DNA from: Haloquadratum walsbyi J07HQW2
GTDB lineage: Archaea > Halobacteriota > Halobacteria > Halobacteriales > Haloferacaceae
Assembly (NCBI RefSeq): GCF_000415985.1
Contig: NZ_KE356561.1
Location: forward strand, 2,388,289 to 2,452,288
Reading direction: 5' to 3'
DNA length: 64,000 nt
The position numbers and the translations under genes are program-made. Numbering within the stretch: the first letter of the stretch is position 1; each line of letters starts with the position of its first letter. Under the pieces are notes generated by a model. The model ran no database searches, had not been told where the DNA came from, and saw only the letters and a program-made list of their open reading frames with translations. Below are positions 1 to 64,000 of this stretch, piece after piece.

Positions 1-843
1 TACTGCGGTTAACCCGAGCGCATTTGCGAATGAGACGACTTTCGCGGTGAGCATCAGTCCTGCTCCACTGACAGCGATGAACATACCATACATTACCCAA
101 AACTGCCATGTTCGAAGTACTTCTCGCCAAGTATACTGCTTCTGAGCTACCTCAGGGGTGTCTCTTGTATCACTATCAGTCTCGGTAAGACCATTTTCAG
201 TGTTCTTCGTCTGAGCCTCTGCCCATCTATCTGGTGGGTCACGGAGAATGAGTGCGCCGATGAAGATCCCTAAACCGATGATAACACCAAGCGTTCGAAG
301 CACAAACGGATATGATGCAGCTGTTGCATTTGCTCGAACAAATGGAACTACAAGCGCACTTCCAGCTGCAAATGCCATTGTTCCAATGCCTGTAGTTAAT
401 CCTGGTCGATCTGGAAACCATTTTAGAGCTGTATTGACTGATACTGTGTATACAATTCCAACTCCGATTGCACCGAGTGAGTACAGAACGTATACCTGCC
501 ACACTGCTGTGGCATATGCAAGCCCAATATACCCACCCCCAGCCAGTGCTGCTGCAGCAAACGAGAGCGCCTTTGGACCACGTTTATCTCGCCACCACCC
601 AACGGGAAACTGCGACCCAGCTTGAAAAATCACAAATAATGTAAAGACAGCACCCAGTGCTGGAGCTTGGATACCAAACTGAGCCGACAAGGGTCCTTCG
701 ATTGATGACCACACGTACTGATATGGACTGACAAGTGCCATACTGACTGCAGCAGCGAGGAGTAACCACCATCGCGAGAATCCAAGTTGTTCACGGGCAC
801 GAGCCGCATAATCAATCTCAATCTGCTCAGTATTACCGTTCAT
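1..843 (-). CDS. MFS transporter, OFA (oxalate/formate antiporter-like) type, 5' part
   Basis: Reading the minus strand from ATG at 843 gives 281 open codons to the window edge, so only the N-terminal part is present. It starts MNGNTEQIEIDYAARAREQ, followed by a hydrophobic helix and then about six more membrane segments. A short loop after the second helix carries the MFS-type pattern GWWRDKRGPK. After about 200 residues comes a long hydrophilic, acidic linker, then a second hydrophobic half that begins near WREVLRTWQFWVMYG; this split into two halves around a charged linker is typical of OFA-family MFS proteins. The likely role is uptake or exchange of a small organic anion; the substrate cannot be read from the sequence. 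It is transcribed divergently from the peptide ABC operon at 1373. Confidence is high for MFS and moderate for OFA. Confidence 0.8.
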   Translation of the reverse strand, partial: MNGNTEQIEIDYAARAREQLGFSRWWLLLAAAVSMALVSPYQYVWSSIEGPLSAQFGIQAPALGAVFTLFVIFQAGSQFPVGWWRDKRGPKALSFAAAALAGGGYIGLAYATAVWQVYVLYSLGAIGVGIVYTVSVNTALKWFPDRPGLTTGIGTMAFAAGSALVVPFVRANATAASYPFVLRTLGVIIGLGIFIGALILRDPPDRWAEAQTKNTENGLTETDSDTRDTPEVAQKQYTWREVLRTWQFWVMYGMFIAVSGAGLMLTAKVVSFANALGLTAV

Positions 844-1372
844 CGGGTGACTGCTGTTAATCGTTGAGAATTAAGTACTGATAAAATTTCTTGACATTGG
901 TTATTCCAATTAATATCAGTATTTCGTAATGAAATTAGTTCTATCATAATTAGTATCTTTATCATTGATTCATACGTTGATGGAATGATGGATAATACTA
1001 CTGTATTAGCACGTTATGTTAAACAATACATGTGATAGTCTTTTATTTTCGGTATTGTCGATATATAAATATACATACACAGGAATTTGATAATCTAAGT
1101 ATTTTGATCCTCGAGTTGGCAACTGAGTCAATATTTTAATTATTTTGATTTGTTAGTCACAGGAAGTTCAACTACGCAGATTTTACGATTAATATACTAC
1201 AGTATGTGTGTATATACAGTCATAACAACTTTTATAATGTTTTATCTGCTTCGATATAACGTTGTATTAGCATAGTTATATTAGAGTGTTATGCTAAATC
1301 AAATACACCAAACAAAAATAATGTTAGAAACCAAACTAACAACAAACAAAACAAAATAAACTTCCAATCAAT
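844..1372. other. AT-rich divergent intergenic region
   Basis: About 530 bases lie between the MFS gene (minus) and the first peptide-binding protein (plus). The stretch is very AT-rich with many TATA-like tracts and no convincing ORF. It must hold the promoters of both divergent units. No inverted repeat strong enough to call an operator was seen. Confidence 0.6.
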
Positions 1373-3100
1373 ATGTTCGACAAATTTGACAAATCTGATC
1401 TTGAAGGTCCAGAAATAGATCGACGTACAGCAGTCAAACTCTTCGCCGCTGGCGGTATTTCTTCACTCGCCGGATGCGCTGGTGGTTCTAGTGATCCTAG
1501 CGGGGGTGATACCGGAGATGCCGAAACTGGCTCAGAAAGTGCTAGTGGATCAGGCGGTGGCTCCATCACTGCAGGATGGAATATTGACCAAATTGAATAT
1601 CTTGATCCGCATTATATTGACAAAGGTCAGGAAATATACCTCTCATCGAATGTATATAGCGGATTAGTGAAAATCGGTGCTGATGGCTCAATCACTGGTG
1701 ACTTAGCGAAGAACTGGACGCTTCCTGACAGTTCAACATACGTGTTCGATCTCAAAGAGGGTGCAACGTTCCATAATGGAGACCCTCTTGATGCAGAAGC
1801 GGTAAAGGCATCATTTGAACGACTGATGAGTCTCGATGACTCCCCTCATCTCGGGAAGGTCTCGTCTGTCGAAGAAATCACTGCTGAGGACCCGACCACA
1901 CTCCGAATTAGCTTATCAGAAACTGTTGGACCGTTCATCTCATTCTTAACACGTGGTCCAGGACGAGCGGGAACCATTGTCCATGCACCGACTGCAACAG
2001 ACAACCCAGAAGAATACAACCGTATGCCGGTCGGTAGTGGAGCATTTGAAGTAACTGAGCGAGAATCTGGAGAATATCTTCAATTAGAAGCGCATGATGG
2101 ATACTTTGGGACTGATAGTGACGGAACTGCGCTCCCATATCTCGACTCAGTTCGAATTGATTTAATCCCTGAACCATCAACAATGTGGACAGCGATTCAG
2201 GGCAGTGAACTCGACTATTCAATCAGTATTCCTCCACAGAACGCTGGTCAAGCAGAATCAATGGGTAGTCTTAGCGTCACTGGATCAAACCCTGGTGCAT
2301 GGTTCGCCGTTGCACCACTATGTACTAATCCAGCTGAGGTTGAATGGGACCAATATGCGAGTGGCGAGGCACAATCAACGGACAAATGGTCGAGTGAGGA
2401 CCTCCCAACAACGAGTAAAGAGGTTCGTCAAGCCATTTCGATGGCTATTGACCGCGAAGCATTAGTCGAGCGTGCATTCTTCGGATATGCAGAACCTGCT
2501 CATTCTGTATTCAACCCTGCTATTGCGTGGCTACACGATCAAGAACCTGATCCAGGTCAGTACTACGATCCAGACACTGCAAAACAGCTACTTGATGAGG
2601 CTGGATACACAGGCGAACCCCGGATGTCTCTCTCGCTGCTCGGGACACCAGGCGATGAACGTCGGATGACAGTCGTTCAGAGCATGCTTTCGGAGGTCGG
2701 TATTGAGGTTGAACTTAATATTCAACCTTCCTCTGCATACTGGGATAACCTATATCAGTATTCAAACGAGCTAGTGATGTATGATGGCTATGTCGACATC
2801 GACCCTTGGATGTCACTATGGAAACAACTGAAGACACCGGTTGAATCTGGGTCTGCTGGTAAGTGGCAAGCAAACCTCTATAATAATCCTGAGTTTAATT
2901 CTCTGCTTGAAGAGGATCTTCGGACGTCAGATCCTGATTCAAGAACAGAACTTCTTCGCCAAGCAGAGGAAATTTTCATTGAGGATACACCATGGGCAAT
3001 GACAACATTCCCACTTATCCCGAAGGCAGCATCCTCGAGTCTCAGTGGTGTTGGTAACCAAGCAGGATTGAGTAACTTCCATACAGCGCAAATTGAATAA
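1373..3100 (+). CDS. Peptide/nickel-type ABC transporter solute-binding lipoprotein
   Basis: 575 residues of SBP_bac_5 (DppA/OppA, cluster C) type. The N-terminus has twin arginines at 17-18 followed by a hydrophobic stretch and a lipobox LAGC with Cys35, so it should be Tat-exported and lipid-anchored outside the cell. A Gly/Ser/Glu linker follows, then the standard lobe order: an LDPHYIDKGQEIYLSS region near residue 78, the YVFDLKEGATFHNGDPL hallmark near 125, the EVRQAISMAIDREALV segment near 350, and the C-terminal lobe with DPDTAKQLLDEAGY near 400. It should bind peptides or similar solutes; the exact ligand is unknown. It is the first gene of a tight operon, with permease B starting on the next base after its stop. 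It is the useful reference for the permuted paralogue at 7367. Confidence 0.92.
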   Translation: MFDKFDKSDLEGPEIDRRTAVKLFAAGGISSLAGCAGGSSDPSGGDTGDAETGSESASGSGGGSITAGWNIDQIEYLDPHYIDKGQEIYLSSNVYSGLVKIGADGSITGDLAKNWTLPDSSTYVFDLKEGATFHNGDPLDAEAVKASFERLMSLDDSPHLGKVSSVEEITAEDPTTLRISLSETVGPFISFLTRGPGRAGTIVHAPTATDNPEEYNRMPVGSGAFEVTERESGEYLQLEAHDGYFGTDSDGTALPYLDSVRIDLIPEPSTMWTAIQGSELDYSISIPPQNAGQAESMGSLSVTGSNPGAWFAVAPLCTNPAEVEWDQYASGEAQSTDKWSSEDLPTTSKEVRQAISMAIDREALVERAFFGYAEPAHSVFNPAIAWLHDQEPDPGQYYDPDTAKQLLDEAGYTGEPRMSLSLLGTPGDERRMTVVQSMLSEVGIEVELNIQPSSAYWDNLYQYSNELVMYDGYVDIDPWMSLWKQLKTPVESGSAGKWQANLYNNPEFNSLLEEDLRTSDPDSRTELLRQAEEIFIEDTPWAMTTFPLIPKAASSSLSGVGNQAGLSNFHTAQIE

Positions 3101-4060
3101 ATGGGTATTGAGCGATATGTTGCCAAACGTACACTACAAGCAATAGTCGTTGTCTACATCGTTGCCACAGCGGTCTTTATTGCCGTTCGCTCCGTTCCTG
3201 GTGACCCAGCACGACTTGTGCTCGGTGGGACCGCCGAACCGGATGCTCTTGCTGCTGTTCGAGCTGAGCTCGGACTTAACCAGCCTCTCCATATACAGTA
3301 TCTACGCTGGATGGGTGATTTGCTGACAGCTGATTTCGGCACGTCGATATATACGGGTGAGGCTGTACTTTCGCGCATCTTCGGTGCGGCTGAACCAACA
3401 CTAAGTATCGGTCTTATCGGTATCACAATCGCGCTTCTTGTTTCGATCCCAGCCGGTATCATCAGTGCAACTCGTCGTAGTCAGTGGCAAGATCATGCGG
3501 CGACGGGAATCGCATTTCTCGGTATCAGTATGCCATCATTTTGGATTGGAATAGTGCTTTTGCTCACAGTCGGTACCGCCGTTCCAGCGATTCCATCGTA
3601 TGGATATTCATCAATTAGTGACGGAATATTACCATGGCTCAGTCATATCATTCTCCCTGGTCTTGCCGTTGGACTTCCATATGCCGGTATCCTAACCCGA
3701 ATGACTCGCTCATCAATGCTTGAAGTGTTAAGTGAGGATTATATGCAGACTGCTCGGGCTAAGGGACTGTCACCACGATTGATCTTACTAAAACACGGGC
3801 TCCAAAATGCGCTTCTCCCGGTTGTGACCATCGCAGGGATTCTTTTTGCACTTCTTCTCGCCGGTATTGTGGCCGTTGAAATTGTCTTTGGAATCCAGGG
3901 CTTCGGTCGCTTACTTATTCGCTCGATTGAGCGTCAAGACTTCCCGCTTGTGCAAGGATCAGTTATTGTTATTTCAATTATATTTGTATTTATGAATTTA
4001 TTCATCGACTTGCTATACATGTCAATTAATCCGAAGATTCGATATGGGAGTGATGCCTGA
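3101..4060 (+). CDS. Peptide ABC transporter permease (DppB type)
   Basis: 319 residues with six predicted membrane helices and the BPD_transp_1 fold. The N-terminus RYVAKRTLQAIVVVYIVAT is the usual DppB/OppB amphipathic start. It contains the RSVPGDPAR-like loop near residue 29, and the cytoplasmic EAA loop (YMQTARAKGLSPRLILLKHG) near 214, which contacts the ATPases. The start ATG lies directly after the stop of the binding protein, and its stop overlaps the next gene by one base (TGATG). It should form the translocation pore together with the DppC-type permease at 4060. Confidence 0.93.
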   Translation: MGIERYVAKRTLQAIVVVYIVATAVFIAVRSVPGDPARLVLGGTAEPDALAAVRAELGLNQPLHIQYLRWMGDLLTADFGTSIYTGEAVLSRIFGAAEPTLSIGLIGITIALLVSIPAGIISATRRSQWQDHAATGIAFLGISMPSFWIGIVLLLTVGTAVPAIPSYGYSSISDGILPWLSHIILPGLAVGLPYAGILTRMTRSSMLEVLSEDYMQTARAKGLSPRLILLKHGLQNALLPVVTIAGILFALLLAGIVAVEIVFGIQGFGRLLIRSIERQDFPLVQGSVIVISIIFVFMNLFIDLLYMSINPKIRYGSDA

Positions 4061-4962
4061 TGGGAGCCGATCATGATAATTACAGCCGTGATGGTAAGGA
4101 TACTTTCCTCAACATTCGGTTCGACCGACTTCGCGAGACGATTTCATCCGATCGTAAGGCGTTATTTGGATTAATAACCGTTATTGGATTTATTCTTGCA
4201 GCAGTTTTCGCACCTGAGCTCGCACCATTTGACCCAATGGCTCAGGAGTACGCAATCATGCAATCACCATCGCTCACGAGCGCACATCCATTTGGAACTG
4301 ATTCGTTCGGTCGCGACCTTCTCTCTCGGATCATGTTTGGTGCTCGGATCAGTCTTGGTGTCAGCCTTGGGGCTGTTTCTATTGCAGCCATCATCGGGGT
4401 GACGCTCGGTCTTGTCGCAGGGTATTACGGAGGACTGGTTGATGACATATTGATGCGATTCATCGATGTCCTCTGGGCGTTTCCATGGTTGCTTGTTGCT
4501 ATCATGCTCGTTGCAATCTTTGGACAAGGCGTTTGGAACGTAATCATTGCAGTTGCATTCGCCTATATTGATGATTTCGCTCGCATCATCCGTGGAGAAG
4601 TACTATCTATTCGTGAAGAGGAATTCGTTATGGCAGCCAAAAATATTGGAGTCGATGACCTACATATCATGATCGACGAGGTGCTTCCAAACGCTGTTGC
4701 GCCGCTTATCGTTCAATTCACTGTACTAGTTGCTCGTGCGATGCTTGCCGAGAGCACGCTGTCGTTCCTCGGGATCGGTGTGAAGCCGACTACCCCAACT
4801 TGGGGAGCTCTTCTTGGACAAGGAAGAGGGTTGATTGGGCAGGCATGGTGGATCTCAATTATTCCTGGCATTGCAATTGTCATCACCGTCCTTGGGATCA
4901 ATCTCTTTGGGGATGCTTTGCGTGATACATTTGATGTTCGTCAGGGAGGTGGGTCACCGTGA
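4060..4962 (+). CDS. Peptide ABC transporter permease (DppC type)
   Basis: 300 residues. A hydrophilic N-terminus of about 40 residues is followed by the first helix (ALFGLITVIGFILAAVFAPE) and the periplasm-facing loop with the DppC signature HPFGTDSFGRDLLSRI near residue 76. Five further helices surround the EAA loop EEEFVMAAKNIGVDDLHI near 186. The length is standard for DppC. Its start overlaps the stop of DppB, and its stop overlaps the GTG start of the downstream ATPase by four bases, so translational coupling is likely. It is the second half of the inner-membrane channel. Confidence 0.93.
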   Translation: MGADHDNYSRDGKDTFLNIRFDRLRETISSDRKALFGLITVIGFILAAVFAPELAPFDPMAQEYAIMQSPSLTSAHPFGTDSFGRDLLSRIMFGARISLGVSLGAVSIAAIIGVTLGLVAGYYGGLVDDILMRFIDVLWAFPWLLVAIMLVAIFGQGVWNVIIAVAFAYIDDFARIIRGEVLSIREEEFVMAAKNIGVDDLHIMIDEVLPNAVAPLIVQFTVLVARAMLAESTLSFLGIGVKPTTPTWGALLGQGRGLIGQAWWISIIPGIAIVITVLGINLFGDALRDTFDVRQGGGSP

Positions 4963-6053
4963 CAGGCTCTGACCCACTGCTTGAGATGCGCGATCTTGCG
5001 GTCACGTTTCCTGTTGATGACGGACCGGATATTCAAGCTGTCGAGAGTGTTGATCTCACTCTCCGCCAAGGGGAAGTTCATGGTCTCGTCGGTGAATCTG
5101 GCTCCGGAAAAAGTGTTACTGCGCGAGCCATCCTTCGATTACTTGATGATGCGCGAGTGAACGCTGATGAACTCACGTTTGACTCCACGGACCTACTTGC
5201 GCAATCTGAAAAAGACATGCGATCGACTCGTGGTGCTGAGATTGGAATGATTTTTCAAGACTCATTATCAGCACTAAATCCAGTTATGACCGTTGGGGAG
5301 CAGATCGCCGAGGTGGTTAGACATCATACTGATGTTGGAGAGTCAACCGGGACTTTGAGTGAACTAAGACGAAAATACATCACTGGGACAGATGAAACGT
5401 CAGAATCATGGAAGCGTGCTGTTGAGCTACTTGAAATAGTTGGTATTCCTGATGCTAGCACGCGAGCAAGTGAATATCCGCATCAGCTGAGTGGTGGTCA
5501 GCGACAGCGCGTAATGATCGCACAGGCGCTTGCTGGCGACCCTTCAGTTATCATCGCGGATGAACCAACAACAGCACTAGATGTGACAGTTGAAGCCGAT
5601 ATCCTTGCTGAGTTGCGCAGTCTCTGTGATGATTTTGACGTTTCTGTTCTGCTCATCACACACGATCTTGGTGTTGTTGCTGAAACATGTGACCGTGTCA
5701 CGGTCATGTACTCTGGGTCCGTGATGGAGCAAGGTCTGACTGACAGTATATTTACAAGTCCATCACATCCGTATACTGAAGGATTGCTGCAGAGTATCCC
5801 TGAATATAGTGCGCAATCAAACGATGGCGAATTGCGGACAACCCCTGGGTCTGCGCCTGATCCTAGGAACCGTCCTGATGGATGTCCATTCCGCGACCGT
5901 TGTCCGATTGCGTTTGATGCATGTAGCAAACCGCTTCCAACGCATAGTGTCACCGATGACCATATTATACGCTGTCATGATTTCACAAATGACCGTCCAG
6001 GGGATGCATCGGGCAAACCGCAACAAGCACAAGAGATTGAGGTAAGTGAATGA
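4959..6053 (+). CDS. Peptide ABC transporter ATP-binding protein (DppD/OppD type)
   Basis: 364 residues, GTG start at 4959 preceded by GGAGGTGGG (Shine-Dalgarno-like) and overlapping the previous stop by four bases. Walker A is GESGSGKS near residue 43. The signature LSGGQRQRV is near 175, Walker B ([12 protein letters not shown]) near 198 and the H-loop ITHDLGVV near 225. The C-terminal oligopeptide-transporter extension has the cysteine pattern [14 protein letters not shown] plus a later Cys, which in this family forms a metal or iron-sulfur site. It should energise peptide uptake as a heterodimer with the ATPase at 6050. A hydrophilic tail of about 20 residues follows the last Cys. Confidence 0.92.
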
Positions 6054-7234
6054 ATTCAGGACTCTCAGATACAGGACCAGGATCTCCCAAAAGGAACGAA
6101 ACGGTCACTCAGCAAGATACAGACACTACAACGACATCTGATAATCGTTACCGTCGAGAAATCATGCGTGTTGCCGGGCTCAAGAAGTACTTCCCAACCG
6201 AAACTGGGTTTTTTGAACGGTTCTTTGGTGAACAACAGCACGCGAAAGCTGTTGATGGTATCGACTTGACTGTTCATGAGGGTGAAACTGTTGGGATCGT
6301 CGGCGAATCTGGGTGTGGTAAGAGCACACTCGGTCGAACGTTGACTCGGCTGTATGAACCAACTGATGGCAGTGTCATCTTTGATTATGACCATATCGAG
6401 ACACTTTCCGGAAGCGACCTTCGACCTATTCGTCGTCGAATGCAGTATGTCTTTCAGGACCCACTTTCGGCACTAAATCCACGAAAAACGGTTGGCGAAA
6501 GTGTCGCCAAACCACTTGAGGTACATGACATCGCTGATGGTGAAGCAAAATGGAACAGGGTTATAGAGCTATTTGAGGAGGTTGGACTCTCACATTCAGA
6601 TATTGATGTCTATCCGCATCAACTGAGCGGTGGTCAACGTCAGCGTGTCGGACTCTGCCGCGCGCTCATTACAGAGCCTGATCTTATCGTTTTTGATGAG
6701 CCTGTTTCTGCACTTGATGTAACTCTCCAGGCACAAATTTTGAATCTCATTGATGAACTTCAGGATACGTACGACCTCTCGTATGTATTTATATCACACG
6801 ACCTCAATGTCGTTCGACACGTCTGTGATCGGATTGCAGTCATGTATGCCGGTGAAATCGTCGAACGAGGACACGCAGATGACATTTTCAATAATCCACA
6901 ACACCCATACACTAAGGTGCTCTTGCGTGCAATTCCGAGTATTCGTGATGAGGATCATGAGCGTGAATCGCTTGCAGGCACCCCACCGAGTGTCACCAAT
7001 CCACCGAGCGGTTGTCGTTTCCACACACGCTGCCCAGAGTTCATCGATGGACAATGCGTCAATCAGAACCCCGAAAATCACACTGTAGACGGCGATGATA
7101 ATCATACTGTTGCTTGTCATTGGACTGAACGAAGCGATCATGAGCGTGAAAATCACGTGCCACCGTCACAATCTGATAGGGAAATAATCAAACGCGAAGC
7201 AAGTACCCAGGGCGATAGTCATAACGGCTCATAG
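6050..7234 (+). CDS. Peptide ABC transporter ATP-binding protein (DppF/OppF type)
   Basis: 394 residues, ATG at 6050 overlapping the previous stop by four bases. About 40 hydrophilic residues precede the ABC domain, which opens with VAGLKKYFP. Walker A is GESGCGKS near residue 85, the signature [15 protein letters not shown] near 191 and Walker [13 protein letters not shown] near 214. The C-terminus carries the peptide-transporter Cys cluster (CRFHTRCP, a later Cys and a final Cys in VACHW), then an acidic tail. It is the last gene of the first peptide operon; 132 bases separate it from the next operon. Role: second ATPase half for the 1373-7234 importer. Confidence 0.92.
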   Translation: MNSGLSDTGPGSPKRNETVTQQDTDTTTTSDNRYRREIMRVAGLKKYFPTETGFFERFFGEQQHAKAVDGIDLTVHEGETVGIVGESGCGKSTLGRTLTRLYEPTDGSVIFDYDHIETLSGSDLRPIRRRMQYVFQDPLSALNPRKTVGESVAKPLEVHDIADGEAKWNRVIELFEEVGLSHSDIDVYPHQLSGGQRQRVGLCRALITEPDLIVFDEPVSALDVTLQAQILNLIDELQDTYDLSYVFISHDLNVVRHVCDRIAVMYAGEIVERGHADDIFNNPQHPYTKVLLRAIPSIRDEDHERESLAGTPPSVTNPPSGCRFHTRCPEFIDGQCVNQNPENHTVDGDDNHTVACHWTERSDHERENHVPPSQSDREIIKREASTQGDSHNGS

Positions 7235-7366
7235 TTTCAAACTCATGAGTGATGCGTTATCACTTGATGAAATGATTACAGTTAATCTCTGGGCATTGAT
7301 TTTGAAATATCTCTTTTTGCATCCGGTCAGCACGCTTAAGCCGATTAATACGTTATTCGGTAACAA

Positions 7367-9217
7367 ATGGTTGATGACTCTGAGGTGAATCGACGTCGGT
7401 TCTTACGTGCGACTGGTGCCGTCGCGGCAACCGTTGGTGTTGCCGGATGTTCACAGGGCGGTGATGAGGGAACTGAAACACAAACACCCGACGACAACGG
7501 TGGTCCGACTTCTACGGAATTTTCTCGACCGTCATCATACCCGTATTCGCCTGGTGAGACTGATGTCCAAAGCGCACGATCGGTAATGGAAGAAGCTGGA
7601 TTTGGTCCAGATAACCGATATGAACTCAGTTGGACACAATATACCAGCCCAACATGGAAGGAAATCGCCAACACAGTTCGCGCTCGCCTTGAGTCTGCAT
7701 ATATCGATATGAGCATCAGCGAGGCAGACTTCGGCGCCCTTCTTGAATCGACTGAAAAAGGAGATCATGAGGCATTTACACTTGGCTGGATTGCTGACTA
7801 TCCTGCTCCACAGAACTTCCTCCAACTGGTTGACCCCGAAAACACGATTTATGATGCGGATGGGTATACCCCAAATGGTGCGCGATTATTCTGGTCAGAA
7901 GACGCAAATACCAATACATCTGTTAAAGAGTACCTTACTTCGCAGTTCAATCGAATTCAAAATAACCCTGGATTAGATGAAAGTGCTGTTCAGACTCGAA
8001 ATGATGCTGTTGGGAACATCGAAGCTGGATTATGGGAGTCTGCGGCATTACTCCCAATCTATCATGGTCTCTCTGAGCAGTTTTGGTATGATCGTGTTTC
8101 ATATAATCCACCTGGCGGTATGGGTGGCTCACGGTCAAAAACGAATGTTTCAGTCGGTGACGTTGCGGGGCAGGATAGACTGAGTGGGACATCAGCGACA
8201 TTTAGCGCGCTTGACCCAATTGCATCAGGAAATACTGCCTCTGGAGCAAAGATCATGAATATGTTTGATGCACCGATGAATTATCCAAATGGAAGCACAG
8301 AGGTTGAGCCACTTCTTATCAGCGACTATGAGGTCAATGATGATCTCACGCAGTATGAATTCACGTTGAAAGAGGGAATTCAATTCCATGGTGATTATGG
8401 AGAGGTAACTGCCGATGATGTGGTGTACTCAATTCGTCGACTCGTCGAGTCAAATAATTCGACAAATACGTACTTTCCAAATAGCGTGTTAAACATTGAG
8501 CGAGAGACTGACGCAGATGGGAATGTTATCCCTGACTCAACAGGAGTCGAAGCAACTGGTGAGTACTCATTCCAAATTACACTTCAGCAATCATTCAGTT
8601 ATACACTTGAGGTGCTTGCGTATTCGGCTTTCTCAGTCATTCCTGAGGGAATTGTTGGTGACATTGAAGGGTATGAGGGCGACATGTCACAAACTGAGTT
8701 TTCTACCTCAAACCCAATCGGAACCGGTCCCTTCAGATTTATTGAGTGGAACTCTGGCAACGGTGGCTCATTCACTGTTGATCGGTTTGACGAATATCAT
8801 GGACAACAAGCAGCTATTGAGGGTATCGATAGTGCAATAATCACTGATACGACCGCATCATACAATTACTTCTTGAATGAAAATGCCGATGTTGCGGGTA
8901 TTCCGACTTCGAAGTACGACCCTGAGAAAGTGTCAATAGAATCAAGTGAGGGACCACAAGAATTTGGCACGTACGGTCCGCTTGAGAACGACAAGATGGT
9001 TAATATGGCTCGTACTCCAACAATTAATACATATTACGTTGGATTCCATATGGAGAAAGTCCCGAAAGCAGTTCGACAGGCGATGGCGTACGTAACCAAT
9101 CGTGAGCAGTTCGTCAATGATGTATTCAAAGGTCGTGGCGTTCCTGCATATCACCTTACGCCACCACAAGTATACCCCGGTGGATCCTCAGCGTATAATT
9201 CACATTGGCAGGGATAA
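7367..9217 (+). CDS. Peptide-type ABC solute-binding lipoprotein with circularly permuted lobes
   Basis: 616 residues. Tat-type lipoprotein signal: arginines at 9-11 (RRRFLRATG) and lipobox VAGC with Cys28. After a Gly/Thr/Glu linker the order of SBP_bac_5 segments is inverted compared with the paralogue at 1373. Residues about 58-240 match what is normally the C-terminal lobe (TDVQSARSVMEEAGFGPD, then WKEIANTVRARLES and FTLGWIADYPAPQNFLQ). Residues about 270-560 match the usual N-terminal lobe (FSALDPIASGNTASG, then YEFTLKEGIQFHGDYGEVTA). The protein ends with the segment usually in the middle (KAVRQAMAYVTNREQFVNDV, then PPQVYP). The ORF is continuous and the start is preceded by an AT-rich gap. 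It should bind solute for the 9354-14741 transporter. Confidence 0.88.
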   Translation: MVDDSEVNRRRFLRATGAVAATVGVAGCSQGGDEGTETQTPDDNGGPTSTEFSRPSSYPYSPGETDVQSARSVMEEAGFGPDNRYELSWTQYTSPTWKEIANTVRARLESAYIDMSISEADFGALLESTEKGDHEAFTLGWIADYPAPQNFLQLVDPENTIYDADGYTPNGARLFWSEDANTNTSVKEYLTSQFNRIQNNPGLDESAVQTRNDAVGNIEAGLWESAALLPIYHGLSEQFWYDRVSYNPPGGMGGSRSKTNVSVGDVAGQDRLSGTSATFSALDPIASGNTASGAKIMNMFDAPMNYPNGSTEVEPLLISDYEVNDDLTQYEFTLKEGIQFHGDYGEVTADDVVYSIRRLVESNNSTNTYFPNSVLNIERETDADGNVIPDSTGVEATGEYSFQITLQQSFSYTLEVLAYSAFSVIPEGIVGDIEGYEGDMSQTEFSTSNPIGTGPFRFIEWNSGNGGSFTVDRFDEYHGQQAAIEGIDSAIITDTTASYNYFLNENADVAGIPTSKYDPEKVSIESSEGPQEFGTYGPLENDKMVNMARTPTINTYYVGFHMEKVPKAVRQAMAYVTNREQFVNDVFKGRGVPAYHLTPPQVYPGGSSAYNSHWQG

Positions 9218-9353
9218 TAGATAATACAGAGCAAAAATAACACGATATATTCCGATAGTATCTGAACATCACTGATACTGATAATAATACTACGACATTC
9301 CTGAGACGTCTTCAGATGAAATTGATCATATTGATGTCACATCGACCATTCAA

Positions 9354-10442
9354 ATGAACCGGTCTATCTACTTACTGAAACGACTTACATTAGCCATTCC
9401 AGTCCTCCTCTTTGGACTGACAATGTCGTTTTTGATTATGTATAAAGGTCCGATCGATCCAGTATTATCGATCCTTGGTCGAGATGCAAACCCTGAGGCT
9501 GCTCGTCAACTTCGAATTTCTCTGGGGATCATCCGTCCTAACGGGACACCAATTCCGCTATGGGAACAATACGGGATGGTATTACGCAATCTTGTTACCT
9601 TCCAATTTGGTCAGTCATGGATTATCCAGCGCGGTGCATCCGTTCAAACCGTTATCCTCGGGCGGATGGCGCCTACGCTGTGGCTCGGGTGGTGGTCAGT
9701 TGTCATTGCATTATTAATTGGTATACCAGTTGGACTATATGCTGGGCTCAAAGCGAACACATGGGGCGATTACTTCGCCTCTGGTGGCGGTATCATCTGG
9801 CGAGCGATGCCTAATTTTTGGCTTGCAGTGATGATTGCTGGAAGTCTCTCGGCTGGTGGTGTTCTTTCGTGGTATCGCGCATTTGGCGTGAACACCGATG
9901 TCATTGGGACACCAGCCGCGGTGCGACAGCTCTTTACTGTCATTGACCCTTTCGGAGCAGTACCACTCATTGGATTAATTGTCATCCCTGTTCCGAATGT
10001 TGAAAATTTCATTATTGCATTCAAGTGGATTCTGCCTGCAGCCCTTGTGTTGGGGTCAGCGTCGATGGGGAATGAAATTCGGATTGGCCGGACAGCGGTA
10101 CTTGAGAGTCTTAATTCGAAATATATCGAAACGGCAAAAGCAAAAGGACTCTCAGCACGGCGAATAATTATCAAACATGTTGGCCGTAACGCAATTGTGC
10201 CACTACTCCCAGTGATTATGGGTGAGTTTTATTTGCTCATCGGCGGATCAGTGTTAGTCGAGCAGGTATTCAGTATTAATGGGCTTGGTAACCTGTTTTT
10301 CCGGGCGATCCTCGGTCCAGATATTCCTGTCGTGATGACACTCATCTTTGTCTTTATCATCATTCAAATACTATTCAATATTGTACAGGATCTTCTCTAC
10401 ACAGTTGTCGATCCGAGAATCACACTCGAAGATACCGAATAA
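9354..10442 (+). CDS. Peptide-type ABC transporter permease (DppB type), second operon
   Basis: 362 residues, somewhat longer than the DppB at 3101. The N-terminus YLLKRLTLAIPVLLFGLT is typical. An expanded extracytoplasmic region between helices includes a hydrophobic VPLIGLIVIPVPNVEN segment around residue 205. The EAA loop is recognisable as YIETAKAKGLSARRIIIKH near 258, and the C-terminus ends LLYTVVDPRITL, the usual DppB end. Its TAA overlaps an ATG by one base. 136 AT-rich bases separate it from the permuted binding protein. It pairs with the DppC-type protein at 10593. Confidence 0.9.
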   Translation: MNRSIYLLKRLTLAIPVLLFGLTMSFLIMYKGPIDPVLSILGRDANPEAARQLRISLGIIRPNGTPIPLWEQYGMVLRNLVTFQFGQSWIIQRGASVQTVILGRMAPTLWLGWWSVVIALLIGIPVGLYAGLKANTWGDYFASGGGIIWRAMPNFWLAVMIAGSLSAGGVLSWYRAFGVNTDVIGTPAAVRQLFTVIDPFGAVPLIGLIVIPVPNVENFIIAFKWILPAALVLGSASMGNEIRIGRTAVLESLNSKYIETAKAKGLSARRIIIKHVGRNAIVPLLPVIMGEFYLLIGGSVLVEQVFSINGLGNLFFRAILGPDIPVVMTLIFVFIIIQILFNIVQDLLYTVVDPRITLEDTE

Positions 10443-10627
10443 TGAATGACCCCGAATACTTCCCTGTTGATACTGCTGACACTCCTAACAGTATCACGCC
10501 GCATGGATTTGCTATGCTATCCGGTGATTCACTTCGAGTCTTAGGTGTCCTAAATTCAACTCAGCGCCCGTTCCACATCACAATCGATTCACATGTGCGC
10601 ACGCTCTCACACAACTTCAACCGTTGA
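10442..10627 (+). CDS. Possible small upstream ORF overlapping the second DppC start
   Basis: 61 codons beginning one base before the end of the DppB stop, in a different reading frame from the downstream permease, which it overlaps by 35 bases. The product is hydrophilic and resembles no family I recognise. It could be a short coupling ORF, or the original N-terminus of the DppC-type protein separated by a frameshift. The frame of the permease has stops at 10542 and 10551, so the permease cannot extend upstream in its own frame. The evidence is only position and coupling. Confidence 0.25.
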   Translation: MNDPEYFPVDTADTPNSITPHGFAMLSGDSLRVLGVLNSTQRPFHITIDSHVRTLSHNFNR

Positions 10628-12155
10628 GACGACCACTGACGATCCGTTTCAGCGCGATGGACAATCAGTTCGCGCTCGCATCACCGCCGAACCAACGCCG
10701 GCAGCTAGATGGGCACTTGTCGCGATTGGACTTCTTGCAGTTGAGTTCGGTGCCTTTCTAAGTGGACTACTGACGATTCTCGATGGCATTGTCATCGGTC
10801 TGACGGCGTTTATTGATATTGCTGTCGGCATCATCAACCCACAGCTTGCAACTACCGTCGTTGACATACAGACAGCGGCTTCAAATGCGATTACAACCGC
10901 TCGTGATGCCGCTGAGGGCATTCCAACCCTTTTGAGTCGCGAAACAATCCCAAATCAGGGTCATCTCATGGGTCCTAACGGACCGTGGACTGGTCCGATA
11001 CTTGGCGTTGAACCGGCTTTCGCATGGGCAATTCGTGCAGTATTGATTGTTGGATACTCGTTGTTTGTTTTTTATTGGATTTTCCGAGGATGGACAATCT
11101 TCCGAGATCACTATCGACAGGCTGCATGGACGCCGACTGATGATATCGTTGATCGCCTTTCTGAGCACCGCTGGGGACAATTTGGGATTATCATTATTGC
11201 CTTATTCATTACAATGGCACTGTTCGGACCCGCACTCGGACCAACCACTGTTGAGCAAAATATTATTTCACCGTATAGTCATGAGGTTACGTATTTCAAT
11301 GCTGACAGCCAGAGTGTTGAGACAATTACGGCTGGCGATGCCAATTTTGACTCTAAATCAAAGGGATCGAGTGAACAAAATGTAGGTCCAATGAGCTATG
11401 ATGAATTCAATCGATTTCACCCGTTCGGCACTCTCCCGAACGGTCGGGATTTATTTACATTTATGATGGGTGGGGCACGGATCACACTCATCGTTGCTGG
11501 TCTTGCAATCGGATTAAGTAGTCTCATTGCTGCCACGCTTGCGATGATGTCTGCATTCTATGGTGGGCGAATTGACCTTGGTATCCTAACAACAGCTGAT
11601 GGTGTTGTCTCCATCCCACAATTGCTTCTATTAATCATGATCAGTGCTGTCTTTGCTGATCACTGGCTTGCAACAGTATTAGATGGTGGCTTCCTTCTCG
11701 CGCTGATCTTTGCATTTACTGGGTGGCCGTTTCTCTGGCGGGCTGTTCGTGGACCGGCACTACAAGTTGCTCGCGAATCATGGGTTGATGCCGCCCGCAG
11801 TTTCGGACAGGCTCCACGGACAATTATGCGAAAACATATGCTTCCATATGTCACTGGATATCTCTTAGTGTATGCTTCACTCTCAACTGGGGGAATCATT
11901 ATTGGACTTGCTGCTTTGTCCTTTCTTGGCAATGGTCTTGGAATCACACCACCAACACCAGCATGGGGACGGGCGGTTTCACTTGGACAAAGCTATGTCT
12001 CCAGTTCGTCCTGGCATATTTCATTACTCCCCGGATTAATGATCGTTCTCCTTGTGACTGGATTGAACGCATTTGGTGATGGACTTCGAGATGCAATTGA
12101 CCCAGAGAGCGATGGCAGCGATCGTACCGAAGGAGCGACTGGAGGTGGTGCTTGA
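10593..12155 (+). CDS. Peptide-type ABC transporter permease (DppC type) with long N-terminal membrane extension
   Basis: 520 residues, about 220 longer than the DppC at 4060. The first ~170 residues form an extra module: a hydrophilic start, a strongly hydrophobic stretch from about residue 40 to 90, an Ala/Thr-rich loop, then another helix (AIRAVLIVGYSLFVFYWIF) near 148. The canonical part begins with FGIIIIALFITMALFGPALG near 196. An extracellular insertion follows, then the DppC hallmark HPFGTLPNGRDLFTFMMGGA near 275, and the EAA loop SWVDAARSFGQAPRTIMRKH near 395. ATG 10593 is the first start in frame after stops at 10542 and 10551. Its stop overlaps the next ATG (TGATG). It should be the second pore subunit of this importer. 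Confidence 0.88.
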   Translation: MCARSHTTSTVETTTDDPFQRDGQSVRARITAEPTPAARWALVAIGLLAVEFGAFLSGLLTILDGIVIGLTAFIDIAVGIINPQLATTVVDIQTAASNAITTARDAAEGIPTLLSRETIPNQGHLMGPNGPWTGPILGVEPAFAWAIRAVLIVGYSLFVFYWIFRGWTIFRDHYRQAAWTPTDDIVDRLSEHRWGQFGIIIIALFITMALFGPALGPTTVEQNIISPYSHEVTYFNADSQSVETITAGDANFDSKSKGSSEQNVGPMSYDEFNRFHPFGTLPNGRDLFTFMMGGARITLIVAGLAIGLSSLIAATLAMMSAFYGGRIDLGILTTADGVVSIPQLLLLIMISAVFADHWLATVLDGGFLLALIFAFTGWPFLWRAVRGPALQVARESWVDAARSFGQAPRTIMRKHMLPYVTGYLLVYASLSTGGIIIGLAALSFLGNGLGITPPTPAWGRAVSLGQSYVSSSSWHISLLPGLMIVLLVTGLNAFGDGLRDAIDPESDGSDRTEGATGGGA

Positions 12156-13288
12156 TGGAATCATCAGCTCCCGGCTCTAACGCGAGTTCGGTCACGGATA
12201 GCCAACGAGATGCATCCCCACTGGGTCAACCTAATGATGATGTGGTGCTCTCTGTCCGTGATCTCACGACAGTGTTTCGCACCGATCATGAAACGATTCA
12301 TGCCGTCGACAGTATTGATTTTGATGTTCACCGCGGCGAAACGGTTGGTATCGTCGGTGAATCTGGGTCTGGAAAAAGCGTGACCGCCCGCTCAATTATG
12401 GGTCTGATTGATGCACCGGGTGAGATACTCCCCACATCGTCTATCAGATTCAACGACACAGAGCTCACCAACTGTGACGATGATCAATATCGAGCAATCC
12501 GTGGTAATGGTATTGGAATGGTATTCCAAGACCCTCAACAATCGCTCAATCCGGTCTATACAATCGGCAACCAGATCCGGGAGGCACTTTCCGTGAACCA
12601 GAGTATCCGCGGCGAGGAGGCTCGGGAACGAGCGATTGAACTACTCGAAGCTGTTGCAATCCCAGATCCTGCTCGCCGACTATCGGAGTATCCACATGAG
12701 TTCTCTGGGGGAATGCGACAGCGAGCAGTTATTGCGATGATGCTTGCCTGTGACCCGGAATTTCTCATTTGTGATGAACCAACAACAGCCCTTGATGTAA
12801 CTATCCAAGCACAGATTCTCGATCTTTTCACCAATATACAGCAGGAGCGTGATCTCTCAATTCTGTTTATTACTCACGATATGGGTGTGATTGCACAAAT
12901 TGCAGACCGCGTCAACGTTGTTTATGCAGGTGAGATTGTTGAACGGGCTCCTGTTGAGCGACTGTTTCAGTCCCCACAGCATCCATATACACGTGGTCTA
13001 CTGGAGGCGATTCCTGGACGACGGTCCGGTGATGACGGACTGCGGACAATCGACGGTGATGTTCCAACGCCACATGCGCCTGCGACTGAGTGTCGATTTG
13101 CGCCGCGGTGTCCGAAAGCCTTCGATGAGTGTGAAGCTGTGCCGCCACAACATGTCAGCGTTGATGATGACTCAGCTCATACCGCAGCTTGTCTTCTTTA
13201 TCCGGAGCAAAAGGAAGAATCAGCACGTGTGGCGGAACATCGCCGTCGTGCACAGACAGATGTCGATGGAGGTGATTATCATGAGTAA
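12155..13288 (+). CDS. Peptide-type ABC transporter ATP-binding protein (DppD type), second operon
   Basis: 377 residues from ATG 12155, which shares its A with the preceding TGA; a TTG three bases upstream is the only nearby alternative. GGAGGTGGTG at 12141 is a good ribosome-binding site. Walker A GESGSGKS lies near residue 68. The signature is [10 protein letters not shown] near 184, with Met in place of the more usual Gln, and Walker B is [11 protein letters not shown] near 204. The C-terminal Cys cluster [14 protein letters not shown] and a later Cys are present, as in other OppD-like ATPases. It overlaps the following ATPase gene by eight bases. Confidence 0.91.
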
Positions 13289-14741
13289 ACCAGCTGATTC
13301 ACGTTCTGATCCTGATGAGTCAATACGGTCTCCACAGTCAGTCTCCAATATGGATACAGATCCGCTTGTGACTGTCAGAGATTTAAAGACATACTATGGT
13401 GGTGATGGTGCATTCGCGGATCCGCCGGTAAAGGCAGTTGATGGAGTTAGTTTTCAAATTGAGCGTGGTGAGACACTTGGATTGGTTGGTGAATCCGGTT
13501 CTGGAAAAACAACGCTAGGGCGTACACTTGTCCGGTTAGAAGCGGCAACCGCAGGAGAAATTACATTTGACGGCACTGATGTCACGACTTTAGATAGCGA
13601 TTCACTCACTGAGTGGCGCCAGCGTGCGCAGATCGTATTTCAGGATCCTGAGTCAAGTCTTAACGATCGTATGACCGTTGGTGAGATCATTCGTGAACCA
13701 CTTGATGCACACGGATGGGGAACAAAACAAAAACGCCGTGATCGTGTTCAAACGCTACTTGCTGATGTTGGACTTCAACCGGAACATTACGTCAGATATC
13801 CACATCAGTTCTCAGGTGGTCAACGTCAACGTGTCGGTATTGCACGTGCACTCGCACTTGAGCCGGAATTTCTCGTACTCGATGAGCCAGTGAGTGCGCT
13901 TGACGTGAGTGTTCAAGCGAAGATCATTTCCCTTCTTGACGACCTCCAAACGAAATTCGGATTGACGTATCTCTTCATTGCTCACGATCTTTCAGTAGTC
14001 AGACATATTTGTGATCGAGTTGCAGTATTGTATCTTGGCAAAATAATGGAGATTGGTGAGACAGAGCAGTTGTATCAAAGCCCACAGAATCCATATACAC
14101 GGGCACTACTTTCCGCAATTCCAAATCCAGACCCACAGGACACGACTACGCGTATCACACTTCCGGGGACACCGCCAAGTCCTCGTGATCCTCCGACAGG
14201 ATGTCAGTTCGCGACACGATGTCCAGCAAAACTCCGCCCAAGTGAACTTGAACATCTTGATACAACAACATGGGAGCGTATTGAGCGCTTTCGCGAAGTT
14301 GTTCGAGAGCGCTCCCGGGTAGACCCTGGTGTTCGTGGGCAGATTGCTCGGCGGCTCGGATTATTCTCAGCACACGATGACATCGATTCAGCCGTTGTAG
14401 ACCTCTTTGGTGACTTAGATGAGTGCCCACCAATAGTCGCTGATTCTATTGGATCAGCTGTTGAGCATATTAAATCAGGCTATCCCGAGAAGGCACGTGA
14501 GTCACTTCGAGATACCTTTGGCAGTATCTGTGACCGCGAAGAGCCGACACTACAGGCTGTCAACACTGGTGACACTCGCGACTCATCATCTTCTCCGACA
14601 GCGATGACACAACGAAGCTATTGTCACTGTCATAAATCTGAACATGATGATGTCTCAACGATATTTGACCGACGTCTTGATGACCCTGACGCTGGAACAC
14701 ATTCGTCTGTCGATCAGACTGATCACTCATACGATCAATAA
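13281..14741 (+). CDS. Peptide-type ABC transporter ATP-binding protein (DppF type) with C-terminal insertion
   Basis: 486 residues, about 100-150 longer than a usual DppF. I chose ATG 13281, preceded by GGAGGTG, because upstream codons in this frame overlap the previous ATPase gene. Walker A is GESGSGKT near 70, the signature [15 protein letters not shown] near 178 and Walker [12 protein letters not shown] near 198. The C-terminal cysteine region is interrupted. CQFATRCP near 308 is followed by about 70 mostly helical, charged residues before ECPP near 381 and a further Cys (SICD) near 416. A Ser/Thr/Asp-rich tail with YCHCHK near 447 then follows. It should form the ATPase pair with 12155. 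Its stop overlaps the ATG of the small membrane protein by one base. Confidence 0.9.
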
Positions 14742-15205
14742 TGACACAGATATCTAAACTGACATTACAACTGACTGATTTTTTACTTTGGGTGTTATTT
14801 ACTTCGACAGTGACTGTCATCACGAGCGGTGTTACTGCGCTTATTATCTGGGCGAATCTCATCGCAGTAAAAAACGCATTATTTGCGGTTGGTATCGTTC
14901 TTTTTGGCATTGGGAGTATTGGAATTCAGCCAGAGCGTATTCGTCGTCGTGCAACTAATACTCGCTCAGCCGGTGCCACGGAGTCATCAAGCGGGACACG
15001 CCCACAGGTATCACTTGGACAGTTTTCGGTTGATACTAACGCTGAGTATGGATTTGAACAGCGAATTCAAACAATCCCACCGTTACGTGATAACCGGCTG
15101 TCGTTTGGTGAACGAATCAGTCGAGACTGGAAGATCTTTGCGACAAGTCTCCTTGTCCTTGCGACGTCACTTTATTTTGAAATTGGACTTGATGTTCATA
15201 TTTAA
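14741..15205 (+). CDS. Small membrane protein ending the second peptide ABC operon
   Basis: 154 residues, translationally coupled to the ATPase (its ATG starts on the last base of the TAA). Two hydrophobic helices sit in the first 60 residues (LLWVLFTSTVTVITSGVTAL, then ALFAVGIVLFGIGSIG). A hydrophilic stretch of about 70 residues follows, then a C-terminal hydrophobic segment (IFATSLLVLATSLYFEIGL). No enzymatic motif is visible and I do not recognise the family. Its invariant-looking position at the operon end suggests an accessory or stabilising subunit of the transporter, which is inference only. Confidence 0.75.
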   Translation: MTQISKLTLQLTDFLLWVLFTSTVTVITSGVTALIIWANLIAVKNALFAVGIVLFGIGSIGIQPERIRRRATNTRSAGATESSSGTRPQVSLGQFSVDTNAEYGFEQRIQTIPPLRDNRLSFGERISRDWKIFATSLLVLATSLYFEIGLDVHI

Positions 15206-15386
15206 TCGACTTATCCAGCACAAGATATTCATAAATACGTCATTTCAACGAATCAATTGAACCAATACCAATCTCAGCGTCAATCTGACGTCTATCACGT
15301 TTAGTGGTACCATATCTTAACTCTCATGAAAGCCCAGTCAAAATTGGGGGAACATTCAGGCTGATGGGCTATCATACACTTGTATA

Positions 15387-16037
15387 ATGCGGATTGGTCC
15401 AGACTCTGGTATTCCCGGTGAGCAATCTCGTAAGCACAACACGAACAGTGACCCGACACATATTGCTGCTGCTTCTGATGCTGTTCGCGATGGATGGAAA
15501 GCAACGATCAAGGATACTTACCGTATGATTGATGATCGCGAAACAGACGGACACCATACTGCTCTTGTGATTGCTGCTGAGACAGCACCTCGTGGATCTG
15601 ATGGTGGTGATATAGATAATATTATTGATATATCTGAGTCTGTCATCATTACCCCACCTGAGGGTTCATCTGTGCCGACATGGGGACTCAGATATACCGT
15701 CCCGCGCAACGCACAAGAAGCACTCGGGTTTATCGAACCACCCTTTACCGTGAATGAGACGCTTGTATATCAACGAGCAGTTGAGGGAACAGTATTCATT
15801 GTCACCGAATGTATTTGCACTGAGGAAATATCCGCACCGCAGTCGTTGTTTATTGCTGGCGCGTACCCATCTGGTCATGCTAAATCACTGGTGAGAGTTG
15901 CAACGAATCACGATCGAATGTTTTCACATCTTAGCTATCTTGATGGAACACACATTGTGACACTCTCACATGACGACTCAACCACATTTTTCCCGAATCC
16001 TGAGCGGTTTCTCGATGCTGGATTAGATAAAAAATAA
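15387..16037 (+). CDS. Haloarchaeal conserved hypothetical protein
   Basis: 216 residues, acidic, soluble, no signal peptide or membrane segment. A possibly helical N-terminal part contains DGWKATIKDTYRMIDDRE, followed by TALVIAAETAPRGSD. A central beta-rich part contains GLRYTVPRNAQEALGFIEPP and TVFIVTECICTEE. The C-terminal part ends with a predicted strand-rich FSHLSYLDGTHIVTLSHDD segment. The pattern looks like a conserved protein of haloarchaea, but I cannot name a function. About 180 bases separate it from the ABC operon and it probably has its own promoter. Codon use matches its neighbours. Confidence 0.75.
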   Translation: MRIGPDSGIPGEQSRKHNTNSDPTHIAAASDAVRDGWKATIKDTYRMIDDRETDGHHTALVIAAETAPRGSDGGDIDNIIDISESVIITPPEGSSVPTWGLRYTVPRNAQEALGFIEPPFTVNETLVYQRAVEGTVFIVTECICTEEISAPQSLFIAGAYPSGHAKSLVRVATNHDRMFSHLSYLDGTHIVTLSHDDSTTFFPNPERFLDAGLDKK

Positions 16038-16241
16038 CGTTTGATGTGTCCGCTCAATTTGTGACGTACGGGGAGTTGATGTCGGGTATGAATACAATTT
16101 TTCTATCCCTTCGGTCTGAGTCACCGCTCTCAGACGAACACCAAGCCATATTATCACGCGGGAGTAATCTCACTAACGCTAGGTATATATTACTAATATG
16201 TGATCCATTATGTATCATATCACAATAGCCTCTGTTCATTT

Positions 16242-17312
16242 ATGCCTAAAATAATCAGCCTTGGTAGCATCAATGTTGACCGCATCCATCATATCTCATC
16301 TGATGTGCTTGAAGATCTCACATCCACACACGCATGGTTTCCAGATTGTGGTGAAACAGTTATACATGATGTTGGATCACTCCCGTCGTCAATCCCAACA
16401 TCGCCAGATACGGTACAATACGGCGGTAAAGGAGCGAATCAAGCTATAGCTGCAACAAATGCAGGGGCTGACGCGACACTGCTCGGTGCCGTTGGATCTG
16501 ATAGTGAGGGTACAGATGTCTGTGACCATCTCAGTGAATCTGGCGTCAATATCAGTAATGTACAGTTGACACCAATGCCGACTGGAACCGCAGATATTTT
16601 TATTGACCCTGAAAGTGACAATCGAATTGTCGTTCGTCCCGGTGCCAATAGAGCAATTGATATCGATTATATCAACGCTCACTTTGAGAGGATTATCGCT
16701 GGTGATTGTCTTTTGATTCAAAACGAGATTCCACCTGAGCCAGTCACTCACTTACTTGACCGACTCACGGTGAGTGACGACCCGCCGATTGTCTTTTTTG
16801 ACCCGGCTCCTGCCGGTGACGCTGATCAACTACTTAAATCGAATGCGATTGACTATGTGACACCAAATGAGACCGAATACGCAGCACTCAATTCAGCGCT
16901 CATTGAGTATGCAGGCGTCATCATTCGCAAAGCAGGCGGTGATGATGCTACTGTCGAGATACCGAATTCTACAGACTTAGATGTCTCTCAAATTGTCCCC
17001 GATGATTCTGATATCCCTGATCATATACATATCATGACAAATACAGAAAATGAGAATCAGACGGGAGCAAAGCCACCGGATTCAGTGCAACTTTCTATCA
17101 CACCTCCCACAGTCGATACAGTCGATACAACAGGTGCAGGTGATGTTCTTAGTGGCTACCTTGCTGCTCGACTTCCTGTGGAAAAGTCACTATTAGAGGC
17201 GATTAATGTAGCGATTATCGCCGGATCAATATCAACTCAATATACTGGCGCCCAGGAGGGTATTCCCACGTTATCGACTATTCGTGAGTTTCGTTCAGAC
17301 ACTACATATTAA
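16242..17312 (+). CDS. rbsK: Ribokinase-like PfkB sugar kinase
   Basis: 356 residues from ATG 16242, chosen because MPKIISLGSINVDR is the classic PfkB beginning; an upstream extension to 16200 would add a low-quality leader. The substrate-side motif GGKGANQA, characteristic of ribokinases, is near residue 61. FFDPAPAGDAD near 186 and the PNETEYAAL motif near 210 follow. The ATP-binding signature with catalytic Asp is TTGAGDVLSGYLAARL near 297. An Asp/Asn-rich insertion lies between 240 and 285. It should phosphorylate ribose or a related nucleoside-derived sugar at the 5' position. No transporter or isomerase gene is adjacent, so substrate is inferred from motifs only. Confidence 0.85.
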   Translation: MPKIISLGSINVDRIHHISSDVLEDLTSTHAWFPDCGETVIHDVGSLPSSIPTSPDTVQYGGKGANQAIAATNAGADATLLGAVGSDSEGTDVCDHLSESGVNISNVQLTPMPTGTADIFIDPESDNRIVVRPGANRAIDIDYINAHFERIIAGDCLLIQNEIPPEPVTHLLDRLTVSDDPPIVFFDPAPAGDADQLLKSNAIDYVTPNETEYAALNSALIEYAGVIIRKAGGDDATVEIPNSTDLDVSQIVPDDSDIPDHIHIMTNTENENQTGAKPPDSVQLSITPPTVDTVDTTGAGDVLSGYLAARLPVEKSLLEAINVAIIAGSISTQYTGAQEGIPTLSTIREFRSDTTY

Positions 17313-17375
17313 CCACATACATTTATTTTTGCACTGACAATTGCTGTCGCATCGGCTGCCAGTTACACGAATCAA

Positions 17376-17507
17376 TTACAACATCTGTTGGGTATCAAGA
17401 TCAGGATCACGCCATTCAGCTTGCAACTTAGAGTACAACCGATCTGGTGTATATACATTGATACTATAATTGATCATTCGGTTGTCATCATAGCCTTGCT
17501 CGTTCAT
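17376..17507 (-). CDS. Putative 43-residue small protein
   Basis: An ATG-started minus-strand frame of 43 codons in the gap between the ribokinase and tRNA-Phe. The product starts MNEQGYDDNRMINYSINVY and continues with TPDRLYSKLQAEWRDPDLD. The sequence is acidic, has a plausible amphipathic helix and uses codons like the neighbouring genes. It may be a genuine small haloarchaeal protein or the surviving piece of a longer gene, since the frame stays open for some codons upstream of the ATG. No family recognised. Confidence 0.4.
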   Translation of the reverse strand: MNEQGYDDNRMINYSINVYTPDRLYSKLQAEWRDPDLDTQQML

Positions 17508-17574
17508 GCCGCCGCAGTCTAGCGATTTTTTGATTCGAAACCTTTTTTCATGCAGTCATCATCTTCTCAAGTGC

Positions 17575-17648
17575 GCCGCCTTAGCTCAGCTTGGGAGAGC
17601 ACTCGACTGAAGATCGAGCTGTCCCTGGTTCAAATCCGGGAGGCGGCA
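17575..17648 (+). tRNA. tRNA-Phe (anticodon GAA)
   Basis: 74 nt with a fully paired acceptor stem (GCCGCCT at 17575-17581 with AGGCGGC at 17641-17647) and discriminator A. The anticodon stem CTCGA/TCGAG encloses loop CTGAAGA, giving GAA. The T-arm contains GGTTCAAATCC. No intron, and CCA is not encoded. Confidence 0.96.
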
Positions 17649-18011
17649 CTCGATTTCTATGTGACCCTTGTTCGCTGAATATGCCCTTTATAATGGTTTG
17701 TTATCTTACAACTACTTCAGATCCAACTCTGAGAATCACTCGAACCACAGCGTCGATTAACATTTCAGATGGAGTCGAACTGCTGTAACATAATATTTAC
17801 GCCTGTGTCGGTTATCGACTCAAAATATCCATTCTGTCTTGCTCAGCAGGTTTTGATCATGGTGTGCCCGACAATGTATCAACTGCTTAACGAAATTGAG
17901 CGACACCTATGACGAATTATATATCTCTCTGTTGATTTCGTTCCCGACGCGTATTTGGATACAATCCATATGAGCATGACTTTAATACTCGATATTTTAT
18001 ATCGAAGAGAT
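17649..18011. other. Intergenic region between tRNA-Phe and the decayed SDR
   Basis: About 360 AT-rich bases. The short frames here are not convincing. A TATA-like tract shortly before 18012 (around TTTTATATCG) may be the promoter of the broken SDR gene. Nothing else is supported. Confidence 0.4.
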
Positions 18012-18784
18012 ATGACTCCACATATCTCAGCAAAGAGCGAGGCGCTAATTCTCGGTGGGTCAAGCGGTATCGGGCTAGCCACCGCAGAGGAGCTATCTGA
18101 GCGAGGTATCAATGTCCATCTTGTCGGTCGGACGGAAGCGAAGCTGCAAGACGCAGTTGCAACTCTTCCGGGCGATGGGACAGGCGAGTACTCGGTGATT
18201 GATCTCTCTGAGGACGACGATGTTGATGCGTTTGTCGAAGCAGTTGAGCAGTCAGATAGTTCGATACAGTATTTGATTAATTCTGCAGGGTCGTTTGAAC
18301 CGAAGCCGTTCTTGGAGCACACAGAGTCCGACTATGACAAATACAGCGAATTGAATAAGGCGTTTTTCTTCATTACGCAGCTGTGGCCCGTGGAATGAAA
18401 AAGAACGGTGAAGGATCCATTGTCAATGTCGGTTCTATGTGGGCACAACAGGCCGTAGATGCAACGCCGTCGTCGGCTTACTCCATGTCAAAAGCCGGTC
18501 TACACGCGCTCACACAGAATCTCGCGGTTGAATTAGGAGAACACGGTGTGCGGGTTAACGCAGTCTCTCCAGCTGTGGTGGAGACTCCGATATATAGCGA
18601 GTTCATGGACCCGGAAGACATACATGAGAATTTGCAAGCATTCAATGATATGCACCCAATCGGTCGGGTTGGCGAGTCGGGAGAAGTAGCCGCAGTGATT
18701 GACTTCCTGCTTTCTGAGGAATCGAGTTGGGTAACTGGTGCAATCTGGGATGTGGACGGTGGCGTCATCGCTGGATCTATGTAG
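18012..18784 (+). pseudogene. Frameshifted short-chain dehydrogenase/reductase
   Basis: Two overlapping frames together make one SDR. Frame 1 (18012 to about 18380) has the Rossmann motif GGSSGIGLATAEEL and the LINSAGSFEPKPF segment. Frame 2 (about 18380-18784) continues with [16 protein letters not shown], the catalytic [13 protein letters not shown] (Tyr-x3-Lys), [19 protein letters not shown] and the C-terminal [12 protein letters not shown]. Around 18379, CATTACGCAGCTGTGGCC would read correctly with one extra base (CAG-GCT-GTG-GCC), so a single-base deletion explains the break. The intact product would be about 257 residues, normal for a classical SDR. It sits beside two other frameshifted genes, which argues for decay of the locus over a one-off sequencing error. 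Confidence 0.8.
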
Positions 18785-19051
18785 TGGACGCCTTCTGAAA
18801 CTGCTCATATCGATTTATTTTGCTTTCATCGGCTGGTGATTGAGCTTGCTGTGGGCAAACATAGCATCATCTGTTTCAATCACAGTTGTTGGGATTCCAG
18901 TTACGATTTGGATGCTCAACCGACCGCCACACGTTGCATCAGTATATCGGTTTTACAAGTAAGTAGCCTGAAAAACACTACAATCAGATATTCGCAACTA
19001 GTTACATACGAAAACGGACCGGTGATTCAAGATGAGCCCTTTTGTATTCGA

Positions 19052-19527
19052 TTAGGTGCGTTGTTTGTCAATTTCGGTGTCGACATCGTGCTGGTGGGCT
19101 CGTGTATCAATTTGGTCGTCGAGCTCTTCGAGTAACGTCAGCAGAAACCCAAGTCCGCCTTTGACCTTCGGATCGGTGAGCTTCCGCGTTGCCCCAATCG
19201 GTCCTACTGGGTCCGGTGGCTCAGACGTGTCACTAACTGCGGCGGTAAGCAACTCGAGATTTCGGACTGCCTCAGGTCACCAGCCGCGCTGTCGAGTAGC
19301 TCGCCGGCATGGACGAGGGCTCGTGTTGTCGATTGAACCATATCCTCATCGACAGCCTCGGATACAAGCGAAACGACATTTGCCGCAGCTGCGAGATCGT
19401 CTAACGTTCCGCTCTCCTGGAGGGTTATCACCGTTTCAACTGCGTCCTGTACTGCTTCGTCGTTCGGATCAAGTTGTTGACTCATGGTATCACGCAAGTC
19501 CTCGCGCTGTGAGCCAGTAACTCTCAT
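19052..19527 (-). pseudogene. Frameshifted DUF1641-family protein
   Basis: Starts at ATG 19527, directly after the stop of the sulfide:quinone reductase remnant. The first frame reads through VETVITLQESGTLDDLAA and LLDSAAGD. The second frame resumes with VRNLELLTAAVSDTSEPP and runs to 19052 (GLGFLLTLLEELDDQ). Near 19275 the bases GGTGACCTGAGGCA would restore the frame if one C were added (GAC-CCT-GAG-GCA). The family is a helical protein often found next to sulfide:quinone or FAD oxidoreductases, and in that role its function is unknown. The intact length would be about 158 residues. Confidence 0.72.
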
Positions 19528-20632
19528 TTAGGTCAGTTTCGCCCAGTGAACAAATTCAGTTTCGTCGCGAATCACCGGTTCGGCATCATACTGGAAACTC
19601 ATGTGTGAGCCGGTATCAGTGCCCGCCTGAATGAAACAGATCGAATCGCCATTGAAAATTGTCTGGGGAGTATTTGCCCGAGCTAGTGCAGCTACACGGT
19701 CGACAATCGTACCGGCTGTATAATGGGCAACACTGCCAGCCTTACTCGTCGGGATGTTCGTCACATCGCCGGCGCCAAAGACATCATCAGCATGGTCGGA
19801 TTCAAACGTGTGTTTGTCAACCTCCATCCACGTCTCCCCGAGACCAGATTCCGCGATGAGCGGGCTCGGCTTGAATTCCGGGACCCCGACTAGCAGATCG
19901 TAGGATAATCGCTTGCCATCCTCAGTGTGGATCACCTTGGCATCGGCATTAACTGATGCAAAATTAAAGTCGATGTGGGTTGTAATATTTCGGTCAGCAA
20001 ACCACGGTCCGATCCATTCGTCGACGGCATCAACACTATGTAGCTGTGGGATCGGATACGTATAAATGATCTCAACATCTTCACCATTGTCGAGCTCCCG
20101 GAAGCGGGCGTCAGTCATCGTCGTGAATTCGATTGGGACAGCTGGACAGACGTGTGGCATTCCAACGACCGAGAGCACGAGCCGACCTGACTCAAACGTT
20201 GACAGTTCATCGCGGAGAGACATGGCGGCATCAGGGTCATAGAAATGATGACCATTGCCGTCCGCGCCGAATCCCGGTGTCGCCTCGATATCTGGGCTCG
20301 CACCGTGGCGATAACAAGATAGTCGTACGGAATTGAGACACTATTACTCAGTGACAGCGACTTACTAGCCGTGTTAATACCGGTAACATGATCGTAAATG
20401 ATATCGACCCGACAATCAATGGGATCAGCCAGCGGTCGGGTCGCATCCTCGGGCTCGGCTTCCCCCCACGGGATTAGAACCAAATCGATTTATGCACGTA
20501 TTCCGGCGTATCAGAGATAATCCGGATGCGTACGTCTCCGGCGGCTATCTCACGGTGGAGTTCTGTTTGAAGCTGGTTCGCGGTCACTGTTCCACCGATT
20601 CCAGCGCCGATGATGACGATTTCTTGAGTCAT
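19528..20632 (-). pseudogene. Sulfide:quinone oxidoreductase-like FAD protein, broken by two frameshifts
   Basis: Minus strand from ATG 20632. The first frame holds the FAD-binding motif IVIIGAGIGGTVTANQL and ends after EYVHKSIW. A frame change near 20480 leads into LIPWGEAEPEDATRPLAD and IPYDYLVIAT. A second change near 20304 (ACGGTGCG where ACGGGTGCG is expected) leads into GADGNGHHFYDPDAAMSLRD and on to the C-terminus. The SQR-like CPAVPIEF motif and a second FAD-contact region (DDVFGAGDVTNIPTSKAGSV) are recognisable. An intact enzyme would oxidise sulfide and pass electrons to menaquinone at the membrane. Both lesions look like single-base losses. Composition looks a little richer in GC than the flanks. 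Confidence 0.8.
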
Positions 20633-21136
20633 TGTGATGTCCCCCATCGACGGGGTGAATAGTGGATATTCGCCTGTGACCGCTCGAGTGGCTGTTGGCA
20701 GGATATTGACCACACATGTGCTATGTAGTGTAGTTTCAGAACATGTGTCAGTCCCCGTAGGATCTCGCTGGCAATCATAGTATGTTGTTTTCGTATCATA
20801 CGCGATAGTACATAAAAATGTACATATTTCACAAGTCTATGAAGATAAACGGCACCGGATAGCGCACCACCTAGAATATAGGATGCACAATCACTATACT
20901 AGATTCGGCTGAAATAGACACTTGCGTTTGCTCTTTCAACCGCCGGTAATCCAATCCTGTAGTACTTTTATAATATATATGACTAATGCAGTGTTGATTG
21001 AGTTGCATAATCAGTGAATTAATGATGGCGGCAACACGGGACTCCTCGCTCGAATTTGACGAAGTAAATATCAGTGAAAAAACATTTATGAGAGATATCC
21101 AATGAAGTTAATGGGGTATAAATATATATTATTTGT
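20633..21136. other. Intergenic region between SQR remnant and NAD kinase gene
   Basis: About 500 AT-rich bases separating divergent units. A TATATATT tract at about 21123-21130 lies close upstream of the 21137 start. In-frame TAA at 21119 fixes that start. No other supported feature. Confidence 0.5.
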
Positions 21137-22831
21137 ATGCATGGGAGACGCCTTGCTACTCTTGATGAGATTGTTGGACTAGCAGCACCAGAAAGCACCA
21201 AGATAATCAATATGGTCGAATCATGGGCTAAATCTAATGATATTGGATTGACAGTTCTTGATGTTGGCGCGGACATAACTAACGAGCACATTGAGCGAGA
21301 GAAAACAACGCTTGGAGTTTCTATTGGCGGTGATGGAACGTTTCTAGAAGCCGCTCGTTCATTTGCTCCATTCCAGATTCCACTGATGGGGATCAATTCT
21401 GGGACATTAGCATTTTTAGCCCGTGTTGAGCCACTCGATGTGGAAGATGCATTGACTGCTGTCTATCGTGGACGAGGCTCTATCAACGCGCGACAGCAGT
21501 ATGAGGTCACTGCCGGGGATATCAATACGACAGGTATCAATGAAATGTTCTTACAAAAGCACCCGCCAGAAGACCGCTATGGAACAAAGGTCGGATCACT
21601 GCACGTATTTGTCGATGAGGAATACGTTGGTGAATACTTTGGCAGTGGGCTGATTGTCTCGACCCCAACCGGGAGCACCGGACGAGCATACTCGAATGGC
21701 GGTCCAGTTCATTATCCACAAAACAACCGAACGCTACAAATAATTCCACATGAGACAATCAGCGCGGCAGTTGACCCAATAGTCGTCAGTCAAGATTCAG
21801 AGATTGATATTGTTCTGGATAGTGATTTTGATATAGATATTGACGGCGGGCGACAGTTTGAACGACTCGAATCAAACACTGTTGTTCATATCTCTGGTGC
21901 AGATCAGCCGGTTCAGACCGTCCGTACACCGTATGATGATGCATTTATTACTGCGATGGTCGACAAACTTGACTGGGGACTTCGAACCGTTGACAACGAC
22001 GGTCCCAAATCAGCACTTGAGGGTGACGTCGGATCGTCTGATTTCAAAGAGCGTGCTTCACGTGTCGCTAAAGAAGCTGCTCGGTCTGCTGGTGAGCCGC
22101 TTCAAGAACTTCATGGACAAGTTGAAGATGTCCAATACAAGACTGACAAATCAGATATTGTTACCGAGGCAGACTATCAAGCGAATGACATCATCGAAAC
22201 GGCAATCAATAGTGAATTTCCTGATCACGTTGTGCAGTCTGAGGAAAACAATCAAACTGCTCCTACGGATGGATATGCATGGATCATTGATCCGCTTGAT
22301 GGGACTGGAAACTTCGCTCACGGAAACCCAAACTACTCGATCTCAATTGCACTGTTGAAAGATCGAGAACCAGTCGTTGGTGTTGTGTATGCACCAGAAT
22401 CTGATGATATGTTCCACGCTATCGACGGAAGAGGCGCATATCAAAATGATCACGAAATAAAACCAACATCAAGAAGTCAACTTGATGAAAGCATGTTGCT
22501 ATCTGGATACGACCCCAGCGGAGAGTTCCTGCAAGCGTTCTATCACGAGACACAAGGTGTCCGTCGACTAGGAAGTGCTGCGCTCAATCTTGCATACGTC
22601 GCATCAGGAAGTGCCGATGCAGCTTGGGAACATGATACACGCCCATGGGATGTTGCAGCTGGACTTTGCCTTCTCCGAGAAGTCGGTGGGAAGACAACAG
22701 ACCAACATGGGTCATCATATGAATTAACATTCAATTCGACTGATGAGCGAACACCATTACTCACGAGCAATGGCTCGGTTCACGAACAACTTACCTCGCA
22801 TATCGAAGCCTCTGAGTTAATGTCTGAATAA
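21137..22831 (+). CDS. Bifunctional NAD kinase / inositol monophosphatase-family phosphatase
   Basis: 564 residues, two domains. Residues 1-290 are NAD kinase: the GGDGTFLEAARSF motif near 63, INSGTLAFLARVEP near 92, and VSTPTGSTGRAYSNGGP near 175. Residues about 300-564 are an IMPase-type metal phosphatase: DKSDIVTEADYQAND near 337, the metal-binding motif WIIDPLDGTGNFAHG near 381, and WDVAAGLCLLREVGG near 504. A similar fused arrangement is known in archaea, where the phosphatase part acts on NADP. The protein may therefore both make and degrade NADP(H), or the second half may act on inositol or fructose phosphates. An in-frame TAA at 21119 fixes the start. It stands alone and is monocistronic. 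Confidence 0.9.
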   Translation: MHGRRLATLDEIVGLAAPESTKIINMVESWAKSNDIGLTVLDVGADITNEHIEREKTTLGVSIGGDGTFLEAARSFAPFQIPLMGINSGTLAFLARVEPLDVEDALTAVYRGRGSINARQQYEVTAGDINTTGINEMFLQKHPPEDRYGTKVGSLHVFVDEEYVGEYFGSGLIVSTPTGSTGRAYSNGGPVHYPQNNRTLQIIPHETISAAVDPIVVSQDSEIDIVLDSDFDIDIDGGRQFERLESNTVVHISGADQPVQTVRTPYDDAFITAMVDKLDWGLRTVDNDGPKSALEGDVGSSDFKERASRVAKEAARSAGEPLQELHGQVEDVQYKTDKSDIVTEADYQANDIIETAINSEFPDHVVQSEENNQTAPTDGYAWIIDPLDGTGNFAHGNPNYSISIALLKDREPVVGVVYAPESDDMFHAIDGRGAYQNDHEIKPTSRSQLDESMLLSGYDPSGEFLQAFYHETQGVRRLGSAALNLAYVASGSADAAWEHDTRPWDVAAGLCLLREVGGKTTDQHGSSYELTFNSTDERTPLLTSNGSVHEQLTSHIEASELMSE

Positions 22832-23167
22832 GCCCATCTATACTGTATAATATTAGCTCACAAGCAAATGTCAGTGCTTGAGGTTCAAATCTGGCGATAA
22901 TTTCAAAATTGATCGCGATGCTACCGGTCCATGAGCTATTAATTTCAGCCGTAAGATAATATATAAGATTTTGTTAACTCTGGCTCTGAGCGCAGTGACA
23001 CTACCAATGAAGTAATCAATGAGACGGACCGCCGGTCAGCTATCCCTGAGTGTGTCTCTGATTCCCGATTGGAAGATCATCTTCAAAATCCACAGCAGAA
23101 TCATTGATCCACTCAACTGTTCAGATTTTATCATCGATCGCTTCTCTGAGGGAGTTATCTCAACTGA
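22832..23167. other. Convergent intergenic region
   Basis: About 335 bases between the convergent NAD kinase and purT genes. A few short frames but no convincing gene. T-rich runs after both stops could serve termination. Nothing else is supported. Confidence 0.4.
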
Positions 23168-24373
23168 TTAGGCCTTATCATCAATGACACCAATGCAGTC
23201 AACAGCTTCTGAAGCTCGCTTACGTGCCGTATCTATGTCAGCAGCGGTTGCGACGGCGGCACCCATTCGTCGACCAGCGTATGCCTCAGGCTTCCCAAAC
23301 AGTCGCATGTCAACCTCAGATACTGATACTGCCTCATCAACCCCGGTAAACGCAGGTCGTGTGAGTGATTCATCGACAACCACTGCCGCGCTTGCGCCTG
23401 GGCGCTCAACAGCGACCTCAGGTACCGGAAGACCGAGAATGGCACGTAAATGAAGGTCGAATTGACTCACCCGTTGAGAAACCAACGTTACCAACCCAGT
23501 GTCATGTGGTCGTGGCGAAAGTTCACTAAAAATCACATCTCCATCTTGTACGAAGAACTCAATGCCAAAGATACCGTGCCCACCAAGTCCATCAGTCACC
23601 TCCCGAGCCATTCGCTGTGCGGTCGCTAGTTGCTCACTTGTTAATGGATGTGGTTGCCAACTTGTTCGATAGTCGCCATTTTGCTGTGTATGTCCGACTG
23701 GCGGACAGAATGTTGTTCCGTCATTATGTCTCACTGTCAGAAGTGTAAACTCGGAGTCAAACTCGACGAGTTCCTCGATAATGACACGACCGGTATCTGA
23801 TCGTGACCCCGCCCGAGCGGTTTCCCAACCATCATTGATCTCTTTACTCTCACGTACGGTTGATTGACCCTTCCCTGATGATGACATTGTGGGCTTTACA
23901 ACCACAGGTATCCCAATATCCGCAACGGCTTCGCGGTATGTGTCATGATCATCAGCGAAGGCATACTCACTTGTTGCAACACCAACCTCCTCAGCAGTGA
24001 ACTCACGGATCCACTGACGATCCATTGTCAATCGAGTCGCTTGCGCTGTCGGTGCAACATCATAACCCTGTTCTTCTAATCGCTCAAGCTCATCGGTCGC
24101 GATAGCCTCAATTTCCGGAATAATGACTGCAGGCTCCTCCTGCTGGACGATCCTTCGGACTGCAGTTGCGTCGGTCATATCAACAGTGTAGCTCCGGTGT
24201 GCAGCTTGCATCGCTGGTGCGTGCTCATATCTGTCGACAGCAACTGTCTCTAGCCCGAGTTGTTGAGCTGCAAAAATAACCTCCTTTCCAAGCTCTCCAC
24301 TTCCAAGTAGCAGCAATGTCGTTGCATTTGGACTCTCTGGTGTCCCTATCCGATGCCCATGGGCGGGTGACAT
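23168..24373 (-). CDS. purT: Formate-dependent phosphoribosylglycinamide formyltransferase (GART 2)
   Basis: 401 residues from ATG 24373; a GTG at 24427 directly after the upstream stop would add 18 poorly conserved residues. ATP-grasp fold throughout: LLLLGSGELGKEVIFAAQ at the N-terminus, VAVDRYEHAPAMQAAHRS, IIPEIEAIATDELERLEEQG, the ATP-binding VVVKPTMSSSGKGQS, then CPPVGHTQQNGDYRTSWQP and SELSPRPHDTGLVTL. The enzyme makes formyl-GAR from GAR, formate and ATP in purine synthesis. The segments match bacterial PurT closely. It lies 54 bases downstream of an EamA transporter on the same strand and may be co-transcribed with it. Confidence 0.95.
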   Translation of the reverse strand: MSPAHGHRIGTPESPNATTLLLLGSGELGKEVIFAAQQLGLETVAVDRYEHAPAMQAAHRSYTVDMTDATAVRRIVQQEEPAVIIPEIEAIATDELERLEEQGYDVAPTAQATRLTMDRQWIREFTAEEVGVATSEYAFADDHDTYREAVADIGIPVVVKPTMSSSGKGQSTVRESKEINDGWETARAGSRSDTGRVIIEELVEFDSEFTLLTVRHNDGTTFCPPVGHTQQNGDYRTSWQPHPLTSEQLATAQRMAREVTDGLGGHGIFGIEFFVQDGDVIFSELSPRPHDTGLVTLVSQRVSQFDLHLRAILGLPVPEVAVERPGASAAVVVDESLTRPAFTGVDEAVSVSEVDMRLFGKPEAYAGRRMGAAVATAADIDTARKRASEAVDCIGVIDDKA

Positions 24374-24427
24374 ACTAAACGCTCGGGCAGTAGTGATAAA
24401 AATGCCCCGGGAAGCGAAATTAATCAC

Positions 24428-25321
24428 TCAGCCACTGACACCAAGTCCCACCCCAAGAGCGATGAGTACCGCTCCAACGGCACGTCGTCGAAGATGACCC
24501 TCTTTCAGCCCAATACTACTTATAATAACAACTAAAATGATACTCGCTCGAAATAAAATCGAGGCCTGGGTCGCACTTGGGGCTGCACCGAAGGTAAACA
24601 GCGTTGCTGCAAGCCCGCCGAATTGTAACACGCCAAGAACGCCTTTATCACCCCGATAGAGCGCCAGAAGCTGCCTCCGTTGAGATGCTTCATGAACAAC
24701 ACCAGCCCGCCACAATCGACCTGCACTCCCGATTCCCACAAATAATACGATGATCGCCGAAACATAAACTGGATTAATAGTTGCAGTGGCGATGCCGTCA
24801 AGTGTGGATGTTATACCGAAAATAAAGTTCACCGAGACTGCTAATACGACTGCTGTCGTATCCGAACCGTGCAAAACGCTCTGCAGTGTATTTTGTTCGG
24901 AATTTACTATTGCGGCCCCAAACGCACTCAAAACAGCTCCAGCAATCACAAATGGTGTGATAGAAGTGTCACGCAAGACCGGTTCGACTAGTGATGTGAT
25001 GATTGGTGATAATGATGTTAGTGGGATAATAACGGATGCATCCTCTCGTGAGAGCGCCGCAAATATCATGAATGCACCAATGACATTCAATACCCCTGTC
25101 AGTACCATTGCGACAGTACTTCGTGGTGTCCCTGTGAATCCATATTGCAATGCGGTCCATCCAATCACTGGCAGAAACAATCCAAGCGCAACGGTATCCC
25201 TGACAAACAACACTTCAGACTCAGAGGCGTCGGCAAGCAATTGCTTTTGATACGGACTCATAACTGCCCGAGCACAGACAGCGACTATACCAGTCAAGAC
25301 CCACGTAGGAACCGAAATCAT
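24428..25321 (-). CDS. EamA/DMT-family membrane transporter
   Basis: 297 residues with about ten hydrophobic helices in two repeated halves, as in drug/metabolite transporters. The first half contains YQKQLLADASESEVLFVRD and ASVIIPLTSLSPIITSLVEP, the second half PSATQASILFRASIILVVII, the usual EamA positions. The C-terminus is GAVLIALGVGLGVSG. It probably exports or imports a small metabolite; substrate unknown. It is followed on the same strand by purT after 54 bases, so an operon is possible. Confidence 0.85.
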   Translation of the reverse strand: MISVPTWVLTGIVAVCARAVMSPYQKQLLADASESEVLFVRDTVALGLFLPVIGWTALQYGFTGTPRSTVAMVLTGVLNVIGAFMIFAALSREDASVIIPLTSLSPIITSLVEPVLRDTSITPFVIAGAVLSAFGAAIVNSEQNTLQSVLHGSDTTAVVLAVSVNFIFGITSTLDGIATATINPVYVSAIIVLFVGIGSAGRLWRAGVVHEASQRRQLLALYRGDKGVLGVLQFGGLAATLFTFGAAPSATQASILFRASIILVVIISSIGLKEGHLRRRAVGAVLIALGVGLGVSG

Positions 25322-25610
25322 GAGTACAGATTAATCGCACTTGACAACAGCACTGCAAGAGCCAGTTGCGTTGTATATTAATTAGACCACAGCGGGTTGA
25401 GTGTCGCCGTATCGATATTGACATGCATATTTCAGAGTAAAACACGAATACAAATATTGTGTCAATATTCGATGAAAGAGAGCTCAAAGTCTCTTGACGG
25501 GAAATATCAGCAATGTCTGATTGATGGAGTCGAAAGTATCCTTCTCCAAGATGGCGTATCAGTAACCCTGGAATATGTTTACGAAACGAACCCGAGCAGG
25601 TTGGAACAGT

Positions 25611-26426
25611 TCACTCAGTTACTGCAACATCAATCTCACCCGTCCGCTCAGCCGCATATCCAAGAAGTGTATCGTGCCCGTCTGCAGACATAAGCACTGG
25701 ATAAAATTCTGAGTCAGCTATGAGCGATTTCCCTGCTTCGGTTGTTGCATACTCTATGCCTGAAGCCACTTGCTCAAAGTTATTAGCGTGTACGCGGTAT
25801 CTTTCTCCTGGAGTCTTTTCAATCGCATCTTGAACCTGATAATGCGTCGTTGGAGTTACCTCAGCTTCTTCGGGAAGGACATTCATGACGCGGAGATATG
25901 CAATTAGACATCTATAGGCGTTCTCAGCCGCAGCTTCAGAGCCTTGATAACCAGCTTCGACATTGACAAATCCTGATAGATTCACGCTTCGTCCCGTCAC
26001 ATATCCAGAAAAATCAGCTGCATGATCAAGCGGCAATGCCTGCATAATCGTTGCTTTTTGTGCTGTTAAATTCGCGAGTGTTCCAAACGGCTGATCAAAT
26101 GAAACTGTTGAATGAAATCCGAGCGTTACACAGTCTTTAATCTCCTGGTAGAGATCAGACGCCAGGCGCTCTTCATATATCTCACTCTCTGGATCACCAG
26201 GAAATAGTCTATTGAGGTCAGCCTCGGTGTATCGCACATTTCTCTCAAGCGCACGCTCATTTGCAATAATAAATTTAACCCGTCGTTGAACGCTGTTTGT
26301 TATGTTTCCTGAGCAGAATCGCTCAACTGCTCGCACACCACAGGGCTCATCGCCATGGACACCACCGACCACAGCGACTGTAGGCGTCTTATCTCCATCT
26401 TCAGGACCGAGCGTATGAACTCGCAT
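25611..26426 (-). CDS. Succinylglutamate desuccinylase/aspartoacylase-family zinc hydrolase
   Basis: 271 residues from ATG 26426 (MRVHTLGPEDGDKTPTVAVV). The zinc-binding motif GGVHGDEPCGVRAVERF near residue 20 and the substrate motif YTEADLNRLFPGD near 65 are characteristic of the AspA/AstE branch of M14 carboxypeptidases. The third zinc ligand is probably in LGFHSTVSF near 100. The C-terminal half has the usual small beta domain. It should deacylate an N-acylated amino acid or a similar amide. Next to its start lies a TnpB remnant on the opposite strand. Confidence 0.85.
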   Translation of the reverse strand: MRVHTLGPEDGDKTPTVAVVGGVHGDEPCGVRAVERFCSGNITNSVQRRVKFIIANERALERNVRYTEADLNRLFPGDPESEIYEERLASDLYQEIKDCVTLGFHSTVSFDQPFGTLANLTAQKATIMQALPLDHAADFSGYVTGRSVNLSGFVNVEAGYQGSEAAAENAYRCLIAYLRVMNVLPEEAEVTPTTHYQVQDAIEKTPGERYRVHANNFEQVASGIEYATTEAGKSLIADSEFYPVLMSADGHDTLLGYAAERTGEIDVAVTE

Positions 26427-26469
26427 ACGTGATAATAGTAGAGCCAACATACAAAACGACATACTGCCT

Positions 26470-26917
26470 CAGACACTCGCCCGTGAATCATATCAGCGGC
26501 GGCAAGAAGTTCCAACGATGGGTGTTTAACGCGCTTCAATTGCAAGTCGGGCACAAAGCGGAACGGGCTCGGGCTGGCATCGTGGTTGAGACCGTTGAGC
26601 CAGCGTATACGAGCCAGCAATGCTCAAAATGCGGATGCACGCTTGAAGAAAACCGCGCCGACCAGCAGTGTGAGTGCTTGGACTGCAGGTACACGACGAA
26701 CGCGGATTATAATGTGGAGAAGAACATTACTCGGAAGTTATCGGTGACACTCCAGCAAGGGCAGAAGTCCGTTGCTGGAGGGGCGTCCTGTCAGGACGCC
26801 CTGAAGTCGGGGATTGTGACCGTGACTGCGAGTAGAGTGGTATCCGATACGTTCGTCTCGGCATCGGTAGGTCGAGAGTCCACCACCAAGCCCACGGCTG
26901 CAGCCGTGGGTAACTGA
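26470..26917 (+). pseudogene. Remnant of IS200/IS605-type TnpB (C-terminal part)
   Basis: The recognisable part begins near 26490 with GGKKFQRWVFNALQLQVGHK. It carries VVETVEPAYTSQQCSKCGCT, the second zinc-ribbon half CECLDCRYTTNADYN with the last RuvC Asp, and VEKNI. It is therefore the C-terminal zinc ribbon plus final RuvC motif of TnpB; the N-terminal RuvC-I/II domains are absent. The frame then continues through an unusual tail to 26917, ending at a perfect palindrome (26891-26910). The remnant cannot be a functional nuclease. It abuts the start of the AspA-like gene, so the left part of the element was probably deleted. Confidence 0.8.
26891..26910 (+). repeat. 20-bp perfect palindrome at TnpB element right end
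   Basis: CCCACGGCTGCAGCCGTGGG is a perfect inverted repeat at the 3' end of the tnpB remnant. Subterminal hairpins of this kind mark the right ends of IS200/IS605-family elements, and they also lie where the TnpB-associated omega RNA ends. Confidence 0.75.
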
Positions 26918-27128
26918 CAACACACGTACTGTTGTTTCTCCCAACTGTTGAACAAGTGTCTTTCGCGCTCTCATCGTGACACTGAGCGACCGCTAACCAG
27001 TTCGAACGCGAAAAATTGTAATGTCGGATTTATTACAACAGATTCATATTTGATAGAAATCACATATGCAGTTATCATCCAAACATCACTGCCAGATAAC
27101 TGATATTCATAGCCCGAATATGACTGCT

Positions 27129-27875
27129 ATGGCTGATATCAATCTCACGCCAACGTTAGATGGACGGACTGCATTGGTAACTGGTTCGGCAAAACGTGTC
27201 GGACGCGAGGTGCTCCTTGCACTTGCGGATGCGGGTGCTGATGTTGCTGTTCATTATCGTCAAAGCGCTGATGCAGCGGCAACAACTGCTGAAACTGCGC
27301 GTGAGCATGATGTTGCGGCGACAACTGTGCAGGCAGATATAACGGTCCCAAGTGAGGTAGATGAGATGATTGCAAGCTGTGAAACAGAGCTGGGCACGAT
27401 TGACATATTAATAAACGCTGTTGGACCACTCCCTCAAGGACGGTGGGATGAACTCTCAGTTGTGGAATGGCGTCGTACGATTGAGGGCTGTCTGTATGGT
27501 ACGTATCTCTGTACACGAGCAGTTCTTCCGACAATGCGAGATAACCAATGGGGTCGAGTCATTAATTTTGGTGTTGCTGATGCCCGTGATGATCGCGCTG
27601 TTCCAATGAACTTTCCTTACTTTGCGGCGAAAAAATCTGTCTTGCTCTTTACACGGACAGTTGCGTATGACACACAGGATGACGGAATCACCGTCAACGC
27701 TGTATCACCTTTTGCAGTTGAGAATACTGTCGTTGACGTCGGTGATTATCCGCGTGGTCGTCCAGCCCGATTTGATGACGTAATTGCACCGATACTATTC
27801 TTCTGCACCGATGCGGCATCATATATCTCTGGACAAAACATCGCAATCGATGGCGGTCGGTTACAGGAGGCATAA
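27129..27875 (+). CDS. SDR-family oxidoreductase, pteridine reductase-like
   Basis: 248 residues from ATG 27129 (an ATG at 27120 adds three residues). The cofactor motif is ALVTGSAKRVGREVLLAL; the TGxxxRxG form is typical of pteridine reductases and FolM. NAVGPLPQGRW follows, and the catalytic YFAAKKSVLL gives Tyr-x3-Lys near residue 163. TVNAVSPFAVENTVVDVG and the C-terminal SGQNIAIDGGRL complete an SDR of normal length. It may reduce a pterin or a ketoacyl-type substrate. It sits 16 bases before the convergent prenyltransferase gene and shows no operon partner. Confidence 0.82.
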   Translation: MADINLTPTLDGRTALVTGSAKRVGREVLLALADAGADVAVHYRQSADAAATTAETAREHDVAATTVQADITVPSEVDEMIASCETELGTIDILINAVGPLPQGRWDELSVVEWRRTIEGCLYGTYLCTRAVLPTMRDNQWGRVINFGVADARDDRAVPMNFPYFAAKKSVLLFTRTVAYDTQDDGITVNAVSPFAVENTVVDVGDYPRGRPARFDDVIAPILFFCTDAASYISGQNIAIDGGRLQEA

Positions 27876-27891
27876 CTCTATATTATCTCAA

Positions 27892-28824
27892 TCAAGTGAG
27901 AATACCACTAAGTATGATTGGCAGTGTCAATCCAATAGTTAAAAGAATATTTGTCAATAGAATAAATATAACATTATTACGAAGCACGGATGCCGGTGGG
28001 CGTTCTTCCGGAGTTTGAATTGACCACACCACTGGGCGGAATGCGGCAATAACTCCAAGCAATGCAAGTAATGCTGTGCGAGGGAATACTTTTGCGATGA
28101 CGCCAAGGATAATGATTATTGGAACGACTACTGTCGTAACTGCATAGAGGCGACCGCCCCATACACGCCCAAACCGGTGGATGAGGTTTGCCCGACCACC
28201 GTATCGATCAGGGTCAACGTCAGGAAACTCATTGAGCAAAAGTAGATTAAATGTCAATATAAATGCCGGCACTGCAGCAAGTACCCCAACAGGTGAAATT
28301 TCTCCTGACTGGACGAGTGCTGTTCCAATGACAGGAAGTCCACCAAGTCCAAGCCCAGCCCCAATCTCGCCGAGTCCAACTTTCGTCAGATACTCTGTAT
28401 ATCCAAGAACGCTGATTGCACCAATCACATAGATTGGTATAAGTATCGGTCCAATAACTATCAAAAACCATACTCCAATAATCATCCCAATAGCCGCAGT
28501 AGCATAGCCAAAGCGGTATACAGTTGTGGGGTTGACGTCTCCAGCCGGGAGTGTCTTGCTTCCTCCTGAGAATGGTGTGGCATCTGTGCGCTCGTCAATC
28601 CCTGACTCATAATCAGCCGCCTCATTTAGCGCGTTAACCGAGACATGTAACGCAATAAGCCCAATAAGTGCAATACCAGTCCGAGTAGCGCTAAAGGATC
28701 CATTACCAACGGCTGACGCAGCGGCACCAAGTGTAATAAGAGTGGCCGGAAGGACTAAAAACGGCGGTCGAGCGACACTGAAGAGTGGTCGTAATTGACC
28801 AATATACTGAGTGACAGCAGCCAT
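27892..28824 (-). CDS. UbiA-family prenyltransferase (MenA-like)
   Basis: 310 residues with about nine membrane helices. The first Asp-rich motif NEAADYESGID (NxxxDxxxD-like) is near residue 66. The second, NEFPDVDPDRYGGRANLIHR, is near 212. Their order and spacing fit intramembrane aromatic prenyltransferases. In haloarchaea a MenA-like enzyme attaches the isoprenoid side chain of menaquinone, but other UbiA substrates are possible. It is convergent with the SDR at 27129. The start ATG 28824 is followed by the expected amphipathic N-terminus. Confidence 0.85.
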   Translation of the reverse strand: MAAVTQYIGQLRPLFSVARPPFLVLPATLITLGAAASAVGNGSFSATRTGIALIGLIALHVSVNALNEAADYESGIDERTDATPFSGGSKTLPAGDVNPTTVYRFGYATAAIGMIIGVWFLIVIGPILIPIYVIGAISVLGYTEYLTKVGLGEIGAGLGLGGLPVIGTALVQSGEISPVGVLAAVPAFILTFNLLLLNEFPDVDPDRYGGRANLIHRFGRVWGGRLYAVTTVVVPIIIILGVIAKVFPRTALLALLGVIAAFRPVVWSIQTPEERPPASVLRNNVIFILLTNILLTIGLTLPIILSGILT

Positions 28825-29024
28825 ACCACTCAGTGGCGACCGGTGAATAAGAGCTACTCGGCACGTTTATACTGTCATATTGGTAACTCTACATGATAGC
28901 TGAATATCACGCGAACTCAAAACTACTCATACAATTGGGACTGTAAGGGAGGCCATCAGAGTACATTAACCACTCAACTAACGCGTTCTTCTGTTGAATT
29001 TACGTATACCAATAACCAGACGTA

Positions 29025-29540
29025 TCAATCATAACTGAATGGTTCAAGCGTCGTGTCATACGGTGTCCGGCTTGGGTGTGCAGGATGCCCATCAGTGGTT
29101 GTCGTAATCGCATACCAATCAGCGTCAAGAGCCGCTGTGACTTCGCGCCCTCGTTCGCTTATCGTGCCATGAATACCCCATCCAGCAACAACTCGATCAG
29201 ACTCACGACAGATATCTTGGAGATACTCATCGTTCTTTGGACCAACTGGGGTTGAATGTGATTTCATAACGGTTGGGTCCGTGCTTCGTAATGCAAATAA
29301 ATTCCCGATAATTACGTGACCGAATCCCATTCCATTTGCATACGTCATACATCGCGTCGTTGTTTGGTCATCGCTTTCTGCATCGGCCCGACTGGGATTT
29401 ACTAATACAAACGCCATTGTTGGTGCTGTTGAATCCCATACACGATCAAGTCGATACCGATAATCGCCATTTTCAGTTATCACTGCCTCACGCATGACAT
29501 CCGTCGGTGCTGCCGGATCTGATCCTGGAGTGTCGCGCAC
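29025..29540 (-). CDS. DUF1643-family protein
   Basis: 171 residues, soluble. It has the family's recognisable order: YRYRLDRVWDSTAPTMAFVL, then the core motif VNPSRADAESDDQTTTRCM. GFGHVIIGNLFALRSTDP and VVAGWGIHGTISERGREV follow. The function of DUF1643 proteins is unknown. A GTG-free ATG start at 29540 is used. No operon neighbours; about 200 bases separate it from the prenyltransferase gene on the same strand. Confidence 0.85.
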   Translation of the reverse strand: MRDTPGSDPAAPTDVMREAVITENGDYRYRLDRVWDSTAPTMAFVLVNPSRADAESDDQTTTRCMTYANGMGFGHVIIGNLFALRSTDPTVMKSHSTPVGPKNDEYLQDICRESDRVVAGWGIHGTISERGREVTAALDADWYAITTTTDGHPAHPSRTPYDTTLEPFSYD

Positions 29541-30175
29541 GCAATGTAAATTGCCGGTTAAACATAATAGTTCATCTGTTTCACTGATTTAATCAGGAGG
29601 CATGCGTTCGACTTCTGTTAAATAGCATCTATCATCATGTGAAGTGAATACAATTTAGTGAGAACCCAGCGTCGTCATCATCCGCTCAGATAAAAATATG
29701 TTATCTAGCGACGAATTGCCTGTATTCCTTTCCTCGCACCGTAATATACCCATTCTGCACTATAGCAGAACACACATCCTTTGAACTCTGGCTTACTCTC
29801 TGTCTCAACTGATGTCTCTTCATGTTCGCTCATGAATGTATATTCCCCTCGGGAATAATGAAACGTTTGCCACTAGTATCGTACCGGAACAGTACATGGG
29901 TTCAATTATATATGTACACGTCATCCCGAAATTTCAGATCATGTCTACATGTCTAATTGAACACCGCATCTGATTCAATGTAACTACGAAAAGAGGTATT
30001 GACATGTATCCTAATTAATTGCACTCAGAAAGGCAGATCCTAATTTCCTATCTCACTGCTGGTATAAAATTCTAGATATCAGTATACTTGTGCATGTATA
30101 CTATTTTTCTAGTCTGAGCTACTGTATGCACGGAGTTGGGTAATTAAAGTTGGTGTAACACCTATCTAAATATGT
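29541..30175. other. Long AT-rich intergenic region containing one small ORF
   Basis: About 635 bases. The only supported content is the 42-residue minus-strand frame at 29705-29833. The motif TGTATGCACGG occurs twice, near 30123 and 30174, the second copy overlapping the start of the downstream HTH gene. AATTAAAG near 30142 may be that gene's TATA element. Confidence 0.4.
29705..29833 (-). CDS. Putative 42-residue protein with a CxxC motif
   Basis: Minus-strand ATG at 29833 to TAG at 29705. The product starts MSEHEETSVETESKPEFKG, continues with a CVFCYSAEWVYYGA segment and ends RKGIQAIRR. An acidic haloarchaeal N-terminus followed by Cys-x2-Cys and aromatic residues is typical of small zinc-binding or thiol proteins in this group. 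Only one CxxC is present, so metal binding would need a dimer or a partner. The AT-rich gap around it has no competing gene. Family unknown. Confidence 0.45.
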   Translation of the reverse strand: MSEHEETSVETESKPEFKGCVFCYSAEWVYYGARKGIQAIRR

Positions 30176-30397
30176 ATGCACGGCCCGGGTGGAAACATTG
30201 CATTATCAGAACGACAAGAAGAAGCTTGGAAACTCGTTGAGCATGAGAATATGTCATATGAAGTCGCAGCAGAAATGATGGGTATTACACAGGATACTCT
30301 TGAAAACCATCTAATCGCCTGTAATCAAAGAAAAGAGGACTGGCAACACACAATTGATTGGATGAAGGGGAATTCATCTAGCGTTGAAACTGAGTAA
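30176..30397 (+). CDS. Small helix-turn-helix protein
   Basis: 73 residues. Residues about 10-48 (SERQEEAWKLVEHENMSYEV, then AAEMMGITQDTLENHLI) look like a sigma-region-4 or LuxR-type helix-turn-helix, with the recognition helix in TQDTLENHL. The rest is a short acidic tail. It is probably a small DNA-binding regulator or a DNA-binding module acting with a partner. The downstream gene is convergent, so no target is suggested by context. The promoter region contains a duplicated TGTATGCACGG motif. Confidence 0.65.
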   Translation: MHGPGGNIALSERQEEAWKLVEHENMSYEVAAEMMGITQDTLENHLIACNQRKEDWQHTIDWMKGNSSSVETE

Positions 30398-30410
30398 CTC
30401 AGATAATATA

Positions 30411-30746
30411 TTACTGTGTGTATGTCTGAAGACGGCTCATATTGTGTTCATCAAATATAAACACATCAACAAACTCGAAGAGTAACTCTCCTTCTCGGAG
30501 TAGACGACCACGAACGGCAACCTCATTCTTATTGGTATACACCCTATCTACGACATGAGTCGTATCAGTCATTGGGCGCTCATCACGCATGAACTGAACG
30601 AATCGCTCTCGCCCAGCGAGCGTTTGATCAGAACGTTGATGCGTGAATTCTGGCGTAAGAAGCGAGGCTAGTTTATCATAGTTATCCTGATCAATACTGT
30701 CATAATATGCACGGGCAGCCTCCGTCCGCTCTGAATCTAGCGTCAT
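30411..30746 (-). CDS. SnoaL-like / NTF2-fold protein
   Basis: 111 residues. It begins with the typical helix EAARAYYDSIDQDNYDKLAS, then LLTPEFTHQRSDQTLAGRER. FVQFMRDERPMTDTTHVV follows, and a C-terminal sheet VFIFDEHNMSRLQTY. This is the layout of SnoaL/NTF2-like polyketide-cyclase-fold proteins, a fold used for small-molecule binding or isomerisation. No catalytic identity can be deduced. Single gene, convergent with the HTH gene after 13 bases. Confidence 0.75.
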   Translation of the reverse strand: MTLDSERTEAARAYYDSIDQDNYDKLASLLTPEFTHQRSDQTLAGRERFVQFMRDERPMTDTTHVVDRVYTNKNEVAVRGRLLREGELLFEFVDVFIFDEHNMSRLQTYTQ

Positions 30747-30915
30747 ACTGAATGTTTGGACTTCACGACGGCGATATTAACATGCGTCTGTTTTGATTTC
30801 CATAGCACGGTATCTTCCATATCAGCGATCATTTCTCATATTGAGTCATATCTGACCCCGCATTACTTGACCTACAGATATCATTGTAGTTGATAATTGA
30901 TTATTGCCGATTCTA

Positions 30916-31335
30916 TCATTCGTTGACTGTCGTCACAGAAGTATCGGTCGTTGGGTCAGAGACAGCCTCAGCGAGATCAGTCTTCGTTAGGATTCCGACT
31001 CCGTCATCGTCAGCGTCAGTCACAGGTAAATGACTGTATCCGCCATCATGCATCTGCTCGGCAGCCGCAGTCAACGCGACATCTGGTGAAACAGTTTCAA
31101 CGCCAGTTGTCATATACTCCTGGACAGCTGTCTCATCCGCTGGAATATTGTCTGCTATTACCGATAGGGCATCTGTTGAGGTGAAAATACCGGCTGGTCG
31201 GCAGCCTTCCCCGACAACGACGACAGATTTGATCGTCGCCTTTCGCATTGCGTCAGCAGCTTCAGTTATTGACGTCTCCGCTTCCAGAGTCAACATTGGT
31301 GTCGTCATTACATCTTTGACACGTAACTTGGTCAT
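30916..31335 (-). CDS. CBS-domain pair protein
   Basis: 139 residues from ATG 31335 (MTKLRVKDVMTTPMLTLEAE). It is a stand-alone Bateman module with two CBS motifs: ITEAADAMRKATIKSVVVVG plus GIFTSTDAL, then VALTAAAEQMHDGGYSHLPV plus GILTKTDLAEAV. Such proteins bind adenosine ligands and act as cytoplasmic sensors. The upstream ATG at 31383 would add 16 atypical residues. No effector domain or operon partner is seen. Confidence 0.85.
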   Translation of the reverse strand: MTKLRVKDVMTTPMLTLEAETSITEAADAMRKATIKSVVVVGEGCRPAGIFTSTDALSVIADNIPADETAVQEYMTTGVETVSPDVALTAAAEQMHDGGYSHLPVTDADDDGVGILTKTDLAEAVSDPTTDTSVTTVNE

Positions 31336-31591
31336 AGCCGGAAACTCGTCGCGACGCACATAGTGTTTTCTACACTGAAACAAACATTTCCCCGCGTGAA
31401 CGTCGAGACGAACATCAAACTCGTCTTATGCAACATCAGGAGGATCGCTGGAAACATTAATTTAATTGTATGATTTATGATAGAACAGCAAATTTATGTA
31501 TACTTTGACATAGTTCATCTATATATTGATATAGTTGCTCGCTTTCCCAACTGTTATGTTGATAAAACGCTAGTTAATGTCTGAATAGCTA

Positions 31592-32701
31592 ATGGGCGCA
31601 CAAACCGTCGTGGAGTTGTCGGGACTAACCAAGCAGTATGGCGATGTCACGGCAGTCCATGACCTATCTTTTTCAGTTCGACGAGGCGAATTCTTCTCAA
31701 TCTTAGGTCCAAGTGGTTGTGGAAAATCAACAACATTACGCACAATTGCTGGCTTCGAAAATGCAAGCGAAGGTAGGATTAAAATTAATGAAACTGATAT
31801 TACGGGTACTCCTGCACACCAACGCGAAACCGGCATGGTATTTCAGGGTTATGCGCTATTCCCACACAAAACCGTTAGCGAGAATGTTGGCTTTGGTCTC
31901 AAAATGGACGGCGTCCCACAGTCAGAACGTGAAGATCGCGTAGAGCAAATGCTTGCAACCGTTGATCTCGGGGGATTTGAGCAGCGGATGCCGAGTGAAC
32001 TCTCCGGTGGGCAACAACAGCGAGTCGCATTAGCTCGTGCGTTGATTATTGAGCCATCAGTGCTTCTGTTAGATGAACCACTTGCGGCGCTTGATCTCCA
32101 ACTTCGACAGGACATGCGGTTTGAATTGCAGCAAATCCAAGATCGACTTGATATTACGACGATTTATGTCACACACGATCAAGAGGAAGCACTCTCAATG
32201 AGTGATCGCATCTTAGTGTTAGATGCCGGAAAAGCTCAACAAATAGATACACCTCGCAAATTGTATAATAATCCTCAGAATCAATTTGTTGCTGACTTTA
32301 TTGGAGAAGCGAATATTCTCCAGACGCGATTTAAATCTGCCACGAAGGATGTTATCAAAGTTGAACCAGAGTTTTCTTCAATGGATACAGTATCAGTGAT
32401 GAAAAACGGATTTGATGAAAATTCACTCTCCACAGGTGAACGAGTTTATTTGAACATCCGCCCGGAGGATATTACAATCCATCCACCAGATAAGGATCCT
32501 GAGGACGGACTTAGCGCTGAAATAACGAACAAGACATTCATCGGCAAGACGACACAGTTTGTCGCTACGGTTGGTAATAATCAAGAGATACTTGCAGAAG
32601 CATCAGGATTGGCTGCTCAGCAATCGATTGCCACCGGTGATACAGTTTCACTTACTTGGTCACGGGATGACTGCACTATTATTGGTGAACATCGCGTATG
32701 A
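31592..32701 (+). CDS. potA: Spermidine/putrescine-type ABC transporter ATP-binding protein
   Basis: 369 residues. Walker A is GPSGCGKS near residue 39, Q-loop VFQGYALFPHKTV near 82, signature LSGGQQQRVALARAL near 136 and Walker B LLLDEPLAALD near 160. The H-loop region is THDQEEALSMSDR. The C-terminal 120 residues form a TOBE-like regulatory domain (LNIRPEDITIHPP and LSAEITNKTFIGKTTQF). Gene order ATPase, two permeases, binding protein matches the bacterial potABCD order. It heads the operon; the next gene starts within its stop (4-base overlap). GTTGATAAAA near 31558 may be the TATA element. The substrate, polyamine or another cation, is inferred from family only. Confidence 0.9.
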   Translation: MGAQTVVELSGLTKQYGDVTAVHDLSFSVRRGEFFSILGPSGCGKSTTLRTIAGFENASEGRIKINETDITGTPAHQRETGMVFQGYALFPHKTVSENVGFGLKMDGVPQSEREDRVEQMLATVDLGGFEQRMPSELSGGQQQRVALARALIIEPSVLLLDEPLAALDLQLRQDMRFELQQIQDRLDITTIYVTHDQEEALSMSDRILVLDAGKAQQIDTPRKLYNNPQNQFVADFIGEANILQTRFKSATKDVIKVEPEFSSMDTVSVMKNGFDENSLSTGERVYLNIRPEDITIHPPDKDPEDGLSAEITNKTFIGKTTQFVATVGNNQEILAEASGLAAQQSIATGDTVSLTWSRDDCTIIGEHRV

Positions 32702-33639
32702 GTTCTGCTGAGCCACGCCAGTTGATAGCTGATATGTATGAACTCATTGCTGACCCCATCGAAGCCTGGTTTGAGCGGAAGGAATCGTATATTCCGCTAT
32801 TACAACTCGCTCCTGGATTCCTATGGGTGCTTGGACTACTCGGTGGTTCATTGCTGATTATCCTAGTGTATAGTTTTCTCGAATCAGCACCGCTTTCGAC
32901 AGGGAACCTAGTAATCACCATTGCAAATTATCAGACAATCTTCGCAACTAGCTATTATCTTACAGTTCTTCTCAAATCACTTCTTATTGCTGTGGCTGTC
33001 ACAATGATTTCACTACTGATTGCGTATCCGGCAGCATATCATATTGCGTTCATGGACAGTCGGTTTCGAAATCTCTATTTATTGATGCTTATTTTACCGT
33101 TTTGGATTAATCTAATAATCCGTACCTTCGCCTGGCAACTCATCCTTGGACAGAGTGGACTCATCAACTATGTCTTAGTGAGTTTAGTAGGTGTTCTTGA
33201 AGCACCACTACAAATGCTTTATTCGCCGTGGGCAATCATTGTTGGGCTTGTACACGTATTTATGCCGTTTGCAGTAATCCCATTGTATACGTCCATTCAG
33301 CGTATTGATCGCTCGCATACAGAGGCAGCACGTAACCTTGGAGCCAATCGGTTCCAGACATTCTATGAAGTAACACTCCCACAGACACTTCCCGGGATTG
33401 CTGCTTCTTCAATAATCGTGTTTGTCCTCTCATTTGGGTCGTTCGTTATCCCAAATATGCTCGGTGGGCAAGGGAACCTCATGATTGGCAATATCATTGC
33501 ACAACTCTTCGGAGAAAGCTTTGATTGGTCGCTTGGAAGTGCAATGGCGACATTATTCGTGATTACTGTTATTACACTCGTATATGTATTTAATCGAGCC
33601 ATTGGCTTACGTAGCCTCTATGGCAGTGATACTGCATGA
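32698..33639 (+). CDS. potB: Spermidine/putrescine-type ABC permease (PotB type)
   Basis: 313 residues, six membrane helices after a hydrophilic N-terminus of about 30 residues. The first helix region (LQLAPGFLWVLGLLGGSLLI) and the loop YHIAFMDSRFRNLYLLMLIL are typical of PotB/PotH. The EAA loop HTEAARNLGANRFQTFYEVT near residue 207 contacts PotA. Its ATG overlaps the potA stop by four bases and its own stop overlaps potC by four bases, so the operon is translationally coupled. Confidence 0.9.
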   Translation: MSSAEPRQLIADMYELIADPIEAWFERKESYIPLLQLAPGFLWVLGLLGGSLLIILVYSFLESAPLSTGNLVITIANYQTIFATSYYLTVLLKSLLIAVAVTMISLLIAYPAAYHIAFMDSRFRNLYLLMLILPFWINLIIRTFAWQLILGQSGLINYVLVSLVGVLEAPLQMLYSPWAIIVGLVHVFMPFAVIPLYTSIQRIDRSHTEAARNLGANRFQTFYEVTLPQTLPGIAASSIIVFVLSFGSFVIPNMLGGQGNLMIGNIIAQLFGESFDWSLGSAMATLFVITVITLVYVFNRAIGLRSLYGSDTA

Positions 33640-34487
33640 GCCGGGTAACACGACTTCTTGGACGACTTTCATTCTCTTCGAAGACCGGATCGAAACTACT
33701 TCAATTTGAGACTATCATTTTATTTATTTTTCTTTATGCGCCAATTCTAGTTGTTGTTATACTCTCTTTTAGCGCTGACTCAGTGCCAAGTTTTCCAATC
33801 TCTGGATTCTCAACTGAGTGGTATCTTGCACTCATCCCAATCGGTGAGAAGTTCGATGCACAACTCATTCGTGCTTTCTTGATAAGCGTTCAAATAGGTA
33901 TTATCGCCGCTATCGGTTCAGCAATCATCGGCACTGCAGCTGCAATCGGAATGGTGCGAAACGAATATGCGCGCTGGTTATTCAATGTAGATACTCTTAA
34001 TACACTGTTTATTACGCCAATGATGGTGCCATGGGTTGTGACCGGCATTGCTGTTCTTTCACTTTATTCGATATTAGATATCGCTGGCTCATTTATCTCG
34101 CTTATTATGGGACATATCCTGATCACACTCCCATTCATGACTATTGTCGTTGCTGGGCAGTTATATGGATTTGACCGCTCATTGGAGGAAGCAGCACAGA
34201 ATCTTGGCGCCGGTCCACTTCGGACCTTCTATGAAGTAACACTTCCCATCATCTCACCGGGTATCATCGCCGGCATGATGTTTGCATTCACTATTTCATT
34301 TGATAACTTCACACAGACTTTCTTTTGGACATCTAGCACGCTCAACACACTGCCGGTGGTTATCTTTTCTCGAATTAATTTTAGTCTTACTCCAGTAGTC
34401 AATGCAATGGGAACGGTCATTGTCGGAGTCTCATTGACGATGGCTTTCCTCGCTGAACGACTCTCAAGTCGTGTAATCACCGATTAG
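33636..34487 (+). CDS. potC: Spermidine/putrescine-type ABC permease (PotC type)
   Basis: 283 residues with six helices. The first helix (IILFIFLYAPILVVVILSFS) and the loop FPISGFSTEWYLAL are the PotC/PotI hallmark. The EAA loop LEEAAQNLGAGPLRTFYEVT is near residue 186. Its start overlaps the potB stop by four bases. It forms the pore with PotB. About 48 bases separate it from the binding-protein gene, which has its own GTG start. Confidence 0.9.
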   Translation: MSRVTRLLGRLSFSSKTGSKLLQFETIILFIFLYAPILVVVILSFSADSVPSFPISGFSTEWYLALIPIGEKFDAQLIRAFLISVQIGIIAAIGSAIIGTAAAIGMVRNEYARWLFNVDTLNTLFITPMMVPWVVTGIAVLSLYSILDIAGSFISLIMGHILITLPFMTIVVAGQLYGFDRSLEEAAQNLGAGPLRTFYEVTLPIISPGIIAGMMFAFTISFDNFTQTFFWTSSTLNTLPVVIFSRINFSLTPVVNAMGTVIVGVSLTMAFLAERLSSRVITD

Positions 34488-34535
34488 AACCCATTATCAG
34501 TATGTTTTTACTTATTCATCTCAATAGGACTTAAT

Positions 34536-35663
34536 GTGAGTAACGACCAATCTCAGTCTCACGCTCAAACGACATCGACATCTCGCCGTCGATTTCTACA
34601 AGGCACCGCTGCTGCGTCTACGATCACTGGACTTGCTGGTTGTATCACAGGTAGCTCTAGTGGGAGTCGAGCAAATAGTCTCACATTTATGCAGTGGTCT
34701 GGTGAGTTCGGTGAAACTGCAGAACGTGTTTTAAAAGAGCCATTTGAAGAGGAATTTGACGTGACAATCAATCAAGTCCCACTTCCAAGCCCATCGGATA
34801 TGCTCTCAAAACTCCAGGCTGGAAGTGCAGACTTTGATTTAGTCTCACACTGGGATTATACCCTTTATCGAGGCATTCAAAATGACCTATTCCAAGAAAT
34901 TCCACTTGGTGAGGTTCCGAATGTTCGCGATCGAGTTCGGGATCAATTCAATCCAACGTCGGTGCAGTATGATCCAGGAAGTGAACCACACCATGCTCCG
35001 TACTCAGTCAGTGGCTGGGGAATGACATACAATACAAATGCGATGGATGAACCATCCAGTTGGGAGGATTTACTGACGGATGAGATGCAAGACAATGTGA
35101 GTCTGGCAAGTTGGATGAGTTGCTGGCTTGGTGTTGCAGCAAAACGTGCAGGTGTTCCATTCGCCGAAATTCCAAATCGAATGGATGATATATGGGCTGC
35201 AATCGGCGAATTTGATAATGCGGCGCAGACATGGTGGGGAACAGGTCAGGAAATGGAGCGACTCTTGACGAATGAGTCTGTTCTCGCCGGGTCGTTTTGG
35301 TTTGCCCGAACGTATCGGCTCCGTGTAGACAACGATGTCCCTGTCCGATACACGGTTCCCGAGGAGGGTGCTCCAGCATGGATTGAGACATACACGATTC
35401 CAAATGGAGTCGATGATTCAAAGAAACAGCTTGCGCTTGAGTTTATTGATTATATCAATCGTGAAGAGGTGCAGGAACAGTTTGGTCGCGAACTTCGATA
35501 TGCGGTGCCATATGATTTCGATGATATCCCAAGTGATCATATATATAATGATCACCCAGAACTTCCACTCTTGAACACTGAACGTCTTGAACCAATGTTA
35601 CAGGATATCTATAATTCGAACTATAATAATTATACAAACGAGTTCCAGCAACAAACAGGCTGA
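34536..35663 (+). CDS. potD: Spermidine/putrescine-type solute-binding lipoprotein (PotD type)
   Basis: 375 residues from GTG 34536. A Tat-type lipoprotein signal has RRR at 17-19 (SRRRFLQGTAAAS) and lipobox LAGC with Cys36. The mature part is a type II binding protein: SLTFMQWSGEFGETAERVLK, FEEEFDVTINQVP, then DFDLVSHWDYTLYRGIQND. SGWGMTYNTNAMDEPSSWED and the C-terminal EFIDYINREEVQEQFGREL follow. It should capture the solute outside the cell and deliver it to the 31592-34487 transporter. Ligand residues cannot be assigned with certainty, so polyamine specificity is inferred. Confidence 0.88.
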   Translation: MSNDQSQSHAQTTSTSRRRFLQGTAAASTITGLAGCITGSSSGSRANSLTFMQWSGEFGETAERVLKEPFEEEFDVTINQVPLPSPSDMLSKLQAGSADFDLVSHWDYTLYRGIQNDLFQEIPLGEVPNVRDRVRDQFNPTSVQYDPGSEPHHAPYSVSGWGMTYNTNAMDEPSSWEDLLTDEMQDNVSLASWMSCWLGVAAKRAGVPFAEIPNRMDDIWAAIGEFDNAAQTWWGTGQEMERLLTNESVLAGSFWFARTYRLRVDNDVPVRYTVPEEGAPAWIETYTIPNGVDDSKKQLALEFIDYINREEVQEQFGRELRYAVPYDFDDIPSDHIYNDHPELPLLNTERLEPMLQDIYNSNYNNYTNEFQQQTG

Positions 35664-35931
35664 TACTCACGAGATTCTGTCTTTTCGTCAGCGTTTTGAG
35701 AAAATATAATAACTCCTCATTTTGTTTCGTTGCAAATATGATCAACGATAATCAGGGCGGACAAAATAGAAATCAGCAGTTCTCCAGTCTTTGACATTAT
35801 AATTATACGCCCACGTAGAACATATTTTATATCGACCATATGACAGACATTGATTTGTGACTTTGATCAAAAACAATGTGATTGGTAAAACGAATATAAA
35901 CGATGTATCAAATAGCAATTAATTGCGATAC

Positions 35932-37422
35932 TCACCGTGTCACCGTCTGTTGTACCCAACCTGTTGCACCGCTTGGGTAGGAGTCCGACTGCTCTTCAGG
36001 CTGAAGATCACCTTTACCGTCGACTGCCCGGACGATCACATCGTGGCTAGCATCACCATTAGGGTTGAACTCATGTCGCCACTGTCGCCACACATCATCA
36101 CCGGGTATTGGTTCGGATAGCTCAGCATCCTCCCATGTCGACCCGCCATCGACAGAGACCTCTACACGCTTGATACCGCGGGTGCCGGCGTACGCGTGAC
36201 CGGCGAGTTCGATATTACCGCTATCGAGCGTGATGGTACTCCACAGTTTAGCGACGGTGTTGACTGGACCAGTGCCATGCCAGCCGCGTTGTTCCCAGTA
36301 GCCGTCCATCTCCTCCTCAAGCAGTTCAATCTCGCTGAGCCACTTCACATTCGTCTCTCCCCAGTGACCAGGCACGAGCGCGCGCACCGGATGCCCATGC
36401 GACTGCGGGAGCGGTTGACCGTTCATCTCCCAGGCGAGAAAGGCATTTTCGAGAGCGTCAGTAGGGAACTGGACAAAATAATCATCCTCGGCGCGAAGCA
36501 TCGCACAGTCACACGTTCCGTCGGGGTCAGCCTCCTCCAGCAGCGACTTAATCGGTGTCCCAGTCCAGATAGCGGTATCCATCTTTTTGCCGTTGAGATC
36601 TTCACCGACACAGCGTAGTGTTACGTAGCGATGTTCGGTCGGCATCGCGGTCAATTCGTTATAGTCGACAGTCACATCATCGCTGACTTCACCGGTGATC
36701 GTCATCGACCAGTCGTCAGCCGACACCTCGGGGTCAAACTCCGCGATATCGACATTATAGAACCCACCGATCTCGCTGACTAATCCGGGTATATCGCCGT
36801 TGATATCAAGTGTCTGAATAGTGGCTTGTTGAAACTTATCTTCGACCGCTCTGCTGACTGGGTTGGTAATAGTATTGTCTTCACTAGTGCCATTAAACCG
36901 ACCGACGCCAACTGTAACACCAACGAATGCGGCTGCGCTAGCGAGGACTTGACGTCGGGTTGGACTCTGTTCAATCACGGTCCCCGATTCCACGCCAAGT
37001 GCAGTGAAAACTAATACCGGTGCGGCGGCACCAACCGCCAGCGCTGGATTACCTGTGATTGCCACGGTTACACTCCATGCAAGACCGCCAGCGAGTACGA
37101 TCCCAAGCGTCGATTGTGTGAGTTGCTCGGCAACATAGATTCCAAAGAGTGCGGCTCCACCAAGCAGACCAACGGCAAGACACATCGAAAGGGCAATGTG
37201 TAAAACATGACCCCCCTCTCCGATATTCTCGATGACGAACGCAACGAGTAGACCAGGTGTAAGCCGGACAACCAGCGCATCAATAGGTGCGACAATGAAT
37301 TGGCGAGTGTAGCCGGCAACCGCATAGGAACCGGCGACACCAGTAATTCCTGCAAACACTGTAATAAATAGCTGGTTATTGCTGACAGATAATCGATCTT
37401 TAATCATGCTAAAAAATTGCAT
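35932..37422 (-). CDS. Membrane-anchored sulfite oxidase-like molybdopterin enzyme
   Basis: 496 residues. The first ~150 residues contain about five hydrophobic helices. A Tat-like SPTRRQVLASAAAFVGVTVG segment near 153 follows, then the soluble part. The molybdenum-ligand Cys is Cys271 in YVTLRCVGEDLNG. QSHGHPVRALVPGHWG and NVKWLSEIELL form the rest of the cofactor-binding core. The C-terminal Ig-like dimerisation domain has IELAGHAYAGTRGIKRVEVS. The family oxidises or reduces sulfite or S/N-oxides outside the membrane; the exact substrate is unknown. The start at 37422 is used; Met6 at 37407 is an alternative. Confidence 0.88.
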   Translation of the reverse strand: MQFFSMIKDRLSVSNNQLFITVFAGITGVAGSYAVAGYTRQFIVAPIDALVVRLTPGLLVAFVIENIGEGGHVLHIALSMCLAVGLLGGAALFGIYVAEQLTQSTLGIVLAGGLAWSVTVAITGNPALAVGAAAPVLVFTALGVESGTVIEQSPTRRQVLASAAAFVGVTVGVGRFNGTSEDNTITNPVSRAVEDKFQQATIQTLDINGDIPGLVSEIGGFYNVDIAEFDPEVSADDWSMTITGEVSDDVTVDYNELTAMPTEHRYVTLRCVGEDLNGKKMDTAIWTGTPIKSLLEEADPDGTCDCAMLRAEDDYFVQFPTDALENAFLAWEMNGQPLPQSHGHPVRALVPGHWGETNVKWLSEIELLEEEMDGYWEQRGWHGTGPVNTVAKLWSTITLDSGNIELAGHAYAGTRGIKRVEVSVDGGSTWEDAELSEPIPGDDVWRQWRHEFNPNGDASHDVIVRAVDGKGDLQPEEQSDSYPSGATGWVQQTVTR

Positions 37423-37425
37423 GCA

Positions 37426-37629
37426 TCATATACCAATATAGTGACACCGTCTCTCAGGCGTTTCAGTTGGAAATCCGTCTACAGTATCACATATCAACTC
37501 AAATACCATTGCATGTTGTCTCATCTTTCCTCCGTTGCGATCTATTAGATCGTCTGATTCCTCACTGGACACACTATCAGTGTCTGTGTGGCTACCAGGA
37601 TACTCATCATCACTTGCAGAATCCATCAT
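37426..37629 (-). CDS. Possible small acidic protein upstream of the molybdoenzyme
   Basis: 67 residues, ending three bases before the molybdoenzyme start, so co-transcription is plausible. The N-terminal half is very rich in Asp, Ser and Glu (a run such as SDDEYPGSHTDTDSVSSEES), normal for haloarchaeal disordered segments. The C-terminal half has FELICDTVDGFPTETPERR. No family recognised. It could be real, or a frame kept open by acidic codon bias. Confidence 0.35.
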   Translation of the reverse strand: MMDSASDDEYPGSHTDTDSVSSEESDDLIDRNGGKMRQHAMVFELICDTVDGFPTETPERRCHYIGI

Positions 37630-37869
37630 CGTATGCGTACGACGTTCTCAACATGCCAGGCAATTGAAACTGCCGGCGAATTAATATATTTCCTGTTTGG
37701 CTCTGAGTCATCCTGAACCTGGATAGTTAACGAATTTCTCCGCTGCCCGTTCAATGAGACATATAATTCGAATATACTAGCTGGATTGATTGAAGCTTGG
37801 TTTTGATTTTCGTCAGTGTATCTACTTGTTAGATATGACTATACTGGCTGTAAACTAAAGAAATTGTAG

Positions 37870-37942
37870 CGTCCTGACGGAGATTTGAACTCCGGTCCCT
37901 GGCTCCGCAAGCCAAGAGGATAGTCCACTACCCTACCAGGAC
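37870..37942 (-). tRNA. tRNA-Arg (anticodon GCG)
   Basis: 73 nt on the minus strand. Acceptor GTCCTGG pairs with TCAGGAC (one G-U pair), discriminator G. The anticodon loop is TTGCGGA, giving GCG (reads CGC/CGU). The T-arm contains GGAGTTCAAATCTCC. No intron and no encoded CCA. Confidence 0.94.
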
Positions 37943-38122
37943 TTATATTGAATATCATACATTCACTTATCAGCGTTACGGTGTGTAAAATTATATATTA
38001 CAATTGGCATATCGACACATTGCGACAAGACCTCGCGCGTGATATCGGCAACAACGCTTTATAACGAATAATAATACCTGTTCACAATATATCGACGCAG
38101 TATTCTTATCGCGACCGTTTTT

Positions 38123-38665
38123 ATGATTAATGAGTCACTTGCCGGCTGTGTGGGTCAAGGTCTATCATCACCGTCAGTGCCATCATCAGCAGAGAGTAAC
38201 CAATCCCCAAGGTCACCAAACATCAACACAACACTCACTCAGAATGAACAATGTGAATCAGAGGGCGATGCAACGGTGAAATTCAGTTCTGATGGTGATA
38301 AGCAATCAGTCACCAGTGTTGTCATCGATGGTTGTGCTTTCGGACAAAATGGTTGCTCTATACCAATACTCACACAAACATCTCTCAATAAAGAATCCGG
38401 ATCAACACAGTCAGTAAACAATGTGACCAACACCTACGCTGATACCGACTCCGTCATTACCGTTTTAATCACAACAACTGTTAATCAAAACGCTGCAGAA
38501 ATGTGTACGCAGGCTCTTACCCCAGTTGGATATTCGGTCCATATGAATATTGAGTTTGATTCTTGTCTAGATGATAATGACTATGAGCACTGGACAGTTC
38601 GCGTCATTCATGAGGATATAAACGGTCGTCAGGTCGTTGCGCATATGAGAATACCACGAGAATAA
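38123..38665 (+). CDS. Hypothetical protein, six cysteines
   Basis: 180 residues, Ser/Thr/Asn-rich, with no signal peptide or membrane helix. Cysteines are scattered (in LAGCVGQG, NEQCESEG, DGCAFGQNGC, EMCTQAL and FDSCLDD). The C-terminal part GYSVHMNIEFDSCLDDNDYE, then HWTVRVIHEDINGRQVVA, looks like a folded mixed-beta segment; the N-terminal 45 residues look disordered. I do not recognise the family. It is flanked by tRNA-Arg and the RPA gene and shows codon use similar to other genes. Confidence 0.55.
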   Translation: MINESLAGCVGQGLSSPSVPSSAESNQSPRSPNINTTLTQNEQCESEGDATVKFSSDGDKQSVTSVVIDGCAFGQNGCSIPILTQTSLNKESGSTQSVNNVTNTYADTDSVITVLITTTVNQNAAEMCTQALTPVGYSVHMNIEFDSCLDDNDYEHWTVRVIHEDINGRQVVAHMRIPRE

Positions 38666-38716
38666 TGCTCATGATTATCTTCTCACTGTCACCGTTGACA
38701 CGATAATTGTTAACCG

Positions 38717-38986
38717 ATGGTCCACCCTAATACAAATATGACTATGAACACATTCACACCCCTTGCAAGCGCTACGTTACCTGTGCGTCTTAGGGCGCAT
38801 ATCGGTACTAATACAACAGCAACACTGAGCATGGTAGTCAAAATGACTAGTATGATACAGGATTGTATCTATCAATCTATTTTATACATCGACAATGACC
38901 AAGATGATATCAATACCTATACTGATGTGATCACAGCTTACACATCTCTAGTTCTGTCTGCAAATATGGAGGTGTCTATGTCATGA
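38717..38986 (+). CDS. Doubtful ORF coupled to the RPA start
   Basis: 89 codons whose TGA overlaps the ATG of the RPA gene by four bases, with GGAGGTG at 38968-38974 inside it as a good ribosome-binding site for RPA. The translated product is Thr/Met/Ile-rich and unlike an acidic haloarchaeal protein, and no motif is visible. It could be a real upstream gene, a leader ORF or chance. The positional overlap and the Shine-Dalgarno sequence are the only support. Confidence 0.22.
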   Translation: MVHPNTNMTMNTFTPLASATLPVRLRAHIGTNTTATLSMVVKMTSMIQDCIYQSILYIDNDQDDINTYTDVITAYTSLVLSANMEVSMS

Positions 38987-40515
38987 GCTCAATGGCTGAT
39001 ATCTATGATGAACTTGACACCGATGTCTCTCGTGAGGAGTTTGAGTCAGCTGTTGAGGATAAAGTTGATCAGATGGGTGGACTTGCCGATGAGGAAACAG
39101 CGGCGAAATTAATTGCACATGAACTCCGCGATGAAGAAGTCAAAGGCATTGCGGATATTGAACCAGGAATGGATGAAGCGAAATTCCTTGCAAAAGTGCT
39201 CCAGATTGGCGATCGTCGCACATTCGAACGTGATGGTGACGCAGAAGATGGTAGTGTAGTCAACGTTGAGGTTGCTGATTCCTCTGGGCGCATTCGCGTT
39301 GCAATGTGGGACGACATGGCTAATGATGCCATTGAACGACTTGAATCTGGACAAATTCTCCGTATTGGTGGTCGACCAAAAGATGGATTTGACGGTGTTG
39401 AGATTGATGTTGATACCGTCGAACCTGCACCTGATGCTGAGGTCAATGTTGATGTCGACTCTGTAAACACACACCGTATTGAGGATCTCTCGTTAGGTCT
39501 TTCAGATGTAAATCTTCGCGGTCGCGTGCTCAGCACTGATGAAATCCGAATTTTTGACCGTGATGATGGCTCTGAGGGTCGCGTTGCTAACCTCAGTGTT
39601 GGTGACCCTACCGGTCGTGTCCGGATTACCCTCTGGGATGACAGCGCAAGTCTTGTAGAGTCGATTACTCCAGATGATAGTATTGAGATTGTCGATGGGT
39701 ACGTGCGCGAACGAGAAGGAACACTTGAATTGCATGTCGGCGACCGTGGTACAATTGAGTTAATTGACGAGGATATCGAATACGTTCCGGATGCGAACCC
39801 GATTGAGGAAGTGGTGATCGATGAGACAGCTGATATCGCTGGTGGCGTGATTGAAACAGACACAAAACGAACGTTTGATCGCGACGATGGGTCAGAAGGA
39901 CAAGTTCGAAATGTCCGGATTCGTGATGAAACCGGTGATATTCGCGTTGCGTTGTGGGGTGATAAAGCCGACCTTGATATTGATCTTGCTGACTATGTCG
40001 TATGTACCGACGTCGAAATCCAGGAGGGATGGCAGGATGATCATGAGGCCTCAGCTGGATGGCGATCAACGGTCTACAGACTTGATGAACGCCCTGAAGA
40101 TGCGGCAACCACAGTGGAATCGTCTACTGACCAACAACCGCAAACAACCGAAACATCAGGGCTTGATGCTTTCGCGGCGGGGTCAGAACCCGATGAAACA
40201 ACAACCACCTCATCATCGACATCTCCTGATTCGATTGGTGATAACACTGACAATGAAGGTGAACAAGCTGCGTCTGATGGGGGTGCTACAACTATTGATT
40301 CCATGCATACGACCGAAAATGACGATATAACACACGACGATGTTGAGTCATTCACGGGCACGGTTGTCCAGGCCGGTAGTCCGGTTGTTCTTGATAATGG
40401 AACTGATACTCGTCGCGTTGAGACAAACGAATCGTTACGACTTGGTGAAGTTATTACCGTAACCGGACCGACAGATGGACAAACAATCACGCCTACTGAA
40501 ATTGATCACTCCTGA
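38983..40515 (+). CDS. rpa2: Single-stranded DNA-binding protein RPA with several OB folds
   Basis: 510 residues. Three OB-fold repeats are visible. The first begins with FLAKVLQIGDRRTFERDG around residue 68. The second begins NLRGRVLSTDEIRIFDRDDG around 172. The third contains TKRTFDRDDGSEGQVRNVRI around 293. A Thr/Ser/Asp-rich linker (about 375-450) leads to a fourth short OB-like end (FTGTVVQAGSPVVLDNGTDT). The N-terminus MADIYDELDTDVSREEFESA is typical of the essential haloarchaeal RPA2, and the neighbouring histone and deacetylase genes also match the surroundings of haloarchaeal rpa2 as I remember them. It should protect ssDNA in replication and repair. ATG 38983 has GGAGGTG upstream; ATG 38992 is an alternative. 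Confidence 0.88.
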   Translation: MSSMADIYDELDTDVSREEFESAVEDKVDQMGGLADEETAAKLIAHELRDEEVKGIADIEPGMDEAKFLAKVLQIGDRRTFERDGDAEDGSVVNVEVADSSGRIRVAMWDDMANDAIERLESGQILRIGGRPKDGFDGVEIDVDTVEPAPDAEVNVDVDSVNTHRIEDLSLGLSDVNLRGRVLSTDEIRIFDRDDGSEGRVANLSVGDPTGRVRITLWDDSASLVESITPDDSIEIVDGYVREREGTLELHVGDRGTIELIDEDIEYVPDANPIEEVVIDETADIAGGVIETDTKRTFDRDDGSEGQVRNVRIRDETGDIRVALWGDKADLDIDLADYVVCTDVEIQEGWQDDHEASAGWRSTVYRLDERPEDAATTVESSTDQQPQTTETSGLDAFAAGSEPDETTTTSSSTSPDSIGDNTDNEGEQAASDGGATTIDSMHTTENDDITHDDVESFTGTVVQAGSPVVLDNGTDTRRVETNESLRLGEVITVTGPTDGQTITPTEIDHS

Positions 40516-40726
40516 TGAAGAATCTCGCTAATATCGTCAATACCCCTGAGCGTGATGATTAATTGATTTGATTAGCTGATGCTTACGCATATAATAATCG
40601 AATTGAATCATATCAGATTACACCGGACTAGCGGACGCCGTCATATGTTTCGGTGAATATTACGTCGATGCCATATGACTGTGTGACCCCCATACTGGGG
40701 ATGTATGTGACGATAGTACGGAAAGG

Positions 40727-40732
40727 ATTATA
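40727..40732 (+). promoter_or_regulatory. TATA element of the histone gene
   Basis: ATTATA ends 26 nt before the ATG at 40758 with a purine-rich GGAAAGG directly upstream as a BRE-like element. This spacing places transcription start at or next to the start codon, so the histone mRNA is probably leaderless. Confidence 0.5.
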
Positions 40733-40757
40733 CCATACTCGTACCCGATGTATGTGT

Positions 40758-41189
40758 ATGAGTGTCGAGCTACCGTTCGCCCCTGTGGACACTATTATCC
40801 GTGGGAAGGCCGGTGAACTTCGTGTCAGTGCGGGTGCAGCTGAGGAGTTGGCTTATCGCATCCAAACACACGGAGCCACCCTTGCGGTCACCGCTGCAAA
40901 AGAAGCGGCTGCTGATGACCGAAAAACGCTGATGGCGGCTGATTTTGATGTCCAACAGGTTATCTCACGTCGGGAACTCGAACTCCCCATTGCACCAATC
41001 GACCGTATTGCTCGCCTTCGCATTGATAACCGATACCGTGTATCGATGGACGCTCGGATTGCACTTGCGGATATTCTTGAAGACTACGCGAATAACGTCG
41101 CAAATGCGGCTGCGATCCTTGCTCGGCACGCTGATCGACGGACGATACAGGCTGAAGATATTGAAACATACTTTCAGTTGTTTGAGTAA
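40758..41189 (+). CDS. hstA: Archaeal histone, tandem double histone fold
   Basis: 143 residues from ATG 40758 (MSVELPFAPVDTIIRG); longer upstream starts would pass through the promoter. Two complete histone folds are fused head to tail. The first runs from LPFAPVDTIIRGKAGELRVS to about residue 70 (LMAADFDVQQVISRREL). The second starts with LPIAPIDRIARLRIDNRYRV and ends with RTIQAEDIETYFQLFE. A single-chain doublet is the normal haloarchaeal histone form. It should wrap or organise DNA, or act as a regulator. The acetylase-type deacetylase gene follows after 4 bases and is probably co-transcribed. Confidence 0.93.
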   Translation: MSVELPFAPVDTIIRGKAGELRVSAGAAEELAYRIQTHGATLAVTAAKEAAADDRKTLMAADFDVQQVISRRELELPIAPIDRIARLRIDNRYRVSMDARIALADILEDYANNVANAAAILARHADRRTIQAEDIETYFQLFE

Positions 41190-41193
41190 TACA

Positions 41194-42207
41194 ATGCAGT
41201 TTGGGTACAGCGAGATTTGTCTCGCACACGATACTGGTAACCGACACCCTGAAACCGCAGACCGAATTCGAGCTATCCGCCGTGCTCTTGCAAAGCGACA
41301 TGGGGCATCGTATATTGATCCGAAGCCGGCGACTGATGCAGATATTGCAACCGTTCACGATAGTGAGTATATTAGGGAGATTCGCGACTTTTGCGAATCT
41401 GGTGGCGGCAACTGGGATCCAGATACAGTTGCCTCAACAAATACATGGGAGGCAGCACTCGCCTCCGCCGGACTCGCACAGTGGGCTGCTCGTGTCGCTG
41501 TCAACGGAGCCAGCGGCCGGCAAACGCCATTTTCTGTTGGTCGTCCACCTGGACATCATGCGGTTGGAGATGACGCTATGGGATTTTGTTTTATCAATAA
41601 TGCCGCTGTTGCCGCTCAAACACTCATTGATGATCCCGACTCAGGTGTTGATACAGCAGCCATTTTCGATTGGGATGTCCACCATGGAAATGGAACTCAG
41701 GATATTTTCTATGATAATGGTGATGTTCTTTATGCATCGACACATGAAGATGGTCTTTATCCTGGCACCGGGGCTATCGAGGAAACTGGTGCGGGTGATG
41801 GGAAGGGTACAACACTAAATATTCCACTCTCGGTCGGTGCTGGTGACGCAGAGTATCTTCACGTCATTAATACTATCATTCGCCCTGTTATCGAGTCATT
41901 CGACCCTGATTTATTTATTATTAGTGCAGGCTTTGATGCACACCGACATGACCCAATCTCACGGATGCGTATCTCAACAGAGGGATATGCTCTTCTCACC
42001 GATCGTGTCCGCTCGCTCGCGAGTGATGTTGATGCCGGTCTTGCATTTGTGCTTGAAGGTGGATATGGACTCGATACCCTCGCCGATGGTGTCTCAATCG
42101 TTCATGAGACATTTGATGGTCGAAAACCGCTTGACCACGATGGTGAACCAGATAAGGAAATTAAGACCCTTGCTGATGATATCCGGACAACACATGGGTT
42201 TGAATGA
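41194..42207 (+). CDS. Histone deacetylase-like zinc hydrolase (class II/acetoin-utilisation type)
   Basis: 337 residues from ATG 41194. Motifs in order: LAHDTGNRHPETADRIRAI at the N-terminus, VGRPPGHHAVGDDAMGFCF near 114 with the catalytic His-His pair, IFDWDVHHGNGTQDIF near 157 with zinc ligands Asp and His, ASTHEDGLYPGTGA near 180, and FIISAGFDAHRHDPISRM near 242 with the third zinc Asp. GGYGLDTLADGV near the end completes the family pattern. It should remove acetyl or related acyl groups from lysine or from small amides. It is called hdaI in Haloferax by position and similarity as I recall. The four bases between it and the histone stop suggest one transcript. Confidence 0.9.
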   Translation: MQFGYSEICLAHDTGNRHPETADRIRAIRRALAKRHGASYIDPKPATDADIATVHDSEYIREIRDFCESGGGNWDPDTVASTNTWEAALASAGLAQWAARVAVNGASGRQTPFSVGRPPGHHAVGDDAMGFCFINNAAVAAQTLIDDPDSGVDTAAIFDWDVHHGNGTQDIFYDNGDVLYASTHEDGLYPGTGAIEETGAGDGKGTTLNIPLSVGAGDAEYLHVINTIIRPVIESFDPDLFIISAGFDAHRHDPISRMRISTEGYALLTDRVRSLASDVDAGLAFVLEGGYGLDTLADGVSIVHETFDGRKPLDHDGEPDKEIKTLADDIRTTHGFE

Positions 42208-42293
42208 TCCACTCAGTACCCACACACTGATGACCCCTTGAGATTACATTTCAATTCGAAATTCAGCTCAAATACGGTTAATACTCAGATACC

Positions 42294-43682
42294 CTAGGCC
42301 ATTGGTTCAAAATACTGAGTCAGTGATTCACCAAACTCAGATGTCAAGGCTGTAATCTCATCCTCAACAAGCACTGTGTATGTATTGGCAAGCGCCTCTT
42401 CAATCTGTGCGCCAAGACCAACACTGAAAATCGACCCCGATCGAAGAAACGCTGCTGCGTCTGTCCATGTCCGCTCACGTTCGACAACATATCGATCACC
42501 GTCGATAAATGGTCCATAAGCCTCGGAATCGCTATCATAGGCTGTGTAGAATTCACCTGCATGTTCACGAACAGCGACTGGTGGACCGGTGTGACGTTCA
42601 ATCGTTGGATGATACCGGTGCATGAGTTCAATAAAAAGAACCGCTTTGTCGTCTGCGAAGGTCGCTGTCCGAACAATGTCGAACCCCTCCGTCTCAAGTG
42701 CTGTTTGTATCCCTTGTATTGACTTCTGTAGTTGTGGATACAACTGGTCATCGACGATATCAGGCGAATCAAACACAAGCGCTATTGGCGATGTTCCGCG
42801 ACGTTGGAGATGCGACTGAAGTGTTTCAGCGTCCATCCCTACAGTCGCCTCAGCTGGCGACTCAAAGTATGTCTGTGTTGGCTTTGTGAGAAACTGCCGT
42901 GCATAGTGTTGGAGCCGAGAGACATTTGTAGCCGAGCAGACGGCAGCAACGTTCCGCGTTGGATCTGTCGGGTCAACAACTATGAGCGGATCGTCATGAG
43001 TCGCCGTTGCATGTTCTTCCGGATCAATCTCAATCGGGGGCTGCCACTTCGCTGCAGCCTTGAGCACCCCTTCAAAATCGCCGTATTCCATCACGAGTAA
43101 CTCTGTGAGATATCCTGAGAATCCACGCGTCCGGAGGTCGCTTCCATATACCCTGGTTCCCTTGAGGAACTTTTTCAACACTCGGACTGCTGCAGCAGCT
43201 GTTTCATCTATCCGCGTCTGAAGATATCGATTATGATGTGGAGTCCGATCAACTGCTGATTGGAGTTCGCTTCCAGCATCAATATTATAACATGGGACAA
43301 GGTCAATTTCAAATCCCTCAAATCTGCCAGTGATATATGGATGCTCAGCGTACTCTTCATGTCCCGATGGGAGCACAGCATTCCCTATCCTCAGTCCATA
43401 CTCTTCGAGGGCTTCTCGATTAAGATCTGCTGGGAACCGAATAAAAAGATCAATATCACGGTCGCCCGCCAACCATGTGCCTCTAGCTGTTGACCCAACC
43501 TGGATTACATCTGCGTTAACCGAAAGTGACTCAATTTCAGTTATGACACGATCACGTAGCCGACCGGTGGCTTGTCGCATCGCTTCGCGTTCAGCGGCAT
43601 CTGGGTCAACCTGGTCGCGTATCTGTTTGATGACCATGCGATGCTCAGATCCAAATCCGTCTCCAGAATCACCCTCACTCAT
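42294..43682 (-). CDS. cca: CCA tRNA nucleotidyltransferase, archaeal class I
   Basis: 462 residues, the normal length for archaeal class I enzymes. The nucleotidyltransferase motif VGSTARGTWLAGDRDIDLF (GS then DxD) lies near residue 62, and the third catalytic Asp is in GFEIDLVPCYNI near 124. TPHHNRYLQTRI and KKFLKGTRVYGSDLRTRGFS follow, with GYLTELLVMEYGDFEGVL. The tail domain contains GPPVAVREHAGEFYTAYDSD. It adds or repairs the 3' CCA of tRNAs; tRNA genes in this window lack encoded CCA, consistent with need for it. Convergent with the deacetylase. Confidence 0.95.
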   Translation of the reverse strand: MSEGDSGDGFGSEHRMVIKQIRDQVDPDAAEREAMRQATGRLRDRVITEIESLSVNADVIQVGSTARGTWLAGDRDIDLFIRFPADLNREALEEYGLRIGNAVLPSGHEEYAEHPYITGRFEGFEIDLVPCYNIDAGSELQSAVDRTPHHNRYLQTRIDETAAAAVRVLKKFLKGTRVYGSDLRTRGFSGYLTELLVMEYGDFEGVLKAAAKWQPPIEIDPEEHATATHDDPLIVVDPTDPTRNVAAVCSATNVSRLQHYARQFLTKPTQTYFESPAEATVGMDAETLQSHLQRRGTSPIALVFDSPDIVDDQLYPQLQKSIQGIQTALETEGFDIVRTATFADDKAVLFIELMHRYHPTIERHTGPPVAVREHAGEFYTAYDSDSEAYGPFIDGDRYVVERERTWTDAAAFLRSGSIFSVGLGAQIEEALANTYTVLVEDEITALTSEFGESLTQYFEPMA

Positions 43683-43833
43683 GATCCATCCCCATCTTTG
43701 TCATATTTACAACTGCTATTGTCGAAAGGGTATCGATACCGCTTAAGATAGCATTACTCACCCATTCTACTGCTTCTTGACCACGAAGCGAAAGCCATAT
43801 TATATTACCTCGGTTTATTTTTGAATACATTGA

Positions 43834-43906
43834 GCCGTCGTAGCTCAGTTGGTAGAGCACCTCGCTGTTAACGAGGTGGTCCCAGGTTCGAGCCCTGGCG
43901 ACGGCG
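43834..43906 (+). tRNA. tRNA-Asn (anticodon GTT)
   Basis: 73 nt. Acceptor GCCGTCG pairs with CGACGGC, discriminator G. The anticodon stem TCGC/ACGA-type pairing encloses loop CTGTTAA, giving GTT. The T-arm contains CCAGGTTCGAGCCCTGG. No intron, no CCA. Confidence 0.95.
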
Positions 43907-44169
43907 TGTTAGTTGCATTCCTGCATCTTATGCCTTTTTATCCCGTGGATTATATAAGATCATTATTACTTGGGTTGTCACAACAGTCCATTCTTACAAA
44001 GATGATTCAGAGTGAGAACTATGCTCATGAATATACCAATGGCTATCTCGGCTGTTGTGTTTTGAACTCAATCTTTGGATAATTGCTCTCACATAGGATT
44101 GTGATACTGTGACTATTCAGTGATCGTCGAAGATAACACATAAGAACGTCACTCCAAATTTTCATATGA

Positions 44170-44244
44170 GGGCCCTTAGCTCAGTCTGGTGAGAGCGCTC
44201 GGCTCATAACCGAGTGGTCGTTGGTTCGAATCCGACAGGGCCCA
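44170..44244 (+). tRNA. tRNA with CAT anticodon (Ile2 or elongator Met)
   Basis: 75 nt. Acceptor GGGCCCT pairs with AGGGCCC, discriminator A. The anticodon loop CTCATAA gives CAT. It lacks initiator features (A1-U72-type start, GGG/CCC anticodon stem). Haloarchaeal elongator tRNA-Met genes often carry an intron, and this one does not, and the GGGCCC acceptor with A73 suits tRNA-Ile, so the Ile2 identity (modified C34) is favoured. Not decided from sequence alone. Confidence 0.88.
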
Positions 44245-44681
44245 TCTACTCAACCCTTGCTGTCTAATCACTGTACAAAATAGTCTTATTGATATAATGT
44301 CATGATACATCCGATGTGATCTTACCCGGCAAACATTATCTGTCTATACTGCCCTGCGATTTCAAATAGCTGATGCTGAAAATGAGCGTCCGTGAGGTAG
44401 CCAGCATGGAATGATATTCTTGAATATGCCATCCACATCAAGCTGCATAGGGTGTCTGTTCATGTTTCTTCACCTGAAGCCGTCCTCACTGTTGTAGTTA
44501 TGTTGAATCTCGCAACTAGTGAGGAGTTGATTAGTCCTGCCACATATAGATATATCTCATCCATGTCAATCATTCAGACTTGTCGTATGTCTTCAGTATG
44601 GGTATGAATATAAGTATGAAAACGGTGATTCGGAAATCTTTTGAATATTACCGGAATACTGTTGTTATACGCGCAAGTCGT
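44245..44681. other. Intergenic region between two tRNA genes
   Basis: About 435 bases with no convincing gene on either strand. Composition resembles other AT-rich gaps here. Confidence 0.5.
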
Positions 44682-44754
44682 GCCGGTGTAGCTCAGCTGG
44701 GAGAGCGGTTCCTTTGTAAGGAATAGGTCGAGAGTTCAAATCTCTCCACCGGCT
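44682..44754 (+). tRNA. tRNA-Thr (anticodon TGT)
   Basis: 73 nt. Acceptor GCCGGTG pairs with CACCGGC, discriminator T, as in archaeal tRNA-Thr. The anticodon stem GTTCC/GGAAT encloses TTTGTAA, giving TGT. The T-arm contains GAGTTCAAATCTC. No intron, no CCA. Confidence 0.93.
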
Positions 44755-45046
44755 TACTGTCGTCTATTTTTCCTTATTTTCATCATCGAAAATCAGAGGG
44801 GGCTATTGGTTGAATACTTTCTTTATTGAGTTGCACCCGTGGCAGAGATAGTCGAGCCAATCTGATGTTCGCTCAATGTTTCCTCACTCAGCTCAGGTTG
44901 ACGATTTCGTCACATTTCTCAATAGCTTCGTCTAAATAATGTGGTTTATAATTATAGTGACAGCTTAGGCAGTGAGCTTCACAGACCAGTATAGACAATT
45001 TGATGTTCGGATCTGATAAAGTTCATTTGATTCACACATTCTATAC
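44755..45046. other. Intergenic region with a possible Cys-rich coding remnant
   Basis: On the minus strand at about 44888-45013 a frame without an ATG reads CEAHCLSCHYNYKPHYLDEA, then IEKCDEIVNLS and a stop. Three cysteines with C-x3-C-x2-C spacing and helix-like acidic residues look like a leftover of a small zinc-binding protein. Nothing else is supported. Confidence 0.3.
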
Positions 45047-45319
45047 TCACCTCAGTCGTAACAGTGCCACACTGCCGCATTCTATACACCTATATTCGTT
45101 CTCAAATCCTGCTTCTTCCGAAAACAAACACTGAATTGCCTCCTGTGACTGGTGAGCACTCATACACTGGAAATAAGACTCGCGCCCTATTCCTGCCAAA
45201 TCAACCGTCTGTATTGAGTCTGCACTGTTGACGACATACGCTGGAACACCATGGTCTAATGCCTGATTTGAGTTCATATATTCTATTGTACCTTCCCAAT
45301 TAAGTGGAAATTGAACCAA
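45047..45319 (-). CDS. Small hypothetical protein with C-terminal CxxC
   Basis: 90 residues. The N-terminal half contains NSNQALDHGVPAYVVNSADS and the C-terminal part ECMS-like and CxxC elements: FQCMSAHQSQEAIQC and YRCIECGSVALLRLR. A C-terminal Cys-x2-Cys with an earlier Cys pair suggests zinc binding. I do not recognise the family. It lies in a sparse region downstream of three tRNA genes, close to the Cys-rich remnant at 44888-45013. Confidence 0.42.
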   Translation of the reverse strand: MVQFPLNWEGTIEYMNSNQALDHGVPAYVVNSADSIQTVDLAGIGRESYFQCMSAHQSQEAIQCLFSEEAGFENEYRCIECGSVALLRLR

Positions 45320-45521
45320 ACCGGATACCGGCTCACCAGACTAAAACTATCTGTGTGACCTCACCAACACATTCTATGTGGTCTCTAAATGGCACTTCAC
45401 GATTGATCGATCAATATTGTGGGGCACAGCTACCTGTTGGAGTCTAGCTATATTAGTTATATATCGCCACGCTATCAACTAGCCCATCTATGTTTATGAT
45501 ATCAGTATGCAGTGTAATGAC

Positions 45522-46076
45522 TCAGAACACAGTAACTGTAGGCAGCACTGAGTAATATACTTCGTGTAAGATAGTAGTCATAAAAGCTGTTGCCCCGCTT
45601 GCCAGAAGTGCTGTATTCCAGCGTTTATCATCAGCAGTACAAAGACCGAGCGCAGGGGACCATAAACTGAATGGCCATAGCGGTTTCACTTTGAATCCAC
45701 CTCCTTTCGTCAGCGCGTCGGTGATGATATGGGTAAGAATAGAAATTACCACCACTCCAGCGAAAAACGCCCAGACGGTAGATGGGACTATCACTGCTGT
45801 TGAAATAAGATTATGTTCGACAGCTAATTGCTGTCCAAAATGAAATGGATAAGTGACTGTACTCGCTGAAATAAATGCAAGTATGAATGCGAACAAGACA
45901 CTGTGTGTTGGTCCCCGGTGGCTAATGATACTTTCAGGGATATATTGATCTTGATCAGGAACGCGAGCATAAATCATCATCACTGTTGTTGCAATCATGC
46001 CAGTGATTATCCCTAATACGAGTACACAGACTGCTCCTACAAATAGTGTAGTTCCATAGTGTCCCTCTCGATGCAT
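45522..46076 (-). CDS. YdjM/DUF457-like membrane-bound metal-dependent hydrolase family protein
   Basis: 184 residues with about four membrane helices. Conserved His/Asp positions of the family are visible: MHREGHYGTTLF at the N-terminus, SIISHRGPTHSVLFAFI near 50, and ILTHIITDALTKGGGFKVKP near 113, followed by the LWPFS turn. The family is named after YdjM and predicted to be a metal hydrolase, but a reaction is not established. ATG 46076 is used. Single gene; the neighbours point in other directions. Confidence 0.82.
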   Translation of the reverse strand: MHREGHYGTTLFVGAVCVLVLGIITGMIATTVMMIYARVPDQDQYIPESIISHRGPTHSVLFAFILAFISASTVTYPFHFGQQLAVEHNLISTAVIVPSTVWAFFAGVVVISILTHIITDALTKGGGFKVKPLWPFSLWSPALGLCTADDKRWNTALLASGATAFMTTILHEVYYSVLPTVTVF

Positions 46077-46441
46077 TTTGTTATACTCTGATTGTAAATG
46101 GTGTTGGCTGACGGTATTGTATACACATATATATCACTGCTCCGACATGTACTTTCCTATCGGCTCTGCACATGTTCATTTAGTGTTATCCGATATGATC
46201 TGACGCTTGATCGCGGGTGTCACACGTTTTAATAGATATATGCTCAATATCCTCCTAAATGGCTCTTTTGATATACCTCCTCTACCTTTTTTATTACACC
46301 CCTGTGAGATGTGCATATACGAGCATCTCTGGATTCTCCTCGACATATCCGTCTCTCAATGCGGTGACATACTTCTCGCAGTAAGTTCAATTGAGCAACG
46401 CGACAAGAGATATCAGTGATCTCACCGGTATATTAGTAAAC
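46077..46441. other. Intergenic region before the 46442 gene
   Basis: About 365 bases. A minus-strand segment at 46294-46388 without a start codon reads KYVTALRDGYVEENPEMLVY before a stop, possibly a degraded C-terminal gene end. Otherwise nothing is supported. Confidence 0.3.
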
Positions 46442-46708
46442 ATGAGCGACATACTCGGTGCGATTACCGGCACAGCGACATATGAGAAAGTAGAGATTGA
46501 AGTTCAAAACTCGCGATATAAAATAACTGGCGAACATCAGGGCAGTGAGGTTGTATATAAGGTGCCGCATGGATGTCTGCAAATAGAGGATATGCACGTT
46601 GAATTAGCGGAAGAGTCTATAATAACACTCACAGCCCCGGCTGAGACATTTATTTGGATCGATCGAATCGAGGATACTCTGAATATCACTCGAGAAAATC
46701 CAACGTAG
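46442..46708 (+). CDS. Small conserved-looking hypothetical protein
   Basis: 88 residues from ATG 46442 (MSDILGAITGTATYEKVEIE); a TTG at 46391 would add 17 residues. Mostly predicted beta-strands (KVEIEVQNSRYKITGEHQ and SIITLTAPAETFIWID), acidic, soluble. No motif recognised. A stand-alone gene 100 bases upstream of the DAO-type oxidoreductase, same strand, so a shared transcript is possible. Confidence 0.5.
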   Translation: MSDILGAITGTATYEKVEIEVQNSRYKITGEHQGSEVVYKVPHGCLQIEDMHVELAEESIITLTAPAETFIWIDRIEDTLNITRENPT

Positions 46709-46808
46709 ATGTCACTCACGGTAGCCGCTGATGGCACAGTAATTCAGCATATACCAGATTAAACCGGGCAGATATTGATGACGTGGGAGATAATACTCCA
46801 TATACGGT

Positions 46809-47882
46809 ATGAAATGTACAATCATCGGCGGTGGCATACAAGCAGTTTCGACTGGCATTCTTCTTGAGTATTTGGGACATGACACGACTCTACTGAGTGA
46901 TGTGTTTACATATCTTGATGGATCCGATATATCCTCAGTTGCATCAAATTACGCTGCTGCGTCGGTCTACCCAGTTGATGTTGACTCTGAACACTCCGAT
47001 GATGAACTTATTGCATATGCAGAATCAACATTTGAGCCATTCTACAACACAGATAACGTGCCGGTGCGGAAACAGACCCGATTCCATCTGTCTGAAAGCA
47101 GTCACGACGATGTGATTCCCCTTCGAATGGGAGCTCGAGACATTGCATCATATGATCCGTACGTGCCCTCACGGAAGGGTAAATCTGCCCGTAATGGATA
47201 CGTTTGTAAGGAATACTTTGTTGAGATGCCTGAGTATATGTCTCTTTTATTTCGTACGTATCGTCGGCTTGGCGGGACACTCAATCGACGGAGAATCACA
47301 CCCGATGAAGTCTCCACCCTTCCTGGTATCGTATTTAATTGTTCGGGCTATGGAAGTCGCACTTTGTTTAATGATGACTCAATGCGAGCTATCAAAGGAC
47401 ACATTCTCATGATACCGGCTGAAGATCTCGCCCCATTTCCGTTTTCATATAATTACACATCCACAGACCACAACTCAAGCGTCTATATGTACTCACGACA
47501 GGACATGATCCTCTTCGGTGGGTCACATCTCATGGGCACTATTATCGATGGTGAATGGAATGGAGACTCACCGACATCACCGATGCAGATCGATGATGAG
47601 ATAGTTCCTGCCCGTGTCTATACAGTTAATACGGACATCATGTCTCCACATGCGAATATTCATAAAAATTCAATAACTGCGACCCACGGATACCGACCAT
47701 ACCGGACAGCAGGAATTCGTATTGAAATGGATGCTGATGAGATAATACATAATTATGGTCACGGCGGAGCCGGTGTTTCACTGTCATGGTGGTCTGCAGT
47801 TCAGGCGGTCACACATATCGATACAGTCAGCACGTCAATACTCTCATCGATCGCGACAACGCTCGGAAAAACAGCGGTATAG
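46809..47882 (+). CDS. FAD-dependent oxidoreductase, D-amino-acid oxidase (DAO) family
   Basis: 357 residues. The N-terminal FAD motif is KCTIIGGGIQAVSTGILLEY, a GxGxxx-type fold entry. Later signature segments of D-amino-acid oxidases are present: GIVFNCSGYGSRTLFND, RAIKGHILMIPAEDLAP, and the C-terminal HGYRPYRTAGIRIE plus NYGHGGAGVSLSWWSAVQ. The expected reaction is oxidation of a D-amino acid or a related amine to an imino acid with hydrogen peroxide formation, in the cytoplasm. Substrate unknown. It is followed by a 230-base gap and then the TRAP operon. Confidence 0.85.
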   Translation: MKCTIIGGGIQAVSTGILLEYLGHDTTLLSDVFTYLDGSDISSVASNYAAASVYPVDVDSEHSDDELIAYAESTFEPFYNTDNVPVRKQTRFHLSESSHDDVIPLRMGARDIASYDPYVPSRKGKSARNGYVCKEYFVEMPEYMSLLFRTYRRLGGTLNRRRITPDEVSTLPGIVFNCSGYGSRTLFNDDSMRAIKGHILMIPAEDLAPFPFSYNYTSTDHNSSVYMYSRQDMILFGGSHLMGTIIDGEWNGDSPTSPMQIDDEIVPARVYTVNTDIMSPHANIHKNSITATHGYRPYRTAGIRIEMDADEIIHNYGHGGAGVSLSWWSAVQAVTHIDTVSTSILSSIATTLGKTAV

Positions 47883-48082
47883 CATTATTTCAGCGTCGAC
47901 CGGACGCAAGCCAGTACTGATCTAGTGAAGTACGTTATCATGTTATGCACACAAACTGATTACATATATTTTATATTATATTAACAACACATGCCATTCA
48001 TTACGTTAAATATCATATTACAGCAGAAATCAGGTACTGAGTATAAACTCGCCGATTTCGAAGTGGCAGGGTTGAATAAATA

Positions 48083-48090
48083 TTTATAAA
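48083..48090 (+). promoter_or_regulatory. TATA box of the TRAP transporter operon
   Basis: TTTATAAA is centred about 29 nt before the ATG at 48116, the usual distance to a haloarchaeal transcription start at or near the start codon, so the message is probably leaderless. Confidence 0.55.
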
Positions 48091-48115
48091 TAGCTACATA
48101 TAGCTCTATAATAAT

Positions 48116-49156
48116 ATGACGTCAAATCAGACTCGACGACGCTTTCTTGGGGTAGTTGGTGCAGCAGGTATCACAGGTCTCGCTGGTTGTAGTGGCGGCG
48201 GCGATTCCGGTGGTGAGGAAACCGAGACAGAAGCTGACGCTGACACAGAGTCAGACATGACAGAGATAGATGAGTCGGTGGAAACAGAGACTGAGGGTGA
48301 AACATCACGTCTGAGCTGGCATGCTGGTGGAACTGGTGGGACATATTTCCCTCTTTCAAATGAGTTCAAGACAGTTGTTGAGGACAACACCGACTTTTCT
48401 TTGACTGTTCAATCAACCGGTGCGAGTGTTGAAAATGTTGGTAGTCTCGCCGACGGATCTGCAGACTTCGCGCTTATTCAGAATGACGTTGCATTCTTTG
48501 CAAAGAATGGAACAGGGATTGATGCATTTGATGGAAATCCTATCGATAATCTTCGTGGCGTTGCTACACTCTATCCGGAGACGATCACGGTTGTCACACT
48601 CGCTGATAGCAATATCAGCACACTCTCAGATCTAAGTGGGGCAACGATCAATACAGGTGATCTCGGATCAGGCACTCAAGTTAATGCAAATCAAATTCTT
48701 GAAGCGGTCGGTATCACTGATTTCACTGAGCAGAATGCTGGTTTTTCACAAGCATCAGAACAGTTAGCCAATGGTGATATTGACGCCGCCTTTGTCGTCG
48801 GCGGGTGGCCAGTCGGTGCAATTGAAGATCTCGCAACAACAAATGACATTGAAATCGTCCCGATTGAGGGCGAGAACCGTCAGACCGTCAAGGGTGCGGC
48901 TTCATGGTTTGCTGATGATACCATCCCTGCGGGAACATACAATGGTGTCAGTGAGACGACTGAGACAATCGCTGTTCAAGCGATGATTGCAACACGTGCT
49001 GGACTTGATGCAAACGTTGTCGAAGCTGTTACAACGGCACTGTTTGAGAACGCTGATGCGCTCACGATTAAAACCGAATTCATCTCAACTGGCAGCGCAC
49101 AAGATGGGATGTCGATTGAACTCCATGAGGGAGCAACGGCATTCTTCGAAAACTGA
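48116..49156 (+). CDS. TRAP transporter solute-binding protein, TAXI family
   Basis: 346 residues. A Tat-type lipoprotein signal has RRR at 7-9 (TRRRFLGVVGAAG) and lipobox LAGC with Cys25. A Thr/Glu/Asp-rich linker follows. The TAXI signature region starts LSWHAGGTGGTYFPLSNEF, then VQSTGASVENVGSLADGSAD and FALIQNDVAFFA. Later segments include GDLGSGTQVNANQILEAVGI and DIDAAFVVGGWPVGAIEDL. It binds a small organic acid or amino acid outside the cell and delivers it to the fused permease at 49935. Ligand unknown. Confidence 0.92.
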   Translation: MTSNQTRRRFLGVVGAAGITGLAGCSGGGDSGGEETETEADADTESDMTEIDESVETETEGETSRLSWHAGGTGGTYFPLSNEFKTVVEDNTDFSLTVQSTGASVENVGSLADGSADFALIQNDVAFFAKNGTGIDAFDGNPIDNLRGVATLYPETITVVTLADSNISTLSDLSGATINTGDLGSGTQVNANQILEAVGITDFTEQNAGFSQASEQLANGDIDAAFVVGGWPVGAIEDLATTNDIEIVPIEGENRQTVKGAASWFADDTIPAGTYNGVSETTETIAVQAMIATRAGLDANVVEAVTTALFENADALTIKTEFISTGSAQDGMSIELHEGATAFFEN

Positions 49157-49443
49157 TAACCATCTCTTGAACAAATAGTCCCCGCAATTAGTTGATTCCC
49201 GATTTAATTAATTACTCACACGATATATACACACTTGCTTTCGAATGCTGATACTGACGCTGTGGGTTGATCTATAAATCTATATTCAAGCTATGAGTGA
49301 TTACATTACATTAGATTCGTATCGATTCTCAATAGCTTTTGATATCACAATATTGCCTCTGTTGGTACTCATCCACAGAAGCCATTACTCTTAAAAACTG
49401 AATCCATACCAGTCATAACGCAATCAGAGAAGACAAATCACGA

Positions 49444-49938
49444 ATGCAATATACGACAACTGTACGATTTGTTATCGGATTGGGTATTATTGTTCTTATC
49501 GTTGCTTCGGTAGGAACGTCAATAGCACCAGGATTCGTCCTCATTGTTGAAGACGCCGACACAGAAGAGACGTACATTCATCAGCCAGTCACCAATGGAA
49601 CGACGTTTTCAATCGAATATACTCACAGCGTTGAGAAAACCCGTGTTTCTGATGAGTACCAGGTTTCCGGTCAGCAGCTTATCAATACACGGATGGAGTT
49701 TGAATCATATGGCTGGGGACTTCCGACAAGTGTCAGTGTAACGAATCGCAATGGGACGTTCGTGTATGAGCCGTCAGACCCAATCACAACAATGTCCGAA
49801 CTCTTTTTATCACCTGGTCGGATTGCAAATCATACACTCATTGTTAGCGACCAGCGTTATAGTCTTATCACACAAACCAACGCGAATGATGTCCGGATTC
49901 ACATTGAACGACAGTCGCCGATGGAACGGGTCGTATGA
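49444..49938 (+). CDS. DUF1850 protein of the TRAP operon
   Basis: 164 residues. One N-terminal hydrophobic helix (FVIGLGIIVLIVASVGTSI) serves as membrane anchor or signal, then the DUF1850 core: FSIEYTHSVEKTRVSDEYQV with the conserved Tyr-Thr-His-Ser-Val-Glu, and MEFESYGWGLPTSV. DUF1850 genes regularly lie between the TAXI binding protein and the fused TRAP permease, so it is probably an accessory component. Its stop overlaps the ATG of the permease by four bases. Biochemistry not established. About 290 bases separate it from the binding-protein gene. Confidence 0.86.
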   Translation: MQYTTTVRFVIGLGIIVLIVASVGTSIAPGFVLIVEDADTEETYIHQPVTNGTTFSIEYTHSVEKTRVSDEYQVSGQQLINTRMEFESYGWGLPTSVSVTNRNGTFVYEPSDPITTMSELFLSPGRIANHTLIVSDQRYSLITQTNANDVRIHIERQSPMERVV

Positions 49939-52643
49939 GCACTGACACGCCTCCTGAGGATTCTAATTCCACAACAAAACCCGATAACAACAGCACTACG
50001 CAGTCTGTTTCAGATACCGAGGATACAACAGAACTCATCGATGAGATTGAACGCCGGCGTTCTCTCACTGGTGTTGCGGCTATTATTACGGCGGCAATCG
50101 GTGTGCTCTTCTCGACGTTTCAATTGTTATTAGCTGCACAAAGTTTTACGATAACAGTTTGGGCACCAATTATCGGCACGATCGACATCTCATTACAATT
50201 GTTACAGGCAAATGCCATTCATGTTGTATTCGCGCTTGTGCTCACGTTCTTATTATTTCCAGCAACGATGGGGGAGGGTTTTATTTCACGAGCGCTCGGT
50301 CGCGCATACACTACCGTTACTGATACTCTAAGTGAGTCAAACCCACTCACTCAGACACTTACTGTCGTTGCAACCGCCCTTCGGTGGCTGTTTGTTGATC
50401 CTCATCGCCGCCGTATCACGCCATTTGATGGCATCAGCATTACTGCAGCTATCCTCGCGGCGACATACTTCATCACTGATTTTGAGGAAATCCAGCGGAT
50501 GCGTGTGTTTGGTCTTGAGTCAGGACGTCCAGTTGTTGACATCTACCCGGTACTTGATCCACTCTTTGGTGGCATGCCCGTCATTGGTGACATCTCATAC
50601 GCACTATTATTAGGTGTCATCGGCATCCTGCTTGTTCTTGAAGCGACACGACGAACGCTCGGACTTCCATTGATGCTTATTGTTGCGACATTCATTGTGT
50701 ATGCCCGATGGGGGTATCTCATCAGCACAACAACACCATTGTTAGGATTACTTGCGATTCCTGAACTGACATGGCCAGATATTATCCAGAATCTCTGGTA
50801 TAATACCGAAAACGGTGTTTTTGGAATTCCAGTTACCGTTTCAGTTAGTTTTATTTATATTTTTATTCTGTTTGGTGCATTCTTAGAAATGAGTGGTGCT
50901 GGTCAATGGTTTATTGATCTGGCATACGCGCTCACGGGTCGGCAAAAAGGTGGTCCGGCAAAAGCGAGCATCCTCGCTAGTGGGTTTATGGGAACCATTT
51001 CAGGCTCTTCAATCGCCAATACGGTCACAACGGGTGCATTTACTATCCCGTTGATGAAACAATCAGGGTACTCCGCTGAGTTCTCTGGAGCTGTTGAGTC
51101 CTCATCATCATCAGGTGGACAGATCCTCCCCCCAGTAATGGGTGCTGCAGCGTTTTTAATGGTACAGTATACCGCTACCCCATTTGCAGATATTATCATT
51201 CTTGCGACAATCCCTGCGGTTGTGTTTTTCTTTGGTGTGTGGGTGATGGTACATCTCAAAGCCGTTGAGGAGGGTATTGGTGGTGTCGATAAAACAGAGC
51301 TCGTTTCACTTCGTGAACATTTCTTTGATGGGTGGTATTATATTCTCCCAATTATATTGCTGCTATTTTATTTGATTATTGAACGACTCTCAGTTTCTCG
51401 CTCAGCATGGTTCACTCTCATCTCACTCGTAGCACTCATTGCACTTGTCGGTGCATATAACAAGAATACCCGTGGTGCACTTGTGACGTCGCTCGCGGCT
51501 ATCATTGGCGTGGAACTACTTACCCACGTCTTCGTCGGTGTTTCAGTTATCGATTTTATCACTGGTGTACGTGCAGATGCTATGAGTATTGATGTTGCGA
51601 TAGATACTGTTTTACCTCGAATTGGCTGGTACACAATCGCAGCGAGTGCGCTCACACTCTTGATTAATCCAAAGGCGTCTTCTGCACATCTCGAATTAAA
51701 TCCGTCAGTTCTGAATACGATTGAAGATGTTACGTCACGAACGAACACTAATGTTGGTGATTATCAACTGTTCCGGCTAGGCACGTTCGTATTCGAATCA
51801 ATGGAAGATGGTGCCCGGACCGCTGTCCCAGTCGTCATCGCTGTTGCTGCCGCAGGGATCATTCCAGGTGTTATTAGCGTATCTGGGCTGGGACCTAACC
51901 TTACGTCATTGTTGCTTGTACTTTCTGGTGGCTCTGTGGTTATCATGCTCGTTGTCACCGCATTTGCAAGTATCATTCTGGGCATGGGAATGCCAACGAC
52001 AGTTACATACATTATTCTTATCTCAATGCTGGCGAGCCCACTCGTTGAGTTTGGAATCCCATTGCTGGCAGCACACTTATTTATTCTGTACTTTGGAGTA
52101 ATCGCTGACATCACTCCCCCGGTCGCTGTTGCTGCTTATGCTGCCAGTGGAGTTGCCAAATCAGATCCATTCGAAACAGGCGTCAAGGCATTTTCACTCT
52201 CATTAAACAAGGCAATTGTTCCTTTTGCGTTTGTGCTTGCGCCGGGCATTGTCCTATTACGTCGAAAGTCAAACGCTGCAGAACTCCCCCTTCGTGAGCG
52301 ATATCGTGTAATTGAATTTGCAGATCTCCTCAATCTGTCATACGCTATTCCAGAGATTGTAATTCCAGTTATTGGTGTATTTACCGGCGTTGTAGCCTTA
52401 GGAATCACTGTTATTGGAACGTTGTATACACAAGCATCACCGGTGGAACGGGTAGGGTTCGCCAGCAGCTCGCTTCTATTAATGTCTCCACAACTTCTCT
52501 GGACGACTGTGCGTGATGTCTCCGAGTTCCTTGGGACAACTCTCATCATCAATGGATCAATAATCGAACTCATTCTCCGCGGGGGTGGACTTGCTATATT
52601 TATTATCCTGGCTGTGCGAAATCGAAGGGATGCAGCGATATAA
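49935..52643 (+). CDS. TRAP transporter fused permease (4TM + 12TM)
   Basis: 902 residues, a very long integral membrane protein. The first 45 residues are an acidic Ser/Thr/Asn-rich cytoplasmic leader. Small-subunit-like helices occupy roughly 50-250, and the large-subunit-like part carries FGIPVTVSVSFIYIFILFGA, SASGMGTISGSSIANTVTTG-type loops (FMGTISGSSIANTVTTGAFT), and SGGQILPPVMGAAAFLM. The second half has ASIILGMGMPTTVTYIILIS and ITPPVAVAAYAASGVAKSD. These are hallmarks of DctM-like fused TRAP permeases. The system is sodium- or proton-coupled. It overlaps DUF1850 by four bases. Confidence 0.92.
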   Translation: MSTDTPPEDSNSTTKPDNNSTTQSVSDTEDTTELIDEIERRRSLTGVAAIITAAIGVLFSTFQLLLAAQSFTITVWAPIIGTIDISLQLLQANAIHVVFALVLTFLLFPATMGEGFISRALGRAYTTVTDTLSESNPLTQTLTVVATALRWLFVDPHRRRITPFDGISITAAILAATYFITDFEEIQRMRVFGLESGRPVVDIYPVLDPLFGGMPVIGDISYALLLGVIGILLVLEATRRTLGLPLMLIVATFIVYARWGYLISTTTPLLGLLAIPELTWPDIIQNLWYNTENGVFGIPVTVSVSFIYIFILFGAFLEMSGAGQWFIDLAYALTGRQKGGPAKASILASGFMGTISGSSIANTVTTGAFTIPLMKQSGYSAEFSGAVESSSSSGGQILPPVMGAAAFLMVQYTATPFADIIILATIPAVVFFFGVWVMVHLKAVEEGIGGVDKTELVSLREHFFDGWYYILPIILLLFYLIIERLSVSRSAWFTLISLVALIALVGAYNKNTRGALVTSLAAIIGVELLTHVFVGVSVIDFITGVRADAMSIDVAIDTVLPRIGWYTIAASALTLLINPKASSAHLELNPSVLNTIEDVTSRTNTNVGDYQLFRLGTFVFESMEDGARTAVPVVIAVAAAGIIPGVISVSGLGPNLTSLLLVLSGGSVVIMLVVTAFASIILGMGMPTTVTYIILISMLASPLVEFGIPLLAAHLFILYFGVIADITPPVAVAAYAASGVAKSDPFETGVKAFSLSLNKAIVPFAFVLAPGIVLLRRKSNAAELPLRERYRVIEFADLLNLSYAIPEIVIPVIGVFTGVVALGITVIGTLYTQASPVERVGFASSSLLLMSPQLLWTTVRDVSEFLGTTLIINGSIIELILRGGGLAIFIILAVRNRRDAAI

Positions 52644-52783
52644 CCGGTAGATCATCCACCAAATGTACATCCTATAGGAGGCGATTAGAGAGTATCGTAT
52701 CTTGATAATAGCTAATCTCGCCTGTCGCCGTTTTTTCCGACGGATTCATACCAGTTACGAGCTTATAAATCAATAATACACTG

Positions 52784-54955
52784 ATGAGCGATAACGTGGG
52801 AAATAATGCCGAAATCACGTCGGTTCCAATGCTATCAGATATCCCTACTCCCACCGAAGCGATTACGACTGCCGATAACGCCGACACTAATATCAACATC
52901 GGTTCTGACAATACTGAAACGTCATCTGCCCTGAATGGCTGTGTCATCTGGCATCGTAAACATCTCCGAACCGCTGACCACCGAGCGCTTGCGAATGCTG
53001 TTGCCGATGCAGATGTCATCTGCCCGCTGTTCGTTTTCGATCCATCGTTTTATGATGGTGATGGGTTAGCATGCGATGCTCGGATACGACTTTTACATGA
53101 AGCTGTCAACAGTCTCAATCAATTATATATAACTGCTCCTGCGCAATCACTCACACATCCAGGGGCTGCATCTCACAGTTATCTCTCCAAGGAGACATCT
53201 GTTGAACCGCAGCAGACGTTTACTAAATCTGAGGATTCCAGCACGAATTCCAACCCAATTTCAGCTGAGCCACTGCAGATAAAAAAAGATGATACCCATC
53301 CAACACTCCCATCAACACTGAAGTCTGAGTATAGATCAGGGCTTACGATTGGATATGGCGATCCAGTAGATATCCTCTCACACTTCGCTGATCGTGGATG
53401 GTCGATACTGACAATGGCAACACCGACCAGTCGGTACGGGAAACGTCGTGATAACCGCGCTCAATCGGTTTGTGGTGATGCTTTGAGGTTTATTTCTGGT
53501 GATGGACTCATACGCGATACAGAGTGGTCACGAGTAAATTGGCAGGATCATATTACTGAGTGGCTGGGGGCTGAACAGCACGTTCCTGAGTGGAGTGCAG
53601 ATACATTACAACTCACGGTCCCAACCGGTATTACACCATCTGTTATCGAAACGACACATGACATCAATCCACAAAAGACAATGGTCCCAACCGGAACACA
53701 TCGCGCTGCAACAACGCAATTACGAGGATTCGTTGACCAAATTGGATCGTATCCAAACAATATTTCTGCACCACAGGACGCTCGAACAGGGACGAGCGGG
53801 CTTTCGCCGTATCTTAATTTTGGATTACTCTCAATTCGGCAAGTGTATCAATACGTGGTCGATAACGCGCCTGAGTGCCGCGGTCGACGAATGTTTATGA
53901 GTCGACTAATCTGGAACTGTCACTATAATCAAAAACTTGCTGATTGGGCAGGATGGACTGATCGCGCAGTCAATCCTGCATTCGAAGAATTCAATGCAGA
54001 CCGTCATAATCCGGCGTTAGTAGACGCGTGGAAACACGGACAAACCGGGTTCCCGATGGTCGATGCCTCTATGCGGTGTCTCCGCGAAACTGGCTGGTTG
54101 AATTTCAGAATGCGTGCAATGTGTGTATCCATTTTCACACATATCCTGCAGCAGCCGTGGTGGATCGGTGCTGACTGGTATCATCATCATCTCATTGACA
54201 GCGATGTCGGTATTAATTACACACAGTGGCAGAGTCAGGCGGGTCTTATTGGCAAGCCATCTCAACGAGTGTATAATCCCCGAAAACAAGTCCGTGATCA
54301 TGACCCTGATGGAGAGTGGATTACAAAATGGGTTCCTGAGTTGTCTGATCTCCCCACACAGTATCTCCCTCGACCCGAGCGGACACCACTCGCAGTTCAA
54401 TCTGAGTGTAGTGTGACCATCGGTGATGATTATCCACAGCCGATTGTTGAGTTTGATGCCCGTCGTGAAACATTCTGGTCGCGATATGAGCGACGACGTT
54501 CGGAAGCAGCACGTGAACTCGCTCGCCCGAAAATCGCAAAGCGAGCATCTTTCTCTGGTGGCTATGATGCTGCACGAGCTATTGCAAAACGCTATGATGT
54601 GGACGATTCGAACAATGACTCCGATGATATACAGCTATCATTTTCTGAAATCACGACTACAAATACGAACAACACCTCCAGCGACGATATTAATCCTGCG
54701 GTTAATGAACTAGATACCACAGACAACACGACTCCTGATTCATCAATGATACTAAATGAGTCAGCTATATCCGTTCCAACAGGCACTGGTGACTCTGCTG
54801 GTGAGCCCTCTCCGGACGATCGTGAAGCTGTTTCAGATACATTTCACAGATCAACAGCTGACACGACCGATTCCTCCGGTGATGATAACCTAAAAGTGGA
54901 GACCGAGACCGATACCCAGACAGATGAACAAACTACTATTGGAACCTTTGAATAA
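52784..54955 (+). CDS. Photolyase/cryptochrome-family flavoprotein with insertion and acidic tail
   Basis: 723 residues against about 460-480 for typical members. The photolyase core begins near residue 51 (VIWHRKHLRTADHRALANAV) after a disordered leader. A Ser/Pro/Thr-rich insertion of about 80 residues (about 115-190) lies in the N-terminal alpha/beta domain. The C-terminal FAD domain has GTSGLSPYLNFGLLSIRQVY near 343, SRLIWNCHYNQKLADW near 371, then TGFPMVDASMRCLRETGWLN, RMRAMCVSIFTHI and the WIGADWYHHHLIDSDVGINY region. The last ~140 residues are hydrophilic and acidic. It probably repairs UV lesions or senses light. I cannot tell CPD from 6-4 activity. Confidence 0.85.
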   Translation: MSDNVGNNAEITSVPMLSDIPTPTEAITTADNADTNINIGSDNTETSSALNGCVIWHRKHLRTADHRALANAVADADVICPLFVFDPSFYDGDGLACDARIRLLHEAVNSLNQLYITAPAQSLTHPGAASHSYLSKETSVEPQQTFTKSEDSSTNSNPISAEPLQIKKDDTHPTLPSTLKSEYRSGLTIGYGDPVDILSHFADRGWSILTMATPTSRYGKRRDNRAQSVCGDALRFISGDGLIRDTEWSRVNWQDHITEWLGAEQHVPEWSADTLQLTVPTGITPSVIETTHDINPQKTMVPTGTHRAATTQLRGFVDQIGSYPNNISAPQDARTGTSGLSPYLNFGLLSIRQVYQYVVDNAPECRGRRMFMSRLIWNCHYNQKLADWAGWTDRAVNPAFEEFNADRHNPALVDAWKHGQTGFPMVDASMRCLRETGWLNFRMRAMCVSIFTHILQQPWWIGADWYHHHLIDSDVGINYTQWQSQAGLIGKPSQRVYNPRKQVRDHDPDGEWITKWVPELSDLPTQYLPRPERTPLAVQSECSVTIGDDYPQPIVEFDARRETFWSRYERRRSEAARELARPKIAKRASFSGGYDAARAIAKRYDVDDSNNDSDDIQLSFSEITTTNTNNTSSDDINPAVNELDTTDNTTPDSSMILNESAISVPTGTGDSAGEPSPDDREAVSDTFHRSTADTTDSSGDDNLKVETETDTQTDEQTTIGTFE

Positions 54956-54993
54956 CCGGTTTTGTCCGCCTAAATACCAGGCGAGTTTGACCC

Positions 54994-55001
54994 TTTATAT
55001 A
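54994..55001 (+). promoter_or_regulatory. TATA box of the small zinc-protein gene
   Basis: TTTATATA starts 36 and ends 29 bases before the ATG at 55030, fitting a leaderless or near-leaderless haloarchaeal promoter and supporting that small gene. Confidence 0.5.
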
Positions 55002-55029
55002 GCTAGCAGTGTTATATTACATATCTGAT

Positions 55030-55191
55030 ATGCTTGGGCTCAGATTCTTTGCGTGTAATATCTGTGAAACTGTGATGGCTGTTCCAACAGAGCCGTCTCG
55101 CTGTCATGACTGTCAGAATGGAGATATCGCTGAAATCTCTGGGACAGTTCAGTCAGATACCTATTTTATGACCTCTGAAAACCATTCATAA
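55030..55191 (+). CDS. 53-residue zinc-finger protein (two CxxC)
   Basis: Starts MLGLRFFACNICETVMAVPT and continues EPSRCHDCQNGDIAEIS. Two Cys-x2-Cys pairs (CNIC and CHDC) spaced by 13 residues form a rubredoxin-like or zinc-ribbon knuckle, typical of the many small zinc proteins of haloarchaea. ATG 55030 is preceded by a TATA box at the expected distance; an ATG at 55009 would make a longer leader. Function unknown. It follows the photolyase gene by about 75 bases and precedes a membrane-protein gene. Confidence 0.65.
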   Translation: MLGLRFFACNICETVMAVPTEPSRCHDCQNGDIAEISGTVQSDTYFMTSENHS

Positions 55192-55275
55192 ATGATATTC
55201 TCTGCTCAGTCATGACTCAGTGTTTATATGCACGTATGTTTTGTCAGCTTTTCAGATAATTAATAACTGATAATA

Positions 55276-55674
55276 GTGGATTCTAAGTACCGAGATGGGC
55301 TTCTTGCGATAATAACCGGTGGGGCACTTATTGGAACGGTAGCTATATTCAACACCGAATTAGACACAAATATTGAATTGGCTAAAACTATTTTTACCGT
55401 GCGGCCCGCTGCTATAGGAATATTCGGTATGGTTGCTATTGAATTGATGTGTCTATACGATTCAGACCGGACACAGACAATCTGGAATCGTCGCTCTATT
55501 CAATTTAGTAGCATTATGACTGTCGTCACAGTAAGCGGACTCACACTAATGAGTAATATACATTGGGTATTCGCTGCACTTCTATGGGGGCTGCTCGCGT
55601 ATCTGGTATTACTTATTGTCGTGATCATCACGGGTGAGAACCCACTTTCTAGATTGACCGTCTCCCGCAACTGA
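55276..55674 (+). CDS. Small four-helix membrane protein
   Basis: 132 residues from GTG 55276. Four hydrophobic segments: LLAIITGGALIGTVAIFN, IGIFGMVAIELMCLY, IMTVVTVSGLTLMSN and LLWGLLAYLVLLIVVIITG. Loops are short and weakly charged. No conserved motif recognised. It is downstream of the small zinc-protein gene on the same strand with an 84-base gap. It may be a haloarchaeal hypothetical membrane protein. Confidence 0.6.
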   Translation: MDSKYRDGLLAIITGGALIGTVAIFNTELDTNIELAKTIFTVRPAAIGIFGMVAIELMCLYDSDRTQTIWNRRSIQFSSIMTVVTVSGLTLMSNIHWVFAALLWGLLAYLVLLIVVIITGENPLSRLTVSRN

Positions 55675-55815
55675 AGATATAACTCGGGTGAAATTCAATC
55701 GAAGTGGAAGTGACTCTATTATGATACAGTCCAGACACTCTACATGACTACACAGTAATCAAAAATATACATTTTTTCACGCCGCACACTCATACTGAGA
55801 TCAAAAACGCATCAA

Positions 55816-56238
55816 CTAATTACGATTACTCACAGTCGGGGTAACTGTGACACTCACTGTCCGCGTTCGGGGTCCATCACACTCAATCAGTAAAACCGAC
55901 TGCCATGTGCCTGTTGTGAGTCTGCCGTCGGTTACCGGAATAGTTGCACTTGCTCCAATGAGCATTGCACGAATATGCGAATCAGCGTTTCCATCGAGCT
56001 CATCATGTTGCCAACCGGTATTATCGATTAGCTCGTCAAGTGCTGTCTCAAAGTCGTTCTGTAGTCGATTTTCAGCCTCATTCACCGTCACTGCAGCAGT
56101 TGTATGTTCAATGAATACTGTTGCTATGCCTGTTGCTTCGTCCGGTATCGCGTCACAAACCTGTTCTGTGATGTCCCTGACCGATAGCCGGTTGTTTGTT
56201 GATATCTCAAATCGTGTCTGTGCCTGTGAGTGCTGCAT
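55816..56238 (-). CDS. YjbQ/UPF0047-family protein
   Basis: 140 residues, normal for the family. Recognisable parts are the N-terminal FEISTNNRLSVRDITEQVCD, the conserved VFIEHTTAAVTVNEAENRL, then GNADSHIRAMLIGASATIP and GTWQSVLLIECDGPRTRTV. The fold is a small beta barrel; some members have thiamine-phosphate synthase activity in vitro, but the cellular role is not settled. It is followed at 11 bases upstream (same strand) by the adenylate kinase gene, so it is probably co-transcribed with it. Confidence 0.85.
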   Translation of the reverse strand: MQHSQAQTRFEISTNNRLSVRDITEQVCDAIPDEATGIATVFIEHTTAAVTVNEAENRLQNDFETALDELIDNTGWQHDELDGNADSHIRAMLIGASATIPVTDGRLTTGTWQSVLLIECDGPRTRTVSVTVTPTVSNRN

Positions 56239-56249
56239 TGTAGTTATAA

Positions 56250-56804
56250 TTATAGCACTTTGATAAGTTCTGTCGCAGCCTCATCGACGTCAGCTTCATT
56301 CTCAACAAGATGGATTGGAACATTCACCGAACTTGCATACTGCATTCCAGCTGTTCGATTGAGATCCTGCTCAAATGCAACTGTCACATCACTTGTTGAT
56401 CCGTACCCACGATCGCTTTTGTCACGACGAGTTTGTATTGTCTCTACTTGTGCTTCAACCAGTACAAACTGATCCGGAGCTAATTCACGAAGCACGTCAT
56501 CAGGAAGTCCCGGAAGGTACCCAGCGTCAGTTCGGACAGCAAGGTGTGTCGTTAATAAAACAGCCGTCTCCTGTGCTGCATCGGCAACATACTCACTTGC
56601 ACGACGTTGTAGTCGCAGGGTTTCTCGACGCTCAAGCTCACCGAGTTCAGCTCGACTTGTTGCTAGGTCATCCATAGCAGCCTGCTCAAGCATCACATCA
56701 CCAAAGTTGATTAACTGATACTCATCGGTAAGTTGTCGACGTGCTGTTCGTACAAGCGTTGACAGTCCGACCCCAGGCACACCTGCGATAATTGTTATAG
56801 ACAT
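56250..56804 (-). CDS. Archaeal-type adenylate kinase (AdkA) homologue
   Basis: 184 residues. The N-terminal loop is ITIIAGVPGVGLSTLVRTAR, a P-loop in which the usual Lys is replaced by Leu. Archaeal AdkA of methanogens also lack the Lys here (Ser/Gly as I recall), so this agrees with the family. Further motifs are LINFGDVMLEQAAMDDLATS, LTTHLAVRTDAGYLPGLPDD, and the C-terminal ATELIKVL. It should interconvert ATP, ADP and AMP. It forms an operon with the DUF5789-like gene (12-base gap) and YjbQ (11-base gap). Catalytic competence of the Leu variant is unproved. Confidence 0.8.
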   Translation of the reverse strand: MSITIIAGVPGVGLSTLVRTARRQLTDEYQLINFGDVMLEQAAMDDLATSRAELGELERRETLRLQRRASEYVADAAQETAVLLTTHLAVRTDAGYLPGLPDDVLRELAPDQFVLVEAQVETIQTRRDKSDRGYGSTSDVTVAFEQDLNRTAGMQYASSVNVPIHLVENEADVDEAATELIKVL

Positions 56805-56816
56805 AATTGAATCGAA

Positions 56817-57107
56817 TTAGAAATGAACAATTTCATCATCATCTGTATTTGAGGAGATACCGCTTCGATCATCGTAGTATTTGCGTCCGATGAAGGCATC
56901 ACCAACACAAGTCAATAGTGTATCGTATAGTTCATCTGCATGTGTGAACTGCTCAACCCCTGATCGCTCTAGAATATCTCCGATACTCTCATCATCACCA
57001 TTCGGTGCCTCGAGCTTCTGTTCACCAATTAATTTAATAACTGTTTCAGAAGAAGCCGGAAAGTCTAATTCACGAACAAAAAGATCCCGAGTTTCTGGTA
57101 ATCGCAT
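56817..57107 (-). CDS. DUF5789-like haloarchaeal protein
   Basis: 96 residues, acidic, soluble. Starts MRLPETRDLFVRELDFPASS, with a winged-helix-like beginning, then SIGDILERSGVEQFTHADEL and FIGRKYYDDRSG near the end. It resembles the haloarchaeal DUF5789 family from memory; function unknown. First gene of the likely operon with adenylate kinase and YjbQ. ATG 57107. Confidence 0.7.
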   Translation of the reverse strand: MRLPETRDLFVRELDFPASSETVIKLIGEQKLEAPNGDDESIGDILERSGVEQFTHADELYDTLLTCVGDAFIGRKYYDDRSGISSNTDDDEIVHF

Positions 57108-57740
57108 CGTATACGCGATTTACTCTCACCCAATTGTAAAGCATTACCGGGTTGCATCTTCATCAACATTAGTATATATAATTTATTGAATGCCACTGCA
57201 TGCACACATGTGTATGTATTATGACATACCCATCTCAATCCTTCTGTCATTCGCATTAGTGGATACTAATGATATCGACAATCGATGATTGACACTTATA
57301 TCTATTGATCACGATTTACACGTGTATCTACTATCAGAGAGGATTCAAAATACGGGAATAATATTGATATTATCGATAATATGATTTCTTACCCAGTGTA
57401 AAGCACACAATAATTTCGTTTCGAATATCGCCAGATGTGCTAGACTGCATCGAATCACCGTATCCTGAGCAACTGCTGAGACCACTACTGAAAGAGTAAT
57501 CAACCTCCAGGAGTAATAGTGAATTAGCAATAATCTATCTCATTCGAAAAAGCCTATTCATTGTTTCTAGGGGAATGCGTCGATGTACAGCATAATCATA
57601 AACTAAATCCTCTTCCAATGAATAAGTCAACTTCATTACATTCGAAGAATAATAGATAATCACCCATCAATAATCTTACAGTATCCGTATTAATTTTGAG
57701 CATCGCTCGAGGACTATCTTATCAATTATGAACGTATACC
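57108..57740. other. Long AT-rich intergenic region
   Basis: About 630 bases between the divergent DUF5789-like and FNT-Usp genes. Short frames (for example a 61-codon one near 57345-57530 minus) show no haloarchaeal acidic bias and are not called. It must hold both promoters. Confidence 0.5.
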
Positions 57741-59549
57741 ATGGCTGACTCACGCCCCACCGCGCGATCACAGATTAACAATGAGACCGATGACGGTATC
57801 CCAGAACAGGGTGAGGTAGTCCCTGAGCGGTTTTCCTCAGATGAGGTATTTCAACGGATTGTTGCTGATGCCGATCATGAGGTTACATCGAATGCTCGTG
57901 AGCTGTTTTTCAGTGCTCTCGCAGCAGGATTTGCGATTACGATTACTTTCCTACTATATGCATCAATGTCAGCGACAACTGAGACGCCCCTCGTCGCGGC
58001 GCTATTATACCCGCTGGGATTCATTTACATCATTATCGGTGGGTATCAGCTATACACCGAAAACACGCTTCCACCTGTTGCGCTGACGCTTGAAAGACTC
58101 TCATCAATTCCGACATTGCTCCGACACTGGACTGTGGTATTGGCTGGGAACTTTCTTGGTGGCGGTATTGGAGCACTTGCTTTGGCTTATGGTGGCGTCT
58201 TTAGCCCTGAAACGACTGCAGTTGCCGTTGATATCGCACAGAAAGGAATCTCAACGCCTCCAGATCAATTATTTTTCAAAGCAGCGTTTGCAGGATTCAT
58301 TGTTGCTGGCGTTGTCTGGCTTGATTTTGCCGCTCAAGAAACTATTTCTCGACTTTTCGTCGTCTACGTTGCGTTCTTAGCTATTCCGATGGGCGATCTA
58401 TTCCATGTTGTGGTTTCATTTACCGAAGCTGTATTTCTCATTGCACATGGGCATGTGGGGCTCGTTGCTGGCTTTGCTGAGTTCGTTGCCCCTGTTCTCA
58501 TTGGAAATACCATTGGTGGGGTTCTTCTCGTCACCGTGGTTAATTATTATCAGACAAGTGAGCGTCGGCTTGAAATTGATCAGTTTACTGATGTCCGGCG
58601 ACTCTCCTCTCGTGAGATGCTGCTTGGAAATCTTGCCGGAAGATCCTATGTGCCTGTCATTGACACACTTGGAAACTTCGCTCGTGATCCTGGTTCTTTT
58701 CGTGTGCTCGTTCCAATCGCGAACCCGCGAACGGAGACTGAACTTGTTGAGATTGCCGCTAGGCTTGCATCGGTACATGATAATGGGCGTGTTCATGTTG
58801 TCCATGTCGTCCAAGCGGACAAAAATCTCGTTCTCGATCATGAACACGACCGTCGAGACGCAATTACAGCGCAATCTGAGCAGTTGCTTGATGACATCGG
58901 ATCGATTGTCGATAAGAGCGATGCTGCATTTGAGTCCTCTACGATTGTCTCACCCCGATCATTTGAGGAAATATTTGATTTCGCAGCACGAACCCGCCCA
59001 GATATGGCAGTCATGGGATGGGGTGAAGAAAAACTATGGAATAGTGCGCGAGCGGAACGACCAATTGACGAACTTACCAATCGACTGCCCTGTGACTTTT
59101 TGATCGCGAAGGATCGCGGGCTTGATTGCTCTAACGTTCTTCTCCCGACTGTTGGTGGTCCTGATGCGGCACTCGCCGCGGAGACAGCACGTGCACTTCA
59201 AGAAACCGGTAAATCAACCCTGTCACTGCTGACCGTTGTTGATAGCCCAGAGGAACGAAGCGAAGGTGAACAGTTCCTCGATGAGTGGGCTGAGACACAT
59301 GACATCAGTGATGCAGAACGAATTGTTGATGTTACCGGCGATGTCGAGGCTGCAATCGAACGTGAAGCTGAGGATAGCACAATGGTGATGCTTGGAGCGA
59401 CTGAACAGGGAATCCTCTCCCGGTTGCTTTCGGATTCACTACATTTAGAGGTCGTAAATAGAGTTGACGCCAGTGTCGTTCTTGCAGAACGTCCACATGA
59501 TCGCTCACTTACGCAGCGACTTATCGGGAGCGGACAACGGAATCAATGA
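57741..59549 (+). CDS. Formate/nitrite transporter-family channel fused to two universal-stress (Usp) domains
   Basis: 602 residues. Residues about 30-280 are an FNT channel: ELFFSALAAGFAITITFLLY, HWTVVLAGNFLGGGIGALA near 130, then six helices ending VLIGNTIGGVLLVTVVNYYQ. A short linker SERRLEIDQFTDVRRLSSRE leads to the first Usp domain at about 318-460 (FRVLVPIANPRTETELVEIA, then DMAVMGWGEEKLWNSA). The second Usp domain spans about 462-585 (NVLLPTVGGPDAALAAETA and TMVMLGATEQGILSRLLSDS). Usp ATP-type motifs are degenerate. It should transport formate, nitrite or a similar anion, with Usp domains as possible regulators. Single gene. Confidence 0.9.
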   Translation: MADSRPTARSQINNETDDGIPEQGEVVPERFSSDEVFQRIVADADHEVTSNARELFFSALAAGFAITITFLLYASMSATTETPLVAALLYPLGFIYIIIGGYQLYTENTLPPVALTLERLSSIPTLLRHWTVVLAGNFLGGGIGALALAYGGVFSPETTAVAVDIAQKGISTPPDQLFFKAAFAGFIVAGVVWLDFAAQETISRLFVVYVAFLAIPMGDLFHVVVSFTEAVFLIAHGHVGLVAGFAEFVAPVLIGNTIGGVLLVTVVNYYQTSERRLEIDQFTDVRRLSSREMLLGNLAGRSYVPVIDTLGNFARDPGSFRVLVPIANPRTETELVEIAARLASVHDNGRVHVVHVVQADKNLVLDHEHDRRDAITAQSEQLLDDIGSIVDKSDAAFESSTIVSPRSFEEIFDFAARTRPDMAVMGWGEEKLWNSARAERPIDELTNRLPCDFLIAKDRGLDCSNVLLPTVGGPDAALAAETARALQETGKSTLSLLTVVDSPEERSEGEQFLDEWAETHDISDAERIVDVTGDVEAAIEREAEDSTMVMLGATEQGILSRLLSDSLHLEVVNRVDASVVLAERPHDRSLTQRLIGSGQRNQ

Positions 59550-59657
59550 GCCAATAACACGCGTAACATTCAGTTGGGATGGAATCAGTCGTTTGCTGAA
59601 TCTGTATCTTTTCCCGAACTCATAAGAGCTAATGAGTTGTATCAATTGATAGCCGAT

Positions 59658-60098
59658 ATGACACAGAGACGTCCAAGACGACCCTGGGTTGTGTTCCTTC
59701 TCAGTATGCTTGCCACCGGGCTTGGGCACGTTTACCTCCGACGATGGGTTCGCGGAATTGGCTGGTTCGCAGCAACGATCGCCGTCTCAGCGCTTCTTAT
59801 TCCACCAGAAGCGATTCAGACAATTTGGAGCGCCAATAGCGATATCAGCACATTTGCTCCTGCCATCGGCGTTGCCCTTGCAAGCGTGGCTGATGCGTAT
59901 GTGCTCGCTCGAAACGACCAACGCACATGGGATGACCCATCTACAACCGGGTCCGTAACTAGTTCAGACGTTGCTGATGGACCGCCATCATGTCCAAACT
60001 GCAGCCGCGATCTTGATACTGATATTGACTTTTGTCCATGGTGTACAACAAAGATTTCATCAGATGTAAAAGCGGATGCGAACTCTAACACTGAATAG
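59658..60098 (+). CDS. Membrane protein with C-terminal zinc ribbon
   Basis: 146 residues from ATG 59658. An N-terminal RRPRRPWVVFLLSMLATGLG basic-hydrophobic start leads to helices VRGIGWFAATIAVSALLIPP and FAPAIGVALASVADAYVLAR, a Ser/Thr/Asp linker, then the zinc ribbon PPSCPNCSRDLDTDIDFCPW with CxxC pairs (CPNC, CPWC). A small membrane-attached zinc protein of haloarchaea, function unknown. It is 109 bases after the FNT-Usp gene and convergent with the next gene. A longer start at 59574 was not chosen because its residues are atypical. Confidence 0.75.
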   Translation: MTQRRPRRPWVVFLLSMLATGLGHVYLRRWVRGIGWFAATIAVSALLIPPEAIQTIWSANSDISTFAPAIGVALASVADAYVLARNDQRTWDDPSTTGSVTSSDVADGPPSCPNCSRDLDTDIDFCPWCTTKISSDVKADANSNTE

Positions 60099-60113
60099 TA
60101 TATTTTATCAGCA

Positions 60114-60932
60114 CTACTCAAACTGAAGCGGACCCGAAGGGGTGCTCCCAGGTTGATTACCCTCGACATTATTATCACTATTCTCTCCATATGTTGAATG
60201 GAGAGTTCCAGCGAGCATACTATTGCGACGAAATACCACATACACAATGATGAACGGCTCAGTTGCCGGCTTAAGAACAAAAACTGCGCGTGGCTGTGTT
60301 GACTCAGGCGATACAGACACGGATGCAGTCTCTTCCTCATCGACTCGGCGGATGAGTGGCTCAAGCGGTGTTACCCCAGTCTGAAATTCCCTGGTGAGAT
60401 CTCGAGCGTCTTGTTGCTTAGCAAACACATATAACGCTCCGTTCGGTTTTGCGTCGGTTCCGCGTGTCAATCGACTTCCCATCCCCTCACCTTCAGCAAC
60501 TGCATCTTTCCATGTTGTCGTCGCCGCTTCAAAAATCCCGGTTACCTCGTTATAAAAAATAAAATTAGTCTCAGCAATCACATCAACGACAGTGAGTCGG
60601 AGACCATCAGCCGTCCATTTGACAGTTGCTTCAATAAGATATCCAAGCTCAAGTGTATCAACTTTCGATTGAATTGCTGTATCGTATTCTGTCATATCAA
60701 TGTATATCGGTTCAAACTTGTCGATTGACGGTGATGCAATGTCACGTCGTGCTGTGTCTTCGCCACTGCAGTTATCTCCGTCACCCATCTCATCATCCAC
60801 ATCATGCAGATTTGTGTCTGCGTTTAGATCCTGTAATTCCTCATTTGTCTCATCACATGCCATGAGGACGAGTTGAGTTGGCTTATGTGGGTAGCCAAGA
60901 ACTCGATATTGTGCTGTCGTCGTCACGTCCAT
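60114..60932 (-). CDS. Conserved haloarchaeal hypothetical protein
   Basis: 272 residues, soluble and acidic. It starts MDVTTTAQYRVLGYPHKPTQ and carries an Asp/Glu-rich insertion (residues about 30-70). IDMTEYDTAIQSKVDTLELG and IEATVKWTADGLRLTVVDV form a beta-rich core. NEVTGIFEAATTTWKDAVAE is followed by a possible domain end at FVLKPATEPFIIVYVVFRRN. It resembles a haloarchaeal DUF6663-type protein from memory, not verified. Function unknown. Convergent with 59658. Confidence 0.65.
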   Translation of the reverse strand: MDVTTTAQYRVLGYPHKPTQLVLMACDETNEELQDLNADTNLHDVDDEMGDGDNCSGEDTARRDIASPSIDKFEPIYIDMTEYDTAIQSKVDTLELGYLIEATVKWTADGLRLTVVDVIAETNFIFYNEVTGIFEAATTTWKDAVAEGEGMGSRLTRGTDAKPNGALYVFAKQQDARDLTREFQTGVTPLEPLIRRVDEEETASVSVSPESTQPRAVFVLKPATEPFIIVYVVFRRNSMLAGTLHSTYGENSDNNVEGNQPGSTPSGPLQFE

Positions 60933-61226
60933 GCGAGTAGGTACATCATGGATTATCTTGAGGTCATGGATTCCAGCAGTGATGAGATGAAAGTCAATGG
61001 ATAATAATGCGAAGTCGACAACATCAAGAATAACTCATCAAGCAGAAATCAAAAAAGAGTGGTATCCTAAACCAGTGATTTTGAGTATTCATATTGCGAC
61101 CGCAGTCAGATGATACTCTTCAATAATTTCAAATTATAGTCGGTATAATCATGGGGAATATTTACATATAGTGTGTATATATTAAAGCGATTATCCAGAT
61201 ATATACCATATTCCTGAAATCTTTTT

Positions 61227-61766
61227 GTGACAGTATCCGCCGAAATGACTACATATCGGCCGCCCAACTATCTTGACGTGTCAATTGACGCCTGGGCAAG
61301 TCGATCAGAACGAGTGATGCAATGGCTTGAACTCGGCGCGGCATATTTTCTTGTCGTGCTTTTTGCGATTGGCGTTTTTGATCTTGGAGTTTCGCTATAC
61401 GAGCTTATTAATTCAGGCACGTTTACCGATCCAAACAGCCTCATCGATCTTATTGATACAGTATTAGTCTTATTGATTATCGTTGAGGTGTTTGAGACTG
61501 TTGTTGCATCAAGCCGACGTGAGCCGGTTGTCCGGATTGTCATCAATGCCGGGCTTATTGCTATTGCACGAAAGGTAATTAGTTATCGACCATCAGAGTA
61601 TGAATCTACACAGCAAGCGTTCATCGCTGCAGCATCATTTACGCTGTTACTTGTTGCCCTCATTGGTGCGTTCTATGCCATTCGCCGAATAGCCACCCTC
61701 GGCATTGATAAAGCCAACTCGGACATAGGCACTCCAGAAGCCTCAAAATATCGAACCGAAGACTAA
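61227..61766 (+). CDS. PsiE-like (phosphate-starvation-inducible E) membrane protein
   Basis: 179 residues, four membrane helices: LGAAYFLVVLFAIGVFDLG, SLIDLIDTVLVLLIIVEVFE, RIVINAGLIAIARKVISY and AAASFTLLLVALIGAFYAIR. The EVFETVVASSRREPVVRIVI region matches the PsiE family pattern. Start is GTG 61227 or ATG 61245; the ATG start gives MTTYRPPNYLD. In bacteria PsiE is induced by phosphate starvation; function unproved. Promoter region contains many TATA-like tracts. No neighbours share the strand closely. Confidence 0.72.
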   Translation: MTVSAEMTTYRPPNYLDVSIDAWASRSERVMQWLELGAAYFLVVLFAIGVFDLGVSLYELINSGTFTDPNSLIDLIDTVLVLLIIVEVFETVVASSRREPVVRIVINAGLIAIARKVISYRPSEYESTQQAFIAAASFTLLLVALIGAFYAIRRIATLGIDKANSDIGTPEASKYRTED

Positions 61767-61802
61767 CCAGACTGATTATTCCTCAGATAATCCATCATAT
61801 TT

Positions 61803-62882
61803 TCACCGCGAAATACTTCCTGAGGAGTCTGTGTCACGAACGGCTGCTATTTCTGCGGGAGTAATCGCGGCTGTGTCTCCCTTAATCGTCCGTTTTACTG
61901 CTGCAGCCGCAGCACCCGTAGCTAATGCATCATCAATGTCGTTATGATTGCTATGATCATTATCGAGCCTTCGAGCGAGGAACCCTCCAACAAAGGCATC
62001 ACCTGTTCCGACCGCATCAATCGTCTCAGCATTATACACTGGTTGTTCAAAAATCGTGTCATCATATAAAGCAACTGCACCGCTCTCTCCTCTCGTCAGG
62101 ACAACCGTTTCAAGATCAAATGTTGATGCGAGTTCGCGAACAACTGACTCTGGGTCAGCGTCTAATCCTAAGCATGCCTCAACATCACGTTCTGCTCCAA
62201 TGAGAATATCAATATGCGGTAGTAGTGATCTGTATGCTTTTGCTGCTGCGGTGGTGTCCCATAACTTTGAGCGATAATTAAGATCAAATGCAGTTTGTGT
62301 CCCAGCCGATTGAGCTGTCTGTAGAACTGTCTCGACCGTTGTCTGTACTGTTTCAGAAAGTGCTGGTGTAATCCCGCTCATATAACATGTTGATGCTGAT
62401 CTAACTGTCTCGAGAGATATCTCTGCAGCACTCAATGTGGTCACTGATGATCCTGCTCGATCGTAATGCACCGAATCGCCTCGAGGTTCTCCTCCTGGTT
62501 CGAAATAATAGGTTCCGACTCGGGAATTATCGCTTTCATCCCATGTGATATCGACTTCAACATCATGACCTCGGAGTGTTGTGATGATGCGACGTCCTAA
62601 TGGTGAGGCGGGGAGTTTTGATATCCAACTGGTCTCGCAGCCAAGCTGTGAAGCTATCACAGCAACATTGCTCTCTGCCCCGCCTACATGGACCGCAAAT
62701 TCATCTGCCTGCGTAATCCGAACACCTGCCGGTGGTGACAACCGAAGCATTGTTTCGCCGATTGTCACAATATCAACAGAGGTGTTCGTCTCTGTGTCTG
62801 TGCTTGTGTTCGCGTTGACGTCGACGTCGACGTCTTCGTCTTCATCTTCTCTATCTGTATCTGTATCTGTTGTCTTCCCCAT
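61803..62882 (-). CDS. kdgK: PfkB-family sugar kinase, 2-keto-3-deoxygluconate kinase-like
   Basis: 359 residues. The first ~33 residues are a repeated acidic tract (TDTDTDREDEDEDVDVDVN and then NTSTDTETNTSVD), unusual for a kinase. The core begins DIVTIGETMLRLSPPAGVR. GGAESNVAVIASQLGC near 85 and YYFEPGGEPRGDSVHYDRAG near 147 fit KDG kinases. The ATP-site signature is DAVGTGDAFVGGFLARRLD near 288. In haloarchaea KDG kinase acts in the semiphosphorylative Entner-Doudoroff pathway, giving KDPG. Substrate assignment is inferred from family similarity; no pathway genes are adjacent. Confidence 0.85.
   Translation of the reverse strand: MGKTTDTDTDREDEDEDVDVDVNANTSTDTETNTSVDIVTIGETMLRLSPPAGVRITQADEFAVHVGGAESNVAVIASQLGCETSWISKLPASPLGRRIITTLRGHDVEVDITWDESDNSRVGTYYFEPGGEPRGDSVHYDRAGSSVTTLSAAEISLETVRSASTCYMSGITPALSETVQTTVETVLQTAQSAGTQTAFDLNYRSKLWDTTAAAKAYRSLLPHIDILIGAERDVEACLGLDADPESVVRELASTFDLETVVLTRGESGAVALYDDTIFEQPVYNAETIDAVGTGDAFVGGFLARRLDNDHSNHNDIDDALATGAAAAAVKRTIKGDTAAITPAEIAAVRDTDSSGSISR
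62800..62880 (-). repeat. Low-complexity codon repeat in kdgK 5' end
   Basis: A degenerate trinucleotide/hexanucleotide repeat (GAC/GAT with GTC/GTT, read on the minus strand) encodes alternating Asp-Val and Asp-Thr pairs. It could expand or contract by slippage. It lies directly after the start codon, so length changes alter only the N-terminal tail. Confidence 0.7.
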
Positions 62883-62957
62883 ATTAGACTCGGTTATAGT
62901 TCTCTTTTAGAGTGCGACATTGCAATGATGTCGCTCTGTGAAATCATCTGTTGATAC

Positions 62958-64000
62958 TCATTCCAATCGGTGACCATCATGTCCTGGGTAATCACGCTCA
63001 AACCGCACATCAAGTTCATCGCGGTCAATTTCAATCAGAACCGGTCGACCGTGCGGACACGCATACGGATTTTCACATCCATCGAGCTTCTCAAGCAACT
63101 CAACTGTTGACCCCTCAGTGAGTGCTGTGTTTCCAGTTAATGATGGATAGCACGCAAGATCAGCAAGGATGTTATCAGTCAGTGTATTAATTATCCCACT
63201 TCCATCGTGATCATTGATAGAATCAGCTGTCTCAGAAAGCACATCACGAACAACTGTCGGATCAAGTGTTGATGCAAAGGCTGTAGGAACTGCAGTGACC
63301 ATTATAGCATTACTATTATCATCGGCGTCCGTAACGCCGAAGCCGAGCGTTTCAAGCGCGTCGGCGTATGATTTAAATTGAGCGGATTCACCGGCAGTAA
63401 GCTCAACTTCAACTGGTTCGGCGAGCGCTTGTGTTGTTACTATGTTAGTAAGCGCTGTCTGAAGCCGTTCATAGTTGATCCGTTCATCAGCAGCGTGTTG
63501 ATCAATTAGTATGAGCCCATCGTCTGATTCTGCAATGATATATGTTTCATCAATCTGCCCAAGAATTCGCAGCGACGGAAGTGACTCAACAGCCGGTTCA
63601 AGAGCTGCCACATCTCCGGTGAGATCATGCTGTATCGATTGCTCATTGATATTAGCACTTGATGTATCAATTTGTGTTTGTCTCTCAACATCATCCTCAT
63701 TTGGAACTGCACTGTTATTGGCTTCCTCAGCGTCTACACGAGTTGTATCATCATCTTTATTTGATGTCGATTGACTCTGAATAGTCGGATTAGTATCCGC
63801 ATTGGACGTCTTGATGTTCCCTGATGACTGTGTTGTTGATGAGTTGGAGTCCGTATCATCATCACGATGATTAGTATCAACCGTCCATGCAGCATCGCTT
63901 GTCGGGTCAACGTGGTCTGCTGTTTCAGTGTCCATACTGTCTACTGTCGTATCAGCCACTGAGTCACCCGAGGTCCCATCTTGCTGATTCTCAGCGTCAG
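62958..64000 (-). CDS. mutL: DNA mismatch repair protein MutL, C-terminal part
   Basis: The minus-strand frame is open to the right edge, so the N-terminal GHKL part lies outside the window. The visible ~347 residues start with a long Asp/Thr/Ser/Asn-rich linker (about 150 residues) and then the MutL C-terminal endonuclease domain: LRILGQIDETYIIAESDDG, the metal motif LILIDQHAADERINYERL (DQHA-x2-E-x4-E), then LEKLDGCENPYACPHGRPVL with the Cys-Pro-His-Gly-Arg-Pro site and FERDYPG at the end. It should nick the new strand in mismatch repair. A MutS gene would be expected beside the missing start. Confidence 0.92.
   Translation of the reverse strand, partial: DAENQQDGTSGDSVADTTVDSMDTETADHVDPTSDAAWTVDTNHRDDDTDSNSSTTQSSGNIKTSNADTNPTIQSQSTSNKDDDTTRVDAEEANNSAVPNEDDVERQTQIDTSSANINEQSIQHDLTGDVAALEPAVESLPSLRILGQIDETYIIAESDDGLILIDQHAADERINYERLQTALTNIVTTQALAEPVEVELTAGESAQFKSYADALETLGFGVTDADDNSNAIMVTAVPTAFASTLDPTVVRDVLSETADSINDHDGSGIINTLTDNILADLACYPSLTGNTALTEGSTVELLEKLDGCENPYACPHGRPVLIEIDRDELDVRFERDYPGHDGHRLE

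Follow-up and report, generated by a model that had tools for sequence, protein, structure and literature searches.

The open reading frame (ORF) at positions 7367–9217 on the plus strand of the window (i.e., the whole 64,000-nucleotide stretch of Haloquadratum walsbyi J07HQW2 DNA that was analysed) raises the question of whether a solute-binding protein (SBP) with its segments in swapped order can be a functional receptor, and of how such an order arose. Our reading, to which we assign a probability of roughly 0.85, is that this gene encodes a working lipid-anchored SBP of a peptide-type ABC importer and was circularly permuted, likely via tandem duplication, in a process that is recurrent in haloarchaea.

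The ORF is intact, with an ATG at 7367 and a stop codon ending at 9217, and encodes 616 aa. It matched Pfam SBP_bac_5 (PF00496) with 199.5 bits, as compared to a cut-off of 32.4, and the two parts that the preliminary description had proposed to align separately both map to this one profile in swapped order (residues 54–155 on profile positions 248–360 and residues 312–611 on positions 1–259). Against PDB sequences, the protein in its natural order was split on HbpA (6ofq; residues 251–486 on 13–242 and residues 57–158 on 347–445), and the rotated sequence (residues 271–616 followed by 56–262) aligned with DppA (1dpp) 21–417 in a single stretch, scoring 92.3 bits rotated vs. 81.6 bits in natural order. 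Judged by these alignments and by colinear orthologues, the protein is a genuinely circularly permuted cluster C (SBP_bac_5) SBP, as had been claimed, and a permuted variant set apart from ordinary members of the family, as the domain order I-II-I-III-I is absent unless the sequence is rotated. The SBP at 1373–3100, used in the original comparison, is only distant kin. AlphaFold2 models had a low mean pLDDT for both the permuted protein (44.5) and a canonical control, L046 (49.2), with 13 and 17 input sequences, respectively, and were too uncertain to bear on the fold; the failure of the control suggests that shallow alignments, rather than the permutation, are the cause.

We designated the segments A (residues ~278–606), B (57–180), and C (186–253), the canonical order being A-B-C and the order in the window protein B-C-A (BCA). 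Residues 1–55 (7367–7531) comprise a twin-arginine signal, a lipobox with Cys 28, and a low-complexity linker; although the TAT_signal profile match falls slightly below its cut-off, residues 9–28 present the twin-arginine signal followed by a lipobox Cys that is typical of a haloarchaeal Tat lipoprotein, with the lipid itself predicted from these motifs. Segments B and C (residues ~56–255; 7532–8131) include the native C-tail and the larger part of domain III (profile positions 248–360, DppA 327–417, and segment HMMs). They are followed by the C-A junction (residues ~250–278; 8114–8200), in which comparison with canonical relatives places the native C-tail directly against the native mature start, and by segment A (8198–9184), which covers domains I and II along with the beginning of domain III (profile positions 1–259, DppA 21–315). 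A new short C-terminus of ~10 aa, located by alignment at the cut within domain III, and the stop codon occupy 9185–9217; this tail measures 2–12 aa across BCA proteins. The moved piece thus spans residues ~56–255, instead of 58–240 as first described, and the second part runs from ~278 up to the stop.

Orthologues from independent genomes, with identities of 61–93%, are colinear with the window protein over residues 1–616 and come from Haloquadratum, Halolamina, Halorhabdus, Halapricum, Halorubrum, Halodesulfurarchaeum, Halobacterium, and other genera. The search of haloarchaeal genomes for the same order that had been suggested yielded, with segment HMMs, 31 BCA proteins (including one from Halobacterium salinarum, L043), which group as a single clade in trees and all carry the Tat and lipobox motifs. 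Relative to its two nearest orthologues the window protein has a dN/dS of ~0.03–0.05, with weaker constraint at the C-A junction (~0.10–0.15). Colinear orthologues, purifying selection, and motifs in 31 of 31 proteins bear out the view that this is a fixed, exported architecture. They also reduce to practically nothing the chance of an artefact, either a chimeric assembly or unrelated domains that merely resemble SBP pieces; only the oddity of the order speaks for it, while the same order occurs in isolates and metagenome-assembled genomes of many genera, the rotated sequence is colinear with DppA, and purifying selection is strong. In H. walsbyi J07HQW1, a second copy of the permuted gene, truncated to residues 1–130 and 92% identical, is present elsewhere in the genome (L047, 5001–5396).

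As the preliminary description stated, the permuted gene heads a peptide-type ABC operon. It is followed on the plus strand by genes for a DppB/OppB-type permease (9354–10442; BPD_transp_1), a DppC/OppC-type permease with a long N-terminal extension (10593–12155; BPD_transp_1 and OppC_N), a DppD/OppD-type ATPase (12152–13288; ABC_tran and oligo_HPY, with NCBIfam support), and a DppF/OppF-type ATPase (12891–14741; ABC_tran at residues 184–334 and oligo_HPY); the latter ORF is listed from a TTG at 12891, and its true start probably lies near 13284, past the upstream gene. One operon thus contains the gene set of a Dpp/Opp importer (an SBP, two permeases, and two oligo_HPY ATPases), and every BCA gene whose flanks were retrieved stands first in a permease/ATPase operon of a like kind with the same gene order. 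Another peptide/nickel-type ABC operon, complete and with a canonical SBP first (1373–7234), immediately precedes the permuted gene on this strand, ending ~130 bases before it; downstream (14741–16037), two small ORFs match DUF7555 and DUF7529, families without an assigned function.

The nearest canonical relatives of the window protein, including L046 (Halorussus ruber), L112, and L139, are ~45–50% identical to it, have twin-arginine signals, and present the A-B-C order. L112 heads an operon of the same kind; no matching operon was found beside L046 within the fetched flank. L046 (4812–6626) apparently lacks the lipobox Cys (LTGTAAGQ) and may be released instead of anchored. Another canonical SBP of this family, encoded by an 880-aa ORF on the minus strand (L033), is followed by two halocyanin-like (cupredoxin-like) domains, and other long SBP ORFs (824–1006 aa) may resemble it.

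In DppA, the amino group of a bound dipeptide is held by D436 (PMC12136057), and AliD D501 is the corresponding Asp, with the same W-x-x-D motif (PMC11192437). D144 of the window protein (codon at 7796–7798) aligns with DppA D436, and the motif is kept in BCA proteins. Q91 takes the place of DppA R383, the carboxylate-binding Arg, which makes a DppA-type dipeptide clamp unlikely. With D144 kept but the equivalent of R383 absent, the ligand is probably a peptide. The protein accordingly resembles Escherichia coli DppA and OppA in belonging by sequence to cluster C, in its colinearity, once rotated, with DppA 21–417, and in the conserved amino-group Asp, and differs from them in segment order and at the R383 position.

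A second rotation was found in proteins with the order C-A-B (CAB), whose search matches run unbroken from query residue ~190 to 612. By match coordinates, this order occurs in ~34 of 391 sampled genomes, and 22 CAB proteins were verified with segment HMMs. One of them, L080 (genome G326), was placed beside canonical L139 and L140, with 63–66% identity (66% to L139). One origin could not be rejected in a tree that included few canonical relatives; with better sampling, a single origin of all CAB proteins was rejected (p = 3e-8), and in a tree of transporter genes built without the SBP, the operon of L080 groups with canonical operons. The C-A-B rotation has therefore arisen at least twice. In the main CAB clade (L087, L079, L014, and others), LGWIWSW replaces LGWIADY and the Asp for the peptide amino group is lost, and this clade probably binds a different ligand; L080 retains this Asp. 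AU tests did not reject BCA and main CAB proteins as one clade (p = 0.42 and 0.32), which, along with C-A linkers of similar length, would be compatible with descent from a single A-B-C-A-B-C fusion that was cut back differently in the two lineages, in which case fewer fusions than orders would be needed. We regard this shared ancestor as unlikely, since L080 and further subfamilies nest among canonical proteins and the trees reject a single CAB clade.

Permutation extends beyond the one case that the preliminary description noted, and beyond the B-C-A and C-A-B families. A Pfam scan of six genomes found SBPs of 590–650 aa with a match stopping near profile position 285; these have the same rearrangement with a different cut, in a hairpin further along. 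Among 101 SBP_bac_5 matches in 24 haloarchaeal genomes, 39 ended early (four of the window type plus 35 that were fetched for checking), and in 33 of the 35 fetched proteins the ORF ended with the N-terminal block, preceded by >260 ORF residues. Permuted proteins thus account for 37 of 101 haloarchaeal matches, in 15 of the 23 genomes having matches; this is a lower limit, because CAB proteins still match the Pfam profile in full. In 25 Pseudomonadota genomes, one of 91 matches ended early and was canonical on inspection, leaving no permuted protein among these 91 matches. Fisher tests of haloarchaea vs. Pseudomonadota gave p = 1.5e-12 for proteins and 6.5e-7 for genomes, both overstated due to kinship among proteins and genomes. 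The three rejected candidates (L213 and L214 from haloarchaea and L216, the sole bacterial one) are canonical proteins with divergent C-termini. A census of Chloroflexota reached only matches of at least 176 bits, a range in which many permuted proteins would be missed, and was not counted as a control. At an E-value of 1e-34, the window family had no match in 299 genomes of the phylum of G611 or in 201 of the phylum of G613, a result that bears on close relatives only.

The rearrangement was also evident in a set of 39 permuted proteins in four clusters (33 from the census and six read earlier). In BLAST output read by eye, swapped hit pairs to canonical SBPs were present in all four clusters and in 26 of the 39 proteins, the best pair (L209 vs. 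L178) having E-values of 2e-79 and 2.5e-137; profile comparison of every cluster placed the front region on canonical columns ~380–545 and the rear block on 84–386. A tree of rotated sequences requires eight order changes, at least six of them on supported branches. This tree is blind to gain vs. loss, and reverting to canonical order would take an equally rare event. The permutation is therefore recurrent in haloarchaea, affecting several SBP_bac_5 subfamilies at several cut sites with at least six order changes.

The cuts were mapped through OppA and DppA and their domain limits. The cut in the window protein lies between DppA mature residues ~316 and 326, inside domain III; the hairpin cut is slightly past it and the CAB cut, approximately placed, later again, all within domain III. 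These positions derive from sequence alignment, the CAB position being the loosest. In the cluster C layout known from AliD, domain I comprises residues 29–63, 191–296, and 583–617 and domain III residues 297–582; domain III by itself forms lobe 2, domains I and II together form lobe 1, and both native termini are in domain I (PMC11192437). With the cuts in domain III and the native ends in domain I, two crossings of the chain between the lobes should remain, with the usual hinge strands, and the sole clear change should be an anchored N-terminus that sits on lobe 2 instead of lobe 1. The preliminary description had spoken of a lobe swap that could change the tether geometry and the hinge; a cut within lobe 2 does not support a lobe swap, and two crossings are expected as before, which should leave the hinge as it was, while the altered tether geometry is supported by the predicted shift of the anchor to lobe 2. 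According to a model of the Ami transporter, lobe contacts differ between its two permease subunits (PMC11192437), suggesting that the anchor would shift toward another side of the complex.

The BCA, CAB, and hairpin cuts all map to domain III, and none of the census matches has the late profile start that a cut in domain II should produce. Both observations would fit selection for the anchor shift itself, e.g., for a better orientation relative to the permease or beneath the S-layer, as would the Treponema pallidum protein Tp0684, which is likewise tethered and permuted and for which an adaptation to anchoring was proposed (PMC4990184). Lobe 2 may, however, be the only place that tolerates a cut, and canonical sisters with the same anchor head like operons in related genomes. 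We consider adaptive re-anchoring possible but less likely than not. The broader proposition, that at least six convergent permutations, all cutting lobe 2, were selected for re-anchoring and that about a third of haloarchaeal SBP_bac_5 proteins are now permuted as a result, seems to us possible but somewhat doubtful.

As for the origin, the C-A junction retains the native C-tail followed by the native mature start without a second signal peptide, the mark expected from tandem duplication, fusion, and trimming; on this comparison with canonical relatives, we consider such an origin likely. An ordinary SBP gene would have been duplicated in tandem, and the two copies would have fused in frame, the second signal peptide being lost; trimming of the first copy at its front and of the second at its back would then have given the permuted order. 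The resulting chain would close to an ordinary two-lobed cluster C fold, both native ends being in domain I, with an unchanged hinge and the membrane anchor attached to lobe 2 rather than lobe 1. SBP genes in tandem do occur (L114); no fused A-B-C-A-B-C intermediate was found among the proteins examined. Such fusions may also be frequent and neutral, tandem SBP genes often fusing and being trimmed, with the products kept since Tat exports folded proteins and an altered order of synthesis would be harmless. The tandem genes, a twin-arginine motif and lipobox-like Cys in all permuted proteins (including 39 of 39 further permuted proteins), several cut sites, and both orders side by side within subfamilies argue for this account, which we consider close to an even bet; drift alone, however, leaves the absence of lobe 1 cuts unexplained.

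The sole natural permuted SBP found in the openly licensed literature is Tp0684 (TpMglB-2; PDB 5JX2), proposed as "Type Ic / Cluster Bc" (PMC4990184). Like the window protein, it is a tethered SBP with a naturally circularly permuted order, and it binds ligand and changes shape. It has, however, a cluster B sugar-binding fold, whereas the window protein belongs by its sequence to cluster C, and its permutation adds an extra hinge crossing, whereas the window protein should keep two. We found no report, in the openly licensed literature, of natural permutation in cluster C, oligopeptide-binding, or haloarchaeal SBPs.

Natural circular permutations are mostly isolated curiosities. In this instance, a single family within one archaeal class presents all three segment rotations, with canonical sisters of up to 66% identity, and 37% of SBP_bac_5 matches in a small sample of haloarchaeal genomes are permuted. 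Domain searches show permuted SBPs as partial matches, leading to errors in annotation and in the transfer of ligand sites, and the natural cut sites represent ready insertion points for biosensor design. The family is a natural experiment for asking how permutation affects a lipid-anchored receptor, by which routes permutations arise, and whether ABC import depends on the position of the anchor.
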